DNA from: Lactobacillus sp. CBA3606
GTDB taxonomy: Bacteria; Bacillota; Bacilli; Lactobacillales; Lactobacillaceae
Length of the DNA stretch: 64,000 bases
Direction: 5' to 3'
Assembly: GCF_002970935.1 (NCBI RefSeq)
Contig: NZ_CP027194.1
Span: forward strand, 372,001 to 436,000
Part shown: positions 1 to 64,000 of the stretch, piece after piece
How positions within the stretch are numbered: position 1 is the stretch's first letter
Layout of the letters: every line of letters begins with the position of its first letter
Translations under genes and position numbers: made by a program
The notes under the pieces: model-generated
Seen by the model: the letters and a program-made list of their open reading frames with translations, nothing else
What the model was told of the DNA's origin: nothing
The model's database searches: none

Positions 1-818
1 ACATTAAAGATTTAGTCCATCCTGACGAAATCTTGTTAGTCATTGATGCGATGACCGGTCAAAATGCGGTTAATACGGCACAAGGCTTTAATGACAAGCT
101 GGATGTGACCGGGGTCGTCTTGACGAAGTTAGATGGTGACACCCGTGGTGGGGCCGCTTTATCCATTCGGGCCGTAACGGGTAAGCCAATTAAGTTCGTT
201 GGTCAAGGCGAAAAGATGACCGACTTAGACGTCTTCCACCCTGATCGTATGGCTGATCGTATCTTAGGTATGGGCGATATGTTGACCTTGATTGAAAAGG
301 CGCAACAGCAATATGATGAAAAACAAGCTGAAGAAATGAATTTAAAGATTCAGGAAAACAGCTTTGACTTTAATGACTTCATCGATCAACTGGACCAAGT
401 TGATAAGATGGGGAGCATGGAAGATATCATGAAGATGATTCCAGGCATGGCGAACAATCCGGCGATGAAGAATATGACTATGGACCCGAAGGATATTGCC
501 CATATCCGGGCCATCGTTTATTCAATGACAGCGAAAGAAAAGGCTGATCCCGACTTGTTGAACCCCTCTCGGCGGCGCCGAATTGCGGCTGGGTCTGGCC
601 GACCAGTGCAAGAAGTTAACCGGATGATTAAGCAATTCAACCAAACTAAGAAAATGATGAACCAAATGTCTAAAGGCAACTTTTCTGGGATGGAAGGCTT
701 AATGGGCAATGGCGTTGGCGGTAAAATGCAAAAGATGGCAATGAACCGGATGGTCCGTCAAACTAAAAAGCAAAAAAAGAAGCGATTAGCCAAGGCAATG
801 CGGCGGCGTAAACGTTAA
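1..818 (+). CDS. ffh: Signal recognition particle protein Ffh (C-terminal part, cut by window start)
   Basis: SRP54-type GTPase that binds signal peptides with 4.5S RNA and delivers ribosomes to FtsY at the membrane. The window opens inside the GTPase domain: the reading frame is open from base 3 without a start, so the gene begins upstream. The G4 motif TKLDGD and the following GGAALS are visible, then the GQGEK segment that closes the G domain. The Met-rich M domain follows (IMKMIPGM, repeated Met residues), with the RRRR..AAGSGR RNA-binding helix and a basic tail rich in Lys and Arg. Its position before rpsP is the usual Firmicutes order. The call is very secure. Confidence 0.97.
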   Translation, partial: IKDLVHPDEILLVIDAMTGQNAVNTAQGFNDKLDVTGVVLTKLDGDTRGGAALSIRAVTGKPIKFVGQGEKMTDLDVFHPDRMADRILGMGDMLTLIEKAQQQYDEKQAEEMNLKIQENSFDFNDFIDQLDQVDKMGSMEDIMKMIPGMANNPAMKNMTMDPKDIAHIRAIVYSMTAKEKADPDLLNPSRRRRIAAGSGRPVQEVNRMIKQFNQTKKMMNQMSKGNFSGMEGLMGNGVGGKMQKMAMNRMVRQTKKQKKKRLAKAMRRRKR

Positions 819-853
819 TCTAAACCATTTTTTAGCCTGTCAAGAAAAAAACC

Positions 854-882
854 TTTACAAGCTATTGATTTACTGGTATATT
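854..882 (+). promoter_or_regulatory. Promoter for the rpsP-khpA cluster
   Basis: TTTACA at 854-859 and TATATT at 877-882 are separated by 17 bases, close to the sigma-A consensus. It lies in the 96-base gap after ffh, about 30 bases before the rpsP start, so the ribosomal genes can be transcribed independently of ffh. Confidence 0.65.
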
Positions 883-914
883 ATTACCTGTTAAAGAATT
901 CGGGAGGTGTTTAA

Positions 915-1187
915 ATGTCAGTCAAGATTCGTCTAAAGCGGATGGGTTCTAAGAAAAATCCATTTTACCGGATTGTTGTCGCAGACTCACGGTCACCACG
1001 TGATGGTCGTTTTATCGCCCAAGTCGGCACATACAACCCACTTACAGAACCAGCCCAAGTTAAACTTGAAGAGGAAGATATCCTCGGTTGGTTGAACAAT
1101 GGTGCACAACCTTCAGATACGGTTAAGAATATCTTATCAAAAGCCGGTATCATGAAGAAGTATCACGAAGCTAAGTTCACTAAATAA
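915..1187 (+). CDS. rpsP: 30S ribosomal protein S16
   Basis: Small-subunit protein that stabilises 16S rRNA folding. The 90-residue product has the typical N-terminus ([20 protein letters not shown]) and the conserved [14 protein letters not shown] segment. Length is normal for the family. A strong ribosome site (GGGAGGTG) sits just before the ATG. It has its own promoter and is followed after 17 bases by khpA, a very common Firmicutes pairing. Confidence 0.98.
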
Positions 1188-1204
1188 TAAAGCGGTAATT
1201 GATC

Positions 1205-1462
1205 ATGGCAGATATTAAAGCTTTAATCCAAACGGTCGTTACGCCGTTAGTCCAACATCCAACCGATATTAAGATTGGTTTCCAAGAAACTAGTCGTTAC
1301 TTAGAATATAACTTAACTGTTAATCCTGAGGATATCGGGCGGGTCATTGGTCGACAGGGCCGGGTTGCTTCAGCAATTCGAACGATTGTTTATAGTGTCC
1401 GAGTTTCTGGACCTAAACGCGTCCGTCTTACGATCGAAGATGGACAGAAAAAAAACGCTTGA
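1205..1462 (+). CDS. khpA: KH-domain RNA-binding protein KhpA
   Basis: Small single KH-domain protein that in Firmicutes pairs with KhpB/EloR and affects cell elongation and RNA binding. The KH signature is GRVIGRQGRVASAIRTIV, with a GRQG loop in place of the usual GxxG. The product is about 85 residues, normal for the family. I chose the ATG at 1205 rather than the in-frame TTG at 1199, because family members start MADIKALI-like. The ribosome site is weak, so translation may be coupled to rpsP. Confidence 0.93.
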   Translation: MADIKALIQTVVTPLVQHPTDIKIGFQETSRYLEYNLTVNPEDIGRVIGRQGRVASAIRTIVYSVRVSGPKRVRLTIEDGQKKNA

Positions 1463-1496
1463 GCGAAGCAGCAATGTTTTGTTTGAGTGTTTTTTT
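1446..1496 (+). terminator. Possible terminator overlapping the khpA stop
   Basis: An A-rich arm running into the khpA stop can pair, with several G-T pairs, with TTTGAGTGTTTTTTT at about 1480-1496, ending in a run of T. The stem is weak, so it may be a partial terminator between khpA and rimM. Confidence 0.35.
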
Positions 1497-1532
1497 ATTA
1501 CAATTAAATTGATTTTTTGAGGAGGCAACCAA

Positions 1533-2057
1533 ATGGATTATTATCGAGTTGGAACTTTAGTTAATACGCATGGCATCCGTGGTGAAGTGAAGGTCGTCGC
1601 AGTAACGGATTTTCCGGAAAAACGTTTTGCCAAAGGGCAACAATTAACGCTATTTAAAGATATCGATGACACGACCGGTGGGTTAACCGTCACCATTACA
1701 AGTTCACGCGCACAAAAAGGCTTATTCTTTTTAACTTTCGCCGGTTTTGACAATATAAATGATGTTGAAAAGTATAAAGGTTGGACGTTAAAAGTCACAG
1801 CTGATAAGTTACAGGACTTACCCGCTGGTCAATATTATTATCATCAAATCGTTGGTCTTAAGGTGGTCACTACGACCGGAGAAACGTTAGGTCACATTAA
1901 AGAAATTCTGGCACCTGGCGCCAATGATGTCTGGGTCGTGCAACGCGAGCATGGTCAAGCTGACGTCTTGCTACCAAAGATTCCGCAAGTTATTAAAACG
2001 GTTGATTTAGCCACTGAGACGGTTACGGTGGAATTGATGGAAGGATTGATTGATTAA
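1533..2057 (+). CDS. rimM: Ribosome maturation factor RimM
   Basis: Assists 30S maturation, binding S19 and the 16S 3' domain. The 174-residue product begins with the family signature [19 protein letters not shown]. It has the N-terminal RimM barrel and a C-terminal PRC barrel ([11 protein letters not shown], then GANDVWVV and [14 protein letters not shown]). The ribosome site GGAGG is well spaced before the ATG. Its stop overlaps the trmD start by one base (TAATG), indicating translational coupling. Confidence 0.97.
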
Positions 2058-2797
2058 TGCGGATTGACATTCTAAGTTTATTTCCAGAGATGTTCACCGG
2101 GCCCTTACATGAATCTATGATTGGCAATGCTGTGGAAAATCAAGTCATTGACGTGGGAGTCACGAACTTTCGCGACTATACGACGGATAAACACCAACAT
2201 GTCGATGACTACCCTTATGGGGGTGGGGCGGGGATGTTATTACAACCGCAACCGATTTTTGACGCCTTAGCGGATGTTGAAGCCAAGCATCCTACTAAGG
2301 GGCGGGTCATTCTACTTGATCCAGCAGGGTATCAGTTCACTCAGACGGTTGCAGAAGACTTTGCTAAAGAAGACCACCTCACGTTTATTTGCGGGCATTA
2401 TGAGGGTTATGATGAACGTATTCGGTCATTAGTGACGGATGAGGTTTCGCTCGGTGATTATGTCTTAACGGGTGGCGAACTAGGTGCCATGGTGATGATT
2501 GATGCGACGGTGCGGTTGATTCCGGGCGTGTTGGGTAATGCTGAATCGGCGCCTGGAGATTCCTTTTCGTCTGGCTTGCTGGAATATCCACAATACACGC
2601 GTCCAGCTGATTTTCGGGGGCTAAAGGTCCCAGATATCTTATTGAGCGGGGACCACGGTAAAATTGATGAGTGGCGGTTACAGCAGGCTTTAAAGCGGAC
2701 CTATGAACGACGGCCTGATATGTTGGCCAAGTTACAGTTGTCGGGCAGGGCACGGCAGCTATTGGCTGATATTAAGGCGGATGCCGCCGGTCAGTAA
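2057..2797 (+). CDS. trmD: tRNA (guanine-37-N1)-methyltransferase TrmD
   Basis: SPOUT methyltransferase that makes m1G37 in tRNAs and prevents frameshifting. The 246-residue product starts [13 protein letters not shown]. It carries [27 protein letters not shown] and the knot segment [14 protein letters not shown] that holds S-adenosylmethionine. Length is typical. It overlaps rimM by one base and precedes rplS, the classical rimM-trmD-rplS arrangement. Confidence 0.98.
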
Positions 2798-2805
2798 AGA
2801 AAAAC

Positions 2806-2835
2806 TTGCAGTGGCCCCCTGTAATATGGTATTCT
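2806..2835 (+). promoter_or_regulatory. Promoter of rplS with extended -10
   Basis: TTGCAG at 2806-2811 and TATTCT at 2830-2835 are 18 bases apart, with TGG directly before the -10 box giving an extended -10. Transcription would start near 2842, giving rplS a leader of roughly 70 bases. Confidence 0.55.
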
Positions 2836-2841
2836 ATTTAT

Positions 2842-2914
2842 TGGCTATTAAGCCCATTAACGACATTCCGCTGACCAAGTTGTCACGAATTTCGGCGAAA
2901 GGAAGAACTAAACT
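2842..2914 (+). promoter_or_regulatory. Putative L19 ribosomal-protein leader
   Basis: The stretch between the rplS promoter and its start contains CATTCCGCTGACC and, about 15 bases later, TTTCGGCGAAAGG, which can form a compact stem. Low-GC Gram-positives are known to carry an autoregulatory L19 leader at this place. I could not run a covariance model, so the identification rests on position and visible complementarity. Confidence 0.4.
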
Positions 2915-3271
2915 ATGCGTCAAAACCAATTGATCGAAAAGCTTACCAATGAACAACTCCGTACGGATATCCCTGATTTCCGTGCCGGTGATACTGTTCG
3001 CATCCATGCCCGAGTTGTTGAAGGCACGCGTGAACGGATCCAATTATTTGAAGGTGTCGTTATCAAACGTCACGGTTCTGGAATTAGCGAAACTTATACA
3101 GTTCGTAAAATCAGTAACGGTGTCGGTGTTGAACGGACTTTCCCATTACACACACCACGGGTTGCTTCAATCGATGTTGTCCGTCAAGGTCGTGTTCGTC
3201 GTGCTAAGTTATACTACTTACGTGACTTACATGGTAAGGCTGCGCGGATTCCAGAACGTCGCCGTAACTAA
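2915..3271 (+). CDS. rplS: 50S ribosomal protein L19
   Basis: Large-subunit protein at the 30S/50S interface. The 118-residue product starts [20 protein letters not shown] and has the conserved [19 protein letters not shown] and [10 protein letters not shown] segments. The ribosome site (AAAGGAAG) is clear. The ATG at 2915 is the only start giving the family N-terminus. A strong terminator follows at 3313. Confidence 0.98.
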
Positions 3272-3312
3272 TTTAAAATCAATTAAACAACAAGCTTTTG
3301 CTTGAGTTTAAT

Positions 3313-3350
3313 GAGCCAGTTAACTGAGTTTTCAGTTAGCTGGCTTTTTT
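3313..3350 (+). terminator. Rho-independent terminator after rplS
   Basis: A stem of GAGCCAGTTAACTGA with TCAGTTAGCTGGCT, a short loop and a run of six T close the translation cluster. Confidence 0.9.
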
Positions 3351-3486
3351 GATGGCTAAATCAGAAAATTAAAGAGTCACTGGCTAATTATAAGCGGCAG
3401 GCCTCGTCACATAGCGGCGTTGTCAGGCTGTTTTTAACTGCGCAAGGGATTTAGCACTCTTATTTTGGCATAAGCTAAAATAATAA

Positions 3487-3536
3487 TTGACAATACGTCG
3501 AAAAGACCTATACTTAATAAGTCGTTAAGACTTATT
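3487..3536 (+). promoter_or_regulatory. Promoter with perfect inverted-repeat operator for the padR-MFS operon
   Basis: TTGACA (3487-3492) and TACTTA (3511-3516) are 18 bases apart. AATAAGTC (3516-3523) and GACTTATT (3529-3536) form a perfect 8-base inverted repeat around GTTAA. The repeat covers the end of the -10 box and the start point, where a bound repressor would block initiation. The neighbouring PadR protein is the likely ligand (inference). Confidence 0.65.
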
Positions 3537-3554
3537 GAACAGGAGGAGACGCAA

Positions 3555-4127
3555 ATGTATGACTTATTAGTATTGGGCGCGTTACTTGATCATGACCGAT
3601 CGGGTTATAAGTTAGGCAAAGTGCTTGAAAATTCGTTAGTCCCGCGGCGTAAGATTTCAAATGGGGTCATGTATCCCTTGCTGAATAAGTTAGCGGCGGC
3701 TGGTGATATTGTCTTTGTTGCCGCTACCGAAAGTTCGCGTGGGAAACGGTTAGCGCATTTAACAGCTACTGGTAAAGCGCATTTACATACGATGTTGTTA
3801 GCACCGGTGCCGATGGATGCGAAACGAGAATCTATCTATCGATTTAAGTTTAAGGGAATGGCACAGGAAACACCGATGGTTCAAGGTCAAATTTTGAATG
3901 ACTATAAAAATGCTGTTTTGACTGACTTACAAAGTTATCAACGGATTTATGTGCATTTAGAAAGAAAATCAGCGGTAGGCGGTTCAAACCAAGTTTCAGT
4001 CGATTGGGGCTTGCGTACGCTCAGTTTACAGATTGCGGAGAGTGAAGCTAAAATCAAATGGAGTAACCAACAATTAGAGAAAGTGCAGCAAGTGATCGCA
4101 CATGGAGGAATGACCAACAATGACTAA
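3555..4127 (+). CDS. PadR-family transcriptional regulator
   Basis: Winged-helix regulator, 190 residues. The N-terminal PadR domain shows YDLLVLGALLDHDRSGYKLG, then NGVMYPLLNKLAAAGDI (the 'Y-x-L-L' recognition region) and a wing ending RLAHLTATGKAHL. The C-terminal half (roughly residues 90-180) resembles the Vir_C/AphA-like dimerisation coiled coil. A strong ribosome site (AGGAGGAG) precedes the ATG. It overlaps the transporter gene by 8 bases. It most likely represses its own operon and is relieved by a toxic ligand, as for other PadR-transporter pairs; the ligand is unknown. Confidence 0.88.
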   Translation: MYDLLVLGALLDHDRSGYKLGKVLENSLVPRRKISNGVMYPLLNKLAAAGDIVFVAATESSRGKRLAHLTATGKAHLHTMLLAPVPMDAKRESIYRFKFKGMAQETPMVQGQILNDYKNAVLTDLQSYQRIYVHLERKSAVGGSNQVSVDWGLRTLSLQIAESEAKIKWSNQQLEKVQQVIAHGGMTNND

Positions 4128-5664
4128 AAATTACCGAAAATGGATTGGGTTAGTTGCCCTATCACTGGGTGTCTTTATGGCGCTCTTAGATGTCACGATT
4201 GTAAACGTGGCGTTACCAACAATGGTTCGTGATTTTAATGAATCATTTAATAATGTGCAATGGGTGTTGAATGCATATTCACTAGTTTTAGGGGTCACGT
4301 TACTGATTGTCGCTAAAATTGGTGATATGTATGGTTTAAAGAAGATTTTTGTGATTTCACTAGGACTTTTTGTCTTAGCCTCGGCAGTTAATGGCCTTGC
4401 ACCATCTTTGTTAGTTCTGGACATTGGGCGTGGGGTTCAAGCGCTTGGCGGTGCCGGGATGAATGCTTTGGCGATGGCGCTCGTCGCCGTTAGTTTCAAA
4501 GGGAGCCAACGTGGCGTTGCGTTAGGAATTTTAGGGTCCGTGATTGGGCTATCTTCGGCTTCAGGGCCATTAGTCGGTGGCTATTTAGTGGCGTTATTTG
4601 GCTGGCGGTCAATTTTTTTCGTTAATATTCCGATTGGTTTAATTGCCATTGTGTTAACGTTGATTTATGTCGACGAGGTGCCTGATATTAGCACTAACAA
4701 AAAAATTGATTTTATTGGAATGTTTTTGTCAGCTGCAAGCTTATTTGCCTTGATTTATGGCTTGATTTTAAAAGAAAGCCATCCGACATGGGGTTGGACG
4801 AGCATGCACATGTTGCTATGGTTAGGTACCGCAGTCGTATGTTTTGGACTTTTCATTTTGGTGGAAGCTCATACGAAGCAACCCATGGTCAATTTAACCA
4901 TGTTTAAAAATCCGCATTTTATTGGGACGGTTATTGTCGCCTTAACTTTGGGAGCTGGAATTTATTCTTATAACACTTATCTCACTGCGCTCATGCAAAA
5001 TTATATGGGGTATTCAGCGCTGGATGCAGGGGTCCGACAATTAACGATCAGTATTTGGTCATTGATATTAGGACCAGTCACGGGGTATTTAGGCAATCGA
5101 TATTCTAAAAAATGGATGATTAGTGGTAGTTTATTCTTGGGCGGTATTGGGTTTTTGATGTTAGCCAACGCCATGACGGTTAAGGTATCTTTTGCGCAAT
5201 TGTGGCCTGGCATGGTTTTGATGGGGATTACTAATGGCTTGGTTAATCCTTTATTGAATTCTGCAGGTATGGAAGGGGTTGCTGTCCGTGAAATGGGGAT
5301 GGCATCCGGCTTAATTAACGTCTTTCGGCAGATTGGGGTCACACTGGGTATCGTGACCATGGGCTTGGTTCAAAGTAATGTTTATGAACAGTATTTGACC
5401 CAACATTTCAGTCAGGCCAAATTACCAAAAGTCTCCGCTACTGCCATTCATGCGGCTTTAGTAAAGGCGGGGCCATTCTCAGGTCATGCGATTGCTTACA
5501 GTCAGCGGTTGAGTCAAATGCCGTTTGCTAAGACCGTACAACAACTTGTTTGGCAAGCATACGCCAATGGCACACGAGCCGTGACCTTGACTGCAGCTGG
5601 TATTGTGATTGTTGGTGGCTTAAGCGCAGCACTCTTTATGCGCAATCGTCAGATGACACATTAG
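4120..5664 (+). CDS. DHA2-family multidrug MFS transporter (EmrB/QacA type)
   Basis: Proton-coupled exporter of 514 residues with about 14 membrane segments, the size and topology of the DHA2 group. The motif LDVTIVNVALPTM (residues about 23-35) is the DHA2 signature D1. IGDMYGLKK is motif A, and SGPLVGGYLVALFGWRSIFFVNIPIG is motif C. The start overlaps padR (ATGACTAA), so the pair is co-translated. It probably exports the compound sensed by the PadR protein. The substrate cannot be read from sequence. Confidence 0.9.
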   Translation: MTKNYRKWIGLVALSLGVFMALLDVTIVNVALPTMVRDFNESFNNVQWVLNAYSLVLGVTLLIVAKIGDMYGLKKIFVISLGLFVLASAVNGLAPSLLVLDIGRGVQALGGAGMNALAMALVAVSFKGSQRGVALGILGSVIGLSSASGPLVGGYLVALFGWRSIFFVNIPIGLIAIVLTLIYVDEVPDISTNKKIDFIGMFLSAASLFALIYGLILKESHPTWGWTSMHMLLWLGTAVVCFGLFILVEAHTKQPMVNLTMFKNPHFIGTVIVALTLGAGIYSYNTYLTALMQNYMGYSALDAGVRQLTISIWSLILGPVTGYLGNRYSKKWMISGSLFLGGIGFLMLANAMTVKVSFAQLWPGMVLMGITNGLVNPLLNSAGMEGVAVREMGMASGLINVFRQIGVTLGIVTMGLVQSNVYEQYLTQHFSQAKLPKVSATAIHAALVKAGPFSGHAIAYSQRLSQMPFAKTVQQLVWQAYANGTRAVTLTAAGIVIVGGLSAALFMRNRQMTH

Positions 5665-5683
5665 CTCAGCTTAAATTAATATT

Positions 5684-5727
5684 AAAATGACATTTAGGTC
5701 GCCATTGGCTGGTTAAATGTCATTTTT
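5684..5727 (+). terminator. Terminator after the MFS gene
   Basis: AAAATGACATTTA pairs exactly with TAAATGTCATTTT across a 17-base loop, ending in T residues. The A/T symmetry would let it work in both directions. Confidence 0.75.
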
Positions 5728-5813
5728 AGGTTGTGGTGATAAAATTGAAGCAATTAAACTGGTTTTACTAATTTTGACAGGTATACTTAGAACATAAAAG
5801 GGGGCTTTTAAGT

Positions 5814-6680
5814 ATGAAAGAAAAGCAAGTTTTTCATATTAATGGGTATATTGGATTAGTCTTAGCTATTTTATTTGTTCTCGGTGGTGGCTGGTTAGTC
5901 TGGTCGGGAAGCACGACTAATCAGTTGGTGACGGTCTTTTTAGGCGCTATTTTAATTATTATTGCGGGTTTTGGTGCAAGCTCGTTAACTATTGTGGGGC
6001 CTAATGAGGCACGGGTGATGACCTTTTTTGGAAAATATATTGGCACAATTCGTGATTCTGGCTTATTTATGACAGTCCCCTTAACGAGTAAGTTTTCAAT
6101 CTCACTAAGAGTACGTAATTTTAACAGTGCCATTTTAAAAGTGAACGATTTACGTGGTAATCCTGTTGAGATTGCGGCTGTTATTGTGTTTAAAGTAGTT
6201 GATACCAGTATGGCCTTGTTTGCAGTTGATGATTATGAACAGTTTGTGCAGATTCAGAGTGAATCGGCTGTGCGCCACGTTGCTTCTGAGTATCCCTATG
6301 ATACCTTTGATGATGACAAGAAGTTAACGTTACGCAGTAATCCAACGGAAGTGTCTGATCGACTAACGGCTGAATTACAGGCACGGTTAACTGTCGCTGG
6401 TGTAGAAATCTTAGAAACACGGTTGACTCATTTGGCCTATGCAACTGAAATTGCCAGTGCCATGTTACAGCGCCAACAATCTTCCGCGATTCTTTCGGCG
6501 CGTAAGGTGATTGTAGAAGGGGCTGTTTCAATTACGGAAGAGACGATTCGGCGCCTAGAGAAGGATACCGGGATGCAATTTTCAGATGATAAGAAATTAC
6601 AATTGATAAATAATATGATGGTCACCATTATTTCGGAGCGGGGTTCACAACCGATTATTAATACTTCGGAGGTTAAATAG
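5814..6680 (+). CDS. SPFH/band 7 (stomatin-prohibitin) membrane protein
   Basis: 288 residues with two hydrophobic segments near the N-terminus (about 12-30 and 36-56), then a band 7 domain starting TIVGPNEARVMTFFGKYIGT. PVEIAAVIVFKVVDT, AVRHVASEYPYDTF and the ELQARLTVAGVEILETRLTHLAYA helix are the usual SPFH features. The C-terminal helix (MLQRQQSSAILSARKVIVEGAV) matches bacterial homologues. These proteins scaffold membrane microdomains; no specific partner is encoded nearby. The ribosome site AAGGGGG is clear. Confidence 0.9.
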   Translation: MKEKQVFHINGYIGLVLAILFVLGGGWLVWSGSTTNQLVTVFLGAILIIIAGFGASSLTIVGPNEARVMTFFGKYIGTIRDSGLFMTVPLTSKFSISLRVRNFNSAILKVNDLRGNPVEIAAVIVFKVVDTSMALFAVDDYEQFVQIQSESAVRHVASEYPYDTFDDDKKLTLRSNPTEVSDRLTAELQARLTVAGVEILETRLTHLAYATEIASAMLQRQQSSAILSARKVIVEGAVSITEETIRRLEKDTGMQFSDDKKLQLINNMMVTIISERGSQPIINTSEVK

Positions 6681-6721
6681 GAATGTTGATGTGACAACGT
6701 TTGTAGCTGTGTTTTTTAAAC

Positions 6722-6755
6722 GCATCACCATTATAAAAATTGGTGATGCATTTTT
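6722..6755 (+). terminator. Terminator after the SPFH gene
   Basis: GCATCACCA and TGGTGATGC form a 9-base stem followed by TTTTT. It marks the left edge of the accessory patch. Confidence 0.8.
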
Positions 6756-6800
6756 GTGGTGAAGTCAGTGGTGAAGAAATCGCAAATTTAATTAAAAATA

Positions 6801-6841
6801 GGGCAGAAATCACCTGATTTTAATCAGGTGAATGAATGCCC
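6801..6841. repeat. Left-end hairpin of the IS605-type element
   Basis: An inner 8-9 base stem CACCTGATT/AATCAGGTG is framed by GGGCA (6801-6805) and TGCCC (6837-6841). Y1 transposases recognise subterminal hairpins of this kind on single-stranded DNA. It could also terminate tnpA transcription. Confidence 0.6.
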
Positions 6842-6846
6842 TAAGC

Positions 6847-7302
6847 TTAACGCCGGGAGGCATTTTTATTTGCCGCTGTCGTTCGTTGATTGTCAATGTA
6901 TCGTTCCACTACTTCTTTACTCATATTTCCGAGTGTACTCATATAGTAACTATGTGACCATAGATGCCCGCCCCAGAATTTTTGCTGTTTTATTTCAGGG
7001 TGTTTCTCGAAAAATAGACGGGCAGAGCCACCTTTGAAAGCCTTAACAACGTTGGTCGGTGCATATTTTGGCTTAAAGCTAATAAGAAGGTGGACATGGT
7101 CTGGCATAACTTCCATATGTTCGATAGTGACCTCATTGAGATCAGCGATTCGCTGAAGGATAATTTCCATATCATTTACTAATTGTGGTGTTGAAAATGC
7201 AGTATTGCGGTACTTAGTGACCCATATTAAGTGGAAATGGAAGTTGTAAACGTAGTTACGTTCATAAATAGTATCATCTAAGTGGTTGTTGTTTTTATTC
7301 AT
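6847..7302 (-). CDS. tnpA: IS200/IS605 Y1 (HUH) transposase TnpA
   Basis: Single-strand DNA transposase. The family start is NYVYNFHFHLIWVTKYR, the metal-binding HUH pair is in MPDHVHLLISF, and the catalytic Tyr helix lies in SHSYYMSTLGNMSKEVVERYIDNQ. At about 151 residues it is complete. I placed the start at MNKNNNH (7302) because an AAGGAG ribosome site lies directly upstream; the longer frame to 7359 has none. No disabling change is visible. Confidence 0.93.
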   Translation of the reverse strand: MNKNNNHLDDTIYERNYVYNFHFHLIWVTKYRNTAFSTPQLVNDMEIILQRIADLNEVTIEHMEVMPDHVHLLISFKPKYAPTNVVKAFKGGSARLFFEKHPEIKQQKFWGGHLWSHSYYMSTLGNMSKEVVERYIDNQRTTAANKNASRR

Positions 7303-7400
7303 CTGTTTGCTCCTTAAAGCGTATGCTAATAGTATTAATACGTATAATTCTATGCTCATGTGTTATACTCAGTATAACACAATTAAGGAGGTGAATTCGT

Positions 7401-8657
7401 ATGAGTAAAACGATGGCCCAGCTACCCTATCATTATGGTGTCAAAGTGCGTGTTTTCCCAGCCACTGAACAAAAACGGTTGATCAAACACAATAGTGATG
7501 CGAGTCGCTTTATCTATAACGAAATGAATGGTATGAATCGGGAATTACTTATGTTACGTCAAGTTAAAATTCCTATCACCATGGTTCAGCAACGTATTCA
7601 GACATTAGAACAGCGTCTTAAGTCACCAGCAACTGGCATTTCAAACATCCATGGCTGGCTTAATGATCATGATCTAGATAGCCTGATGAAGGCTAATGCT
7701 ATCAAAAACTATCGTGCTGCTTGGAACCTTTTTCGTAAGGTTCATCAGTCAGGCACACCAGTTTTCCATAAAAAGCAAACTGAGCAAAAATATCAAACTT
7801 CCTGCCTGTATGCTAGTAAGGTAGGTAATCCTGGTATGGCTAATGGTAGTGTTCGATTACTCGACCAGCAGCATATACAATTACCAAAATTGGGTACCTT
7901 ACGGTTCAAGGGAATGCCTACTAAATTACTTAATCGGCAAGATGATGTGCGGATTGGAACGACAACTATCTCAATGGATGCCACTGGTCGGTACTATATC
8001 TCGATGCAACTGGCTTCTGAACGACCGTTTGTCAGTGAAGTAAAGAATAAAACAGCCATAGCTATTGGCATTGACTTAAATATTGATAATTTTCTAACTG
8101 ATTCTAACGGCAACATTGTTGCCAATCCACATTACTATCGTTCCATTAAGGGCAAACTTGCAAAAGCCCAGCGCAAGCTATCGCGCCGTGCACTTCGTGC
8201 GAAGAAGGAACACCGTCCTTTACGCAATGCTAAAAATTATCAAAAACAACGGGCAATTGTCGCAACTATCCAACGTAAAGTAGCCAATCGACGTAAAAAC
8301 TTCTTGCATCTCGTCTCGACAACACTAATCAAGAACCACGATTTGGTTGTCGCTGAAGAGTTGCGGAGTAAGAACATGCTACGAAATCACGCCCTGGCGA
8401 TGAGTATTGCCGATGTAGGTTGGCGCACGTTTTTGGGTATGTTGTCCTATAAAGCTGATCTGTACGGGCAGAAATTTATTACCGTGAACCCTCGAAACAC
8501 GACGCAAACGTGTGCTGATTGTGGCTACTTAATGCATGGTGATGAAAAGCTAACTCTTGCAGATCGTGAATGGACGTGCCCACAGTGTGGCGTCCATCAC
8601 ATTCGAGATTGGAATGCCGCTAAGAATATTTTGGCAAAAGGCTCAACAAGCGCCTAG
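7401..8657 (+). CDS. tnpB: TnpB RNA-guided nuclease (IS605 OrfB)
   Basis: RuvC-like nuclease of the TnpB/Fanzor/Cas12 lineage, 418 residues. The N-terminal helix-turn-helix region begins HYGVKVRVFPATEQKRLI. The RuvC triad is present: Asp225 in AIGIDLN, Glu319 in VVAEELRSKNM and Asp403 in IRDWNAAKN. The zinc ribbon CADCG..CPQCG lies between the last two. The known role is cutting the donor site with a guide transcribed from the element's 3' end, which favours retention of the element. A ribosome site (AAGGAGGTG) precedes the ATG. Confidence 0.94.
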   Translation: MSKTMAQLPYHYGVKVRVFPATEQKRLIKHNSDASRFIYNEMNGMNRELLMLRQVKIPITMVQQRIQTLEQRLKSPATGISNIHGWLNDHDLDSLMKANAIKNYRAAWNLFRKVHQSGTPVFHKKQTEQKYQTSCLYASKVGNPGMANGSVRLLDQQHIQLPKLGTLRFKGMPTKLLNRQDDVRIGTTTISMDATGRYYISMQLASERPFVSEVKNKTAIAIGIDLNIDNFLTDSNGNIVANPHYYRSIKGKLAKAQRKLSRRALRAKKEHRPLRNAKNYQKQRAIVATIQRKVANRRKNFLHLVSTTLIKNHDLVVAEELRSKNMLRNHALAMSIADVGWRTFLGMLSYKADLYGQKFITVNPRNTTQTCADCGYLMHGDEKLTLADREWTCPQCGVHHIRDWNAAKNILAKGSTSA

Positions 8658-8816
8658 CTTGCTTGTCCGTCTGGCAACCTGCGGACAGTAAAGGCTTTGG
8701 TAATTAGCACGTAAGACCTGTTTACAGGCAACCGCTGTATCTAAGCAAATTGTGGTCATTGTACCGTTAGGTGCGATTCTCACAAGCTTCCGACTTTAGT
8801 CGGGAGTGGTTGACAC
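8640..8816 (+). ncRNA. Predicted TnpB guide RNA (reRNA/omega RNA) region
   Basis: The stretch from the tnpB stop to the right end contains stems TGTCCG/CGGACA (8664-8687), CCTGTTTACAGG (8717-8728) and the terminal CCGACTTTAGTCGG hairpin. In characterised TnpB systems this place encodes the reRNA scaffold, with the guide being the flank just beyond the right end, here the bases after about 8816. This is inferred from family knowledge and visible hairpins only. Confidence 0.45.
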
Positions 8817-8879
8817 AGATCTAGTAGTGCATCGTAGGCACGATTGGTTAGAGGAATCTTTTGAATACTTTTTGTCGTT

Positions 8880-9614
8880 TTGGGCGTATCTAGCATCATA
8901 TCTTTTAGTCCATTGTTGTTTACCTTAGCTGTTATTCACTTATCAAACAGTCCGTATAAGTTAAATCGAACTGCTAACGATCCAATTGATGGTAATCTGA
9001 TTAAATTAAAGCCTGATGCTACTTATGCGGAATGGGAAAAGGCTTTAGTCTTGAAGCACGGTAAGTACGAAGTTGACAAGAGTAACCAGCGGACTAATAG
9101 CTATCCTGCTGACAAAGCATTTTATGATGAAATGTCTGCATTCATTAGCGATAAACATATGCCAACCTTCAATAAGTTTCAAGAAATGAAGTATAATGAT
9201 GATAGAGATTGGCGTAATTTGCATCTTGACTATTTACGTCAGAATAAGCTTAACAATCATTTAGAGTTACAATTACCTAATTTAAATAATTTGGATTTAC
9301 CAATTGCCAAGTTCACTAAGTATTTGTTCAATCCTGGCAGTGAGGTTGGATGGCCTAAGGGTCAGTTAATTACTAATAAGCTTGGAATTGGAACGAACAA
9401 TTATCAAGAACTACGAAAGATTATTTTAGATGCTGCCGTGAAGTATCCAGCGATATCCAAAGGTGACTTGGGGCACGGTGAACGTTATCAACAAAATATC
9501 ATTGTTTATGATAAGGATAACCATGCAACCAATATGTTAGTTGCGTGGATTGATGATCATGGTTCTACACGGATGACAACTACTTTTATCGAGGAGGCTA
9601 AGGATGGAAATTAA
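8880..9614 (+). pseudogene. Truncated phage minor head (MuF-like) protein with C-terminal DUF6883-like domain
   Basis: The frame opens at a TTG beside the insertion element, with a TGA in frame at 8862. It recovers phage-like sequence from about residue 30 (NDPIDGNLIKLKPDATYAEW). It appears to be the 3' part of a head morphogenesis gene whose 5' part is gone. The last 100 residues (IAKFTKYLFNPGSEVGW, a GERYQQNIIVYDK strand, LVAWIDDHGSTRMTTTFI) fit the DUF6883 fold found at the ends of phage MuF proteins and polymorphic toxins. It overlaps the next gene by 11 bases. The domain name is from pattern recognition, not a search. Confidence 0.55.
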
Positions 9615-9786
9615 AGAGTTTGATGATGTTGTGTTGAAAGATGGACGTACAGCGGGAATCGTTGAAGTTCTCGATAGTACGCACTTCTTAGCTGATGTTG
9701 GCGATGGACCGAGTGACTGGGAAAATATTGCAATTGAATTAAAAGATATTGAACGAGTTTACAATCGTCCAAGTGATTTCAAGTAG
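9604..9786 (+). CDS. DUF4926-like small protein, possible immunity partner
   Basis: 60 residues, acidic, starting MEIKEFDDVVLKDGRTAGIV and containing EVLDSTHFLADVGD. The pattern (x-D-V-V-L, glycine, then strand-rich segments ending with a DIERV helix) resembles DUF4926, a family often placed beside toxin-like genes. The ATG lies inside the end of the upstream frame (11-base overlap), with a GAGGAGG ribosome site, so the two are translationally coupled. This arrangement suggests a toxin-immunity pair on a prophage head gene; the activity is inference. Confidence 0.5.
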   Translation: MEIKEFDDVVLKDGRTAGIVEVLDSTHFLADVGDGPSDWENIAIELKDIERVYNRPSDFK

Positions 9787-9988
9787 AGCTATCGGCAATT
9801 ATATTACTGATGGCTTTTTAATTTGACCTGAGCATGTCACTAAACTACTCAAACTAAATAGCATGCGTGGGTCTGATAAGGATGCCACGATCAATTTAGC
9901 ACAATTTGTGGGGCCTTCGGGCAATGCACGGGGTGCTTTTTTTGTGGGCTGATTTATCAGGAATGCGTGGGTATGGAGGAACTTAATT
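9787..9988 (+). other. Phage intergenic remnant with weak terminator
   Basis: No gene is visible. GCATGCGTGGGT (about 9861) and GAATGCGTGGGT (about 9961) are near-direct repeats, and GCACGGGGTGC followed by a run of T (about 9936-9952) looks like a small phage terminator before the scaffold gene. Confidence 0.4.
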
Positions 9989-10659
9989 ATGAAAAAACTA
10001 CTGAAACTAAAGATGAATTTACAAATGTTTGCCGAAGGTGGCGATGAAGCCAGTGGTGATGGTGCTAACGCTGCTGATGTTGTGGCCGATAATGGTAATG
10101 TTGATTAAAATGATAGCAAGGACGGCGACGCTAAGGATGGTAAGCCAGTTACGCCATTTAAATCGTTTGCCAACGAGAAAGAATGGCAGTCGAGTGTTGA
10201 TAAGCTAATCCAAACAGCTATTAAAACACATGACGAAAAGCCAGCCAGCACAGCTGAACAGAAAAAGGACTATACAAAATGTCAGACCTCGAAAAAGCTC
10301 AGTATGACCGTGATAATTTTCAGACTAAGCTAGCCGAAGCAGAACGTCACGGCAAGATTATTGAAAATCGGGCTAAAATGACTGAACAGCTCGGCGCTGA
10401 TGACTTGCCTACTGGTTTTATTGCTATGTTTGGTGAAAGAACACTTGCTGATGATGGGGTTGAAGAAGCCTATAAAGCTATCAAAGAGGTATTTAGGGAT
10501 AATTTGCAAAAGGCAATTGACAAACGAATCTCGGTCTCGGCGACAACCTCGCCTACTGACACTAGTGATGCTAAAAAGTCAGAAGGAGCCACAGTAGCTG
10601 AACAATTGAATGGTTCACAACAAGGTAGTTCGTCCAGCTTATGGGTTCCTTTAGCATAA
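9989..10659 (+). pseudogene. Broken phage capsid scaffold protein gene
   Basis: It starts with a good ribosome site (GGAGG) and MKKLLKLKMNLQMFAEGG; NLQMFA is the usual start of Siphoviridae scaffold proteins. The frame stops at a TAA ending at 10108 (NGNVD*), continues in the same frame as acidic NDSKDGDAKDGKPVTPF, and then shifts frame between about 10255 and 10278. The remaining frame (SDLEKAQYDRDNFQTKLAEAERHGKI, coiled coil, to LWVPLA) ends at 10659. One stop plus one frameshift means no functional scaffold is made. Confidence 0.8.
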
Positions 10660-10921
10660 TCAATAAAACGAGGCCGAGACCACTAACGACTAACATTCTT
10701 TTTCCTCCAAATTATCTTGGCTCTATCAGGCCCAGGCGCTTTTTAGATAGCACTGGTAATTGAGATACTGTCGTACTTCTCTTCACCAATACAATTGGTA
10801 TTAAATATGAAGCTGTCGTCACTTGTTTCAAGCGGCAAGTGGTGAACCAATGCAAAAAAAAACCAGCACCGCCTAAAGCCGTTGGTTCGGCAAATTAGGT
10901 GATACTGATTCGTATAAAAAC
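10660..10921. other. Prophage-end debris without genes
   Basis: About 260 bases between the scaffold remnant and the CsbD-like gene. No open frame with a start and ribosome site is visible on either strand. A CACTTG...CAAGTGG palindrome (about 10818-10843) and a run of nine A are the only structures. It is probably degraded phage sequence joining back to core chromosome. Confidence 0.4.
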
Positions 10922-11137
10922 TTATTTATCGGACTGATTTAATTTTTCTTTGGCACCATCTACGGCACCTTTGACTGAGTCTTTGGCATCCGCTAACTTT
11001 TCTTTCGCTTTGCCAATTAACCCTTCTGTTTTACCCTCAGTTTCGCGGGCTTTATCACCGGTAACTTTACCCTCAACCTCTTTAGCCTTACCACTAACCT
11101 TATCTTTAGTGCTATCGATCTTTTCATCTAAACTCAT
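10922..11137 (-). CDS. CsbD-like stress protein
   Basis: 71 residues, highly charged and low in complexity: MSLDEKIDSTKDKVSGKAKE followed by repeats of the type (D/E)GKxxGDKxRExEGK and AKEKLADAKDSVKGA. This is the CsbD family, small helical proteins often induced by general stress or phosphate limitation; the molecular role is unknown. I used the ATG at 11137 because GGGAGG lies just upstream. It stands alone, facing away from the phage remnant. Confidence 0.87.
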   Translation of the reverse strand: MSLDEKIDSTKDKVSGKAKEVEGKVTGDKARETEGKTEGLIGKAKEKLADAKDSVKGAVDGAKEKLNQSDK

Positions 11138-11266
11138 CAGATAACCTCCCTTAATCATAAGAATTGTTATCATTATGCCGTAGCGTTTAAAGAATGGCCA
11201 ATAATATGCTCACGCTTATCAAAACGATAATAAATGCTTGAAAAACAAATGCTTCGATTCGATGAG

Positions 11267-12706
11267 TTACAGATTCAAATCGGTTTGATAATTTAAGGGT
11301 GACAGGTCCGTGCTAATGGTAATCAAGTCGGCCGCCAGTTGTTGCATGGCCGTTAAAGCTAAGGTCGCCGCAGTCGCATTGGCTTGATCAAGCGCGGCTG
11401 GCAAAGCCGTTGCTGATAAGGTTTTAAGGGTGGCATCCGTGGTTATTAGATGATGACCAAGCTGAATCGCTAAGTCCTGTTGCACGGCTTGCAATTTGGG
11501 ATGCAGGTCATGATAATGAGCATCGACTAAGACACCAACGTGTTTAAAAATCCAATAGGCGGACTGAGGATCAAACTTTTCAGTCGCTAATTGATAGGCA
11601 GCTGGAGTGGTGTCTGCGCCCGCATAAAAAGGCACGTAGACGCTTTCAGCGGCGACACCCATCGCTAACCAGTGAATCCCACTAATTGCAGTGGGATAGT
11701 CTGGCCGAATTTGCAAGACGTGAGATTCCTGAGTTTTGGCTAGACTGATTGGTCGATAGCGGTGCTTATCGGCATCAGTGCCACCACCAACGGGGTCAAA
11801 GGGAGTACCTTCATAGTGTGAAGCTAAGAAGTGTTGTGCCTCGTCAATATGAATCAAGCGGTTCGCACGTTGAATAAAAGGTAAGTTGAATGATTCAGGT
11901 GTTTGGTCGATTTCGGGACTAAAGTAACGCTGCCCATCCCAAACGCGAGGGGTATTGTAGTGTTGGTCTGAAACGTCAGCAGTCCCAAAGACTTCCCGGA
12001 AGTTCAGGCCGTTAGTCATTGAGGCTAATTGATGGTCTACGACGAAATCGCGAATCCCTTTTGCATATAAGAAATTCTCGTGGTCAGCTAAATCAATTTC
12101 TTGAATAGCTAACTGGTTAGCAACGACTGCATAGGCGTCGTCAGGAATCCGTTGTGCCACCCAATAGTGGCCGGCACCGGTTTCCATGTACCAGACTTCT
12201 TCGGCATCGCTAAAGAGAATGCCATTAGTCTCATAAGTTCCAGCAGTTTCAATAATGTGACCGAGGCGTTCTACTCCGGCCCGTGCTGAGTGAATGTAAG
12301 GTAATGTTACGGTAACCATCGCTTCTTCACCAATGCCATTTTGCACGTATGGATCAGCGGCGAGAACGCGTGTATTACAATAAGCACTCTCAGTGGCACT
12401 CATAGCGACGCCGTATTCATTAATGCCGTCTTCTTCAAATAACCCAAACTTCGGGGTCCATTCGGGGGTAGCGGTATATTTAGCGCGGATTTTGGGCAAA
12501 GTCAGCTCAAACGGATGCGCAACATCCGCTGATTTAAATGTTGGGGCAGTGGTAAATTCGGCATGCGCATGAACGACAAGCTTTTTCGCCCAAGCGGCCC
12601 GTGAATCTTCATTGCGGCCAATCATGGTTGAGCCATCCGCCGTGGCATTTTTACCGACTAGGATACTGGTACAAGCGGAATAAGGATTAAACTGATGGGT
12701 CAGCAT
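11267..12706 (-). CDS. pepD: C69-family dipeptidase
   Basis: Cytoplasmic dipeptidase of 479 residues in the Ntn-hydrolase superfamily. The nucleophile region is SACTSILVGKNATADGSTMIGRNEDS near the N-terminus; processing at the Cys is usual for this family. EDGINEYGVAMSATES and the ETGAGHYWVAQRIPDD segment, around residues 90-185, match lactobacillar PepD. No signal peptide is visible. The ribosome site GAAGG lies before the ATG at 12706. It is monocistronic and divergent from the YitT-type gene. It probably feeds on peptides in milk or plant media. Confidence 0.92.
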   Translation of the reverse strand: MLTHQFNPYSACTSILVGKNATADGSTMIGRNEDSRAAWAKKLVVHAHAEFTTAPTFKSADVAHPFELTLPKIRAKYTATPEWTPKFGLFEEDGINEYGVAMSATESAYCNTRVLAADPYVQNGIGEEAMVTVTLPYIHSARAGVERLGHIIETAGTYETNGILFSDAEEVWYMETGAGHYWVAQRIPDDAYAVVANQLAIQEIDLADHENFLYAKGIRDFVVDHQLASMTNGLNFREVFGTADVSDQHYNTPRVWDGQRYFSPEIDQTPESFNLPFIQRANRLIHIDEAQHFLASHYEGTPFDPVGGGTDADKHRYRPISLAKTQESHVLQIRPDYPTAISGIHWLAMGVAAESVYVPFYAGADTTPAAYQLATEKFDPQSAYWIFKHVGVLVDAHYHDLHPKLQAVQQDLAIQLGHHLITTDATLKTLSATALPAALDQANATAATLALTAMQQLAADLITISTDLSPLNYQTDLNL

Positions 12707-12834
12707 AAGGGACCTTCTTTCTAAAAGTAAACCGACAAGAAAAATTTTCTAATCTAATTTTAGCATTTATATGAATAAATGGGGCTTTTTCGCTATAATA
12801 GCAAGTGAGAAAAATAGGAAAAGAAGGTTAGGGC

Positions 12835-13728
12835 ATGTCACATCTTTCAAATCCACGATTAGCCTTTCTTTGGCAACTAGTTGTCATGGTGGCTTCGGCG
12901 GTGGTTTCAGCATTTGCATTGAATGAATTTTTGATTCCGGCAAACACGTTTAGTGGTGGGGTTAATGGGATTGCTCAGCTTTTATATTCAGCCGGCAAGC
13001 CGCTGGGACTGCAAATTAACACCGGGTATTATATCCTGGTATTTAACGTCCCAATCGCCTTGTTAGGTTGGTTTAAGTTAGGTCATCGGTTTACGATTAT
13101 GAGCTTTGTAACGGCCTTTTTAACGTCGCTGGCCGCAGTTTTGATGCCGGTCACCAATATTGCCCATAATCCGTTACTGGGCGCTCTATTTGGCGGGATT
13201 TTGACCGGAGTCGGTATTGGCATAACGATGCGTTACGGTTTTTCGACGGGCGGTTTTGATATTATCGTCCTCGTATTAGAACGAGCAACAGGACGGACCG
13301 TTGGTAGCTTGATGTTCCTGATAAATTTTGCCATCATTCTATTGTCTGGCCTGTTGTTTAGTTGGGAAAATGCATTATTTACGATCATTTCGATTTATGC
13401 GGCGACAAGAATGGTGGATTTAATTCATACGCGCCATCAAAAGTTGACGGCGATTATTGTGACAACGAAGCCAGATGCAGTGGCACAAGCGATTCAAACG
13501 GCGATTCTACGGGGAGTTACGATGACTGATTCCAAAGGGGCGTATTCTGGGCAACCGAATGCGACGTTAATGGTTGTCTTAAATCGCTATGAATTATACG
13601 CATTACAGGCGTCAGTTAGTACCACTGATGCGCATGCGTTTATTAATATTTTAAATACAGTTGATACTAGCGGTTTATTTATGAATGAGCGGGAACAAGC
13701 AGAACAACGCCAACAGTTGCAAAATTAG
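12835..13728 (+). CDS. YitT-family membrane protein
   Basis: 297 residues with five to six membrane segments (DUF161 type; NEFLIPANTFSGGVNGIAQLL, then GFSTGGFDIIVLVLE). A cytoplasmic C-terminal DUF2179 domain begins near TAIIVTTKPDAVAQAI and contains ATLMVVLNRYEL. The function of the family is not established. AGAAGG precedes the ATG. TATAAT at 12794-12799 is a possible -10 box with a weak -35. It forms a divergent pair with pepD. Confidence 0.88.
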   Translation: MSHLSNPRLAFLWQLVVMVASAVVSAFALNEFLIPANTFSGGVNGIAQLLYSAGKPLGLQINTGYYILVFNVPIALLGWFKLGHRFTIMSFVTAFLTSLAAVLMPVTNIAHNPLLGALFGGILTGVGIGITMRYGFSTGGFDIIVLVLERATGRTVGSLMFLINFAIILLSGLLFSWENALFTIISIYAATRMVDLIHTRHQKLTAIIVTTKPDAVAQAIQTAILRGVTMTDSKGAYSGQPNATLMVVLNRYELYALQASVSTTDAHAFINILNTVDTSGLFMNEREQAEQRQQLQN

Positions 13729-13779
13729 AAAATTAAGGTATGATTAGATTTTATAAGATAATAATAGGAGTGTGACCAC

Positions 13780-13974
13780 ATGCCAATCGTACACATTGAT
13801 TTAATTGCCGGACGTTCACAATCACAACTTAAAGCACTGGTTAAGGACGTGACGACGGCCGTTAGTAAGAACACTGGCGCGCCGGCTGAACATATTCATG
13901 TCATTTTGAATGAAATGCAAAAGGACCGCTACAGTGTTGGCGGTGTTTTAAAAAGTGATGAAGCTGCCGAATAG
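13780..13974 (+). CDS. 4-oxalocrotonate tautomerase-like protein
   Basis: 64 residues beginning [13 protein letters not shown]. The Pro that becomes N-terminal after Met removal is the catalytic base of the tautomerase superfamily. The length is that of a single beta-alpha-beta subunit, and [16 protein letters not shown] is the conserved middle. The substrate in lactobacilli is unknown. A ribosome site (GGAG) and its own terminator suggest a separate unit from lysA. Confidence 0.9.
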
Positions 13975-13989
13975 GCGGTGAATTGCTTG

Positions 13990-14019
13990 GACCGGCCGGG
14001 TTAAAGGGCCGGTTCTTTT
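13990..14019 (+). terminator. Terminator after the tautomerase gene
   Basis: ACCGGCC (13991-13997) pairs with GGCCGGT (14007-14013), followed by TCTTTT. It separates the tautomerase gene from lysA. Confidence 0.75.
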
Positions 14020-14060
14020 AGAATCGAGCCACGTGGTCTAATAAAAAGTGAGGTTAAATT

Positions 14061-15383
14061 GTGAATGAACAAATTACGCCAGCCGTTTTAAATACGGCAA
14101 AACATTTAACGGTCGGCGGGGTTGATACGCTGGCGCTAGCACAACAGTATCAAACCCCCCTCTATGTTTATGATACGGGGGCAATTCGGGCCGAAATTGC
14201 GGCGTTCAAACAAGTCTTTGAAGCCAATCAAGTCCATTATCAGATTAGTTATGCCAGTAAGGCCTTTGCAACGGTTGCGATGTACCAGTTGGCAGCGCAA
14301 GCTGGGATTCACTGTGATGTCGTGTCTGGCGGTGAATTATATACTGCCAAGCAAGCTGGTTTTCCGATGGCTAAGTTGTCATTTCATGGTAATAACAAGT
14401 CGATTGAAGAATTAACAATGGCATTGGATGCTGGTGTCGGTTGCATTATGGTTGATAATTTTTATGAATTGCAATTATTAGCACGGTTAACGGCCGAACG
14501 TGAACAGTTGACAACCATTATGTTACGGATTGCACCTGGAATTTCAGCGCATACCCATGAGTATATTTCGACCGGGCAAGCGGATTCTAAGTTTGGCTTT
14601 GACTTGCATAGTGGTCAAGCGGATACAGCAGTCAAACAAGCACAGGCTGCGCCATACTTAGATTTGGTCGGTATTCATTGTCATATTGGTTCCCAGATTT
14701 TTGAAGTCGATGGTTTTAAGCTGATCGTGGATAAGCTAGTGGCTGTATTTGCCCGCTGGCAGACCGAGTTAAACTTTTATCCTAAAATTATGAATGTTGG
14801 GGGTGGCTTCGGCGTCAAGTATACGTCAGCTGATCAACCCCTATTACCAACTGAATTCGTGGATGCAATCATTAAGGAGACCATCGCACAAACGCAAGCG
14901 CATGCGGTACCCATGTTAGAAATCTGGATTGAACCGGGGCGGTCATTGGTCGCAACGGCCGGGATGACGTTGTATACGTTGGGCGCCACTAAAGAAATTC
15001 CTGGAATTCGGAAATATTTGGCGGTTGATGGTGGGATGGGCGATAATATCCGACCGGCCTTGTATGAAGCAAAATATGAAGCTGTCTTGGCTAAGAACCC
15101 AACGTTACCAAGTGATGAGGTTGTCTCGATTGCCGGTAAGTATTGTGAATCTGGCGATATGTTGATTTGGAATCAGCAGTTGCCGGCTACACAGCCGGGT
15201 GACATTTTAGCCGTTTTAGATACGGGGGCCTACGGGTATTCAATGGCAAGTAACTATAACCGCAATCCACGGCCCGCCGTGGTCTTTTGTGAAGATGGTC
15301 ATAGCCAGCTGGTCGTTCAACGAGAGACGTATGCCGATTTGGTCCGGTTAGACGTGCCGTTGGTGACAAAGGTCAATAATTAA
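14061..15383 (+). CDS. lysA: Diaminopimelate decarboxylase LysA
   Basis: PLP fold-III decarboxylase that makes L-lysine from meso-diaminopimelate. The 440-residue product has the PLP Lys in QISYASKAFATVAM, the FHGNNKS segment, GIHCHIGSQI, the glycine loop NVGGGFGVKY, IEPGRSLVA and the second-subunit motif CESGDM. The start is GTG (14061) with a GTGAGG ribosome site. No other lysine gene is adjacent, so it is a stand-alone final step. Confidence 0.96.
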   Translation: MNEQITPAVLNTAKHLTVGGVDTLALAQQYQTPLYVYDTGAIRAEIAAFKQVFEANQVHYQISYASKAFATVAMYQLAAQAGIHCDVVSGGELYTAKQAGFPMAKLSFHGNNKSIEELTMALDAGVGCIMVDNFYELQLLARLTAEREQLTTIMLRIAPGISAHTHEYISTGQADSKFGFDLHSGQADTAVKQAQAAPYLDLVGIHCHIGSQIFEVDGFKLIVDKLVAVFARWQTELNFYPKIMNVGGGFGVKYTSADQPLLPTEFVDAIIKETIAQTQAHAVPMLEIWIEPGRSLVATAGMTLYTLGATKEIPGIRKYLAVDGGMGDNIRPALYEAKYEAVLAKNPTLPSDEVVSIAGKYCESGDMLIWNQQLPATQPGDILAVLDTGAYGYSMASNYNRNPRPAVVFCEDGHSQLVVQRETYADLVRLDVPLVTKVNN

Positions 15384-15605
15384 AAGCGTTTGATGTGCCA
15401 GTAGGTGAGTCAAGCAGGCCTTAACTGGCGATTTAGGGTAATTTTTTTGGCGTCCAATAACTCATTGCGGGTTAGGTTGGATGCCATTTTATTTGTGCAG
15501 ATTGAGAATCTTAATAAACCAATAAATTTAGGGGGTCGTGACTAGTTAATTTAAGCCGATAAGACTATATTATTAACTAGTTTATAGTGCTAGGAGTCTG
15601 ATCAT

Positions 15606-16379
15606 ATGGGGAAACGACAGCAAAGTTTGGTCGTCGGCTATCATTTAGCAGTCACAATATTAACCCTCTTGTCCGTTGGTAATGTTATTTTAATGACGTT
15701 TCACATTGGTGATTGGCAAGTGGAACGGGTGGTGGCTAATAGTTTATTGGCGGTCTTTGCAATTGACTACTTAGTTCGCTTTGTGACCGCTCATGATCGT
15801 AAAATGTTTTTGATTCATTCAGCGTTTGATCTGATTGGGATTATTCCGATGCATCCTATCTTTGCCTTGTTTCGCTTGGGTCGGTTGGCACGGATGATTC
15901 AGTATCACCATCTTTTTTGGCGTTTAGGCCTAGACGGCAAGTGGTCACATGATTTTCATCGTTTTGTTTATAGCACCGGTTTTATTTATCTATTTTCAAT
16001 TAGTATTGCCATCATTGTGCTAAGTGCGCTGTTATTTTCGGTTTTTGAACATCAAAGCTTATCGAATTCCCTGTGGTGGGCGATTACTACCGCGACAACG
16101 GTCGGTTATGGCGATGAGACACCGCATACGCCCGTTGGTAAAATTATTGCCGCCGCGCTAATGTTCGGTGGAATTGGGTTTATTGGGTTGCTAACTAGTA
16201 CGATTACGGACTTCTTCACGACTCAGACTAGTGAGAACGACAGGCTAAAGCCGGCTGATAGTCAAGCGGATATTCAGTTATTATTAGCTAAAATCGAGAC
16301 TTTAACTCAAAAAGTAGATGCGTTACAGACCGAGGTTAAACGCAGTGAAAGGCGGCAGCGGTCTAAAAATCAGCACTGA
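15606..16379 (+). CDS. Voltage-gated-type potassium channel
   Basis: 257 residues with an S1-S4-like N-terminal membrane region (VVANSLLAVFAIDYLVRFV, then arginine-spaced FRLGRLARMIQYHHLF resembling an S4). The pore helix and selectivity filter TTVGYGDETP lie at about 163-172. A charged C-terminal coiled coil (LLLAKIETLTQKVDALQTEVK) probably drives tetramer assembly. It stands alone. The weak S4 charge makes true voltage gating uncertain; K+ selectivity is secure from the filter. Confidence 0.92.
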   Translation: MGKRQQSLVVGYHLAVTILTLLSVGNVILMTFHIGDWQVERVVANSLLAVFAIDYLVRFVTAHDRKMFLIHSAFDLIGIIPMHPIFALFRLGRLARMIQYHHLFWRLGLDGKWSHDFHRFVYSTGFIYLFSISIAIIVLSALLFSVFEHQSLSNSLWWAITTATTVGYGDETPHTPVGKIIAAALMFGGIGFIGLLTSTITDFFTTQTSENDRLKPADSQADIQLLLAKIETLTQKVDALQTEVKRSERRQRSKNQH

Positions 16380-16386
16380 ATTGAAA

Positions 16387-16416
16387 GGCATTTGGGATTA
16401 GCCCAAATGTCTTTTT
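16387..16416 (+). terminator. Terminator after the K+ channel gene
   Basis: GGCATTTGGG pairs with CCCAAATGTC around ATTAG, followed by five T. Confidence 0.85.
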
Positions 16417-16558
16417 GACGATAACCACTTTGATCACACAACTGCACGCGAATATTAATAAGCTTTCCAAATAAAACACTAAGTTTTTCATTCACGATTA
16501 ACTGCGCTAAATTAGACTTATTCACTGTAACTAAGCTGACTTGGAGGGGCGGTTTTTC

Positions 16559-16894
16559 GTGGAAAAAAAGCAACCAGAATTCGACTGGTTAAATCGAATT
16601 AATTGGCGCATGCTGGGGGTACTAATTGCGAGCTTGGTATTAGTTGTAGGTAGCAAGACGCAAGTCGTTCAAGCCCACCAATCCGAACCAACGATGGTGC
16701 AGACAGCGTCTAAAAGTAGGTATCAGGTTAAACATCCAGAAGTGATTGATAGCCGCAGTGGTGCATTGTTGGTAGTAGCAACTAATGGAAATGATAGTAC
16801 AACTAAAGTGAATGAAATCAGTATTGCTTTTTTAATTGCAGTATTGGTGATTGGCGGCTCCTGTTGGTATCGAGCGCGCCATTATGAGAAATGA
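16559..16894 (+). CDS. Small membrane protein of unknown function
   Basis: About 111 residues. I chose the GTG at 16559 because GGAGGGG lies at its ribosome-site distance. A charged N-terminus (MEKKQPEFDWLNRINWR) is followed by a membrane segment (MLGVLIASLVLVVG), a Ser/Thr/Gln-rich external stretch of about 45 residues, and a second segment (IAFLIAVLVIGGSCWYRARHYEK). The layout of N-terminal anchor or signal, short linker and C-terminal anchor resembles a small surface-exposed protein. No family is recognised. Confidence 0.65.
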   Translation: MEKKQPEFDWLNRINWRMLGVLIASLVLVVGSKTQVVQAHQSEPTMVQTASKSRYQVKHPEVIDSRSGALLVVATNGNDSTTKVNEISIAFLIAVLVIGGSCWYRARHYEK

Positions 16895-16904
16895 GTGTCA
16901 TAAA

Positions 16905-16932
16905 AAAACCGCCAGCTTGCCATGGCGGTTTT
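16905..16932. terminator. Bidirectional terminator
   Basis: AAAACCGCCA and TGGCGGTTTT form a 10-base stem between two convergent genes, with A and T runs on either side serving each strand. Confidence 0.9.
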
Positions 16933-16941
16933 AGTTTGGCC

Positions 16942-17751
16942 CTATTCAGCTAATTTAAAATAATCTTGTAAATAGCGCGCTACGCCATTTTGATCATTAT
17001 CATAGGCAGTCACGTCATCAGCGGTTGCCTTGATACTAGCAGTACCGTTACGCATGGCGACGCCGAGGCCGGCATATTGCAACATCTCTAAATCATTATG
17101 TTCATCGCCAAAGGCAATAATGTTTTGGCGTGGAATATGAAACTGGTCGGCTAAGTAAGCGACGCCCTTGGCCTTATGCACGCCTTTTGACGTAATTTCC
17201 AAAATGGCATTTGGCCCACCCCAAACGCCAACATCGACGAAATCACCAAAGTGGTCATTAATCCAAGCAATAATGGTTGATCGTTGGGCCGGCTTTACGA
17301 GTAAGACCAGTGAGTTAGGATTCCGGGTTAAATTGGCCGGTGTAATTGGTAAGCTTTTAGCAATTTCAGGGAAAAATTGACCTGCAATTAGGTCTTGTCC
17401 GGCCGTTAAGGTACTGTTTTTGTTTTCAGCAATGATTTGATTAATCCCCAATTGTTCACGGTGTTGCACCAAAGCGAAGACAATCGCTTTATTAACCGTG
17501 AATTGATATTCCGAATCCCATCGCTGGTGGGGTAAATGTCCCAATGAACCATTAAAATTAATCATAGGACTGGTTAGTTGGAGCTCATCATAAATCAATT
17601 GCGAGCCTTGATAAGAACGACCGGTAATAATACTAACTAAGTGGCCGGCCGTTTGCAGGCGTTGCATGATTTGGATGGTGGGTAAGTTTAATTTAGAACT
17701 GGCATTCAACGTGGTGCCGTCTAAATCTAATGCAATCAATTTTCGTTCCAT
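16942..17751 (-). CDS. HAD-superfamily Cof-type phosphatase
   Basis: 269-residue class IIB HAD phosphatase. The nucleophile motif is LIALDLDGTTLNASSKL, motif II is SIITGRSYQG, and motifs III/IV are KAKGVAYLADQF and IAFGDEHNDLEMLQYAG. The inserted cap lies between about residues 80 and 190. Such enzymes dephosphorylate sugar phosphates, PLP or flavin mononucleotide; the substrate cannot be told from sequence. It is monocistronic, ending at the shared terminator. Confidence 0.9.
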   Translation of the reverse strand: MERKLIALDLDGTTLNASSKLNLPTIQIMQRLQTAGHLVSIITGRSYQGSQLIYDELQLTSPMINFNGSLGHLPHQRWDSEYQFTVNKAIVFALVQHREQLGINQIIAENKNSTLTAGQDLIAGQFFPEIAKSLPITPANLTRNPNSLVLLVKPAQRSTIIAWINDHFGDFVDVGVWGGPNAILEITSKGVHKAKGVAYLADQFHIPRQNIIAFGDEHNDLEMLQYAGLGVAMRNGTASIKATADDVTAYDNDQNGVARYLQDYFKLAE

Positions 17752-17897
17752 TAAAAAAACACCTCAATTATCAGAAATACGCTTAGTCTTTTCAATTTAG
17801 CATATTTTCTGAAAGAATGCGAATGTGGATCAGCGAGGGCGGTTCGAAGTGTGGTAATCTATTCTATGATCATGTTTTGAATTAGGAGGACTGACGG

Positions 17898-19265
17898 TTG
17901 AACTTACCAGCAGAATTTATTACAAAATATCAAAAATTACTTGGTCCAGCAGCGCCGGCTTTTTTTGCGGCATTTGATGAACCGGTTGAAAAAGGCTTCC
18001 GCGTTAATCCGGAAAAAGCAGTGACGCCCGCAATGCGTGCCAAAATGGCTGACCCGATTGCTTACAGTGAAATCGGTTATTATGGCAAAGTTAATGGTAA
18101 TTCGCTAGAACATTTAGCTGGCGCTGTTTATAGCCAAGAACCCAGTGCGATGACGGTTGGAGAAGTGGCGCGACCAGAATTGAATGAGCGGGTTTTAGAT
18201 TTATGTGCGGCCCCTGGTGGCAAGACGACGCATTTATTAAGTTATTTAAAACAAACGGGGTTATTAGTCACAAATGAAATCAACCCCAAACGTGTCACGG
18301 CGTTAGGTGATAATGTCGAGCGGTATGGCGCCCGCAATGCTGTGATTATGAATGAGACCCCCGCGCATTTAGCGCAGGCGTTACCACACTTTTTTGACCG
18401 GATTTTAGTGGATGCCCCTTGTTCTGGTGAAGGCATGTTTCGTAAGGATCCGGATGCGATGCAATATTGGTCGCCTGAGTATCCAGCTGAATGTGCAACC
18501 CGCCAACGAGAAATCCTAACTGAGACGGTTAAGATGCTACGGCCAGGCGGACATTTGATTTATTCAACGTGTACGTTTGCACCTGAAGAAGACGAACAAA
18601 TGATTGCATGGTTATTGGCGACTTATCCAGCATTGGCACTAGAACCAATCGAAAAAAGTGCTGGTATGGTGGCAGCTAAACCCGAATGGGCCGATAATAA
18701 TCCTGAATTAGCGAAGGCTGTCCGGTTATTTCCACACTTAGTGCGTGGTGAAGGTCATTTTATTGCAAAGCTGGTTTATCGTGATGAGACCAAGGTTAAA
18801 CCAGTCAAAGTTGTTCGTGATAGCTTAACGCCAGCTCAGCGACAATTATGGCACCAATTTTTAACGCAATTGCAGGTGACCGACTTTCCTGCGCTGGTCT
18901 TGCAAGCACATGGGGATCAGTTGTATGGATTGCCAGCAATGATGCCGGTCACGCGCCGGTTAAAAGTTTTTCGTCCAGGTATTCAATTAGGGACCTTTAA
19001 GAAAAAACGATTTGAACCTAGTTATGCGTTAGCCTTGGCTAGTGATGATTTGAACCTACCTAAATTGCCTATTACTGCGACACAATGGACTAAATATGTT
19101 CATGGTGAAACTTTTGAACTAACGGCACCAGCGATGACCGGTTTTGTGGTACTAACTTGTGCCGGCTTACCAGTTGGTTTTGGGAAAGTTGTTGGCCGGA
19201 CCGTGAAGAATTTCTTTCCAAAAGGCTTACGTTTCTTAGCGACAACGGAAAATTCAACCCTATAA
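17898..19265 (+). CDS. RsmF-type 16S rRNA (cytosine-C5)-methyltransferase
   Basis: 455-residue NOL1/NOP2/Sun enzyme forming m5C in rRNA. An N-terminal domain precedes the SAM site LDLCAAPGGKTTHLLSYL. The catalytic Cys motifs are DAPCSGEGMFRKDPDA and IYSTCTFAPEEDEQMIAW. A C-terminal extension (residues about 300-455), with VTRRLKVFRPGIQLG and LPVGFGKVVGRTVKNFFPKG, matches the RsmF PUA-like tail of Firmicutes. The start is TTG, with AGGAGG a few bases before it. Confidence 0.92.
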   Translation: MNLPAEFITKYQKLLGPAAPAFFAAFDEPVEKGFRVNPEKAVTPAMRAKMADPIAYSEIGYYGKVNGNSLEHLAGAVYSQEPSAMTVGEVARPELNERVLDLCAAPGGKTTHLLSYLKQTGLLVTNEINPKRVTALGDNVERYGARNAVIMNETPAHLAQALPHFFDRILVDAPCSGEGMFRKDPDAMQYWSPEYPAECATRQREILTETVKMLRPGGHLIYSTCTFAPEEDEQMIAWLLATYPALALEPIEKSAGMVAAKPEWADNNPELAKAVRLFPHLVRGEGHFIAKLVYRDETKVKPVKVVRDSLTPAQRQLWHQFLTQLQVTDFPALVLQAHGDQLYGLPAMMPVTRRLKVFRPGIQLGTFKKKRFEPSYALALASDDLNLPKLPITATQWTKYVHGETFELTAPAMTGFVVLTCAGLPVGFGKVVGRTVKNFFPKGLRFLATTENSTL

Positions 19266-19284
19266 TAGGGACATCTTTAACACA

Positions 19285-19320
19285 AAAAACCTCGCGCTGC
19301 TGTGACTGCGCGAGGTTTTT
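19285..19320. terminator. Bidirectional terminator
   Basis: AAAACCTCGCGC and GCGCGAGGTTTT form a 12-base stem between the methyltransferase gene and the convergent small zinc-ribbon gene. Confidence 0.9.
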
Positions 19321-19325
19321 GTATG

Positions 19326-19499
19326 TTAAAGACTAACCGTCCGTTGACGGAGAACTTGAATGCAATAGGTACAGTAGCTGACTGAGTTGGTCTTTAAAAA
19401 TGAGCGAATTTCAGTTAGCGCTGGTTTGGGGACCTCAAAAAGAAAGTAGGCCCGATCACGTTTGTTTAATGGTTTACCACAGTTTTGACAAATTAGCAT
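19326..19499 (-). CDS. Small zinc-ribbon protein
   Basis: 57 residues: MLICQNCGKPLNKRDRAYF, then a middle linker, then SYCTYCIQVLRQR. Two CxxC pairs about 36 residues apart predict one zinc site. I chose the ATG at 19499 because GGGAGC precedes it. Homologous short proteins occur widely in lactobacilli without an assigned role. It is monocistronic and read toward the shared terminator. Confidence 0.7.
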   Translation of the reverse strand: MLICQNCGKPLNKRDRAYFLFEVPKPALTEIRSFLKTNSVSYCTYCIQVLRQRTVSL

Positions 19500-19621
19500 T
19501 TTAATCGCTCCCATCCGTTTAAGCCTAGCTTACCGAAAGTAACGCTAATTGGATAAGATTGACATTTGAAAGGATACTGGCATATCTAAAGCAGGGACTG
19601 CAAGGGGTTCATACTCGTTTA

Positions 19622-20662
19622 TTAGGGTGTCAGCGTTTGGCGATAAGCTAACAACGTAGGTGAAAAAATCAATTTATCACGCATTTGATGTAAGTCACTA
19701 ATTTTGTTAGCTCCGACTAGTGCCATTAGTAATTTAAATTGCGCTTGCCAGTCGTTTAACTGGGCAATGACTTCAGCGTCAGTGTGATGTAAAAGGGCGT
19801 GTAAGACGACGCCCGCGATGCCCACTGCATCGGCGCCTAGAATTAGGGCCTTTAAAGCATCTAAGGGGTGGCGGATGCCACCAGCCGCTAAAATTGTTAA
19901 ATCTTGTGGATGGTCCTGAACGGCTAATAAAGATTCAACCGTTGATAAGCCAAAGTTATCTAAATAGGCCATATCACGCGCTGGCCGCCGGCGGTTTTCA
20001 ATCTCGACAAAGTTAGTGCCGCCATGTCCGCCTAAATCAAGATAGCGGACGCCGGCTTGGTAAAGCTGGGTCATCGTGGGCTTAGAGATACCAAAGCCCA
20101 CTTCTTTAGCGATGACCGGGATTGGTAGGGTGGTCGCTAATTGTTGAATGTTCGCTAACCATTTAAAGTCGCGGTCACCTTCTGGCATGACAATTTCTTG
20201 AACAACGTTTAGATGCAATTCTAAGGCATCAGCGGCTAACATTTGAATGGCTGTTTTAGCAGCGGCTAAGGAGTGCCCAGCACCAAGATTGGCAAAGACT
20301 AAGCCCGTTGGATTAGCGGTCCGGACATTAGCAAAAGTCGGGGCTAAGCTGGGATCTTTAATGGCAACACTTTGGGAGCCAGTGGCAATTGGCAAGTGAC
20401 AGGCGGCCGCAATGGTGCCTAACCGAGTATTCAAACGCCCGGTTTGAATTGAACCACCCGTCATCGCTTCGATATAGAGTGGGGTAGCCCAGTGCCATTT
20501 TCCAACGGTAGCCTGGGTTGAAATTTCCGCCACAGTGGTTTCTGGCAAGGCATCGTGACGTAGACGGAGGTCGTCGAATCCGTTTGGTTGATCGGCATGG
20601 TAATATTTTTCAGCTAATGAGACATGTTCATCTTTACGATGAGATTGCATACTTTGTGGCAT
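19622..20662 (-). CDS. fni: Type 2 isopentenyl-diphosphate isomerase
   Basis: FMN-dependent enzyme converting IPP to DMAPP, the last step of the mevalonate branch. About 346 residues: [13 protein letters not shown] at the start, [32 protein letters not shown] and [13 protein letters not shown] as the flavin and substrate sites, and [28 protein letters not shown] near the end. The ATG at 20662 follows a GGAGG site. It is the last gene of the mevalonate cluster but is separated from mvaK2 by a terminator-like hairpin. Confidence 0.94.
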
Positions 20663-20692
20663 GGGCCACCTCCAAATAAACAAAATTAAGGT

Positions 20693-20742
20693 TAAAAAAA
20701 CGAATCGGCACCGCGACCTGCTTAGTGGCCGGAGCGATTCGT
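20693..20742 (-). terminator. Terminator or attenuator between mvaK2 and fni
   Basis: On the minus strand ACGAATCG (20742-20735) pairs with CGATTCGT (20707-20700), with a GC-rich middle, and is followed by six to seven T. It lies after the mvaK2 stop and before the fni ribosome site, so it would reduce fni expression relative to the three kinase/decarboxylase genes. Confidence 0.7.
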
Positions 20743-20755
20743 ATTTAAAGTCAGT

Positions 20756-21847
20756 TTAAGCTTTCGAGATTGGGCTATCACCAACTAAATGCACGTTTAG
20801 GTTCAAGCGTTCGATGCCTTCATGCGCCCACTGTTTTAGAAGTGGGGCTGGATTGATGGCTTGGTCAATTAAGACGATGCCACAATCACCGCCACCAGCA
20901 CCAGAAGTTTTAGCGGCCGCACCGGCGGCTTCAGCGATGGCAATCATTTTTTTGAGCATGGGCGTTTCAATCGTGACTTGACTAAAGGCGCCTAAGGCTT
21001 GTAATAACTGTCGATTTTGACGTAACTCCGCTTGGATTTCAGCCAGATTGTGCGTGTGAAAGCCTTGAATCATCCGTTTTAAGCAAGTTTTACTAGCAGC
21101 TAAAAAGGTTTGGTATTCGGACCGTTGCTTAGCTTTCACCAAGGCCACCTTGTCAACTAAGTGTGAAGTTGAGGCCGGCGACCCGGTCCAACCGATAATC
21201 AGCCGAAGATCGGCTGGCGGTGTCAGTAGCTCAATATTTAAATCTGGCCAGTCCATGGCAAGTAAGTCAGTTAATGAGGCTGTTTGGCGTTGCTTAGCTA
21301 ACCATTGCCGATTAAAAGAGTGGTAGGCAATCCAGCCACCATAAACACTTGCCGCAATATCCCCTAAGGAACCGTTACCTTGGACGGAGAGGTGAGCAAT
21401 CGCAGCTAATTTAAAGAGCTTACTTTTATCCATTGATAAGTGGTAGAACTCACAGAGCGCTTTGACCGTGGCAACGGTGACGGCGGCAGATGAGCCTAAA
21501 CCGTATTTTTTGCCATCGGAACTATCTAGCTCACTATTAATGCCGAGGTGATAAACGCCCAGTTCACGCCCAGCTTCACGGGCATAACTTTCAGTTAAGC
21601 TAATTGCTGAAAGAATGTAGTGGAATGGATTATCGCGATTGTCAAACACCATTTTGTTGCCACGGCGTTGCCAAAAGATTGAGTTTTCTTGATATTGCTT
21701 CGAAACGATACTTCCGAAAGTATCACTAGGTGAAATTGTGGCCGTCACAAATTGGTCGAGAGCCACAATAATGGCCGGAAAGCCAGACTCAACCACTGCA
21801 TATTCCCCTGCAATGTAGAGTTTTCCAGGTGCTTTCACCGTAATCAT
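20756..21847 (-). CDS. mvaK2: Phosphomevalonate kinase
   Basis: GHMP kinase that phosphorylates 5-phosphomevalonate to the diphosphate. About 363 residues. Motif 1 is KLYIAGEYAVVESG, the ATP loop is KKYGLGSSAAVTVATVKAL and motif 3 is KTSGAGGGDCGIVLI. I used the second ATG (21847, MITVKAPGK) because AAAGGA sits nine bases before it. The arrangement mvk-mvaD-mvaK2 is the standard lactic-acid-bacterial mevalonate operon. Confidence 0.95.
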   Translation of the reverse strand: MITVKAPGKLYIAGEYAVVESGFPAIIVALDQFVTATISPSDTFGSIVSKQYQENSIFWQRRGNKMVFDNRDNPFHYILSAISLTESYAREAGRELGVYHLGINSELDSSDGKKYGLGSSAAVTVATVKALCEFYHLSMDKSKLFKLAAIAHLSVQGNGSLGDIAASVYGGWIAYHSFNRQWLAKQRQTASLTDLLAMDWPDLNIELLTPPADLRLIIGWTGSPASTSHLVDKVALVKAKQRSEYQTFLAASKTCLKRMIQGFHTHNLAEIQAELRQNRQLLQALGAFSQVTIETPMLKKMIAIAEAAGAAAKTSGAGGGDCGIVLIDQAINPAPLLKQWAHEGIERLNLNVHLVGDSPISKA

Positions 21848-21916
21848 GCCATCATGTCCTTTCATGGTAGTAACACCGCACGCAGTTAGTCACTACCAGT
21901 CAAAATTAAGTCTAAA

Positions 21917-22897
21917 TTAATTGGTTGTCATTGTAATTCCTGGGCCCGGTTTAGCAATGATGAGTTGTTCGGCGGTAAAGTGTGTTTGTAACGCGCTGGT
22001 GATTTTAGCAGTATCTTTACCAGCACAAATAATCTTCACGTTGGGCCCAGCATCCAAAGTATAATAACAGTTAATCCCCCGTGCACGCAAGTTTTCAACG
22101 ATTTTAATGGTTGTTAACGTATCCGCAGTGAAATAATTAAAAGCTGGTTTAGCGCTTAGATTCAAAGCGTGCATCCGCATGGCGTTGGTCTCGGCAATTT
22201 CACCGACCGCAGTTAAGTTCCGGTCAGCGATAGCCGTGCGCATCTGTGCTAAATCATGATTAGCTGTTTTGACCCAAGCCGCATAATAAGGAGACGTTTG
22301 GACGACGCGGGCCATGCCATTAGTTGAACTGATGGGCTTTTTATGTGCCTGCAAGACAACTGCAATCATTTGAATGTCCCAATCAACGGGATCTTGAATG
22401 GTCTCCGCATAGGAACTGGCGTCATCATGGCCAGCATGCCATTCAACGAAGCCACCGAAAATGGAGCGGGTGGCTGACCCAGATCCGCGCCGTGCTAGCC
22501 GACTTAATTCAGTTGGTGTGAGGGTTAAGCCGGCTGCTTGGCTACTGGCTGCCGCTAAGGCCGCAAAGCCAGAAGCCGATGAGGCTAAGCCGGCCGAAGT
22601 GGGGACATGGTTACTGGTCTTGACAATCGCCCGGGCGGTTTGACCACTTAGCTGGCGAACAAGGTCGAGAAAGCTGACCATGCGCCGAGCCTTGCCAGGG
22701 GCTAGCTTCGTCTGATTAAAATAAATAACATCTTGATTAGCCTTAGCGTCAAAGGTGACACTCGTTTCGGTATAAAAATGATCTAAAGTTAATGAGATAC
22801 TGCCATTTTGAGGTAGCATCAATGTGGCATCTTTTTTCCCCCAGTATTTAACGAGTGCAATATTGGTGTGGGCTTTAGCAGTAACAGTTTTTGACAT
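21917..22897 (-). CDS. mvaD: Diphosphomevalonate decarboxylase
   Basis: ATP-dependent decarboxylase giving isopentenyl diphosphate, 326 residues. AHTNIALVKYWGKKD is the start signature, VPTSAGLASSASGFAALAAA is the GHMP loop, RLARRGSGSATRSIFGG holds the catalytic Ser/Arg region, and YTLDAGPNVKIICAG is near the end. A GGAGG ribosome site lies upstream. It starts 14 bases after mvk and is followed by mvaK2 after about 70 bases. Confidence 0.96.
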   Translation of the reverse strand: MSKTVTAKAHTNIALVKYWGKKDATLMLPQNGSISLTLDHFYTETSVTFDAKANQDVIYFNQTKLAPGKARRMVSFLDLVRQLSGQTARAIVKTSNHVPTSAGLASSASGFAALAAASSQAAGLTLTPTELSRLARRGSGSATRSIFGGFVEWHAGHDDASSYAETIQDPVDWDIQMIAVVLQAHKKPISSTNGMARVVQTSPYYAAWVKTANHDLAQMRTAIADRNLTAVGEIAETNAMRMHALNLSAKPAFNYFTADTLTTIKIVENLRARGINCYYTLDAGPNVKIICAGKDTAKITSALQTHFTAEQLIIAKPGPGITMTTN

Positions 22898-22911
22898 GTG
22901 GGTCCTCCAAA

Positions 22912-23850
22912 TTAATCAGTTGGTAATAGGGGTTCAACCCAAGTAGCGGTCGCCCCAGCGGCGGAAAGTTTTTGTGACAGATTATTTGCAATGCTAGCTT
23001 CAGGGGCGATGGCGATGAGACAGCCACCTTGACCGCTCCCCGTTAATTTAGCCGCTACGGCGCCATTTTGGCGGGCCACTGCCAAGAGCTGTTCTAAGGC
23101 TGGGTGGCTAACTCCTAATGAACGCAAATCATCTTGTGCACCATTCAAAGCCGTGGCTAAGGCCGTTAAATTACCGGTCGCTAAGGCTGAACGTGTTTGT
23201 TCGGTGAGCTGGCCTAAGTGTTCGATTCGGCTTTGAATAGTCGTTCCTTCAACCATTAAAAGATTTTTAACGGTTGCCACGGCCACTTTGGTCTGACTTT
23301 TAATGCCGGTGTCCGCAATCACTAAATAACCGGGTAATTTAATGGGAATTGGAAAGTTTTCACGATCTTTAATAAACCAGACCGGTGAATTAGCACTTGC
23401 GGTCGCCACATCTAAGCCGCTTGGTTGCCCGTGAGTATAACTTTCGGCAATATTAGCGGTTCGGAGTAAGTCCTGATGTGATAAGGGCTGTTCAAAGAAG
23501 TCATAAAGCGCCCGTGTCACTGCTACGGCGGCCGCCGCTGAAGAACCCATGCCGCGTTCCGAAGGGATATCACTGGTAATATGAATATCGAAGCCTTGAT
23601 TAGGACGCTCAAAACGAGCTAACAAAGTTTTGATTAAGGCTTGGATACCACCTAAGTTAGCGCTCATCATTTGAAAGTCCCCATTAAAGTAACGACTTTT
23701 AACCGTTTGAGCCGTATCACGGCGGTGAATGACGGCTTGCATTTGAATCGTCGAAATCGGTAAGGCGATGGCGGGTTGTCCGTAGACGACGCCATGTTCG
23801 CCAATTAAAATGATTTTGGCATGACTAGTGCCGGTAGCTAGATTTTTCAA
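22912..23850 (-). CDS. mvk: Mevalonate kinase
   Basis: First kinase of the pathway, 312 residues. AKIILIGEHGVVYGQPAIALP is motif 1, SDIPSERGMGSSAAAAVAVTRAL is the ATP loop and AKLTGSGQGGCLIAIA is motif 3. The start is a TTG (KNLATGTSHA) with GAAAGG ahead of it. It is the first gene of the minus-strand mevalonate operon; the promoter should lie in the 350-base gap shared with dinG. Confidence 0.95.
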   Translation of the reverse strand: MKNLATGTSHAKIILIGEHGVVYGQPAIALPISTIQMQAVIHRRDTAQTVKSRYFNGDFQMMSANLGGIQALIKTLLARFERPNQGFDIHITSDIPSERGMGSSAAAAVAVTRALYDFFEQPLSHQDLLRTANIAESYTHGQPSGLDVATASANSPVWFIKDRENFPIPIKLPGYLVIADTGIKSQTKVAVATVKNLLMVEGTTIQSRIEHLGQLTEQTRSALATGNLTALATALNGAQDDLRSLGVSHPALEQLLAVARQNGAVAAKLTGSGQGGCLIAIAPEASIANNLSQKLSAAGATATWVEPLLPTD

Positions 23851-24207
23851 TCGTGTCGCTGCCTTTCTAAATGGATTAATAATAGGATAATGATACCTTA
23901 GAATTTAGTTTTTTGCTACGTTCCATTAGGGGCCGGTTAGTAATTTATCGGATTTATAAAGAACAGTTACAAAAGTTTGAGTAAAATCTAACAAAAATGG
24001 GGTCAGTTGAGACTAGTCCGGTGACTAAAAGTTGAATCTGACCAGTTAGGTCAACAATTATGGTAAGCTTAGGGCTAAAATTTAGGACCGTTTGGGCGTG
24101 TTAACGCTTGAAATCGACCATAATTCGCTTTACGTCTATGCTATAATTTAAAGAGACTAATTTTTTCAGAAAAAATAATATTAAAGACTGAATTTGGGGA
24201 AATGACC
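23851..24207. promoter_or_regulatory. Divergent mvk / dinG intergenic region
   Basis: About 350 bases without a gene. TGCTATAAT (24139-24147) is an extended -10 box for dinG. A 17-base palindrome, ATTTTTTCAGAAAAAAT (24160-24176), lies just downstream; its core TTTTCAGAAAA equals the centre of the CodY consensus, but CodY control is not established here. The mvk promoter must be on the other strand near 23880-23930 but has no clear consensus. Confidence 0.45.
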
Positions 24208-27012
24208 ATGAAACCAAACACGACCTATGCCGTTGTTGATATTGAAACAACTGGTACTAGTGTTAAGGATGGCGATCGTATCATTCAAATTGGCTGTGCG
24301 TTCGTCAAAAACAATAAAATAATTAATACTTTTGCAGCGGATGTTAATCCACTGACGAAAGTGCCACCGGTGATTGAAAATTTAACCGGTATTAGTAATG
24401 CGCGGGTGCGTAAAGCGCCGCCATTTGATGACTTGGCAGGGACGATTTATAGTCTTTTACAAGGCACTGTTTTTGTGGCGCACAATGTTAATTTTGATTT
24501 ACCGTTCATCAATGCTGAATTACAACGAGTTGGCTATCCAGAATTGCCGATTCAAGCGGTTGATACGGTTTCGTTGAGTCAGATTTTATTGCCAACGGCC
24601 CCGAGCTTTCGTTTGCGAGATTTAAGTGCGCTATTGACGATTGAACATCAACATCCGCATGCTGCTGATAGTGATGCAATTGCGACGGCCCATTTGTTTA
24701 TCTTTTTGCAACAACGCTTAGCACAGTTACCGTTGACGACGTTGCAACAAATGGTGCAACTAACGCCGGAATTACCACGCGATACAGCGGAACTATTTGC
24801 GTATGCCTTACAACAAGGGAAAAAGCATCCGGGCCGGTTGCCACATGATTTAATGATCAAGAACGGGTTAGCATTGCGCAAAAAAAAGTTGCCGCAACAA
24901 CCAGTTGGCCGTAGCGATGCTCGTTATCCGTTAACTAAGGTGCAAAAAGTGCACCTATTTGGCACGGATTTACGGTATCGACCACAGCAAGCGCGGATGA
25001 TGAACCAAATTTATCGGCATTATACGAAAGCTAGCAGTCAAAATGAACCGTTGTTAATTGAGGCGCCGACCGGAACTGGCAAGACACTGGGCTATTTGTT
25101 GCCACTGGCGTACTTGGCGCAAGGACAACGGCAAGTAATCATCAGTACGGCAACCACGGTGTTGCAGAATCAACTGTTAGACCAAGGCGTTCAACTCTTA
25201 AACGTGTTATTACCTAATCCGGTCACCGCAGTCGTCATTAAAGGAAATCAGCATTATGTTGATTTAGACCGGTTTGCGCGGGGGCTGGCGTTACATGAGC
25301 ATTCTAAGCAAACGCAACTCCTAAAATTACGTGTGTTAGTATGGTTGACCACGACGACAACGGGTGATTTAGATGAACTTCATCTGACCACTTATCAGGC
25401 CCCTTACTTTAAAGAAATCGCGCATCATGGGGTGGCCTCACTTAAGGCGGATGATCCGTTCTTCAAAGATGACTTTTTACGGTTTCGGGATCAGCAGATG
25501 GCCCAAGCAACCTTTATTATTACGAACCACGCTTATTTGATGCAACACGTGGCGCAATTAGGTAGTCGACAACAACAGCCATTATTAGTTTTAGATGAGG
25601 CACAGCATCTCGCTGAAGGCGTCTTACGGGAATCGCGACAACGCTTTGATTTCAACTTCTTCATGGCAGCTTGTCATAGTTTGACCAGTCGGATTGATCA
25701 AGAACACGGGCTGAATCTACGGGCGCTGTTTGCCGAACAACCACAATCCGATTATCGGTTAAAGTTATTAGATAATTCCTTGAATGATACGGATTTACAT
25801 TTGCAACAATTACAAGCGGCCTTAGCGCGGGAATTTGTCGTCGCACAAAAGGGTGGCAGTCAGCCGGTTGAAATTGCGGTTACAACCGAAGCGGTCACGG
25901 CCTTTTTTGCAACGCATAATAGTTTGATTAAGCAATTGCAGACGGCGATTGAGAATTGTTTCTTACAATTTCAACAATTGAATGAACAATATCAACATGA
26001 TCAAGCGGAAGTATTGCCTTCTGAGCAACATGTTCTCGATGATTTTTATAATCGGATGCAGGATTTACGCCAAGGCTATGATTTGTTACGAACGTGGTTA
26101 ATGCCAGCGACGCGTGAACAGCGGGTCTTTTGGATTACCCTGAATCAGTGGCATGATCGTGGTAGCTTGAGTTTGTCAGGTAGTTTGATTGATACGAAGG
26201 GGTATTTCAAGGAACAGCTCTATCCGTATTTCAGTGCGCCATTGTTTACGGGTGCGACGTTATTTGCGACAGGAAAGTCACAGTATGTTTATACGCAATT
26301 GGACCTTGATGAAAAGACAACGGTCCATCATCAATTATCAACCCCATTTGATTTAGAAAAGCAGGCGCGGCTATTAATTGCCACGGATGCTGTCGGTCCA
26401 GAAGCCCCCGGTGGTAAGCAACGGGTCGCCTACTTAACGCAGGCCATTAATGCCATTGCGATGGCGACACCCAAGCAAACACTGGTCTTATTTAATTCGT
26501 TGAACATGATTGAAGCAGTCTTTCATGGGCTACATCAAACGAAGTTAAGTGCAGATCGTGAAATCTTGGCTCAGGGTGTCAATGGCAGTCGCGAGAAATT
26601 ATTGCGGCGTTTTGTTCAAGGTGATCATGCGATTCTATTAGGGGCGGCTAGTTTTTGGGAAGGCATTGATTTGCCACAAGACCAATTAGAGTTATTAATT
26701 ATTACCCAATTGCCCTTTGAATCACCGGATCGTACCACAACTAAGGCCCGTTACCAGCAATTACGGCAGGCCAAGCTTAATCCATTCTATAATGAAGCGT
26801 TACCAAAGGCTGCGTTACGGTTACGTCAGGGGATTGGCCGGCTCATTCGTACGGAACAAGATACGGGTGCTGCGGTTATTTTAGATGATCGCCTCGTTAC
26901 AAAGCGGTATGGACAAACAATTTTAAAGGCGTTACCTAAAACAATGCCGCCAGTTAATGGCTCAATTGCTGAAATTACAACGGAACTACAAAGTTTTTTC
27001 AAAACTAAGTAA
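24208..27012 (+). CDS. dinG: DinG-type helicase with N-terminal DnaQ-like exonuclease
   Basis: About 934 residues. The N-terminal 3'-5' exonuclease has DEDDh motifs: VVDIETTGTS, VAHNVNFDLPFINAEL and HAADSDAIATAHLF. The XPD/DinG superfamily-2 helicase follows, with Walker A EAPTGTGKTLGYLLPLAY, DEAQ-box VLDEAQHL, and the C-terminal motifs LGAASFWEGIDLP and LRQGIGRLIR. The exonuclease fusion is standard in Firmicutes, which mostly lack the iron-sulphur cluster of E. coli DinG. The ATG at 24202 is equally possible; GGGGA is better spaced for 24208. Confidence 0.92.
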   Translation: MKPNTTYAVVDIETTGTSVKDGDRIIQIGCAFVKNNKIINTFAADVNPLTKVPPVIENLTGISNARVRKAPPFDDLAGTIYSLLQGTVFVAHNVNFDLPFINAELQRVGYPELPIQAVDTVSLSQILLPTAPSFRLRDLSALLTIEHQHPHAADSDAIATAHLFIFLQQRLAQLPLTTLQQMVQLTPELPRDTAELFAYALQQGKKHPGRLPHDLMIKNGLALRKKKLPQQPVGRSDARYPLTKVQKVHLFGTDLRYRPQQARMMNQIYRHYTKASSQNEPLLIEAPTGTGKTLGYLLPLAYLAQGQRQVIISTATTVLQNQLLDQGVQLLNVLLPNPVTAVVIKGNQHYVDLDRFARGLALHEHSKQTQLLKLRVLVWLTTTTTGDLDELHLTTYQAPYFKEIAHHGVASLKADDPFFKDDFLRFRDQQMAQATFIITNHAYLMQHVAQLGSRQQQPLLVLDEAQHLAEGVLRESRQRFDFNFFMAACHSLTSRIDQEHGLNLRALFAEQPQSDYRLKLLDNSLNDTDLHLQQLQAALAREFVVAQKGGSQPVEIAVTTEAVTAFFATHNSLIKQLQTAIENCFLQFQQLNEQYQHDQAEVLPSEQHVLDDFYNRMQDLRQGYDLLRTWLMPATREQRVFWITLNQWHDRGSLSLSGSLIDTKGYFKEQLYPYFSAPLFTGATLFATGKSQYVYTQLDLDEKTTVHHQLSTPFDLEKQARLLIATDAVGPEAPGGKQRVAYLTQAINAIAMATPKQTLVLFNSLNMIEAVFHGLHQTKLSADREILAQGVNGSREKLLRRFVQGDHAILLGAASFWEGIDLPQDQLELLIITQLPFESPDRTTTKARYQQLRQAKLNPFYNEALPKAALRLRQGIGRLIRTEQDTGAAVILDDRLVTKRYGQTILKALPKTMPPVNGSIAEITTELQSFFKTK

Positions 27013-27038
27013 GAAAGCGTTCCGTGCCCGGTGTAATT

Positions 27039-27047
27039 TGCTATAAT
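27039..27047 (+). promoter_or_regulatory. Extended -10 promoter before the YpmB-like gene
   Basis: TGCTATAAT with no good -35 box, the same form as before dinG. It lies 37 bases upstream of the next start. Confidence 0.4.
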
Positions 27048-27083
27048 TAGGCTATCTATTTTTTGAAAGGATCCGGAAAAACT

Positions 27084-27584
27084 ATGAGAGTTCAACGTAG
27101 AAGACGTCCAGAACGACTAATCATGATCATTTTGTTAGTGGTCTTAGCAATTATTGTGGCCGTCTATGGGACCCTATGGGTGGCCCAACGTCCGGTGCAC
27201 AATGCCCAAAAAACAGCTTATAGTTTAGCTGTTAGTAAAGGCAAGCTAAAAACGACGACGGCATTTTCTCAGTATAATGGGACAGCTAGTTATTATGTGG
27301 TTACCGGGACTTCTAAAAAGAATGTACCAGTATATGCCTTGATTAAGACTAAAAAGCCTCATCAGACGACAATTGTGAAGCAATCCGCCGGAATTACTCG
27401 TACGAAGGCCCTACGCAAAGTTTGGTCGAAACGTAATCCTAGCAAAGTGATCAAAGCCACGTTAGGCGTGTATGAAGGTCAAGTTGTTTGGGAAATTACG
27501 TATTTAAATCAGAAAAAAGCCCTCTGTTATGAAATTTTACAGTATGCTACTGGTAGTGAAATAAAATCAATTATTAATATTTAA
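27084..27584 (+). CDS. YpmB-like DUF5590 membrane protein
   Basis: About 166 residues. A basic N-terminus (RVQRRRRPERL) leads to one membrane helix (IMIILLVVLAIIVAVYGTLWV). An external domain of PepSY/DUF5590 type follows, with two similar halves (TAYSLAVSKGKLKTTTAFSQ and AGITRTKALRKVWSK) and a strand-rich end (VVWEITYLNQKKALCYEILQ). The ATG at 27084 follows GAAAGG. It sits before the aspartate aminotransferase and asnS, exactly as ypmB-aspB-asnS in Bacillus. Confidence 0.85.
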   Translation: MRVQRRRRPERLIMIILLVVLAIIVAVYGTLWVAQRPVHNAQKTAYSLAVSKGKLKTTTAFSQYNGTASYYVVTGTSKKNVPVYALIKTKKPHQTTIVKQSAGITRTKALRKVWSKRNPSKVIKATLGVYEGQVVWEITYLNQKKALCYEILQYATGSEIKSIINI

Positions 27585-27606
27585 ATGTAAAGGAGCTCGG
27601 TCATCA

Positions 27607-28806
27607 ATGGAATTATCGCATAAAGTCATGCAGATTCAGCCATCCGCGACCTTAAAAATTAGTGCGCAAGCAAAACAAATGATTGCGGCCGGTATCGATG
27701 TTATTAATCTGGGAATTGGTGAACCGGATTATCAGACGCCAGAAAATATTAAACAGGCGGCAATCACGAGTATCACTAATGGACAGGCCAGTTTTTATAC
27801 ACCGGCAACTGGATTACCCGCATTAAAACAAGCGATTAGTCAACGAATTATGGCTGATCATGGCTATCAATTTGACCCGAGCCAAATTGTCGTGACCGAT
27901 GGCGCTAAAATGGCGTTATTTACGTTATTTCAGGTTATTTTGAATCCGGATGATGAAGTTTTATTGCCAGTTCCGTATTGGGTGAGCTATTCGGAACAAG
28001 TTAAACTAGCTGGTGGGGTGCCAGTTGAAGTTGGGACTGACCGGCAACTACGGTTCACGATTGCGGACTTAGAAGCCCAACGAACGACTAAGACCAAAGC
28101 CCTTGTCTTGAATTCACCACAAAATCCATCAGGGTTAGTTTTTAGTCGCGCAGAATTAACGGCAATCGTTAATTGGGCGGTTCAACATGATATTTTAATC
28201 ATTGCGGACGAAATTTATGAGAAACTATTATATAATGGCAATCATTTTACGTCGGTATTGGAATTAGATGCTGCCAATATGGATCACATTGTGCTCATTA
28301 ATGGGGTTTCAAAGGCTTATTCGATGACTGGCTGGCGGATTGGCTATGCCGCTGGTCCTAAAGCAATCATGGCGAAAATGGGTGTGGTTTTAGGCCATGC
28401 GGCTAGCAATCCAGCCGCAGTATCACAATATGCGGCCATTGAGGCGTTTGGAGGTGACCAGACGTCCGTGGAAACAATGCGTCAAGGGTTTGAAAAACGC
28501 TTGAACGACTTGTATCCACTAATTAATGCGCTACCGGGCTTCAAGTTGCCAAGTGGTAAGCCAGCGGGGGCTTTTTATCTGTTCCCAGATGTGACGGAAA
28601 CGTTACGGCTGACCGGGTATGCGGATGCGCCGGCGTTAGTAAGTGCTATCCTGACTGAGGCCCATGTTGGTTTAGTGCCAGGCGAAGCCTTTGGATTGCC
28701 TGGTCATATTCGGTTAAGTTATGCGACGGATTTAGAGTCGTTACATACTGCTTATCGCCGGCTAAAAACATTTATTGATCAAAAAATTGCTGAACAAGCG
28801 AAATAA
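27607..28806 (+). CDS. aspB: Aspartate aminotransferase (class I, PLP)
   Basis: 399 residues. [38 protein letters not shown] (substrate and PLP phosphate contacts), [12 protein letters not shown] (Asp binds the pyridine N) and the PLP Lys in [16 protein letters not shown] are all present. The C-terminus has RLSYAT. It converts oxaloacetate and glutamate to aspartate, which may supply asparagine for the asnS step next door. A ribosome site (AAAGGAG) is clear. Confidence 0.93.
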
Positions 28807-28823
28807 CTGGAGGATTTAAATTA

Positions 28824-30122
28824 ATGGTGCAAGAAATCAACATTACACAAGCTAAAGACCATGTTGACGAAAAAGTTAAAATTGGGGTCTGGCTAACAAA
28901 TAAGCGTTCAAGCGGTAAAATTGCGTTTTTACAATTACGTGATGGGACAGCCTTTTTCCAAGGGGTTGTTGTTAAGAGTCAAGTGACACCTGCCGTTTTT
29001 GAACTAGCTAAAGAAGTTAAACAAGAAACCAGTATGTGGTTGACTGGGGTCATTCATGAAGATAGTCGCTCAAAATTCGGTTACGAAATCGAAGTTGAAG
29101 ACATTGAAGTTGTCGGCGAAAGTGAAGACTATCCGATTACCCCGAAAGAACATGGGGTTGATTTCTTAATGGATCATCGTCATTTATGGTTACGTTCAAC
29201 GCGGCCATGGGCGGTTATGAATATTCGTAATGAAGTTATCCGAGCAACGTACGAATTCTTCAATCAAGAAGGCTTTATCAAGATGGATTCACCAATTCTG
29301 ACTGGGAGTGCCCCAGAAGGAACTACTGAATTGTTCCATACTGAATACTTCGATCGGGATGCTTACTTATCACAAAGTGGGCAATTATACGCTGAAGCTG
29401 GGGCTTTAGCCTATGGCAAGGTCTTCACCTTTGGGCCAACTTTTAGAGCTGAAAAATCTAAGACACGGCGGCATTTGATTGAATTTTGGATGATTGAACC
29501 TGAAATGGCGTTCATGCATCAAGAACAAAGCTTAGAAGTTCAAGAACGTTACATTGCCTTCTTAGTTCAAAGTGTCATTGACAACTGCAAGTATGCCTTG
29601 GATATTTTAGATCGCGATGTTGAAAAATTACAAAAGTATACGAAGTTACCTTACCCACGAATCAGTTATGATGAAGCAATTGATTTATTAAAGGCAAATG
29701 ACTTTGATGTGGAATGGGGCGCTGATTTTGGCTCACCAGAAGAAACTTTCTTGGCGGACCATTTCGACCAACCAGTTTTCGTTCTCAACTATCCTAAGGC
29801 TATCAAGCCGTTTTATATGAAGCCACATCCAACCCGTAAAGATGTTGTGATTTGTGCCGATTTATTAGCGCCTGAGGGCTATGGTGAAATTATTGGTGGT
29901 TCTGAACGGGCCACTGATTATGACTACTTACTTGATCAAATTAAAAAAGCGGGTCTAGATCCTAAAGACTACGCTTGGTATTTAGATTTGCGTAAGTATG
30001 GTAGTGTGCCACATGCTGGCTTTGGTTTGGGCTTGGAACGTTTCTTGACGTGGATTACCTCTGAGGACCATGTGCGTGAAACAATCCCATTCCCACGGTT
30101 ATTGAACCGTATTTACCCGTAA
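28824..30122 (+). CDS. asnS: Asparaginyl-tRNA synthetase
   Basis: Class IIb synthetase charging tRNA-Asn, 432 residues. An N-terminal OB fold ([24 protein letters not shown]) is followed by the catalytic core. Motif 2 is [22 protein letters not shown] and motif 3 is [12 protein letters not shown]. The segment [11 protein letters not shown] is typical of AsnRS rather than AspRS. GGAGG precedes the ATG. No T-box leader is visible in the 17-base gap, so it depends on upstream promoters. Confidence 0.97.
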
Positions 30123-30142
30123 AATTTTAAATGAGTGGTAGG

Positions 30143-30180
30143 CAGGGAGTGAGACAAAATTGTCGCACTCCCTGTTTGTT
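30143..30180 (+). terminator. Terminator after asnS
   Basis: CAGGGAGTG-GACAA pairs with TTGTC-CACTCCCTG, followed by TTTGTT. dnaD begins right after it with its own ribosome site. Confidence 0.8.
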
Positions 30181-30194
30181 CAGGAGGTTATGTG

Positions 30195-30926
30195 ATGGAA
30201 CCATTAGCACAAGCGTTAGTCAATGGCGGTCAGACCAATATTGCCAATAGTTTATTAAGTCATTATCGCGCCATTGGTCTCACAAATGATGAATTATTAG
30301 TCTATCTGCAATTTAAGCGGTTGATGGATCAAGGCGATCAATTTCCGGATGCGGGGGTCGTTGCACAAAGTTTAGGCGAGACGACGAATACTGTTTTTCA
30401 GCGGTTACATGAGATGTTAGCTAAGAAGTTACTGACGATTGAGTCGATTACGGCAGCTGATCAAAAAATTCATGATCGGTATAATTTTGATGGCCTCTAC
30501 GACAAGTTGGCGGTGGCTTTGAAGCAGGAACCGACCGTGGCTATCGTCACTGGGACTGCGGCAGCAGTCACTGAGAATCCACGTCAAAAAGTGTTTAAAG
30601 CGATTGAAACTGAATTCGGTCGGGCACTTTCACCGATGGAGATGGAACGGGTCAGTCGTTGGTTTGATGAAGATCACTACGATCCCGAAATCATTAAACT
30701 TGGGTTGCAGGAAGCTGTTTTACGACAAGTATATAATTTAACTTATATTGATCGTATTTTGCTTAATTGGCAAAAACGACATCTGACGACCGCAGTTCAA
30801 ATTGAAGCTGATCGGCGTCAAGGGATTGAGCAACGGTTGAATTCAGCACCAAAACCCCAACGACAGACCGGGGAGCATGCTGGTCCCCAGATGCCGCTGT
30901 TTAAGTTGGGTGAAACTCAAAATTGA
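30195..30926 (+). CDS. dnaD: DnaD replication initiation protein
   Basis: Primosome protein that acts with DnaB/DnaI at the origin in low-GC Gram-positives. 243 residues. The N-terminal DnaD_N winged helix is YRAIGLTNDELLVYLQFKRL, with SLGETTNTVFQRLHEMLAKKLL. The C-terminal DnaD domain is KVFKAIETEFGRALSPMEMERVSRWFDEDHYDPEIIKLGLQEAV, with IDRILLNW. The start is the ATG at 30195 behind AGGAGG. It is the neighbour of asnS, as in Bacillus. Confidence 0.95.
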   Translation: MEPLAQALVNGGQTNIANSLLSHYRAIGLTNDELLVYLQFKRLMDQGDQFPDAGVVAQSLGETTNTVFQRLHEMLAKKLLTIESITAADQKIHDRYNFDGLYDKLAVALKQEPTVAIVTGTAAAVTENPRQKVFKAIETEFGRALSPMEMERVSRWFDEDHYDPEIIKLGLQEAVLRQVYNLTYIDRILLNWQKRHLTTAVQIEADRRQGIEQRLNSAPKPQRQTGEHAGPQMPLFKLGETQN

Positions 30927-30961
30927 AGGTTTAATCTCAGTTGACCCTGAGTGGATAACCA

Positions 30962-31006
30962 AAAACGCACCAACAGGCCATATTAGGCTTGCTGGTGCGT
31001 TTTTTG
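30962..31006. terminator. Bidirectional terminator between dnaD and pbp1A
   Basis: AAAACGCACCA and TGGTGCGTTTTTT form an 11-base stem with a GGCC..GGC inner pairing. Confidence 0.88.
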
Positions 31007-31017
31007 GTTGTGGCTAA

Positions 31018-33336
31018 TTAATTACCTGCATTATCATCGGTCGCCGGTTCAGTGGAACTAGCGGCGGTTGATGACGAAGCAGCTTCACTGGAACTAGAAC
31101 TGCTAGCGACTTCAGAGCTAGAACTAGCTTCGGAGCTACTGCTGCTACTAGTTTCGGCTTCCGAACTACTACTTGAAGCTTCAGATGAGGAACTAGCTGA
31201 AGACGATTCACTAGAACTGGCGGCACTACTGCTGGTCGCATTGTTGGAACTGGCAGTGGCAGTAGAACTAGTCGTTGAAGCGGAAGCGGCACTCGTGGTT
31301 CCTGAGGACGTCTGTGATGCTGAGAAGACATGGTTGGCCAAGTATAATTCTTGGAGACCATGTCTAGTTGTTGTTGCAACTGAGCTAGGCTTGGTCCAAT
31401 CAGAATTCGGTGAATATTGTTGTAAGTAGGTCATCATTTCACGATAGATATCTTGCGAAATTTTTGACGTCGTTGAATCAATATAGCCGTTCTTAGCATA
31501 AGCTTGATCGTAACCAGTCCAAACTGAAACTGAATAGTTTTTCGTATAGCCGGCCATCCAAGAGTCAATATCGGCGTCTGATGGGACCTTACTCTTCCAA
31601 TCGCTTGGATAACCATCGGTCCCAGTCTTGCCGGCTTGGTAAACACCACTAATTTTAGCGGTGGTCCCAGTCCCAGTAGAACTGTTAATGACGCCTTTTA
31701 ACATATCTGTGATCATGTAAGCCGTGGATTTTTTCATCGCCCGTTTACCAGTACTACTGTAGGTGGTTGTCTCATTATCTTGACTGACAATTTTGTTGAC
31801 ATAGTAGGGCTTATGGTAAACGCCACCGTTGGCAAATGCGGCATAAGCGCCAGCAACTTGTAAGGTCGATACGTTAGCCCCAATGGCGTAAGCATAAGGA
31901 ATCGTACCGGTAAAGTTCATCCCTAAACCATTGGCAAAAGTTTTGGCTTTTGTGCGGCCAACTTGTTCCAAGGTTCGTACGGCGGGAATGTTTCGGGATT
32001 GAACGAGCGCTTCACGCATCGTCATGTTCCCTAAGGTCTTGTTATCAAAGTCATTGACTGAAATCTTGCTACCAGGATACTTATATTTAGTATCAGAAAC
32101 AGTCTTATAAGTTGGCCAATTGAGGTATTCAATTGCCGGGCCGTAATCCAAAATTGGCTTCATCGTGGAAGCGTTGGAACGGTCAGTTTGGACGGCTCGA
32201 TTCAAGCCGTAGGTAACGTCCCCAGTTTTACGGCCACCAATCATGGCTGAAATTTTCCCAGTATACGAATCGACGACGGAAACCCCTAACTGAAACTTGT
32301 CATTGGGGTAGGAGACGTAGGTATCACTATTGGCAATTTGATAGAGCCGTTTCTGGGCATTCATGTTTAAGTTAGTATAGACTTTTAGGCCATCAGTATA
32401 TGGATCGTAACCTTTGGCTTTAATGGCCGTGATGACTTCTTTTAAATAGGCATCGACTACTTTGTTTTTATGCTGCTGGGTGACTAAGCTGGTGTGCGTC
32501 TTAGCTAACCCCGTTTGAACATTCACATTTTTAGCGGCTGTCATTTGTTGTTTCGTGATGGCTTTATTAGAATACATTGCTTCTAAGACGAGGTTGCGCC
32601 GGCTCGTCGCATAGGCGGGATAGGTTGTTGGGTCATAATTAGTTGGTGATTGTGGCATACCGGCTAATAAGGCCAACTGGCTGAGATTAAGTTGACTCAA
32701 GGACTTGCCATAGTAATATTCTGCGGCGGTTCCCATCCCATAGACACCGTTCCCCATATAAACCTTGTTAATGTAGAATTCCAAAATTTGGGATTTACTA
32801 AAGTGTTTTTCAACATTTAGCGCTAACCAAGCTTCTTGGGCCTTAACTTTAATATTTCGATCGGAAGTTTTCGTTGAAAAGACGGACAACTTGACCAGTT
32901 GCATGGTCAGCGTACTCCCACCTTGCATCCCCAGTGAGGAGCCTTTAAGGTTACCTAAAGCTGCGCCGAGAATCCGGTAATAGTCGACCCCTTTATGTTG
33001 GTAAAAACGACGATCTTCAATGGAGACAACCGCGCTTTTTAAAGTTGCTGGAATCTGATTAGATTTAACGTATTCGCGATTACTGTTACCTAGATTAGCG
33101 AATAGTTTACCGTTAGCATCGTAGACACGCGTGGTGTTTTCGCTTTTAAGACTGCTTTCAGTAACTGTGGGGGAACTTTGGGCAAAGTAGAAGAAGAGGC
33201 CAATGCCAGCCAGAATACCGACAACTGCTAATGCAATTAACGTTAAGATGATTCGACGTACCCAATGTTTTTTGGGTGGTTGGGGGGTATCCCGTTTACG
33301 CGCTACCCGTGAGTTTTGATTATTGTTACCTGCCAT
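31018..33336 (-). CDS. pbp1A: Class A penicillin-binding protein PBP1A with Ser-rich tail
   Basis: Bifunctional peptidoglycan glycosyltransferase/transpeptidase, 772 residues. A basic cytoplasmic N-terminus and one membrane helix precede the GT51 domain (SIEDRRFYQHKGVDYYRILGA, GGSTLTMQLVKL). The transpeptidase carries the SxxK in NASTMKPILDY, SRN in LVQSRNIPAV and KTG in AGKTGTDGYPSD. The last 100 residues are almost entirely Ser, Ala, Thr and Glu and read as a flexible extracellular tail. recU follows the usual ponA-recU order (recU just upstream on the same strand). Confidence 0.94.
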   Translation of the reverse strand: MAGNNNQNSRVARKRDTPQPPKKHWVRRIILTLIALAVVGILAGIGLFFYFAQSSPTVTESSLKSENTTRVYDANGKLFANLGNSNREYVKSNQIPATLKSAVVSIEDRRFYQHKGVDYYRILGAALGNLKGSSLGMQGGSTLTMQLVKLSVFSTKTSDRNIKVKAQEAWLALNVEKHFSKSQILEFYINKVYMGNGVYGMGTAAEYYYGKSLSQLNLSQLALLAGMPQSPTNYDPTTYPAYATSRRNLVLEAMYSNKAITKQQMTAAKNVNVQTGLAKTHTSLVTQQHKNKVVDAYLKEVITAIKAKGYDPYTDGLKVYTNLNMNAQKRLYQIANSDTYVSYPNDKFQLGVSVVDSYTGKISAMIGGRKTGDVTYGLNRAVQTDRSNASTMKPILDYGPAIEYLNWPTYKTVSDTKYKYPGSKISVNDFDNKTLGNMTMREALVQSRNIPAVRTLEQVGRTKAKTFANGLGMNFTGTIPYAYAIGANVSTLQVAGAYAAFANGGVYHKPYYVNKIVSQDNETTTYSSTGKRAMKKSTAYMITDMLKGVINSSTGTGTTAKISGVYQAGKTGTDGYPSDWKSKVPSDADIDSWMAGYTKNYSVSVWTGYDQAYAKNGYIDSTTSKISQDIYREMMTYLQQYSPNSDWTKPSSVATTTRHGLQELYLANHVFSASQTSSGTTSAASASTTSSTATASSNNATSSSAASSSESSSASSSSEASSSSSEAETSSSSSSEASSSSEVASSSSSSEAASSSTAASSTEPATDDNAGN

Positions 33337-33368
33337 GATGGTCTCCTTTAATGACTTGATAATTAATA

Positions 33369-33977
33369 TTAATGCTTAATAAGGATATCAACCGCTTCTA
33401 AATAGGGAATGAGCGGATTAATCTGGTAGTGCATTTCACTGGCTAAGCGTTCAATGTCAGCAAGTGGAATTGATTTGCGACCACCATCAGCTTGGTGATC
33501 CCAATAAGTAAATAAATCTGAAGCTTTTAATAAAAATAACCGATTCAAAACTGCAAAGCGAATGATGACAAAACAAATGCCGGCTTGACCCAAACATTTT
33601 CGCATGTGCTCAATTTGGTGTTCGTGGAAATTTTTGAGTGGAAAGGCCGTTTTACTTTTGGTTTCCTTAGCTTCAAAATCAAGATAGTTGCCTTGATAAA
33701 CGCCATTATAATCAGTCGTCGAGGCGTGTTTGAAATAAGCTTCGCGGATGACGGCGGCACTCCGGTTAGGATAATCCACCTTAACAATTTGAATGGGCGT
33801 CGGTTTTTTATAAACGACGGCGATATCATGTTCAAGATAATAGGTGTTGCTGGTGTTAATCTCTTCCTCCAGGCTCATCCCACGATCGCCAAAATTAACG
33901 TTAGCGAATTTTGATGGGTGCGATTTGGCATGGGCCGGTTGGTGATAGGGATTGCCGTTTGGATAACGAATCGTCAC
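33369..33977 (-). CDS. recU: Holliday junction resolvase RecU
   Basis: 202 residues. FANVNFGDRGMSLEEEINTSNTYYLEHDIAVVYKKPTPIQIV is the conserved start; YQGNYLDFEAKETKSKTAFPLKNFHEHQIEHM holds the nuclease Asp/Glu-x-Lys centre. The C-terminus closes with IPLADIERL...INPLIPYLEAVDIL. The start is GTG at 33977 with AGGAGG eight bases before; an ATGTGA overlaps it and stops at once. It is the first gene of the recU-pbp1A operon, coupling recombination and cell wall synthesis as in Bacillus. Confidence 0.96.
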   Translation of the reverse strand: MTIRYPNGNPYHQPAHAKSHPSKFANVNFGDRGMSLEEEINTSNTYYLEHDIAVVYKKPTPIQIVKVDYPNRSAAVIREAYFKHASTTDYNGVYQGNYLDFEAKETKSKTAFPLKNFHEHQIEHMRKCLGQAGICFVIIRFAVLNRLFLLKASDLFTYWDHQADGGRKSIPLADIERLASEMHYQINPLIPYLEAVDILIKH

Positions 33978-34233
33978 ATTATCAACCTCCTAATAATCAC
34001 ATATTATACCAATAAATGCCGTTTTTACATAATGGACTCAAGTCCTTTTGAAAATATGGCGTTTTTAAAGTGTTTAGTGACAAGTTTTGATGACTTAATG
34101 ATGTCATTAGTTGTTCCTATCATAACGTAAATGACTGGCAATTCCCGTAATTGAGTAACGTCGACAATGTACTTGTTAAAAGCGGCATTTCCGGTTAAAG
34201 TAAACATTAACGAATATTAAGGGAGGCTTTTTT

Positions 34234-34803
34234 GTGAGTCGTTTATGGATGAGCGGCTATCGTAGCTATGAACTGGGTGTTTTTGGTGATACCGATGATA
34301 AATTAAAAGTGATCAAGTATGCGTTGACCAGTTATTTAACAGCCCAGATTGAAGATGGGGTTGATTGGTTGATTACCGGTGGTCAATTAGGCGTCGAACA
34401 ATGGTGTGCAGAGGTTGGGGTTGCTTTAAAACAAACCTATCCTGAATTAAAAGTGGCCATGATGTTACCCTATGCGGAATTTGGCGGGCGTTGGAAAGAA
34501 AATAATCAGGCCAAATTACAACTACTATTGGCGCAAGTTGATTTTCATGCCGCAATCAGTAAACGACCTTACGAAAATCCACAACAATTAAGAAATTATC
34601 AAGAATTTATGGTGACCCATACAGATGCGGCTGCGTTAGTTTATGATTTAGATAATCCAGGAAAACCTTCGTATGACTACGATGCTATCCAGTCATTTAC
34701 TGAGACACAACCGTATCCGTTAACAGTAATTGACTTCGATTGGTTGCAAGAAAGTGCGAATGAGTATGCAGAAAAACAGAATAATGGTTTTAATTTCGAA
34801 TAA
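34234..34803 (+). CDS. ypsA: YpsA-like SLOG/DUF1273 protein
   Basis: 189 residues in the DprA-like Rossmann group. MSRLWMSGYRSYELGVFGD is the start signature, WLITGGQLGVEQWCAEVG the nucleotide-binding loop, and VAMMLPYAEFGGRW and VYDLDNPGKPSYDYDAI are later motifs. Bacillus YpsA influences cell division; it lies next to gpsB here as well, supporting that role. GGGAGG precedes the GTG start. Confidence 0.93.
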   Translation: MSRLWMSGYRSYELGVFGDTDDKLKVIKYALTSYLTAQIEDGVDWLITGGQLGVEQWCAEVGVALKQTYPELKVAMMLPYAEFGGRWKENNQAKLQLLLAQVDFHAAISKRPYENPQQLRNYQEFMVTHTDAAALVYDLDNPGKPSYDYDAIQSFTETQPYPLTVIDFDWLQESANEYAEKQNNGFNFE

Positions 34804-34877
34804 AGTCTGCTACAATGTTTTAAGTAATGCGGATGCCGTTTCGGTATTGCGCGAATAACAATGAGGTGTTTTTAAGT

Positions 34878-35219
34878 ATGGCTAAACATAATTTTACTCC
34901 CAAAGACATCCTACAAAAAGAATTCAAGCCAAAGATGCGGGGTTATGACCCAGCTGACGTGGATGGTTTCTTAGATAATGTCATTAAGGACTATGAGTCA
35001 TTTAATAAAGATAACCAACAACTTTCAGATGAAAACGAACGGTTGCGGGCCAAAGTCGATGAGCTTACAAAGCAAGTCGCAGTTGGTGCAACCAGTCCAT
35101 CTTCACAGCCAACTAGTACGGTGACGAATATGGATATTCTGAAACGCTTATCTAATTTGGAACGGCACGTGTTTGGCGCCCAATTAGATAACAATCAAAA
35201 TGAATCTCATCGACTTTAG
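34878..35219 (+). CDS. gpsB: Cell-cycle protein GpsB
   Basis: 113-residue DivIVA-type protein directing penicillin-binding proteins between septum and side wall. The N-terminal membrane-binding helix pair is [38 protein letters not shown] coiled coil to about residue 70 follows, then a Ser/Thr/Pro linker and the C-terminal trimer helix [15 protein letters not shown] rejected the longer frame from 34827 because GAGGTG is placed for 34878. pbp1A nearby is a plausible client. Confidence 0.95.
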
Positions 35220-35230
35220 CAGAGATTCGA

Positions 35231-35620
35231 TGTAAATTCTGGGTAATCGCGGTCGGCTTATGTCGGCTGAGGAAGGTCCATGCCCGCACAAGCTGCGATG
35301 CTTGTAGTGTTCGTGCTCGGTGAAAAAATAAGCTGGGGAACCGATTTTATCGGTTACGGCGGGAAAAACGGCTAAGGCGCAAGCTATGCCCGAGTATCCC
35401 TGAAAAGTGCCACAGTGACGATACTTAGCTGGAAACGGCTAAGTTGGAACGCGGTAAACCCCTCGAGCGGGCAACCCAAACTACGGTAGGGGCGCTTCAC
35501 ATAAGTAAATGAACTAAATGTGGGGGGAGATCCTTGTGATCTCGAGATAGATGATTGCCGCCTAATCAACAGCCACCTGTGCTTTGGTTAGGTACAAAAC
35601 ATGGCCTACAGGAATTTACA
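35231..35620 (+). ncRNA. rnpB: RNase P RNA (type B)
   Basis: About 390 bases between gpsB and the methyltransferase gene, the usual Firmicutes place. TGTAAATTCT at the 5' end pairs with GGAATTTACA at the 3' end (P1). GAGGAAGGTCCATGC near the start and the AGAT..ATTGCC..ACAGAA-like 3' core (GATAGATGATTGCC, CAAAACATGGCC) are the conserved P4/CR features. Type B is inferred from the Firmicutes context and the long P5.1/P10 insertions. A small minus-strand open frame inside it is not a gene. Confidence 0.93.
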
Positions 35621-35633
35621 TTTTGACAGGAGA

Positions 35634-35668
35634 CTAGGACAAAAGTTCGCTTTTGTCCTAGTTTTTTT
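35634..35668 (+). terminator. Terminator after rnpB
   Basis: CTAGGACAAAAG and CTTTTGTCCTAG form a perfect 12-base stem with a TTCG loop and seven T. The UUCG tetraloop makes it very strong. Confidence 0.95.
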
Positions 35669-35793
35669 ATATGGTCAAGCTAACCACCATAAAACTATGC
35701 TAAACTGAGTAGGGCGACCGCACCAACGTGGTCGCGATGAAATAAGTACTTAAAATAAATGATAATAATTGTTTTACGATGTAGGAGGAACAC

Positions 35794-36942
35794 ATGGAAG
35801 AATTTAGATTAATTGCGACCGCAGCCAGCGGGATTGAAGCCTTAGTTGGCCGAGAATTACGGGATTTAGGGTATCAAACGCAAGTTGAAAATAGCCGTGT
35901 TCGGTTTAATGGGACGATTAAGGATGTTTTACGGACAAACTTATGGTTACGGACGGCTGATCGGATTAAAATTATCGTGGGCGAATTTAACGCCTATACT
36001 TTCGATGAACTATTCGAAAAAACCTTGGCCTTACCTTGGGATCAATTTTTACCAATGGATGCGGAGTTCCCGGTTGAAGGTAAGTCACGGAACTCAAAGT
36101 TACACAGTGTGCCAGATGTTCAGTCAATCGTAAAAAAAGCGATTGTTAATCAATTATCTAGTACCTATCATCGGAGTGGGCACTTACCAGAAACCGGCGC
36201 CTTGTTCCCGTTGGAAGTTGCGATTAATAAAGATAAGGTCTTGTTAACCCTTGATACCACGGGTAGTAGCTTGTTTAAGCGTGGCTATCGGGTTGAAAAA
36301 GGGAGTGCGCCATTAAAGGAAAATATGGCCGCCGCCTTAGTGATGTTAGCCAAATGGTATCCGGATAATGCGTTTGTCGACCCAGTTTGTGGTTCTGGAA
36401 CGATTCCGATTGAAGCAGCGATGTTAGCACGGAATTTAGCACCTGGTTTTAACCGTTCTTTTGCTTGTGAAAAGTGGGATTGGGTGCCGAAAGGTCTCAG
36501 TCAAGAGTTACGGGATGAAGCAGATAGTCAAGCTGATTATGAGACAGAATTAGATATCAGTGGGTATGATATTGATGGCAAGATGATTGATATTGCTAAG
36601 CTGAATGCACAAGAAGCTGGGTTGTTAGATGATATCAACTTCAAACAGCTGGCGGTCAAAGACTTCACAACAGAAAAAGTGAATGGGGTCATTATTGCCA
36701 ACCCACCTTATGGGGAACGGTTAAGTGATCGTGAGAGTGTCCGGGTCCTTTACGAACAGATGGGTGATGTATATGCCAAGTTACCTAGTTGGAGTAAATA
36801 CATTTTAACCAGTGATCTTGAGTTTGAAGATTACTTTGGTAAAAAGGCCACTAAACGGCGGAAATTGTATAATGGTGCGTTACGGACGGATTACTTCCAA
36901 TATTGGGGAAAACGTATTCGACCAGCGCGGACTGAAAATTAA
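35794..36942 (+). CDS. RlmL-like rRNA methyltransferase (THUMP, YpsC type)
   Basis: 382 residues. An N-terminal THUMP RNA-binding domain (residues 1-160: LIATAASGIEALVGREL, NSRVRFNGTIKDVL) precedes a Rossmann methyltransferase. FVDPVCGSGTIPIEAAMLARNLAPGF is the SAM-binding motif, SGYDIDGKMIDIAKLNA the acidic ribose contact, and IIANPPYGERLSD the NPPY active site. It makes m2G in 23S rRNA in RlmL/KL-type enzymes. It is downstream of rnpB as in Bacillus ypsC. GGAGG precedes the ATG. Confidence 0.93.
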   Translation: MEEFRLIATAASGIEALVGRELRDLGYQTQVENSRVRFNGTIKDVLRTNLWLRTADRIKIIVGEFNAYTFDELFEKTLALPWDQFLPMDAEFPVEGKSRNSKLHSVPDVQSIVKKAIVNQLSSTYHRSGHLPETGALFPLEVAINKDKVLLTLDTTGSSLFKRGYRVEKGSAPLKENMAAALVMLAKWYPDNAFVDPVCGSGTIPIEAAMLARNLAPGFNRSFACEKWDWVPKGLSQELRDEADSQADYETELDISGYDIDGKMIDIAKLNAQEAGLLDDINFKQLAVKDFTTEKVNGVIIANPPYGERLSDRESVRVLYEQMGDVYAKLPSWSKYILTSDLEFEDYFGKKATKRRKLYNGALRTDYFQYWGKRIRPARTEN

Positions 36943-37060
36943 ATTATCAGGTTTAATGACACTTTAAGTAATCGTGCGTCATCGGGGCTAGTCAATCTTT
37001 TTGGCTAGTTCTTTTTTAGCCTAAATATTGGCTGAATACTACTCAATTCAAACACTTTAA

Positions 37061-37606
37061 TACTGTTTTGATATTGAAGGTAGCATAAGCGATGATGACG
37101 GTAATGCATCGGTGACATATAATGTGAATGACGGTAGTACAAACTTCACCATAAGTAGTGCGGTGGAGGAAATGTTGACTCAAAACGAGACTGCCATTGG
37201 CGCATCGGATATGACTAATGCGATGAACGAAATTGCTGGCATCATTAAAAATGGTGATATCACCAGTAATACATCGATTAGTGCTTCTAAAATGGATATT
37301 ACGCTAAAAATCAAGTCCACTTATGAGCACAAGGCAAGTAACGGTCGGACATATTCCATTGAGTATGTCATGACTTTGAAAATTCATTTCAAGGAATTTG
37401 TAGATCCATTGCCAGTTGGAGTCACAGAAACACAGGCGACTGATTACAATGCGAACTTGGCGAACGCCTTACAAAAGTTTGAAAACTCAATGAATTTCCT
37501 AAATGATTTGCATCCAGATTTGCAATTTGCACCAGTTGCTGCGTTCGAGGAAGGTACAATGACAGGTGTGGCAATATTCATAGTCGCAATGTTGCTTACC
37601 GCATAA
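37061..37606 (+). CDS. Unrecognised protein with C-terminal hydrophobic tail (5' end uncertain)
   Basis: The only in-frame start is GTG at 37112, with no convincing ribosome site. The frame is open from 37061 after a TAA, and the residues before the GTG (ISDDDGNAS) already look like protein, so the gene may be cut or shifted at its 5' end. The product (VTYNVNDGSTNFTISSAVEE, then a beta-rich middle and SMNFLNDLHPDL) ends in GVAIFIVAMLLTA, a short hydrophobic tail. No family is recognised. It is followed after 23 bases by a membrane-protein gene, probably co-transcribed. Confidence 0.5.
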   Translation, partial: YCFDIEGSISDDDGNASVTYNVNDGSTNFTISSAVEEMLTQNETAIGASDMTNAMNEIAGIIKNGDITSNTSISASKMDITLKIKSTYEHKASNGRTYSIEYVMTLKIHFKEFVDPLPVGVTETQATDYNANLANALQKFENSMNFLNDLHPDLQFAPVAAFEEGTMTGVAIFIVAMLLTA

Positions 37607-37629
37607 TATGATTGAATGGAGGGTGGTTT

Positions 37630-38148
37630 GTGCAGAATAGTGTTCAAGAAGCGATAGTAAGCTGCGTATTTATAATGGTTATACTGTATTTACTAGTTGT
37701 GTCCATTGTTTTAACGTTTGTCAGAAGCTTTCACATATCAGTAGGTCCCTTGCACTTCAAAGCAAGATTTCGTGCTAGGAAGAGTTATGTTTCAATGCCG
37801 ATGAAAAATAATCCAAAAATTCGCAAGGCTTATATTAGATACTTGATAATAAGTGCTCTGACTGCTTTAAGCATTGTTGGCCAGCTTATTGTCATGCAAA
37901 TTGGTTATCCCGTTGAAGCGGCAGTAGTTGGATGCACCTTGTATGGATTAGAGTGGTGGTCCGCTAAGGCTGTCTACCTACTGAGAGATTATTGGGAAAA
38001 ACATGATACAAAAGCTGCTGGACTTACACTGGCCTCTAAAGAAGTGTTTAAAATAAGAATGACGTTATATAAAAGTACTATCATTGGTACAACTATTATG
38101 ACTCTATCCTTTATGATTTATATGTTAAATTTCGGAGTTTATTTCTAA
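37630..38148 (+). CDS. Unrecognised membrane protein
   Basis: About 172 residues. I chose the GTG at 37630 (VQNSVQEAIVS) because GGAGGGTGG lies directly upstream. Four membrane segments are apparent: near the N-terminus (FIMVILYLLVVSIVLTFV), then IRYLIISALTALSIVGQLIVM, a middle AAVVGCTLYGLEWW, and IIGTTIMTLSFMIYMLN at the end. A basic stretch (KARFRARKSYVSM) lies between the first two. No family is recognised. Pairing with the preceding gene suggests a two-gene unit of unknown role. Confidence 0.6.
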   Translation: MQNSVQEAIVSCVFIMVILYLLVVSIVLTFVRSFHISVGPLHFKARFRARKSYVSMPMKNNPKIRKAYIRYLIISALTALSIVGQLIVMQIGYPVEAAVVGCTLYGLEWWSAKAVYLLRDYWEKHDTKAAGLTLASKEVFKIRMTLYKSTIIGTTIMTLSFMIYMLNFGVYF

Positions 38149-38185
38149 AGTATTTGAAAGTCCTTATCATTGCCACAATTCGTCA

Positions 38186-38227
38186 CACCAAAAAGATTCG
38201 AACCAGTCTGTCCGAACCTTTTTGGTG
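38186..38227 (-). terminator. Terminator hairpin in the island
   Basis: CACCAAAAAG and CTTTTTGGTG form the outer stem, with an inner pairing TTCG../..CGAA. It sits directly after the stop of the minus-strand remnant and could also serve the membrane-protein gene on the plus strand. Confidence 0.7.
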
Positions 38228-38228
38228 A

Positions 38229-38414
38229 CTAAATACGTATACTAAAATCAAAAGTTTGATATTGGTATTCAGTACGATCGTAGAGTTCTTGACGACCATA
38301 AGTGACTGATGTGATGTCTTTTAATTCGATTGATGACGAAATTTTTGAAAATAAAAAATAGCGCCCGAAAGCACTATTTTGAAGTGAACGCCTTGAGTTA
38401 GAGTAAATCCAAAT
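38229..38414 (-). pseudogene. 3' remnant of an unrecognised gene
   Basis: A 61-codon open frame without a start codon, bounded upstream by TGA (38415-38417) and ending at TAG just before a terminator. The residues NSAFGRYFLFSKISSSIELK, DITSVTYGRQELYDRTEY and QYQTFDFSIRI have natural composition, so this looks like the tail of a lost gene that kept its terminator. It may be a PH-like beta strand series, but I do not recognise the family. Confidence 0.4.
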
Positions 38415-38457
38415 TCAGGGGGTTTTACTATGTTTAAGTTTAATTTAAGGCTCCTAA

Positions 38458-38510
38458 AAGTGAACCGCCTCAGGCTGACATTATTGTCCAGCTGGGGCGG
38501 TTCACTGCTT
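38458..38510. repeat. Long imperfect palindrome
   Basis: GTGAACCGCCTCAG and CTGGGGCGGTTCAC can pair as the outer arms, with GAC/GTC inside and a mismatched bulge between. It lies beside the remnant gene and before the polymerase operon. It may be the end of a lost insertion element or a terminator for the YolD-like gene on the minus strand. Confidence 0.5.
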
Positions 38511-38561
38511 GGTGCCGTTTTTTTAATTGGGTAGCTGTTATTAGCTACGGCTGTGTCAAAA

Positions 38562-38942
38562 CTAGTTAGTCAGCGGTCGAACGTTTCGAATCGATGCTAA
38601 GGCGATAAAGTGAGTCTCGTTGATAATAATGTCAGTGTTGTTGTAACCACTAACAGTGCCAACCTGGTCGGGAAACAAGTGTCCATTAGGGTCCACTGCC
38701 TGTAATTGAATAGTGACCAAAGTATGCTGGGTGTAACTAGCCGCTAAAATAGCCGAAATGGCTGGGAGCGACTGGTGGGGACGTTCTTCATAGGTTAGTT
38801 GCATTTGAGCATGTTGCTTATTTAAGGCACTCGTATGATCCGAAAGGTAGAAGCCTTGCCATTTGACCATGCCGCGATCATGGTAGTCAGACGTAAAAAA
38901 GCGGTTAACGATAGTCATATCAAAATCATCTGATTTATTCAT
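38562..38942 (-). CDS. YolD-like protein
   Basis: 126 residues, start ATG at 38942 overlapping the upstream stop by eight bases. YHDRGMVKWQGFYLSDHTSALN is the YolD family signature (D-R-G-x-x-K-W followed by a helix). The rest is a beta-rich region (TIQLQAVDPNG, VGTVSGYNNTDIIINETHFI). YolD-like proteins accompany Y-family polymerases of the UvrX/YqjW type and are thought to play a UmuD-like partner role. It is third in the polymerase operon. Confidence 0.75.
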   Translation of the reverse strand: MNKSDDFDMTIVNRFFTSDYHDRGMVKWQGFYLSDHTSALNKQHAQMQLTYEERPHQSLPAISAILAASYTQHTLVTIQLQAVDPNGHLFPDQVGTVSGYNNTDIIINETHFIALASIRNVRPLTN

Positions 38943-39255
38943 AGTTATGGCGCACTTTCTGAATAAGGTGGTGGTTTTTTGGCCAGCGAATGCCAGCAAA
39001 CCCTTCGTATTCAATTGTTAGCTGTGTCAAGTGGTGTAACTCAGTCACGACTAATTCCAAGTGAACCAAGTTGCGGCCATGCAAACTGTGTAATGGGACT
39101 GATTTTAAACGTTCCCATTTTCGTTGAGAATTGAAGAAAACATTGAATTCGTCATCATAAGGATCATTCACAATTTGAAGCCAGTATTTAGTAGCCGTTA
39201 AGCGTTTGAACAATAATTGCATGCGCGTATTAATCAGCCGGGTATCATCAGTCAT
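38935..39255 (-). CDS. Small operon protein between polymerase and YolD-like gene
   Basis: About 106 residues, taken from MTDDTRLINTRMQLLFKRL at 39255, which overlaps the polymerase stop by a few bases. It has KYWLQIVNDPYDDEFNVFFNSQRKWE, then LHSLHGRNLVHLELVVTELHHLT. It is not recognised beyond its constant place in lactobacillar polymerase operons. Overlaps at both ends imply tight translational coupling, so it likely acts with the polymerase. Confidence 0.65.
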   Translation of the reverse strand: MTDDTRLINTRMQLLFKRLTATKYWLQIVNDPYDDEFNVFFNSQRKWERLKSVPLHSLHGRNLVHLELVVTELHHLTQLTIEYEGFAGIRWPKNHHLIQKVRHNYE

Positions 39256-40549
39256 AGGCATTACCACCATTGTGACCACCAACTAACGATGCCCGTTGAA
39301 TCGCGGTACTACCAGTCAGTAAACTATTGCCATAGACTAATTTAGTGAAGCCAAAACGGTTACGGATGTCGTCAACAACCTGATTAATTTGGGCTTTTTT
39401 CTGTTGTTGCTGTGTATCTTGAAATGAATTCAATTGTTGACCAGCATTAGGGCTTAATTTAGTGGCGTAGACCGAAATATGACGGATTGGCTGCTTCGTC
39501 CAATTGGTTTTGAATAAATAGTATAGGGCCTGAGTGATCTCAGAATTGCTATTGGTTGGATCAATCGCAATTGTTTTTGTAAAGCCATTCCGACCGTCAT
39601 CTTGCGTTGTGGCAAACGAAAAGCCTAGACTCAATGATAGCTGACTAGCCAATTTGTGATGGCTACGCAAACGAGCAGCGACTTGTTCACCGATTTCTTT
39701 AATGACTGTTTTGATTTCGATTGGATTATGATAATCACGGGAGAGCACCTGGGAATTACCTAGACTAGCTGCACGTGTTTGGGGCCGATACCGCATATCA
39801 CTACGATCGACACCCCAAGCAACTGCAAATAATTGCGCGCCCATGAGGCCCAACTGTTGTTTGAGTAAGTAAGGATTATAGTGCGCTAAGTCATTCATAT
39901 TTTGGATACCAAGCGTTGCTAGGCGTTTAGCTGTTCGTGATCCAATACTCCAAACATCAGTTATTTCAGGGATTGTCCAAATTTTTTGTGGCACCGTTTC
40001 GTAATGGATTTCACCAATTAAATCTGGATTGTGTTTGGCGTAAATGTCTAAGGCAATTTTAGCTTGGACCGGGTTATCGCCAATACCAACGGTTGTATAT
40101 AACCCCAATTCTTGCCGAATCGTTTTCTGGATTAATTGTGCTAGCTCTCTGGGGTTCTTACCATAAAGACGCAAGGAGTGGGTACAATTTAGGAGACTTT
40201 CATCAATTGAGTAGGGTAATAGATCTTCTTCGGCGACAAAACGTGAAAAGATTTGATTAATTTGTAAGTTGCGCTGAATATATAAATTCATTCGCGGCGG
40301 CACGACCATTAAGCGTGGATCGCGAGGTAAATCACGTTGGCGGGACACGTTCGCTTTCAAATGAAATAATTGTTTAGCAGTCGGGGAGGTTGCCAGAATG
40401 AGCCCGCCATTAGTGTTAGCCTGTTCACTCATAACGACTAATGGCACTTTGAGCGGATTAAGCCCACGCTGAATGGCCTCAACACTAGCATAAAACGACT
40501 TATTATCAATTAAGAAATAGACGCCCCGGGGTTCCTTATCTATGAACAT
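39248..40549 (-). CDS. Y-family DNA polymerase (UmuC/ImpB/MucB type)
   Basis: Translesion polymerase, about 433 residues. VYFLIDNKSFYASVEAIQRGL holds the first catalytic Asp and the steric-gate aromatic. LLPYSIDESLLN holds the Asp-Glu pair. TVGIGDNPVQAKIALDIYAK and IWTIPEITDVWSIGSRTAKRL are the palm and helix-hairpin-helix regions. The ATG at 40549 follows AAAGG. A LexA-type box 50 bases upstream suggests SOS induction. Catalytic residues are all present. Confidence 0.93.
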   Translation of the reverse strand: MFIDKEPRGVYFLIDNKSFYASVEAIQRGLNPLKVPLVVMSEQANTNGGLILATSPTAKQLFHLKANVSRQRDLPRDPRLMVVPPRMNLYIQRNLQINQIFSRFVAEEDLLPYSIDESLLNCTHSLRLYGKNPRELAQLIQKTIRQELGLYTTVGIGDNPVQAKIALDIYAKHNPDLIGEIHYETVPQKIWTIPEITDVWSIGSRTAKRLATLGIQNMNDLAHYNPYLLKQQLGLMGAQLFAVAWGVDRSDMRYRPQTRAASLGNSQVLSRDYHNPIEIKTVIKEIGEQVAARLRSHHKLASQLSLSLGFSFATTQDDGRNGFTKTIAIDPTNSNSEITQALYYLFKTNWTKQPIRHISVYATKLSPNAGQQLNSFQDTQQQQKKAQINQVVDDIRNRFGFTKLVYGNSLLTGSTAIQRASLVGGHNGGNAYD

Positions 40550-40599
40550 AGTGGTCAACCTTTCTAAGTAAGATGGTTTATATTTTATCACAAAAAGGG

Positions 40600-40611
40600 G
40601 AACTTGTGTTC
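40600..40611 (-). promoter_or_regulatory. LexA/DinR-type box for the polymerase operon
   Basis: GAAC-TTGT-GTTC is a perfect GAAC-N4-GTTC inverted repeat, the Gram-positive LexA core. TATAAA/GATAAAAT on the minus strand just downstream provides -10 candidates, so the box overlaps the promoter. Confidence 0.65.
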
Positions 40612-40647
40612 TTGATAATGCCAGATTAAGGCAATCGCTTTATTATT

Positions 40648-40692
40648 TAAAAAAACCGCTAACTTGACATCTTTAAATGTCAAGATTAGCGG
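40648..40692 (-). terminator. Terminator after the alpha/beta hydrolase gene
   Basis: On the minus strand CCGCTAAtCTTGACAT pairs with ATGTCAAgTTAGCGG, followed by a T run. It isolates the hydrolase gene from the polymerase operon. Confidence 0.88.
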
Positions 40693-40697
40693 GAAGT

Positions 40698-41453
40698 CTA
40701 GGTGTTGAGATAATAGTCAAAGAAGTTGGCAATTTTAGTCATTAATGGGATTTTAACCAAATGCTTAGCCTGATAGCCGGTAATGAAGGCCACCTGTTCG
40801 GCATAGGGTTCGGTATGGATGCGGTCAAAAAAGTCACGGGATTGGGCATATGGAATCCGCTCATCGGCGGTGCCGTGCCAAAATAAGACGGGCCGGTGGT
40901 TAAGGGTTTCCGGTCGCTGATTTAAGTCATAATAGTTGAGCCAACTGGTTAATTGAACCATATCCGTTGGGAGATATATTTGGCGACGGGCTGCTGAATC
41001 GCGGACTAGCTGGGCATAGGCAGCTAGGTTAGGCGTGCCCATGATAATACTTGCAGCCTTAATCTCTGGGTGTTGCGTCAACAAGGCCCCAGTTGTCATA
41101 CCACCCATTGAGTAGCCACCGACCCCAATTTTATCAGCCAAGATGAGGTGCTGTTGCTGATAAAAATCAATAATTAATTGAAACTCGGCGAGGTTACCTT
41201 GAATACTTTGCCAAAAGGTCCATGAGGGTAAGCGACTGACCGGTTGTTGCCGGGCACCGTGGTTTGGGGCATCTGGTAAAATGACGCGTAATCGTTTAGC
41301 GGCAAGCTTGCGCGCCTGGGTTAAGACGAGCGCTTTACTTGATTGCCAGCCGTGATAAAAGACGACTAGTGGTAAGGCTTGATGTTGGTCGTCGGCATTG
41401 ACAACTTCGAGGAGCGGAATATCTTGAAGCTGCCGGTTAAAAATTTCAATCAT
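40698..41453 (-). CDS. Alpha/beta-fold hydrolase
   Basis: 251 residues. PLVVFYHGWQSSKAL is the oxyanion loop, GVGGYSMGGMTTGALL the nucleophile elbow (Ser in GYSMGG), and VLFWHGTADERIPYAQ contributes the acid. The final His probably lies in GYQAKHLVK. It resembles the YtmA/YitV serine-hydrolase group of Firmicutes; the substrate is unknown. No clean ribosome site stands out before the ATG. Confidence 0.88.
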   Translation of the reverse strand: MIEIFNRQLQDIPLLEVVNADDQHQALPLVVFYHGWQSSKALVLTQARKLAAKRLRVILPDAPNHGARQQPVSRLPSWTFWQSIQGNLAEFQLIIDFYQQQHLILADKIGVGGYSMGGMTTGALLTQHPEIKAASIIMGTPNLAAYAQLVRDSAARRQIYLPTDMVQLTSWLNYYDLNQRPETLNHRPVLFWHGTADERIPYAQSRDFFDRIHTEPYAEQVAFITGYQAKHLVKIPLMTKIANFFDYYLNT

Positions 41454-41588
41454 TTTGTTAAGCTCACTTTAATATGGTTTTAGGTAACTTAACCATGCCA
41501 GAAACGACGTCAAAAAACAAGTTAAGGGCTTTCAAATACTGACCGGCTGAAAATACGTGTGCGACTAAGCCAAATTTTAAAGGCATAT

Positions 41589-41622
41589 AAAAAAGCTCAG
41601 GAAAAATTCCTGAACTTTTTTT
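41589..41622 (-). terminator. Terminator of the duplicated-domain membrane protein gene
   Basis: TTCAGGAA and TTCCTGAG pair around an A/T loop, with T runs on both strands, so it may work in both directions. Confidence 0.75.
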
Positions 41623-41636
41623 GATCAGCTTAACTT

Positions 41637-42740
41637 TTAATAGCCTAACAATAGCGTGTAATAGTAATAAGCGCCTAGAATAACGATCCAAATGACTAAC
41701 CAAATAATGGTTATGCTGACATGGAAGGTGCGTAAATGATACCGGAACCGGTCAAAAGTATCACGGTCACTAATTTTGAATGGTAATTTAGTGGTATCTA
41801 AAGTTTGCAAATAATCGTAGTTACGTTGTGGCCAGGAAAAGCCGACGCCAACAATCAAACAAATAGCGAGGAGCGCCATAATAGCAGCGGGAAAGACTGT
41901 GGTTAAGTCTACTGAAAAGGTTGGCGATACGATGTTAAAGTACAGACTAGCTAGGGCCCAAAGTGCTAAGGCGTAACCAATTAAGCGAATCACGTGAACG
42001 AGAATAACACGGGTTTTTAAAGCTGGTTGCTGTTGCAAGAGCGCTTTAGTTGCTTGATAGTGGCGTTTTCCCCAGCTGATTTTACCAGGTTGAACGCGCA
42101 AGTAACGATTTTGGTGCAGATAAGGTAATTGCGCTAAGGCAGTAATGCAGGCAATTACTGGAATTGCTAACATCACCGTCATTGCTAAGTCTTCGAGTGC
42201 GACACTTGGCGTTGTACTACTTGCCCAAACCCGGCCAATCCAAATCACTAAGATGAGTCCAATTGCGGCCCAAGTGGCCCATAATTGATGACGTCGGTAG
42301 CGTTTGAAGGTCTTACCATCAACTAAGGTAAAAGGCTGTTTCTTAGTGAGGTGTGCTGCCCAATAATGATAGTTTTGTGTCGGCCAAACCAAGGGATAGA
42401 TTGTGAGCAAAGCAGTGCCAAGCACGATTAAGATGGCACTGATAAAAGCCAATCGTGTGGGGAAAACCAATAAATCTAGTTTTGCTTCGACTAGGTAGGC
42501 ACTAATCAGGATTAAGATAACGCCTAACCAAGTACTAATCTGGCTAAAATAAAACAAGCTTTTTAACTTGGGATTAGCGTTAGTAGTTGTCTGGCGAGCT
42601 TGTCGCGGCAAGGTAAGCCGGGCTGACAAATTCGCTGGCGCGGTAAGTGGTTCTAAATACGGATGAAACCAGTTCAAGCCAAGCTGTGATCCAAGTAAAA
42701 TTAACAGAAGGGCTAGAAGCACAAAAATTATAATTAGCAT
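41637..42740 (-). CDS. Membrane protein with internal duplication, unknown function
   Basis: 367 residues with about eight membrane segments. Two soluble loops are clearly related: WPTQNYHYW...KKQPFTLVDGKTFKRYRR (about residues 118-150) and WPQRNYDY...TKLPFKISDRDTFDRFRY (about 305-340). Each is followed by a membrane pair, so the protein looks like a duplicated half. A shorter related stretch (KISWGKRHYQATKALLQQ) lies between. The family is not recognised; SdpI-like immunity proteins share the general layout but the link is weak. Confidence 0.7.
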   Translation of the reverse strand: MLIIIFVLLALLLILLGSQLGLNWFHPYLEPLTAPANLSARLTLPRQARQTTTNANPKLKSLFYFSQISTWLGVILILISAYLVEAKLDLLVFPTRLAFISAILIVLGTALLTIYPLVWPTQNYHYWAAHLTKKQPFTLVDGKTFKRYRRHQLWATWAAIGLILVIWIGRVWASSTTPSVALEDLAMTVMLAIPVIACITALAQLPYLHQNRYLRVQPGKISWGKRHYQATKALLQQQPALKTRVILVHVIRLIGYALALWALASLYFNIVSPTFSVDLTTVFPAAIMALLAICLIVGVGFSWPQRNYDYLQTLDTTKLPFKISDRDTFDRFRYHLRTFHVSITIIWLVIWIVILGAYYYYTLLLGY

Positions 42741-42893
42741 AGATGTAAGTCCTTTTAAATGAATTATAGTACAACCAATTAAGTTTAAAGCTAATTGAAA
42801 TGAAAGGTGGGGCTTCTACCAAACCTTGAGATTTTCTTAAGTTCTATGGCTATTTTGTGAAAAAATCATGTCATTTAATTGTTGTGCTTGCAT

Positions 42894-43412
42894 TTAAAGG
42901 AACCAGTCGCGTAAGTGGTTGGTTACCGTTTGTTGGAACTTATTAAACAAAGTGGGATTAGCGGTGTTGATTTCGTTATAAAGACTGTCATTAATTTTTG
43001 TCAGAATTGTTGTGAGTTGATCTAGTTCAGTGTCAGTCAACACGTTTAAAAATTCTGGCACTTTTTCTATTTCTGCAGCCGCGGTTTCACGGCCCAATGC
43101 TGTCAGATGAATGATGGTTTTGCGGCGATCGGTCGTTGACTTTTCTTTTGTAACTAGCGCTCTTTTGACTAATTTGTTGACAAATTCAGCGGTTGATTGC
43201 GCCGTTAAATTTAACCGGGTAGCCAGTTCCTTTTGGGAAAGACCGTCAGTTTGTGAGAGTGCCAGCAGAATTTTGCCTTGCCCCTGAAACCGCAATGGGT
43301 GGTCATCTTTAGCTGAATGGCTACGGTGGCTTAATTCGTCAGCGGTGTGTCGCACCATACCAAATTCGATCAGCTTGCCGGTCGCTTTTTTTTGTTTACT
43401 TATATTAGGCAT
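42894..43412 (-). CDS. MarR-family transcriptional regulator
   Basis: About 172 residues. The winged helix is ILLALSQTDGLSQKELATRLNLTAQSTAEFVNKLVKRALVTKEKSTTDRRKTIIHLT. A C-terminal dimer helix contains ELDQLTTILTKINDSL. I used the ATG at 43412 (MPNISKQKKATG) because GGGAGCG precedes it. It diverges from the ABC exporter genes, with a repeat-containing promoter between them, so it probably represses them. The inducer is unknown. Confidence 0.9.
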   Translation of the reverse strand: MPNISKQKKATGKLIEFGMVRHTADELSHRSHSAKDDHPLRFQGQGKILLALSQTDGLSQKELATRLNLTAQSTAEFVNKLVKRALVTKEKSTTDRRKTIIHLTALGRETAAAEIEKVPEFLNVLTDTELDQLTTILTKINDSLYNEINTANPTLFNKFQQTVTNHLRDWFL

Positions 43413-43477
43413 CTTAATCACGCTCCCTATAATCATTATACCCGACGAGGACTTTAAATGGGATGGCGAATCAATTC

Positions 43478-43532
43478 TTGACAAATTAATCAGGGGACCT
43501 TATTATATATTTAGTCAGGGGGACCTGATTAA
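43478..43532 (+). promoter_or_regulatory. Promoter and operator of the MarR-controlled ABC exporter
   Basis: TTGACA (43478-43483) and TATTAT (43501-43506) are 17 bases apart, a near-consensus promoter. TTAATCAGG (43486-43494) and CCTGATTAA (43524-43532) are inverted repeats on either side of the -10 box. CAGGGGACCT (43491) and CAGGGGGACCT (43516) are direct repeats inside them. It would be a good site for the divergent MarR dimer. Confidence 0.7.
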
Positions 43533-43554
43533 AATGACCTAAGAGGGGATTAAA

Positions 43555-44490
43555 ATGGCAGCTATTAATGCAATTGAAGTTAATCATTTGAGCAAGCGAT
43601 TTGGACAAAAGACAGTGGTGGATGATATTTCGTTTAACGTGCGTCAGGGAACGGTCTTTGGGCTACTAGGCCCTAACGGTGCTGGCAAGACGACAACGTT
43701 ACGGATGATGACGACGTTACTGCAAGCAACCACCGGGCAGGTGAAAATATTTGGTCACGATACGCGTCTAGAGGGGCGGTTAGCACGGTCAATGTTTGGG
43801 TTAACTGGTCAATATGCAGCTGTTGATGAAGATATTTCAGCACGCGAAAATCTGATGATCTTTTCACGACTAAATGGTCTTTCACGTTTAGCGGCTAAGC
43901 AACGTACGGCTGAACTGCTGACTGAATTTTCATTAACGCAGTCTGCGGATCAGGCATTAAAGCACTTTTCCGGTGGCATGCGTCGCCGGCTGGATTTGGC
44001 AGTTAGTTTGATTACGCGACCAGCCCTCATCTTTTTAGATGAACCGACTACGGGGCTCGATCCGCGGACCAGAACCCAGATGTGGACGACAATTCGTCAA
44101 CTAGTGAAGCAAGGGTCAACCATTATTTTGACGACCCAGTATTTAGATGAGGCCGATCAATTAGCGGATGAGCTGGCAATCATTGATCACGGTAAGTTAG
44201 TGCGCATGGGGACGCCGGCGGAACTCAAACAGCAGGTTGGCGGGCTTAAGTTAAAACTGATGATTGACCAGGCAGGACAGGTGACACCAGCGATGCAGGT
44301 GTTGACGGCACAAGTGGCTGATGGTATTCAACAAACCGGGCAACAGTTCAGCTTGCGGGTAAATAAATTTTCACAGGTTGCGCCAATCTTGACGGTGCTT
44401 AATCAAGCTGGAATTGCGTTTAGCCAATTAGTTGTTCAGGAACCTTCGCTGGATGATGTCTTTATGAAGTTAACCGTCGGTAAGAATTAA
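43555..44490 (+). CDS. ABC transporter ATP-binding protein (DrrA type)
   Basis: 311 residues. Walker A is LLGPNGAGKTTTL, the Q-loop MFGLTGQYAAVDEDISARENLMIF is present, the signature is HFSGGMRRRLDLA and Walker B is ALIFLDEPTTGLDPRTR. A C-terminal domain after about residue 225 (GLKLKLMIDQAG...VVQEPSLDDVFMKLTVG) is the DrrA/DUF4162 type seen in drug and antibiotic exporters. It pairs with the following permease. Confidence 0.93.
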   Translation: MAAINAIEVNHLSKRFGQKTVVDDISFNVRQGTVFGLLGPNGAGKTTTLRMMTTLLQATTGQVKIFGHDTRLEGRLARSMFGLTGQYAAVDEDISARENLMIFSRLNGLSRLAAKQRTAELLTEFSLTQSADQALKHFSGGMRRRLDLAVSLITRPALIFLDEPTTGLDPRTRTQMWTTIRQLVKQGSTIILTTQYLDEADQLADELAIIDHGKLVRMGTPAELKQQVGGLKLKLMIDQAGQVTPAMQVLTAQVADGIQQTGQQFSLRVNKFSQVAPILTVLNQAGIAFSQLVVQEPSLDDVFMKLTVGKN

Positions 44491-44506
44491 GAAAGTGGGA
44501 TGCAAG

Positions 44507-45280
44507 ATGGAGATGCAAACGTACAAGCGTCATTTAGGCATGAATATAGCCACGATGGCTTATCGAAATTTACTGAAGACCATTCATAATCCGGATAGAT
44601 TTATGGATGTGATTATACAACCAATTATGTTTATGTTGATGTTTGGTTATCTGTTTGGGGGGGCGATTGCGGGCGGTGTCAAAGCTTACTTGCCAACCAT
44701 TGTGCCCGGGATTTTGATTCAAACGATGCTCTCAGCGGCGTCTGGTTCTGGCGCACAAATCAGAGAGGATCTCGACTCAGGGGTCTTTGATCGGTTTAAA
44801 TCCTTACCGATGGCACACATTGCACCGTTGGCCGGCCAGCTATTTGCCGATAGCTTACGCTTATTGATTGCAGCCATGACGTCATTGGCAACCGGGTATG
44901 TCATGGGTTGGCGCCCTGCCGTGGGGGTTGGCTGGGTCGTGGTGATTGGATTATTAGCCATTTTTTCAGGTTGGGCGTTGTCATGGCTGTTTGCGTTGCT
45001 TGGCTTGTTGGCTAAAAGTGCGGGGGCCGTTCAAAGTGTTTCATTAATGACGATGTTAGTGTTGTCATTCATGTCAAATGCTTTTGTACCGCTACATTCA
45101 CTGACCAAGCCGCTACAGGTGATTGCCCGTCTAAATCCGGTGACCTACGTTATTACCGCAATCCGCCAGATCCTGGTAACCGGTAGCTGGACATCTGAGG
45201 CGTTGCTCGTCTTGTTAGTTGATGTTGGAATTGTTGTGGTTTGTGCCCCGTTAGCCGTTTGGGCCTATGATCGCAATTAG
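44507..45280 (+). CDS. ABC-2 type permease (DrrB type)
   Basis: About 257 residues with six membrane segments. IHNPDRFMDVIIQPIMFMLMFGYLFGGAI and FMSNAFVPLHSLTKPLQVIARLNPVTYVITAIRQ match ABC-2/DrrB permeases. The first in-frame ATG is 44507, 16 bases after the ATPase stop; a GTG at 44495 is possible. Together with the ATPase it should export an amphipathic drug-like compound, controlled by the MarR protein. Confidence 0.9.
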   Translation: MEMQTYKRHLGMNIATMAYRNLLKTIHNPDRFMDVIIQPIMFMLMFGYLFGGAIAGGVKAYLPTIVPGILIQTMLSAASGSGAQIREDLDSGVFDRFKSLPMAHIAPLAGQLFADSLRLLIAAMTSLATGYVMGWRPAVGVGWVVVIGLLAIFSGWALSWLFALLGLLAKSAGAVQSVSLMTMLVLSFMSNAFVPLHSLTKPLQVIARLNPVTYVITAIRQILVTGSWTSEALLVLLVDVGIVVVCAPLAVWAYDRN

Positions 45281-45323
45281 TAGGTAGTTGTCTCGTATAA
45301 AAAGTAAGGTCTTAAGCAAACAG

Positions 45324-45357
45324 GACGAGCAACCAAAATTTGGTTACTCGTCTTTTT
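45324..45357 (+). terminator. Terminator after the ABC permease gene
   Basis: GACGAG-AACCAAA pairs with TTTGGTT-CTCGTC, followed by TTTTT. Confidence 0.88.
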
Positions 45358-45679
45358 GCTTGTGTAGAAGCTAGTTATGGCACAGCCTGTTTTATGCAAC
45401 AAGTTATAAGTTTAGTCCGAACAAGCTTGGAACCTTTCAATGGCAGTTTATCGACACTTAACTTTTAAGGTCGTCCATATTGTTCCGGGGGGCTTAAGCA
45501 GGTCAGACTGACACGTTTGGTTTAATGAAAAATTGGGAGTGCTTTTAATAAATTAGTGGCTGTACGCTGACTAAATTAAGTGGTAACGTTTAAATAGTAG
45601 AACCTATGAGCATAGAGCAGCGTTAGTCTTTTTAGTCATGAGCGGCTAACAAATAATTATCTGAGGGAAGTTAAGCCAG
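45358..45679. other. Intergenic region before the surface-protein gene
   Basis: About 320 bases with no open frame that has a start and ribosome site. It presumably holds the promoter for the leucine-rich-repeat protein; no consensus box stands out to me, and the GAGGGAAG ribosome site is at 45663-45670. Confidence 0.4.
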
Positions 45680-48600
45680 ATGCATGATGAGCAACTAAAA
45701 AAACAACTGACAGCAAAGAAAAAGTGGTTATATACCGGGATTACAGTCTTAGGGATTGGTGCCGAAGTTGGCTTGACTAATGGGTTAATTGCGAATGCAG
45801 CGACTAGTACGACAACAACGGTGCAGACTGCAACGACTAGTGCTTCTTCAGCAACTGAACAAACGTCAAGTCAAACCGCAACGAGTAATCAAAGTAGTGC
45901 TGATAGTCGTACAACTGCTAGCATGGCTTCTTCAACCGAGGAGGCTAGTTCAACTGTATCAAGTGCCAGCAATAATGCTGTCACTAGTGCTGCTTCGACT
46001 AGTTCGGCGACTAGTCAAGTAACGGCTAGTGCCGTTTCAACGACGACCAGCACAGCACCTGTGGCGGTTGAATCACAAACGAGTACTGTAACGGTGACTT
46101 CAACCGAAAGTGAGGTTGCTACCGCATCAGCCGCAGTTACCCCTAGTAGTAGTTATGCACAAACGGCAACGGTTGCTAGTCAGGCGGCGCCCGTTACAAC
46201 GGTTCGTGCAACTGTCAAAGCTTTAGGAACGACCACAACAGCGACGGCGGATGACGTGTCTGATTTTAACTTTAGCTTAGATGCAACTGGCACAGTTTAT
46301 ACAGTAACTGGTTACACCGGTGCGCGCCAGAAACAAAACGCAGGTGGTCAAACACCAACGGCTGGGTACCAAACAGCAATCACGATTCCAGATACTTATA
46401 ATGGTCATGACGTGACGGCCATTGCTGACAACGCTTTCAACAATGACGGTTCCGAAAATGATAATTTGACAATTGTTAGCGCTTTAACGGCGGTGACTTT
46501 TGGTAAAAATATTCAAACAATTGGCGCCAATGCCTTTCAAGCTAATCAACTCACTGCGGTTAGTTTACCAGATTCGGCTTGGTTAATTGGTGCCAGCGCC
46601 TTTGCCAATAATCAATTAACGACAGTGACATTTCCTGGAGTAACGGTGATTGGTGCGGGTGCGTTTGCAAATAATCAATTGTCAGGAACTTTGACGCTAC
46701 CAACTAGGTTAACGACAATTGGAGATAACGCTTTTCTGAATAATGCGTTGACGGGATTAACGATGGGAGCGGCAGTCATTTCAATTGGGACGGCAGCCTT
46801 TGCCGGTAATCAGTTGACGGGGACGTTGAGTTTGCCGGATACGCTAACTTCAATTGGGGATCAAGCCTTTCTAAATAATCAATTAACCACCTTAACGTTA
46901 GGCCAAGCAATTAAGACGATTGGTGATTCGTCTTTTTCGGGCAATCAATTGGCGGGAATATTAGTCGTACCAGCAACGCTAACCACGATTGGGGATCAAG
47001 CTTTTTATCAGAATGACCTCACGCAGCTCATTTTGGGGTCGAGTGTGAAATCAATCGGAACGTCAGCATTTGCGAATAACCAACTTAGTGGCACGCTAGT
47101 TTTATCGGCTGGATTAACTGATTTGGGGGACGCTGCATTTGAAAATAATGATTTGACACAGGTTAGCTTTGGCAATCAGCTGGCTGAAATTAAGGTAGCA
47201 ACGTTTGCCAACAATGCGTTGACGGGGACCTTAAACTTAAATAATGGCTTAACGACGATTGATGAACAAGCTTTTTATAATAATGCATTGACTGGGTTAG
47301 CATTGGGAGCTGATGTAACTACAATTGGAACGTCGGCCTTTGAAAAAAATCACCTCACAGGTCAACTCACATTAGATGATGCGTTAACAACAGTCGATGA
47401 ACGGGCTTTTTATGATAATCAACTAACGGGACTTACGTTAGGTCGTTCGGTCAATACGTTGGGCGTTTCGGCCTTTGAGAACAACCAATTAACGGGCAAC
47501 TTAACATTAGATGCGGCCTTAGTCACGATTAATAAACGAGCTTTTTATGATAATCACCTAGTGAGGCTGACTTTTAATCAGGTTTTAACGATGGTTGGCA
47601 CATTGGCATTCGCTGACAATCAGCTTACTGGTGCGTTGGTGTTGCCGCCTTCACTAGTGACAGTGGAAGCGGGTGCATTTGAAATGAATCAGATTACGAG
47701 CATTAGTTTTGGCGGGCTAACAACGATTAATGATGCGGTTTTTAGCCATAACAATTTAACTGTGTTAGTGATTCCAGCTGATATTACTTACATTGGTAAT
47801 CAGGCGTTTGAAGCTAGTGGTATCACTGCTTTAACTATAGGCGCCGGGGTGGCCGCGATTGGGACGGCGGCTTTTGCAAACGACGATATTAATGGGACAT
47901 TGTATTTGCCAAGTGCGCTATTGTATATTGGCGATCAAGCATTTACAACGAATCAGTTGACAGCATTGACAGGTGGAACCGCAGTTAAGACCATCGGGAC
48001 TGAATCTTTTGCGAAAAATCTGCTGACACGGCTAAGTTTAGCAGATAGTGTGACTGATATTGGTCAGTCGGCTTTTGAAAATAATCACTTAACAACGCTC
48101 CAATTAGGTCAGGGGTTAAACAATATTTCCGAGCGGGCGTTTGCGACTAATGACTTGCAGCAATTAAATGCCAATGCTGCAGTTAACCAGATTTTAACGG
48201 CGGCGTTTGCTGAACAGACTGATTTAACGGTTACGGTAGCTGCCACGGCGACGACAGTAGTTGGAATTAGAGCCGCACTGATTGCTAAACTTGGCTTGAA
48301 TAATCTAGATTTATCCGGGTTAACCTTGAGGGTAGGCAATCAGGCTTTGGCATATGATGAAGCCACAGATACGTTAACCTTACCAATCACGGCAACTGCG
48401 TTAGCTAGAACTAGTGATGCTAGCTTAACGGTTACGCTAACGTCGACGGGAGCTGGTCAATATGGCGTTAATACGTTGACGTTGGATTTGTCACCAGAAA
48501 TGGTTACAGCAATGGTTGCCATTTCTAGTAACTTAGGCGTTCAATCGGTTAACGCAACCGGTGAAATTGGACGTACTATTCAAATTATGGTGCCAACAGT

Positions 48601-49837
48601 AGCCGGTTATACGGCGGATAAGCCGAGTGTAACGGCGACTGTGACTGTCGATGGGACGATTACGACCGATGAGGCAATTGTCTATACAGGTAATCAAGTG
48701 ACTAACGATGTGACGATTGATAGTAACTTAGGTAATCAAGTTGTTATAGCGGTAAGCGGCCAAGTTGGTAGCACTGTGCTGGTAAGGGTTCCAGCAGTAG
48801 TTGGTTATACGGCTAATAAAACTAGTGTAACGGCTGTGGTGAATTCCGATGGCACAATCACAACTGATGAGGCGATTGTCTATACCGGTAATCAAATCAC
48901 TAGTGATATCACAATTAGCAGTAACTTAGGCAATCAGCTGGTTAAAGCGGTGCACGGTCAAGTTGGTGAAAGTGTATCAATAAGCGTACCAGAGATGGCC
49001 GGCTATATCGCGGATAAAATTAATGTGCGGGCGACCGTGAATGCCAATGGCACCATTACCACGAAACAAGTTATTGTTTATACTGGTAATTATATGATCA
49101 GTGATGTGCTTATTAGGAGTAATCGAGGCAACCAATATATCACTGCTGGTGGGCAAGTGGGCACAATTATCCAAATTACGGTGCCAAACTTAAGCGGCTA
49201 TACGGCTAACAAGACTAGTGTCCAAGCCGTGGTTCATACGGATGGCACGATTACGACCGCTGAAACAATTGACTATATTGGCAATCAGATTACAGGCGTT
49301 GTGACAGTGACGAGTAATCGAGGCCAGCAAGTTGTTAAAAACGTTAATGGTCAGGTAGGAACTAATGTCCTGATTAAAGCGCCTAAAATTAAAGGGTATG
49401 CAACCAAACAAACCACCATGCTAGCATGGGTTCAACCGGATGGGACTTTTAAGGTGACGATGCCGCTGGTCTATACGGAGTTAAAGCCGCGTTATCAGCC
49501 TGAGATTCAACTAAAATCAGATGAAAAATCGGTTAATGCTAAACGATTTGATAGAACCCCAGTCAGTGACCAACAGCAGGCGATTTTTGGAATTAATGGC
49601 AACTTTAATCTGAATTTTAAACAAGCCACAATACTGAGCAAATCAATGGTGATTAGCCCAATGTTAAAGCCCTCAAAGGGTCGAGTAATTAAGTCTAAAA
49701 GTGTGGTGCCAACAATCAGACTTAGTAATCAGACAACTTTACCTAAAACTAATGAAAGTGGAAACAGTTGGCGTTGGCTAGGGTTAGTAAGTTTAATTAT
49801 CATTAACTTAGCCGGATTAAAATTACGGCGGCACTAA
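45680..49837 (+). CDS. Sortase-anchored BspA-type leucine-rich-repeat surface protein
   Basis: 1385 residues. A long N-terminal signal (AKKKWLYTGITVLGIGAEVGLTNG, cleavage likely after NAA) is followed by a Ser/Thr-rich stalk (about 40-200). A BspA-like LRR_5 array follows (about 225-880), with repeats of the form TIGxxAFxxNQLTxLxLG. Five C-terminal repeats of about 65 residues begin near 947, 1014, 1080, 1146 and 1211 (SNLGNQ...VGYTANKTSVTA...DGTITTDE.IVYTGN). LPKTNE at about 1354, a membrane helix and KLRRH form the sorting signal. It probably adheres to host or plant matrix. Confidence 0.9.
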   Translation: MHDEQLKKQLTAKKKWLYTGITVLGIGAEVGLTNGLIANAATSTTTTVQTATTSASSATEQTSSQTATSNQSSADSRTTASMASSTEEASSTVSSASNNAVTSAASTSSATSQVTASAVSTTTSTAPVAVESQTSTVTVTSTESEVATASAAVTPSSSYAQTATVASQAAPVTTVRATVKALGTTTTATADDVSDFNFSLDATGTVYTVTGYTGARQKQNAGGQTPTAGYQTAITIPDTYNGHDVTAIADNAFNNDGSENDNLTIVSALTAVTFGKNIQTIGANAFQANQLTAVSLPDSAWLIGASAFANNQLTTVTFPGVTVIGAGAFANNQLSGTLTLPTRLTTIGDNAFLNNALTGLTMGAAVISIGTAAFAGNQLTGTLSLPDTLTSIGDQAFLNNQLTTLTLGQAIKTIGDSSFSGNQLAGILVVPATLTTIGDQAFYQNDLTQLILGSSVKSIGTSAFANNQLSGTLVLSAGLTDLGDAAFENNDLTQVSFGNQLAEIKVATFANNALTGTLNLNNGLTTIDEQAFYNNALTGLALGADVTTIGTSAFEKNHLTGQLTLDDALTTVDERAFYDNQLTGLTLGRSVNTLGVSAFENNQLTGNLTLDAALVTINKRAFYDNHLVRLTFNQVLTMVGTLAFADNQLTGALVLPPSLVTVEAGAFEMNQITSISFGGLTTINDAVFSHNNLTVLVIPADITYIGNQAFEASGITALTIGAGVAAIGTAAFANDDINGTLYLPSALLYIGDQAFTTNQLTALTGGTAVKTIGTESFAKNLLTRLSLADSVTDIGQSAFENNHLTTLQLGQGLNNISERAFATNDLQQLNANAAVNQILTAAFAEQTDLTVTVAATATTVVGIRAALIAKLGLNNLDLSGLTLRVGNQALAYDEATDTLTLPITATALARTSDASLTVTLTSTGAGQYGVNTLTLDLSPEMVTAMVAISSNLGVQSVNATGEIGRTIQIMVPTVAGYTADKPSVTATVTVDGTITTDEAIVYTGNQVTNDVTIDSNLGNQVVIAVSGQVGSTVLVRVPAVVGYTANKTSVTAVVNSDGTITTDEAIVYTGNQITSDITISSNLGNQLVKAVHGQVGESVSISVPEMAGYIADKINVRATVNANGTITTKQVIVYTGNYMISDVLIRSNRGNQYITAGGQVGTIIQITVPNLSGYTANKTSVQAVVHTDGTITTAETIDYIGNQITGVVTVTSNRGQQVVKNVNGQVGTNVLIKAPKIKGYATKQTTMLAWVQPDGTFKVTMPLVYTELKPRYQPEIQLKSDEKSVNAKRFDRTPVSDQQQAIFGINGNFNLNFKQATILSKSMVISPMLKPSKGRVIKSKSVVPTIRLSNQTTLPKTNESGNSWRWLGLVSLIIINLAGLKLRRH

Positions 49838-50067
49838 AGTCGTCATTTAATGGTGCCAAATAAAATCAGTTGTTATCAGCAATAAGTAAGGTTAATCGTT
49901 ATAGATCAACGTTATCTGGAATAGAAAGTATCGGCTTTAGCGCTGTTTGTTATGGCTCAACATGTTTCAAGCCTATTACTTGTATTGGTCAAATCCAGAT
50001 TTTACCTTTAGCACAACGACTATCTGAAGACGTAAAAAAGAATAATTAAAAAAATAGAATAAAACGC

Positions 50068-50095
50068 TTTACTAACTAAAAGTAAGTGATATACT
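50068..50095 (+). promoter_or_regulatory. Promoter of the nitroreductase gene
   Basis: TTTACT (50068-50073) and TATACT (50090-50095) are 16 bases apart, 35 bases before the start codon. Confidence 0.55.
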
Positions 50096-50129
50096 GAAGT
50101 CATCATACAAATAAGGAAGTCGATTATTC

Positions 50130-50732
50130 ATGGAAAATCAATTCATTAATTTACAAAGTAAACGTCGTTCAATCTATGCTTTAGGTAAGAATTTAACGCA
50201 GGCTAATGCTGATTTAGTTAAATTCATTGAAGCTGCCATTAAGAACGCCCCTTCAGCTTTTAACAATCAAACGGTTCGGGCTGTGATTCTATTCAATCAA
50301 TATCATGATCAACTTTGGGACATGACTGCTGATCGTTTGAAGTCAGAAGTGCCTTCTGAAGCAGCGTACCAAAAGACCGTTGAAAAGTTAAACGGCTTCA
50401 AGGCGGCTTATGGGACCATCTTGTACTTTACCGATACTGATGTTGTTAAGCAAAATGAAGCTGATTTTCCATTATATGCGGCTAACTTTGCTGATTGGTC
50501 AGAACAAGGCCAAGGTAATGCCCAATACAGTGTATGGACTGCGTTAGCTGAAAATGGGATCGGCGCTAATCTGCAACATTACAATCCACTAATCGATGAC
50601 GGTGTTGCTAAAGCTTACGATATTCCAGCTAACTGGAAATTACGGGCCGAAATGCCATTTGGTTCAATTGAAGCCGGTGCCGGTGATAAAGAATTTATGG
50701 CCGATGCTGATCGATTTAAGGTTTTTGAATAA
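50130..50732 (+). CDS. Nitroreductase-family oxidoreductase
   Basis: 200-residue flavoprotein of the Frm2/HBN1-like group. SKRRSIYALGKNL is the FMN phosphate site, EAAIKNAPSAFNNQTVRAVIL the substrate edge, and NAQYSVWTALAENGIGANLQHYNP the dimer interface with the flavin. It is terminated with KLRAEMPFGSIEAGAGDK. The family reduces quinones or nitro compounds with NAD(P)H; the physiological substrate is unknown. Confidence 0.9.
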   Translation: MENQFINLQSKRRSIYALGKNLTQANADLVKFIEAAIKNAPSAFNNQTVRAVILFNQYHDQLWDMTADRLKSEVPSEAAYQKTVEKLNGFKAAYGTILYFTDTDVVKQNEADFPLYAANFADWSEQGQGNAQYSVWTALAENGIGANLQHYNPLIDDGVAKAYDIPANWKLRAEMPFGSIEAGAGDKEFMADADRFKVFE

Positions 50733-50752
50733 ATAAATAGTTTAATAATGCT

Positions 50753-50790
50753 AAAGAGTCAATTGCCTAGCTGGTGATTGACTCTTTTTT
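50753..50790 (+). terminator. Terminator after the nitroreductase gene
   Basis: AAGAGTCAAT and ATTGACTCTT form a 10-base stem with a T run. Confidence 0.88.
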
Positions 50791-50805
50791 AGGAAAAACG
50801 GTGTT

Positions 50806-50822
50806 TGTAATCAATTTGTAAC
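50806..50822 (+). promoter_or_regulatory. WalR-type box 1 upstream of the muramidase
   Basis: TGTAAT-CAATT-TGTAAC fits the published WalR consensus TGTWAH-N5-TGTWAH exactly. It lies about 230 bases before the muramidase start, right after the nitroreductase terminator. Confidence 0.6.
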
Positions 50823-50929
50823 TGCGGATAGCAGTTTTCACATTGAATGATTAATAAATTTTGTGTATTATTAAGTATAAACATTTATGTAAAAAGACTT
50901 TTTATGACTGTGAGCAAACACCATTCATT

Positions 50930-50946
50930 TGTAAACGTTTTGTAAA
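50930..50946 (+). promoter_or_regulatory. WalR-type box 2 upstream of the muramidase
   Basis: TGTAAA-CGTTT-TGTAAA is a second exact fit to TGTWAH-N5-TGTWAH, about 100 bases before the TTG start. Two sites before a cell-wall hydrolase gene match the known role of the WalKR system in controlling autolysins. Confidence 0.65.
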
Positions 50947-51047
50947 ATCATTGATACATGTTTGTTGCTAAATTTCAATATTTTATTAGTATTATTAACA
51001 AAGTAATTGTTATTTACATATTTTTTAGTTGGAAAGGTGAATTTAGT

Positions 51048-52586
51048 TTGAAAGTAAGAAAAGAATGGGGTTTACTCCTCATGGGATTGAGCTTTTTGTT
51101 AACTATCGGCGTGTCAACGAAAGCGTCAGCGGCCGTACCAGATATTTCTGAGTGGCAGGGCCAGTTGACCAGTACGCAGGTTAGTAGCTTGAAGTCACAA
51201 ACCAGCTTTGTCATTAACCGGGTTCAGTATGGATCTGGTTATGAAGATATTTATCATAAGAGTAATGAAAACTTGTATGTTAAATACGGTGTGCCATTTG
51301 GCTCATATGATTATTCAACTTTTACAAGTACGAGCAGTGCGGTAACCGACGCAAAGAACTTTTATGCGCGTTCAAATAAGAATACGAAGTTTTACGTATT
51401 GGATTTTGAAACAACATCAATGAACAGTTCGACTGCGAATGCGGCGGTAAAAGCTTGGTATAATGAAATGCGTAAATTAACGAGTAAAAAGTTAATTTTC
51501 TATTCTTACCAATCGTTTGCGACCACTTATGCTAATAGCGCGCGTCAAAGTTTTGATGCCCAGTGGATTGCGAACTATTCTTATCGGCCAACGGTTTCGT
51601 TCTCATTGTGGCAGTATTCCAGCAATTATTATTTATCAGCCTTAAATCAATATGTTGATAATAATTTATTTGATAGTGCGTCAGTGTCCAACTACCATCC
51701 CTTGAGTTGGTGGTTGAATACCAGTACGGCTAAGCCTAAGACCTATGCCTACAGTAGCTACAAGACGGGGCAATATGCTTATGTCTATTCAAAGGCTAGC
51801 ATGTATTATGATCGTAGCAAAGTTCCAAGCTCAGCCAAGCAAAAGATGTATAAAATTACTGCAGTTAAATCAGTGACCAAGAGTAATTCCAAACAACTGG
51901 TTTACTTGTCAGGGTTGAATCAATGGGTCCTTTCGCAAGATGTTGGTGGTTATTGGGGTCAAGGTCAAAAGGGCACCTTTACTTTAAACTATAATGCCAA
52001 TATTTATAGTAATGCGGCGCTTTCGACTAAGTCAGGTCGGACTCTCGCTAAAGGTGCCAAGGTAACTGGGACGGTTGTTAAATACGGTAAATTGTACCGA
52101 GTTAAGTTAGATGGTGGTGGCTACATTACTGCCGCAGTGCAAGAAACTAACTTTACACCAGCACCAAAGGTTTATGCCTATAGTAGTTATAAAGCTGGAC
52201 AATACGCTTATGTTTATTCGAAGGCCAGCATGTATTATGATCGCAGTAAAGTCCCAAGTTCAGCTAAGCAAAAGATGTATAAAATTACCGCAGTTAAATC
52301 AGTAACCAAGAGTAATTCTAAACAACTATTGTATTTGGCAGGACTAAACCAATGGGTCCTTTCACAGGACGTCGGCGGTTATTGGGGTCTTGGTCAAAGT
52401 GGCACTTTCACTTTGAAGTATAATGCCAATATCTATAGTAATGCGGCGCTTTCCAAAAAATCTGGTCGGACCCTTGCTAAAGGGGCTAAAGTGTCCGGGA
52501 CGGTTGTTAAATACGGTAAATTATATCGGATTAGGTTAACAACGGGGGGTTACATTACCGCTGCAGTCCAAGAAACAAATCACTAA
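51048..52586 (+). CDS. Secreted GH25 muramidase with two C-terminal wall-binding repeats
   Basis: 512 residues, TTG start behind GGAAAGG. A signal peptide (KVRKEWGLLLMGLSFLLTIGVSTKASAA) leads to a glycoside hydrolase 25 domain: VPDISEWQG and KFYVLDFETTSM supply the catalytic acids, with FSLWQYSSNYY closing the barrel. Two C-terminal repeats of 143 residues follow, each an SH3-like (YAYVYSKASMYYDRSKV..AKQKMYKITAVKSVTKS) plus a second module (GTFTLKYNANIYSNAALS). It cuts the glycan of peptidoglycan. WalR-type boxes upstream fit regulation as an autolysin. Confidence 0.93.
   Translation: MKVRKEWGLLLMGLSFLLTIGVSTKASAAVPDISEWQGQLTSTQVSSLKSQTSFVINRVQYGSGYEDIYHKSNENLYVKYGVPFGSYDYSTFTSTSSAVTDAKNFYARSNKNTKFYVLDFETTSMNSSTANAAVKAWYNEMRKLTSKKLIFYSYQSFATTYANSARQSFDAQWIANYSYRPTVSFSLWQYSSNYYLSALNQYVDNNLFDSASVSNYHPLSWWLNTSTAKPKTYAYSSYKTGQYAYVYSKASMYYDRSKVPSSAKQKMYKITAVKSVTKSNSKQLVYLSGLNQWVLSQDVGGYWGQGQKGTFTLNYNANIYSNAALSTKSGRTLAKGAKVTGTVVKYGKLYRVKLDGGGYITAAVQETNFTPAPKVYAYSSYKAGQYAYVYSKASMYYDRSKVPSSAKQKMYKITAVKSVTKSNSKQLLYLAGLNQWVLSQDVGGYWGLGQSGTFTLKYNANIYSNAALSKKSGRTLAKGAKVSGTVVKYGKLYRIRLTTGGYITAAVQETNH
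51744..52172 (+). repeat. Tandem repeat unit 1 in the muramidase gene
   Basis: A 429-base unit (143 codons) encoding the wall-binding module, nearly identical in protein to the unit starting at 52173. The near identity suggests a recent duplication or ongoing conversion. Confidence 0.8.
52173..52580 (+). repeat. Tandem repeat unit 2 in the muramidase gene
   Basis: Second copy of the 429-base wall-binding module. DNA differs mostly at third codon positions. Confidence 0.8.
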
Positions 52587-52600
52587 TTAAAAGTTAATTT

Positions 52601-52638
52601 AAAATGGTCTTGTCATAATGATGACAGGGCCATTTTTT
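52601..52638 (+). terminator. Terminator after the muramidase gene
   Basis: AAAATGG-TGTCAT pairs with ATGACA-CCATTTTTT across a short loop. Confidence 0.88.
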
Positions 52639-52732
52639 GTGTTAAGAAAATCTCAAACCGATTTTATTCGCTAAAGCACGCTAGCAAGGGTATGCTAAAA
52701 TAGAAACTAACATGGGTGTGGAGGTAGTCAAA

Positions 52733-53839
52733 ATGCGAAAACAGGTAACGATTATTGGTAGTGGAATTGTGGGCGCTGTCACGGCGTATTATTTAAGTGC
52801 AGATCCTAATCTAAGTGTCACTATTTATGATGATGGAATTGGACAGGCCACTAAAAATTCGGCGGGAATTATTTCACCATGGTTGTCAAAGCGCCGCAAT
52901 CAACGTTGGTATAACCTAGCTAAAGCTGGGGCTGCCCTTTATCCAGAAATTGTTGAAGCGACTCAAATGGGTTATTCTGTCTATCAACAGTCCGGAACAA
53001 TTGTCACGCGTCATGATGCGGCTGATTTACAAGCTTTATATGAGTTAGCAGTTAAACGGCAGCAGGATGCCCCGCAGATGGGGACGATTACCCAATTGAC
53101 CGCTGAAGAAGTGCAAGCCAAAATTCCATTATTGACGCAGCCACAACCCGGGGTTTTTGTGAGTGGTGGTGCCCGTGTCGACGGTGATAAGTTTGCCCAT
53201 AATTTATTGAAATATGCTGAAAAGCGTAATTTAATTCGGCATAAGGGCAAAGTTACTTTAGGCGATCAAGGCCAACTATTAACGCCCCATGGGCAACAAG
53301 CTTATGATACGTTGATTTTAGCAGTAGGCGCCTGGTTGAAGCCGCTATTGTTACCGATGCAAATTGTTGCCGATGTGCGTCCGCAAAAGGGCCAATTAAT
53401 TGAATTACAATTGCCAGAAACTTGGGGGGATGAAGTCCCTGTTCTAATGCCAGAAGGTGAACGTGATTTTATTCCCTTTACACGTAGCAAGTTAGTCGTC
53501 GGCGCAACTCATGAAAATGATAAGGGTTACGACATTCAGGCGTCATCACTGGTTGAAGCAGATTTATTTGCGAGCGCCGTCAAGTTAGACGCTAATCTAA
53601 CACAAGACCAGATCAGTCAGGTCAAAGTTGGTACCCGGGCGTATACCCGCGATTTTGCCCCATTCTTTGGCCCGTTGCCAGACAATCCACATATTTTAGT
53701 AGCGAGTGGCTTGGGTTCTTCTGGCTTAACGACGGGGCCAATGATTGGGAAGTTATTGGCAGATTATGTGCAGACTGGCCGTCATGATTGGGCGCAGTAT
53801 CAGTTACCGATTGAGACTTATTTAGAAGTTGATGATTAA
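52733..53839 (+). CDS. FAD-dependent oxidoreductase (DadA/glycine-oxidase type)
   Basis: About 368 residues. The dinucleotide fold is VTIIGSGIVGAVTAYYLSA, with NSAGIISPWLSKRRNQRWY, a C-terminal LGSSGLTTGPMIGKLLADYV and a QKGQLIEL strand, typical of the DAO family that oxidises amino acids such as D-amino acids or sarcosine. The ATG at 52733 is at the right distance from GGAGG. Its 3' end overlaps the convergent RNase HI-like gene by four bases. Confidence 0.87.
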   Translation: MRKQVTIIGSGIVGAVTAYYLSADPNLSVTIYDDGIGQATKNSAGIISPWLSKRRNQRWYNLAKAGAALYPEIVEATQMGYSVYQQSGTIVTRHDAADLQALYELAVKRQQDAPQMGTITQLTAEEVQAKIPLLTQPQPGVFVSGGARVDGDKFAHNLLKYAEKRNLIRHKGKVTLGDQGQLLTPHGQQAYDTLILAVGAWLKPLLLPMQIVADVRPQKGQLIELQLPETWGDEVPVLMPEGERDFIPFTRSKLVVGATHENDKGYDIQASSLVEADLFASAVKLDANLTQDQISQVKVGTRAYTRDFAPFFGPLPDNPHILVASGLGSSGLTTGPMIGKLLADYVQTGRHDWAQYQLPIETYLEVDD

Positions 53840-54222
53840 GCTTTTAAGTGTAGCCCTTGTTGGGCCAACTGATGGGCACCGTGATTTTCACTTTCAGGAA
53901 TCCAACGGGTAATGACAACTTGGCACTGATCTTGTAAGTGTAGTAAGGTTTTTAGCTCAACTGAAAAGTTTTTGCTATAGGCTTTGCTGATACTTTCAGC
54001 GACTACTTGACTGTCAGTAAAAAAGAAGACCGCCTGATTAGACCCATAGGTGTCTAAAATCAGTTTAAAGCCTGCAATGGCGGCCAAAAATTCGGCGGTA
54101 TGATTGTCACTAGGTGGTAAGACCTGCTTGAATTGATGTTGCTTGCCAGCGTCAATCAATAAAATTCCGGCGGCACTTTGGTGATTAGCCGGGGTTGTGG
54201 CCGCATCCGTATATAATTGCAT
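53836..54222 (-). CDS. RNase HI-like protein
   Basis: About 128 residues with Asp6, Glu44 and Asp70 at the first three catalytic positions (LYTDAATTP, NHTAEFLAA, FFTDSQVV). The fourth acid of RNase HI is replaced by His in the segment GAHQLAQQG. It resembles the YpdQ/YpeP group rather than the true rnhA. Activity on RNA-DNA hybrids is therefore uncertain. Start ATG at 54222 behind GGAG, divergent from the EbsA-like gene. Confidence 0.8.
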   Translation of the reverse strand: MQLYTDAATTPANHQSAAGILLIDAGKQHQFKQVLPPSDNHTAEFLAAIAGFKLILDTYGSNQAVFFFTDSQVVAESISKAYSKNFSVELKTLLHLQDQCQVVITRWIPESENHGAHQLAQQGLHLKA

Positions 54223-54257
54223 GTTTAAGCACTCCATTTTGAAAGGATTTTAATATT

Positions 54258-54635
54258 TTGAATAATTCTAAGCATACCTTTAAATACCAGCCAAATCTAT
54301 CTTCCAGCTTAATTGTCTGGTCATGGACACTAGTCATTCTGATGGGTACGATTATTTGGTGGTTAGAAACGTTAAAGTTTAAATGGCCATTTGTCTTATT
54401 AGGGCTCATCTTTATTGCGGTATGTGCCGTTCAGATCAGTCTACGACGTGTTTCAATTGACCGTAATCTAATGATTTTTAGTACGGTCTTAAATCGGTCT
54501 TGGCTTGTCATTCCACGCGATCAGCTGGAATCAGTGACTAAAGTCCGTGGTGGGATTGAAGTTAAGATTGATGGTAACGCCTATCGATTTTTAATGGCTA
54601 AAAAGAGTTGTCGGGCGTTACTTGATTTGATTTAA
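54258..54635 (+). CDS. EbsA-like membrane protein
   Basis: 125 residues, TTG start behind GAAAGG. Two membrane helices (LIVWSWTLVILMGTIIWWLETL and FVLLGLIFIAVCAVQISL) precede a PH-like soluble region (RNLMIFSTVLNRSWLVIPRDQLESVTKV). It matches EbsA-type proteins, once named pore-forming in lactic acid bacteria; pore activity is not established. Placement beside an RNase HI-like gene recurs in lactobacilli. Confidence 0.7.
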   Translation: MNNSKHTFKYQPNLSSSLIVWSWTLVILMGTIIWWLETLKFKWPFVLLGLIFIAVCAVQISLRRVSIDRNLMIFSTVLNRSWLVIPRDQLESVTKVRGGIEVKIDGNAYRFLMAKKSCRALLDLI

Positions 54636-54753
54636 ATTAACGAATAGCCGAACTTTATTAAGAATGATGAAATAATTGTTCCGGATTTTGTCGTTTTCCA
54701 AGCTAGAAACAGGTATACTAAATTTATAATATGACAAAAGGGGCGGATTTTGA

Positions 54754-56409
54754 ATGAAAGATATCGATATTGCACAACAAGTGACACCCGAACCGATTAC
54801 GACTATCGCGGCCAAAGCCGGTTTAACCAGCGATGAGATTGACCAGTATGGGAGTGCGAAAGCTAAGTTGAAGTTGCCATTGCCCAAAAAAGCGACCCAA
54901 CGAAAGTTAATTTTGGTAACGTCGATTAATCCGACGCCGGCCGGTGAAGGTAAGTCCACCGTCACCATTGGACTTGGCGATGCACTAACGAAGCTAGGTA
55001 AGTCAACGATGATTGCATTGCGGGAACCATCCTTAGGCCCAGTTATGGGCATGAAAGGTGGCGCTACTGGCGGGGGCTATTCGCAAGTTATTCCGATGGA
55101 AGATATCAATCTGCATTTTACCGGTGATATGCATGCCCTGACGGCAGCTAATAATACGTTAGCTGCTTTAATTGATAACCATATTCAGCAAGGGAATGCT
55201 TTGGGATTAGATCAACGTCGCATTCAATGGAAGCGCACGTTAGATATTAATGATCGGGCATTACGTCGAATTGTAATCGGATTAGGTGGTCCTACATCGG
55301 GGGTACCACGAGAAGATGGGTTTGATATTACAGTTGCCAGCGAGTTGATGGCAATTTTATGTCTTTCAAAAAACATCGCAGATTTAAAACGGCGGATTAA
55401 TCAGATTGTGATTGGCTATACACATGACCGGCAACCGGTAACTGTGGCCGATTTAAAGGTCGGTGGCGCAATTACGTTGCTCTTAAAAGAAGCGTTGCGG
55501 CCTAATCTGGTCCAAACATTAGCGCATACACCAGCAATGGTCCATGGGGGGCCATTCGCTAACATTGCCCACGGATGTAATAGCGTTTTAGCAACCCAAG
55601 CTGGCTTGAATTTAGCTGATTACACAGTCACCGAAGCTGGTTTCGGTGCTGATTTGGGCGGCGAAAAGTTCATGGATATTAATGTGCCAGCAGTTGGTCA
55701 AGCACCAGATGCGGTGGTGATTGTGGCGACCATTCGGGCGTTGAAATTACATGGTGGTGTCGCTTTAGCCGATTTGGCTACCGAAAATGTAGCGGCATTG
55801 AAGCAAGGTGCAGCTAATTTAGGCCACCACATTCAAGCGATGCAACAATATGGCATTCCAGTAGTGGTTGCAATCAATGAGTTTACGGCGGACACGGCCG
55901 CTGAAATTCAAGCGGTTCAGGACTATTGTTCAGCACTAGGCGTTGATGCAGTCTTGGCCGATGTCTGGGGGCAAGGTGGTGCCGGCGCCACTGATTTAGC
56001 AACGGCAGTCGTTAAGTTGGCGGCGCAACCAAGCACTTTCAAACCGTTATACGATAACAATGATTCCATTGAAGCTAAAGTTATGGCGGTGGTGACCAAG
56101 ATTTATGGTGGTGCTAATGTTGAATACAGTGGTAAAGCGAAACGGCAATTACGTGATTTTGCCAAGTATGGCTGGGATAAATTACCAATTTGTATGGCTA
56201 AAACGCAATACTCATTGAGTGATAATCCGAAGTTGTTGGGCGCCCCAACTGGGTTTACGATTAAGGTGCGCGAATTCGTACCTAAGTTAGGTGCCGGATT
56301 TATTGTGGCCTTAACTGGCAATGTATTAACCATGCCTGGGTTACCGAAACATCCGGCAGCATTAGATATGGATATTACTGATGATGGTCAGATTTCAGGC
56401 TTGTTTTAA
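54754..56409 (+). CDS. fhs: Formate--tetrahydrofolate ligase
   Basis: ATP-dependent enzyme making 10-formyl-THF, 551 residues. The P-loop is [41 protein letters not shown] and [10 protein letters not shown] are near the N-terminus, followed by [15 protein letters not shown] and [14 protein letters not shown]. The C-terminal third has [11 protein letters not shown] and [22 protein letters not shown]. It supplies one-carbon units for purine synthesis. It has its own terminator, so it is monocistronic. Confidence 0.97.
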
Positions 56410-56417
56410 CCGTTAAG

Positions 56418-56449
56418 AAGTGTTTGGGCCAAGCCCAGGCGCTTTTTTT
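56418..56449 (+). terminator. Terminator after fhs
   Basis: AAGTGTTTGGG pairs with CCCAGGCGCTT, with several G-T pairs, followed by a T run. Confidence 0.85.
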
Positions 56450-56488
56450 GCTTATTTATGGAAAATGAAATTTACGGTGGAAGACCGC

Positions 56489-56516
56489 TTACTAACTTGT
56501 CATTGTCTGGTATAAT
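56489..56516 (+). promoter_or_regulatory. Promoter of the lspA-rluD-pyrR-car transcript
   Basis: TTACTA (56489-56494) and a perfect TATAAT (56511-56516) are 16 bases apart, 33 bases before the lspA start. Confidence 0.55.
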
Positions 56517-56549
56517 TAAACAAGTTTAGCGGATTGTGAGGCGTAAGAA

Positions 56550-56999
56550 ATGTGGATTTATTGGGGTCTAATGTTTATCTTGGTCATCATTGACCAAATT
56601 ATAAAATCAGCAGTGGTACGTCAAATTGCTTTAGGCGCGACCCAAACGGTGGTACCTGGCTTATTTTCATTAACTAATTTACATAATAGTGGTGCAGCTT
56701 GGAGTATTCTGCAAGGTAAAATGGGCTTTTTCTACTTGATTTCCATCGTCGCGTTAGGTGTCATGGTCTATTTACTATGGCGCTTACGGGAACATCGACT
56801 GTATGAATTTGGGATTGTATTAATGATTGCCGGGACTTTAGGGAATTTTATCGACCGGGTCCGTATCGGTTACGTGGTTGATATGTTCCAACTGGATTTC
56901 ATTAATTTTCCAATCTTTAATTTTGCGGATTCATGTTTGACCGTGGGGGTCATTCTTATTTTGATTGCCGTTTTGCGGGATGATACGTTCGATAAATAG
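56550..56999 (+). CDS. lspA: Lipoprotein signal peptidase
   Basis: 149-residue aspartic membrane protease (signal peptidase II) that removes lipoprotein signals. Four helices; the catalytic Asp pair lies in TLGNFIDRVRIGYVVDMF and FPIFNFADSCLTVG. NLHNSGAAWSIL is the substrate loop. Its neighbours rluD and pyrR repeat the Firmicutes order lspA-rluD-pyrR. GTGAGG lies 12 bases before the ATG. Confidence 0.96.
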   Translation: MWIYWGLMFILVIIDQIIKSAVVRQIALGATQTVVPGLFSLTNLHNSGAAWSILQGKMGFFYLISIVALGVMVYLLWRLREHRLYEFGIVLMIAGTLGNFIDRVRIGYVVDMFQLDFINFPIFNFADSCLTVGVILILIAVLRDDTFDK

Positions 57000-57019
57000 G
57001 ACTAAAAGGAGTTAAGAAT

Positions 57020-57943
57020 TTGGCAGGGGCAACGACGGAACAACGATTTAAGGTTAGTGACGAAACGGGTCGGTTAGATAAAGTCTTGGCGGGATTACAA
57101 GCTATTTGGTCACGTTCACAAATTGACAAACTAATTAAGACGGCACAAGTGACCGTCAATGGTCAGCAGCAACCTAGCAAGTATCAGGTTCAAGCTGGTG
57201 ACCAGATCGTGGTGGCGGCCCAGACCGTCCAGACGACTGAATTGACACCAGAGAATATCCCGTTAGACATTGTCTATGAAGATGATGATGTGATTGTGGT
57301 CAATAAGCCGCAAGGGATGGTGGTGCATCCGGCACCGGGACATCCAGATCAAACCTTGGTGAATGCCTTGCTTTATCATAGTCCCCTGTCCACGATTAAT
57401 GGCGAATTTCGGCCAGGCATTGTTCATCGTATCGATAAGGACACGTCAGGCCTACTAATGGTTGCTAAAAACGATCAAGCTCATCATGCGTTGGCGGCCC
57501 AGTTAAAAGCTAAAAAAAATTTGCGAGAATACTGGGCATTAGTCCATGGTGTTATTAAAGAAACGACCGGGACAATTGATGCGCCACTTGGGCGATCACC
57601 TAAGGATCGAAAAAAACAAGCGATTGTCAAGGATGGTCGGCAGGCAGTGACCCATTTTGAGGTATTAAAACGTTATCAACACTACACGTTGATTGCTTGT
57701 CGACTAGAGACCGGACGAACCCATCAAATTCGGGTGCATTTACAATCTATCGGTCATCCCATTGTTGGTGACCCATTATACGGCCCGAAAAAAACAATTA
57801 CTGGGCATGGCCAATTTCTGCATGCTCGGACGTTAGGGTTTGAGCACCCCGTAACGGGCCAATTGATGCAATTTGAAGCACCGTTACCAGCCATTTTTAC
57901 GGCGACTTTGGCGAAGCTTGACAAAACGGATGCAACTCATTAA
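57020..57943 (+). CDS. rluD: RluD-family 23S rRNA pseudouridine synthase
   Basis: 307 residues. An N-terminal S4 RNA-binding domain (RLDKVLAGLQAIWSRSQIDKLI) precedes the synthase core: the catalytic Asp is in GIVHRIDKDTSGLLMVAKN, then CRLETGRTHQIRVH and GDPLYGP. It converts uridines in helix 69 of 23S rRNA if it is RluD proper; the YlyB group of Firmicutes is close. The start is a TTG with AAGGAG upstream. Confidence 0.93.
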   Translation: MAGATTEQRFKVSDETGRLDKVLAGLQAIWSRSQIDKLIKTAQVTVNGQQQPSKYQVQAGDQIVVAAQTVQTTELTPENIPLDIVYEDDDVIVVNKPQGMVVHPAPGHPDQTLVNALLYHSPLSTINGEFRPGIVHRIDKDTSGLLMVAKNDQAHHALAAQLKAKKNLREYWALVHGVIKETTGTIDAPLGRSPKDRKKQAIVKDGRQAVTHFEVLKRYQHYTLIACRLETGRTHQIRVHLQSIGHPIVGDPLYGPKKTITGHGQFLHARTLGFEHPVTGQLMQFEAPLPAIFTATLAKLDKTDATH

Positions 57944-57958
57944 TCTAACAGTAAAGAT

Positions 57959-58052
57959 AGTCCTTTAATCCGGCCCAGTGAGACTGAAAGGCAAACGGGA
58001 ACCATTACCTTTGACGGTCGTGACAAGTTTAATGTCCGACCGTCTTTATTTT
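57959..58052 (+). promoter_or_regulatory. PyrR-responsive attenuator leader
   Basis: The 125-base gap before pyrR has a binding-loop-like segment (TCCTTTAATCCGGCCCAG and GTGAGACTGAAAGG, 57961-57991), close to the PyrR consensus with its GAGRCU core. A terminator follows: GACGGTCG (58013-58020) pairs with CGACCGTC (58037-58044), then TTTATTTT. With UMP, PyrR should hold the leader in the terminating form. The leader lies inside the lspA-rluD transcript, so pyrR and the car genes are controlled by attenuation. Confidence 0.75.
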
Positions 58053-58059
58053 AAATTAG

Positions 58060-58593
<534 letters not shown>

Positions 58594-58624
58594 GTTTCAT
58601 ATTAAAGGATGAGAAGGGATCGAC

Positions 58625-59707
58625 ATGGCAGACCGCTATTTGATTCTTGAAGACGGCAGTGCTTATCTTGGTGAGGGCTTTGGTTCACCAGCGGTTTCTA
58701 CCGGTGAAATTGTGCTAAACACTAGCATGACGGGCTATCAAGAAATTATTACAAATCAAATTTATCATAATCAAATTATTGCTTTTACCCAACCAACGAT
58801 TGGGAGCTATGGGATTAATCACGATAGTTATGAATCAATTTTACCCACGGTTAAAGGTGTGGTGGTGCGCGATGTAGCAAGTATTTCAACCAATCGTCAG
58901 CGCCGCTGGTCACTTGATCAGTATTTAAAGCAACAAAACATTCCAGGAATTAGTCATATTGATACACGGCATCTTGCCAAGCAATTGCGTGCTAGTGGCC
59001 CCATGAAGGCCAGTATTGTGGATGTTGCAGACGCACATGCTTTTGACCAATTAGGCGCCACCGTTTTAACTAATCAGCAGGTTGCCGCTGTCGCAACCCC
59101 GAAGCCGTTTCCTAATCCTGGAACCGGTCTAAATGTGGTGGTAGTTGATTTTGGGTTGAAGCATGGTATTTTGCGAGAGTTAAGTAAGCGTGCTTGCAAT
59201 GTCACCGTTTTACCGTATACGGCCACGATGGAAGAAATCATTAATTTAGATCCCGATGGGGTCATTTTATCGACGGGTCCCGGGAAACCGCAAGACTTAC
59301 CCGACAGTGTCTTAACGATGATTAAAAATGTCCAGACCCGGGTGCCGTTGTTTGCCATTGGCTTAGGTCATGAATTATTTGCGATGGCTAACGGCGCCAA
59401 AATTATGAAGCTTTCACCAGAACATCACGGTGCTAACCATCCAATTCGCGAAGTGATTACGAATCAAATTATCTATGCTTCGCAAGGACAAGGATTTACG
59501 GTTAATCCAGAAACGGTGGATCGTGACAAATTAATTACGACATTTGTAGATTTGATTGATGGTACGATTCAGGGGTTACGTTATCGTGACTTCCCGGCGT
59601 TTTCAATCCAGTTCTTTCCAGATGGTGCCCCAGGTCCAACTGATGCGCGTGATATTTTTGATGAATTCGTTGAATCAATGCAACAAGCAAGGGGGCCGGT
59701 CTGGTGA
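58625..59707 (+). CDS. carA: Carbamoyl-phosphate-synthase small-subunit-like protein, glutaminase triad lost
   Basis: 360 residues, full length. The N-terminal half (LILEDGSAYLGEGFG, NTSMTGYQEIITNQIYHNQI, SHIDTRHLAKQLR) is a normal CarA domain, followed by a class I glutaminase fold. In normal CarA the catalytic Cys is in GICLGHQ and the His-Glu pair in YHPEA. Here the segments read AIGLGHELF (Gly at 246) and FFPDGAPGP (Phe331, Asp333). GPGKP replaces GPGDP. Glutamine hydrolysis is therefore not expected. Four bases overlap carB. Confidence 0.85.
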   Translation: MADRYLILEDGSAYLGEGFGSPAVSTGEIVLNTSMTGYQEIITNQIYHNQIIAFTQPTIGSYGINHDSYESILPTVKGVVVRDVASISTNRQRRWSLDQYLKQQNIPGISHIDTRHLAKQLRASGPMKASIVDVADAHAFDQLGATVLTNQQVAAVATPKPFPNPGTGLNVVVVDFGLKHGILRELSKRACNVTVLPYTATMEEIINLDPDGVILSTGPGKPQDLPDSVLTMIKNVQTRVPLFAIGLGHELFAMANGAKIMKLSPEHHGANHPIREVITNQIIYASQGQGFTVNPETVDRDKLITTFVDLIDGTIQGLRYRDFPAFSIQFFPDGAPGPTDARDIFDEFVESMQQARGPVW

Positions 59708-62271
59708 ATATAGCTAGTCAAACATTACAAAAAGTTTTAATTATTGGAGCCGGCCACAATGATATTGGTCGTGAGGGCCAACATGATGCGGCGGTTACTC
59801 AAATTGGTCAGGCTATTCATAAATTAGGGATTGCAGTTATTTTAGTTGATAACAATCCATTTTCAGTAGCTGCTGAAAACAACTTTGCGGACAAAGTTTA
59901 TCTAGAGCCATTAACGGTCGCCGCTTTGACTAAAATTATTGAAGCTGAGCAACCGACCGGCCTGATAGCGTCGCTAGGTGGTATTCAAGGGGTCAATTTA
60001 GTGCAAGGCTTGATTCGCAATAATGTTTTAAAAAATAACCAGGTTCGATTGTTACAGTGGGATACTGAAACGATTGATATGGTGGTTAATCCAGCACTAA
60101 TGAGCAATCGATTACGAGCTTTAGGTCAACCGGTGATTGCGTCACAAGTTGTGGCGAGTCAAGTTGAGGCTGACCAAGTGGTTAAAGCTGTGGGATTCCC
60201 GGTGATTGTTAAAGCAGTTGCGCCCCGAATCGAAACTAGTCGGCAATTGTGTGAGGATGAAGATGATTTAGCCGTAGCCTTATCGCGCGGCTTTAAACTT
60301 TCGGCGGTTAAGCAATGTATTGTGGAACAAAGTATCGTGGGCTATAAAGAACTTGAATTTGTTGGCATGCGCGATGTGAAAGATACTGCGCTACTAGTCA
60401 GTGGTATGGAAAATTTTGATCCAGTTGGGATTCATTCTGCCGACTCCATTATTTTTGCGCCCACTCAAACGATTACTGATCAGGAGTATCAGCAATTTCG
60501 GTCAGCAACGTTAAAAATTATGCGGGCGTTACATTTAGTTGGTGCTTGCCATATTCAGTTTGCGTTAGATCCGACGACCCAACACTATTATGTGATTAAG
60601 GTGACGCCTTACTTTGATCGCACTATGGCGTTAGCAGCGCGGGCAACGGGTTATCCGATTGCGATGATTGCTGCTAGTTTAATGGTGGGAGTTAGTTTGG
60701 CAGAAGTGAAATTACCGGTTAATTACCGGAAGCAAACCGCATTAATTGAACCGGTTCTTGATCACATTGTTTGTCGAATTCCAGTCTGGCCGTTTAACGT
60801 CTTAAAAAAAGTCAGTCACCAATTGGACACGGTCATGGAGTCAACGGGTTCAGTGATTGGGATTGGCCGTTCCACGGAGGAAGCTTTATTAAAAGGCCTA
60901 CGCTCGACTGATGAATCACGCTATCACGTCATCGCCAATCGACCACAGAATTATTCTGAAGGTGAATTGATTCAGCGGTTGATTCATCCACAAGCTGGCC
61001 GAATGTTAGTCTTATTGGAAGCCCTCAATCGGGGGTATCAAATAGATGAACTAGCTGAATTGACGAAGATCGATGCGTTTTATTTTTATAAATTACGGCA
61101 TATTATCGAAATTGAAGAAGCTTTACGTGCACACCCACTAGATGTACATGCACTGGGTCGGGCCAAGTATTTTGGCTTCACGGATGAAGATGCTGCCGCC
61201 GCTTGGGACGTTGCCCCTAGTAAGGTCAGTCACTTTGCCATTGAAAATGAAATTCAGCCGACGTTTAAAGAAGTTGAGCCAACTGCCGGCGAGTTTACGG
61301 AACAGACCAATACGTATTATTCAACGTATGAATTCGATAATGAAAGTCAGCCCATTACGGAACGGAGTGCGGTGGTGATTGGTTCCGGTGCTAATCGTAT
61401 TGGGACAAATCATGCCAATGACTATCTGGTTTCACAACTCCTATTCTATTTGAAAAAAGCTGATTATCGGCCCATTCTAATTAATGCAAATCCTAATAGT
61501 GTGGCGATGACGCCGCAATTAGCATCTAAACGGTATATTGAACCGAAACAGGTTTCAGATATATTGAATGTGTTAGCGATTGAAAAACCAAGTGTTATTT
61601 TTACCACATATCATGATTACCGGTTGGGACAACAGTTAACGCAACTTGGTTATCATGTGATTCAAATTAATAATAGCTTACCGCGTGAACAGATTAAGAC
61701 TAATGATTCGCCGGCCGTTGAGGTGATTACGGATGGTGAATCAGTCATGATCTTTGGCATTAGTGAGATTATTGCGGGCAATAATTTACGGACCAATGTG
61801 CACGGAGCCATCTCGGTTTTTCCAATTCAAGATAAGGCTGAAAATCAGGCAATCGATGCCTTACGTGCTGAAATTGAGCAGCGGGTGTTGACTTTCGGGG
61901 TGCCCGGGTTATATACCGTTCGGTTAACGATTGTTGATGAAGCGTTGCGTTTAGCAACAGTGGAACCAATGAGTTTAGCAACCATTGCCTTGATTAGTAA
62001 GGCCAGCGGTTCGAGTGTCCCGCGCTTGTTATTGCACGTTAAGCTGGGTGAGCCGTTAGCTGATGTGATGTACGATTATCCTGATACAACGCATCTTAAA
62101 ACGATTTTTGTGCAAGCCAATACATTTCCTTATAATCAGTTACAAATATATGATGATACGGAAATTACCGGTGAACCAGGGCATGCAACTGGGACGGTAA
62201 TTGCCCATGGGGAGACGTTAAAGGCAGCATTAGTGGCCTTAAACGCTGGTAATGAGAGTACTGATTTCTAG
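59704..62271 (+). CDS. carB: Carbamoyl-phosphate-synthase large-subunit-like protein, degenerate and shortened
   Basis: 855 residues against about 1060-1075 in normal CarB. Homology runs throughout, but active-site features are lost. The nucleotide loop reads IIGAGHNDIGREGQHD, the ATP-grasp loop is VKAVAPRIETSRQ instead of MGGTGGG, and the metal/ATP residues Glu299, Asn301 and Arg303 (E. coli numbering coincides) are Lys, Thr and Tyr; Gln285 is kept. The second half lacks most of its ATP-grasp region (after VIQINN) and reads VEPMSLATIAL where VNPR is expected. The C-terminal allosteric domain is absent. The frame is intact. Confidence 0.82.
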   Translation: MNIASQTLQKVLIIGAGHNDIGREGQHDAAVTQIGQAIHKLGIAVILVDNNPFSVAAENNFADKVYLEPLTVAALTKIIEAEQPTGLIASLGGIQGVNLVQGLIRNNVLKNNQVRLLQWDTETIDMVVNPALMSNRLRALGQPVIASQVVASQVEADQVVKAVGFPVIVKAVAPRIETSRQLCEDEDDLAVALSRGFKLSAVKQCIVEQSIVGYKELEFVGMRDVKDTALLVSGMENFDPVGIHSADSIIFAPTQTITDQEYQQFRSATLKIMRALHLVGACHIQFALDPTTQHYYVIKVTPYFDRTMALAARATGYPIAMIAASLMVGVSLAEVKLPVNYRKQTALIEPVLDHIVCRIPVWPFNVLKKVSHQLDTVMESTGSVIGIGRSTEEALLKGLRSTDESRYHVIANRPQNYSEGELIQRLIHPQAGRMLVLLEALNRGYQIDELAELTKIDAFYFYKLRHIIEIEEALRAHPLDVHALGRAKYFGFTDEDAAAAWDVAPSKVSHFAIENEIQPTFKEVEPTAGEFTEQTNTYYSTYEFDNESQPITERSAVVIGSGANRIGTNHANDYLVSQLLFYLKKADYRPILINANPNSVAMTPQLASKRYIEPKQVSDILNVLAIEKPSVIFTTYHDYRLGQQLTQLGYHVIQINNSLPREQIKTNDSPAVEVITDGESVMIFGISEIIAGNNLRTNVHGAISVFPIQDKAENQAIDALRAEIEQRVLTFGVPGLYTVRLTIVDEALRLATVEPMSLATIALISKASGSSVPRLLLHVKLGEPLADVMYDYPDTTHLKTIFVQANTFPYNQLQIYDDTEITGEPGHATGTVIAHGETLKAALVALNAGNESTDF

Positions 62272-62318
62272 TTAAAAGTGCGGTAGCCGATACGATCAGC
62301 GGCACTATAATGAGGTTT

Positions 62319-62363
62319 AAAAGTCATTCCGTAACTAATCAAATTTAGCCGGGATGACTTTTT
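62319..62363 (+). terminator. Terminator after the car-like genes
   Basis: AAAAGTCATTCC pairs with GGGATGACTTTTT across about 20 bases. Confidence 0.8.
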
Positions 62364-62499
62364 GTTTGGCGAATTAGCTGTGATAAATTAAAATTATGTC
62401 AACTAAAGTTGAATCAATACCAATCAACTTTCAAATAGTTGCATTCGAGGTACAGGGTGCTTAAACTGAATTTATTATGAGGAGAGGTCGGAGATATAG

Positions 62500-63570
62500 A
62501 TGGTTAAAGTTACAGCTTGGCGGCAAATGGTCGCAAATTTTCCTAATATTGAAGCGATTAATCAAAGCCATAAGCAAGTGGTTCAGATTAAACAATCATT
62601 AGGGACTCACAAGCTACGGTTGGAAATTGCGAATGACTTTGGGGCGACAGCTTTAGTTATCTCACAATTAGAAATTAGGTTAAATGATCAGGTTGATGCT
62701 TTGCTGGGGCGGGTTAATGGTCAGACTAGTTTTTCGGTACCGGCTCATCAGCGCTGCTGGACGGATTGGCTAACACTGCCAGTGCAGGCAGGAGATTGGT
62801 TAAGAATAGTCACCGTCTCACCCACAACTAGCCCACATACTTTAATGCAAACGTTAGATCAATCACGGATTAAGCTAAAATCAGTAGCGACACAACGGTT
62901 CTTTGGTGTTGATGCGATTGAAGTTGAACGTAGGCAACCGGCCCGGCAACTCTTGTTTTTTGGCGATTCATTAACTAATCAAGGTTATTATTCAGCGGCA
63001 CTGACGCAAGCGTTTGAAAAGCGATTTCCAGACCAATGGGGCGTCATTAATGGTGGGATTTCCGGCAATCGACTCCTACGCCCGGGACATTCCACTTCGG
63101 TGTGGGGTCCTAGCTTTGGTGCGGCGGGGTTAGATCGCTTAGCACACTTATTAGTTGCGCAGCCAGTGGATCAATTAATCTTTATGGCGGGACTGAATGA
63201 TTTGTTACATCCGGGGACCGGTTCACCGATATCGGAACTGCCAACTGCCGCTGAATTGATTGCTGGGTTATTGCAGGTTGAACAATTAGCAGCAAAGACT
63301 CAAACGAAGCTCATTCGGTTAACCGTGACCCCCTTTAAAACCAGCGTGATTGATGGTCAAGCTGGTTGGACAGTTGCAAAGGAGACGCGGCGACAAGCAG
63401 TCAATCACTATTTAGGTCAATTTGATACTACAATTGATGTGGCAAGTTATGTGGCGGCACCAGCGGATCCGGCTAGGTTAGCACCGGAATTTGATTGCGG
63501 CGACCATATTCATTTTTCAGCGACAGGTGGCCAGCTGGTTGCTGACTATATTGCCAGTCAATTGTGGTGA
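62500..63570 (+). CDS. SGNH/GDSL-type esterase with N-terminal beta domain
   Basis: 356 residues. The first 140 form a beta-rich accessory domain (HKLRLEIANDFGATALVISQLEIR). The SGNH core follows: LLFFGDSLTNQGYYS (block I Ser), INGGISGNRLL (Gly), MAGLNDLLHPG (Asn) and FDCGDHIHFSA (Asp/His). It acts on acyl esters; the substrate, perhaps a polysaccharide acetyl group, is unknown. No signal peptide is visible, so it is probably cytoplasmic. GAGGAGAGG lies upstream, with the spacing long. Confidence 0.85.
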   Translation: MVKVTAWRQMVANFPNIEAINQSHKQVVQIKQSLGTHKLRLEIANDFGATALVISQLEIRLNDQVDALLGRVNGQTSFSVPAHQRCWTDWLTLPVQAGDWLRIVTVSPTTSPHTLMQTLDQSRIKLKSVATQRFFGVDAIEVERRQPARQLLFFGDSLTNQGYYSAALTQAFEKRFPDQWGVINGGISGNRLLRPGHSTSVWGPSFGAAGLDRLAHLLVAQPVDQLIFMAGLNDLLHPGTGSPISELPTAAELIAGLLQVEQLAAKTQTKLIRLTVTPFKTSVIDGQAGWTVAKETRRQAVNHYLGQFDTTIDVASYVAAPADPARLAPEFDCGDHIHFSATGGQLVADYIASQLW

Positions 63571-63632
63571 AACAAGTGAACTTTATCATAAAAGGATATT
63601 GCTACTAACAACTAATTTAATGTATTATACAA

Positions 63633-64000
63633 CTAATTGCCTTTGGGACGCCAAAAGGTGGTCATCGTTTGTTTAGTGTCAAGATTGTACTGAATGGCCT
63701 GTTGTAGTAGCGAATAATTAACCGGGTGACCATACGCCACTTGCCAAAGCATGGTCGTGACACGGTCATCGCTAGCACTAATTTGGGGTGCAAAGTGGTC
63801 AAGCGTGGTCTTTTCTAGGGCAATGTTAAAGTGCGGCTTGGCAACACTGAAGCCAACAATAAACGTGTCATGCTGAGTAAACATGGGTTGCTTCCAAGCG
63901 TAACGGGGGGCAAGTTCGGGAAAGGTTGTGCTTACCCAGTTTAGGACGGTTATGACTTGTTTCCGATGAGTTGTATCGGTGATGGCGGTCGTGAAGGGTT
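63633..64000 (-). CDS. DUF1801/YdhG-like protein (partial)
   Basis: The frame is open to the window end, so the start lies beyond 64000. The visible part includes VLNWVSTTFPELAPRYAWKQ, MFTQHDTFIVGFSVAKPHFNIALEK, and the end TTFWRPKGN. This is the DUF1801 fold (YdhG/YobT, similar to frataxin-like iron chaperones in Bacillus). The role here is not known. It converges with the esterase gene. Confidence 0.8.
   Translation of the reverse strand, partial: PFTTAITDTTHRKQVITVLNWVSTTFPELAPRYAWKQPMFTQHDTFIVGFSVAKPHFNIALEKTTLDHFAPQISASDDRVTTMLWQVAYGHPVNYSLLQQAIQYNLDTKQTMTTFWRPKGN

What the first reader, a model, noticed from the sequence alone, without database searches (positions are those of the whole stretch)
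58625..62271. PyrR-linked carbamoyl phosphate synthase pair is a full-length pseudo-enzyme
Both subunits keep uninterrupted frames, normal gene overlap and a PyrR leader, yet the chemistry is gone. The small subunit has Gly246 for the catalytic Cys, Phe331 for the His and Asp333 for the Glu of the glutaminase triad. The large subunit has Lys299/Thr301/Tyr303 where Glu/Asn/Arg bind metal and ATP, no ATP-grasp glycine loop, a shortened second ATP-grasp half and no allosteric domain. Random decay would give stops, so selection appears to keep the fold for another task. In L. plantarum a second PyrR (PyrR2) links pyr genes to inorganic carbon. A dead CPS, whose normal substrate is bicarbonate, next to a PyrR is a natural candidate sensor or partner. 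That last step is hypothesis.
Basis: partly seen in the sequence, partly recalled or inferred. Interest (0 to 1): 0.85.

Follow-up and report, generated by a model that had tools for sequence, protein, structure and literature searches.

The report
Dead carbamoyl-phosphate synthase kept by selection
Beside a pyrimidine-sensing regulator gene, this bacterium keeps both halves of an enzyme whose active sites are ruined, yet its close relatives preserve the broken version very closely, which suggests that it now does another job than making carbamoyl phosphate.

Summary
Confirmed, and wider than reported. Window 58625-62271 encodes a CPS pair (CarA*, CarB*) with every catalytic site lost: C269G, H353F and Gln-pocket changes in CarA*; E299K, N301T, R303Y and no ATP loop in CarB*, whose second ATP-grasp is gutted and allosteric domain absent. 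In 21 of 21 Lactiplantibacillus genomes these residues are nearly invariant, and CarA* is under stronger purifying selection than the live pyr-operon CarA. Two CPS pairs that look live lie elsewhere in the genome. A dead pair occurs in at least one genome of 34 of 40 Lactobacillaceae genera sampled, nearly always behind rluD. In other Lactobacillales families, and in six Lactobacillaceae genomes checked, that site holds an intact pyr operon, so the pair is its relict. In 18 of 64 dead-pair genomes of a chosen panel neither PyrB nor a CarB over the family cut-offs was found. PyrR usually stays with the pair, and predicted PyrR sites in such genomes precede nucleobase-uptake genes. Best reading: a non-catalytic CPS-shaped complex working with PyrR in pyrimidine acquisition. 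Pseudo-enzyme status is near certain; the PyrR partnership is inferred (about 0.45); bicarbonate sensing is untested. Asp333 is no loss: live CarA1 has Asp there too.

The parts
57958..57994 (+). Variant PyrR-binding-loop-like element in the leader of pyrR2
   Evidence: Rfam RF00515 26.6 bits, below gathering 54; near-invariant in the 21 leaders printed; 12 of the 21 aligned; not more stable than shuffles on its own
58013..58052 (+). Intrinsic terminator (12-bp stem, U tract), likely attenuator of the pyrR2-carA*-carB* operon
   Evidence: -19 kcal/mol, z -5.2, 0 of 200 shuffles as stable; stem kept in 12 leaders with changes on both sides at 2 pairs
58069..58593 (+). pyrR (second PyrR of the genome, PyrR2 type), intact
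   Evidence: NF003548 268.8 bits over cut-off 218; of 65 sites invariant in 23 live-operon PyrRs, 57 are kept at >=0.9 in 44 pseudo-locus PyrRs
58625..59707 (+). carA*: CPS small subunit, glutaminase dead (I46, G246, E250, G288, Q289, F331)
   Evidence: AF2 pLDDT 92.8, top PDB match E. coli CarA, TM 0.94
59704..62271 (+). carB*: CPS large subunit, both ATP-grasp sites dead, N-lobe of the second ATP-grasp and allosteric domain missing
   Evidence: AF2 pLDDT 88.6, top PDB match E. coli CarB, TM 0.90
56550..56999 (+). lspA (context: marks the ancestral pyr-operon site)
57020..57943 (+). rluD-type pseudouridine synthase (context)

Best explanation
Shown: the pair is the relict of the ancestral Lactobacillales pyr operon at its original site (lspA-rluD-pyrR-pyrP-pyrB-pyrC-carA-carB). 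The biosynthetic genes are gone from the site; pyrR and carAB stayed, and both CPS subunits lost their catalytic residues while keeping fold and strong purifying selection. Inferred: CarA* and CarB* still assemble as a CPS-like heterodimer and act as a non-catalytic regulatory complex of pyrimidine acquisition, made in one attenuated operon with PyrR and most likely modulating PyrR-dependent attenuation (of uptake/salvage genes, and of the live pyr operon where there is one). The Cys-to-Gly change fits release from catalysis with selection for fold stability at the strained nucleophile elbow (recalled structural argument). The ligand sensed, if any, is unknown; the remodelled glutaminase pocket of CarA*, the better conserved subunit, is the first candidate. 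Loss of catalysis under selection I hold at about 0.95, the PyrR/pyrimidine regulatory role at about 0.45.
For: Dead residues in 21 of 21 genus genomes, all frames open. carA* mean pairwise identity 0.956 against 0.901 for live CarA1; 431 syn: 3 nonsyn codon differences in 5 chosen close pairs against 288:16 for live CarA in 4 of these pairs. In 46 derived CarA*: C269G 46, Q273E 43, H272 kept 46, H353 kept 0; formerly invariant sites fixed to new residues (S204G, R291H, E331D, E338Q) argue for a new constraint, not decay. Dead pair in at least one genome of 34 of 40 genera. Live operon at the same site in other families and in six family genomes G031, G032, G045, G050, G051, G140. 18 of 64 dead-pair panel genomes show no PyrB and no CarB over the cut-offs. 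Of those 18, 17 were tested for PyrR: 15 have it next to the pair, 1 elsewhere (G047), 1 none found (G037, 87% complete). PyrR sites at E <= 0.001 in 12 of 16 of them tested, 7 over the gathering score; of four downstream loci checked by Pfam, three hold nucleobase permeases and one a phosphonate-type ABC binding protein. Folds intact.
Against: The sampled loci of g3, g6, g18, g28 and g38 have no pyrR beside carA*, though PyrR is found elsewhere in those tested except G037. PyrR is nearly universal (strong match in 63 of 65 panel genomes), so co-occurrence alone is weak. CarB* diverges fast (about 32-43% between genera in the derived group), unusual for a tightly constrained partner. At least two of the PyrR-site matches lie at the dead locus itself (G063, G047), and 5 of the 12 genomes with a match have none over the gathering score. 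Four PyrB-positive dead-pair genomes (G191, G112, G048, G055) have no CarB over the cut-off, so their source of carbamoyl phosphate is unexplained. No physical interaction, ligand or phenotype was measured.
Confidence: 0.45

Rival explanations
1. The pair has a task independent of PyrR (scaffold, other sensor, protein partner outside pyrimidine metabolism) and only shares its operon by descent.
For: The sampled loci of g3, g6, g18, g28 and g38 lack an adjacent pyrR yet keep the pair; one genome with the pair and no PyrR found, G037, 87% complete.
Against: pyrR stays beside the pair in 15 of 17 tested genomes without PyrB and CarB over the cut-offs; shared attenuated leader in the genus.
Confidence: 0.33
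2. The dead subunits regulate the live CPS by forming mixed oligomers (dominant-negative or stabilising subunit).
For: CPS pairs that look live exist in the same genome; fold and central oligomerisation domain are kept.
Against: 22 of the 71 panel genomes have no CarB over the cut-off, and all 22 are among the 64 that keep a dead pair.
Confidence: 0.1
3. Bicarbonate sensor for PyrR2, a special case of the best explanation.
For: Kept in 46 derived CarB*: E215 42, H243 43, Q285 35, R306 33. L. plantarum PyrR2 is cited as controlling the pyr operon by inorganic carbon (passages of PMC3582564).
Against: N283 kept in 0 of 46, R303 in 0 of 46, E299 replaced by K/R in 46 of 46, which speaks against metal-ATP-carboxyphosphate chemistry. 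Binding of the anion is untested.
Confidence: 0.12
4. Dying pseudogene pair after transfer of CPS activity to a second operon.
For: Catalytic residues lost; a few copies have a split or short CarB (L176, L232, L242).
Against: Open frames in 21 of 21 genus genomes; 431:3 syn:nonsyn in carA* and 1213:53 in carB* in five close pairs; wide retention.
Confidence: 0.02
5. Residual or new enzyme chemistry in the remodelled pocket.
For: Fixed E273 with kept H272 and D355 in the CarA* pocket.
Against: No nucleophile at 269, metal site charge-reversed, second ATP-grasp gutted.
Confidence: 0.05

Closest known systems
Glutamine-hydrolysing carbamoyl phosphate synthetase (E. coli CarAB; CarAB1 of the same genome)
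   Same: Fold of both subunits (TM 0.94 and 0.90), gene order; 53% (CarA) and 41% (CarB) identity to the pyr-operon pair
   Different: Glutaminase and both ATP-grasp sites lost, second ATP-grasp shortened, no allosteric domain
Human CPS1 (5dot, 5dou), whose glutaminase-like domain lacks the catalytic Cys (recalled)
   Same: Dead glutaminase domain kept as a structural part; fold match
   Different: CPS1 keeps both synthetase sites and makes carbamoyl phosphate (recalled); here these sites are lost too
Lactobacillales pyr operon lspA-rluD-pyrR-pyrP-pyrB-pyrC-carA-carB-...
   Same: Same chromosomal site and gene order; CarA* falls among the CarA of these operons, not with arginine-type CarA
   Different: pyrB, pyrC and downstream genes gone from the site; carAB dead
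L. plantarum PyrR2 (lp_1782), regulator linked to inorganic carbon
   Same: Probably the same locus, by elimination: the other PyrR heads the live pyr operon
   Different: The linked dead CPS was not seen in the passages and listings that I saw; the 2006 paper itself is not held and was not read

Membership tests
Functional glutamine-hydrolysing CPS | Cys-His-Glu/Asp glutaminase triad in CarA | tested here: not met
   C269G and H353F in 21 of 21 genus genomes; Asp at 355 also in live CarA1
Functional glutamine-hydrolysing CPS | Carboxyphosphate ATP-grasp: R129, R169, Gly loop, E299/N301, R303 | tested here: not met
   P, K, I/E, K/T, Y in the window
Functional glutamine-hydrolysing CPS | Second (carbamoyl phosphate) ATP-grasp and allosteric domain | tested here: not met
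   N-lobe missing, Q829R E841T N843E R845M, nothing aligned after E. coli ~940
Functional glutamine-hydrolysing CPS | NCBIfam large-subunit score over cut-off | tested here: not met
   TIGR01369 616.6 against 1027 bits; the small subunit TIGR01368 does pass, 363.5 against 307.35
Functional glutamine-hydrolysing CPS | CPS fold of both subunits | tested here: met
   AF2 models match 1cs0_B and 1jdb_B
Functional glutamine-hydrolysing CPS | Synthesis of carbamoyl phosphate | not testable with these tools
   needs an enzyme assay
Pseudoenzyme | Catalytic residues lost, fold kept, purifying selection | tested here: met
Pseudoenzyme | Demonstrated non-catalytic function | not testable with these tools
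PyrR attenuator leader (Rfam RF00515) | Covariance-model score over gathering | tested here: not met
   26.6 against 54 bits; the pyr operon of the same genome passes with 56.3
PyrR attenuator leader (Rfam RF00515) | Conserved PyrR loop followed by a terminator before the gene | tested here: met

The most novel reading that the evidence does not exclude
PyrR, CarA* and CarB* form a conserved non-catalytic sensing module in which an ancient CPS, stripped of all chemistry, serves as the metabolite-sensing partner of an RNA-binding attenuation protein and lets lactobacilli tune pyrimidine uptake (and, where present, synthesis) to an input such as inorganic carbon or glutamine. Part of the CO2 phenotype ascribed to PyrR2 in L. 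plantarum would then belong to the dead CPS. By extension, the live CPS of the ancestral operon already had this second role.
Probability: 0.13. Interest if true: 0.9.

Novelty: new variant of a known kind. Interest (0 to 1): 0.74.

Why it matters
Pseudo-enzymes are known, but I know of no CPS in which both subunits are dead and yet conserved (recalled; searches of the held library returned no paper). Such pairs, found in at least one genome of 34 of 40 Lactobacillaceae genera sampled, are presumably annotated as carbamoyl phosphate synthase (not checked), which would mislead metabolic models about arginine and pyrimidine prototrophy. Retention in genomes without PyrB and CarB over the cut-offs makes a second, non-catalytic role of CPS directly testable in harmless laboratory lactobacilli, and bears on the open question of how L. 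plantarum couples pyr expression to inorganic carbon.

Tried and rejected
Genus-limited origin: rejected. The CarB* C-terminal query (397 genomes, listing capped) showed close relatives only in the genus, but named loci of Pediococcus and Weissella and CarA* searches showed the wider pair; CarB* had simply diverged.

Repeated independent origin of the dead state within the family: not established. The quick CarA tree needs 5 changes of the dead label (3 forced by starred branches), but an AU test does not reject one clade of the 37 dead family rows left after leaving out L153 (p 0.468). Long branches are involved. Outside the family, L275 and L276 carry a dead CarA as well, also C269G.

dN/dS over all 210 genus pairs was of little use because dS is saturated or high in most; codon counts of close pairs were used instead. 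Some live CarA frames there carry a longer N-terminal start choice (388 aa). The short-pattern scan for PyrR loops in the own genome equalled its control. The binding-loop segment alone is no more stable than shuffles. The plasmid search matched 64 records, all under 60% identity, 10 listed; the best (Limosilactobacillus fermentum, 34%) was not checked by residues. PyrR co-occurrence is a weak test because PyrR is near-universal. For G049 (g30) the second CarAB (C1:623253-627441) was not checked by residues; its CarB scores over the cut-off.
Full report
What was checked. Pfam finds the preATP-grasp, first ATP-grasp and oligomerisation domains; TIGR01369 scores 616.6 against a cut-off of 1027.

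Genome context. The genome (2.56 Mb) is a Lactiplantibacillus, judged by the named loci whose contigs match those of its genus-mates. It has two further CarAB pairs that look live by residues, one in the pyr operon (CarA 53% identical) and one 37% identical. The pyr-operon leader passes the Rfam PyrR model (56.3 bits). The window operon starts with a variant PyrR loop (26.6 bits) and a strong terminator, seen in the genus leaders and aligned in 12 of 21.

Selection in the genus. lspA-rluD-pyrR-carA*-carB* is syntenic in 21 of 21 genomes. Mean pairwise identities: CarA* 0.956, CarA1 0.901, CarB* 0.853, CarB1 0.903, PyrR2 0.875, PyrR1 0.953. In five close pairs that I chose, carA* has 431 synonymous and 3 non-synonymous codon differences and carB* 1213 and 53; in four of these pairs live carA has 288 and 16 and live carB 886 and 30. 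So the dead small subunit is held more tightly than the live one, the dead large subunit somewhat less.

Beyond the genus. Named loci from four Pediococcus species and Weissella oryzae have rluD-pyrR-carA*-carB* and the same CarA* substitutions S47I, C269G, Q273E, N311G, H312Q, H353F at 63-70% identity. Searches of 397 family genomes with a Pediococcus CarA* (listings capped) and fetched regions let me score CarA in 132 loci: 51 have C269 and H353, 81 do not. Position 269 is Gly in 79 of 81; the two with Cys are the G053 locus counted twice (H353L, E355N). With the genus, 34 of the 40 family genera among the 397 genomes have at least one genome with a dead pair. Nearly all lie behind rluD; exceptions are G048 (L222), where other genes stand before pyrR, and G053, where the contig ends. 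In the other six genera one genome each was followed: G031, G032, G045, G050 and G051 (g12, g13, g26, g31, g32) have a CarAB that looks live behind rluD, pyrR and pyrB at this site; G049 (g30) has rluD, no strong PyrR match, and its two CarAB far from rluD. G140 of g34 also has the live operon there.

Origin. In other Lactobacillales families the site holds lspA-rluD-pyrR-(pyrP)-pyrB-pyrC-carA-carB and more, live (L259-L268 and L274). Some dead loci keep an extra gene between pyrR and carA*: a uracil-type permease in L224 (Pfam), L245 and L246 (by similarity), and an ORF of that size in L232 and L240. The pair is therefore the remnant of that operon. The CarA tree puts the derived dead copies in one clade (SH-aLRT 100, 25 rows) and several others apart, but one origin is not rejected (p 0.468).

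Residues. In 46 derived copies G269 is in 46, E273 43, H272 46, K202 45, D355 44 and H353 0; in CarB* E299 became K/R in 46, R303 is kept in 0 and N283 in 0, while E215 (42), H243 (43), Q285 (35) and R306 (33) remain mostly. CarA* keeps on average 54-82% of live-invariant sites per 60-residue block; CarB* 22-64% up to E. coli residue 660 and 0-26% after it. AlphaFold gives confident CPS folds for both. Which of these residues contact Gln, ATP, metal or bicarbonate in E. coli is recalled, not from a call.

Function. In a panel of 71 genomes, chosen by me and including single-copy genomes on purpose, 64 have a dead pair; 18 of these show no PyrB and no CarB over the cut-offs, and 4 more (G191, G112, G048, G055) show PyrB but no CarB over the cut-off. 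Other enzymes of the pathway were not searched. So the pair is not merely an accessory of a live CPS. Of the 18, 17 were tested for PyrR: 15 have it beside the pair, G047 elsewhere, G037 (87% complete) none found. PyrR sites at E <= 0.001 were found in 12 of 16 of them tested, in 7 over the gathering score; some matches lie at the dead locus itself (G063, G047). Of four downstream loci checked by Pfam, the genes are a xanthine/uracil permease (L281), a nucleoside deoxyribosyltransferase followed by a cytosine/purine/uracil permease (L287), another such permease (L307) and a phosphonate-type ABC binding protein (L303); other downstream genes were judged only by eye from their first residues. 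I infer a three-gene PyrR-CarA*-CarB* module serving pyrimidine acquisition. Against it stand lineages without adjacent pyrR and the near-universality of PyrR.

Literature. Passages of PMC3582564 say that PyrR1 and PyrR2 of L. [quoted passage not shown] a table passage of PMC7911632 lists pyrR2 as lp_1782. The original 2006 paper is not held; from recall, its pyrR2 deletion gave a high-CO2-requiring phenotype. If that deletion was polar on the dead pair, part of the phenotype may belong to the pair: a hypothesis only. Searches returned no paper; searches (3 papers; 20 of 23 listed; 2; 20 of 152 listed; 8 of 4,121 listed) showed none that by title or abstract start describes a dead CPS in lactobacilli. 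The library is open-access only.

Noticed in passing
L275 (G399, another family of the order), 6055-10495: pyrR-pyrB followed by a dead CarA (C269G, H353Q) and a CarB of only 579 aa: a dead CPS outside Lactobacillaceae, still beside pyrR and pyrB.
   Followed up: partly
L276 (G405, another family of the order): A pyr operon lspA-rluD-pyrR-pyrB-pyrC-carA-carB with further genes behind it, whose CarA (C269G, H353N) and full-length CarB look dead.
   Followed up: partly
L153/L249 (G053): CPS next to a uracil-permease gene that keeps Cys269 but has H353L and E355N and a CarB with E299A, N301K and a ruined second site; it is the only CarB over the cut-off in that genome, which does have PyrB.
   Followed up: partly
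G191, G112, G048, G055: PyrB over the cut-off but no CarB over the cut-off: the source of carbamoyl phosphate is unexplained.
   Followed up: no
G380:C1:852223-855360 and G049:C1:715884-719021: High-scoring CarB matches with an in-frame TAG, possibly decaying pyr-operon copies.
   Followed up: no
window 57958-57994: PyrR loop variant in which the canonical stem is disturbed (an extra C and a C-A opposition by my reading), conserved in nearly all 21 genus leaders; possibly a different PyrR specificity.
   Followed up: partly
plasmid record CP033372.1 of Limosilactobacillus fermentum, 594061-596474: A 34% match over 93% of CarB* in two pieces; may be another dead CarB, not checked.
   Followed up: no
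window 35235-35613: RNase P RNA, bacterial class B, 335 bits; ordinary.
   Followed up: no
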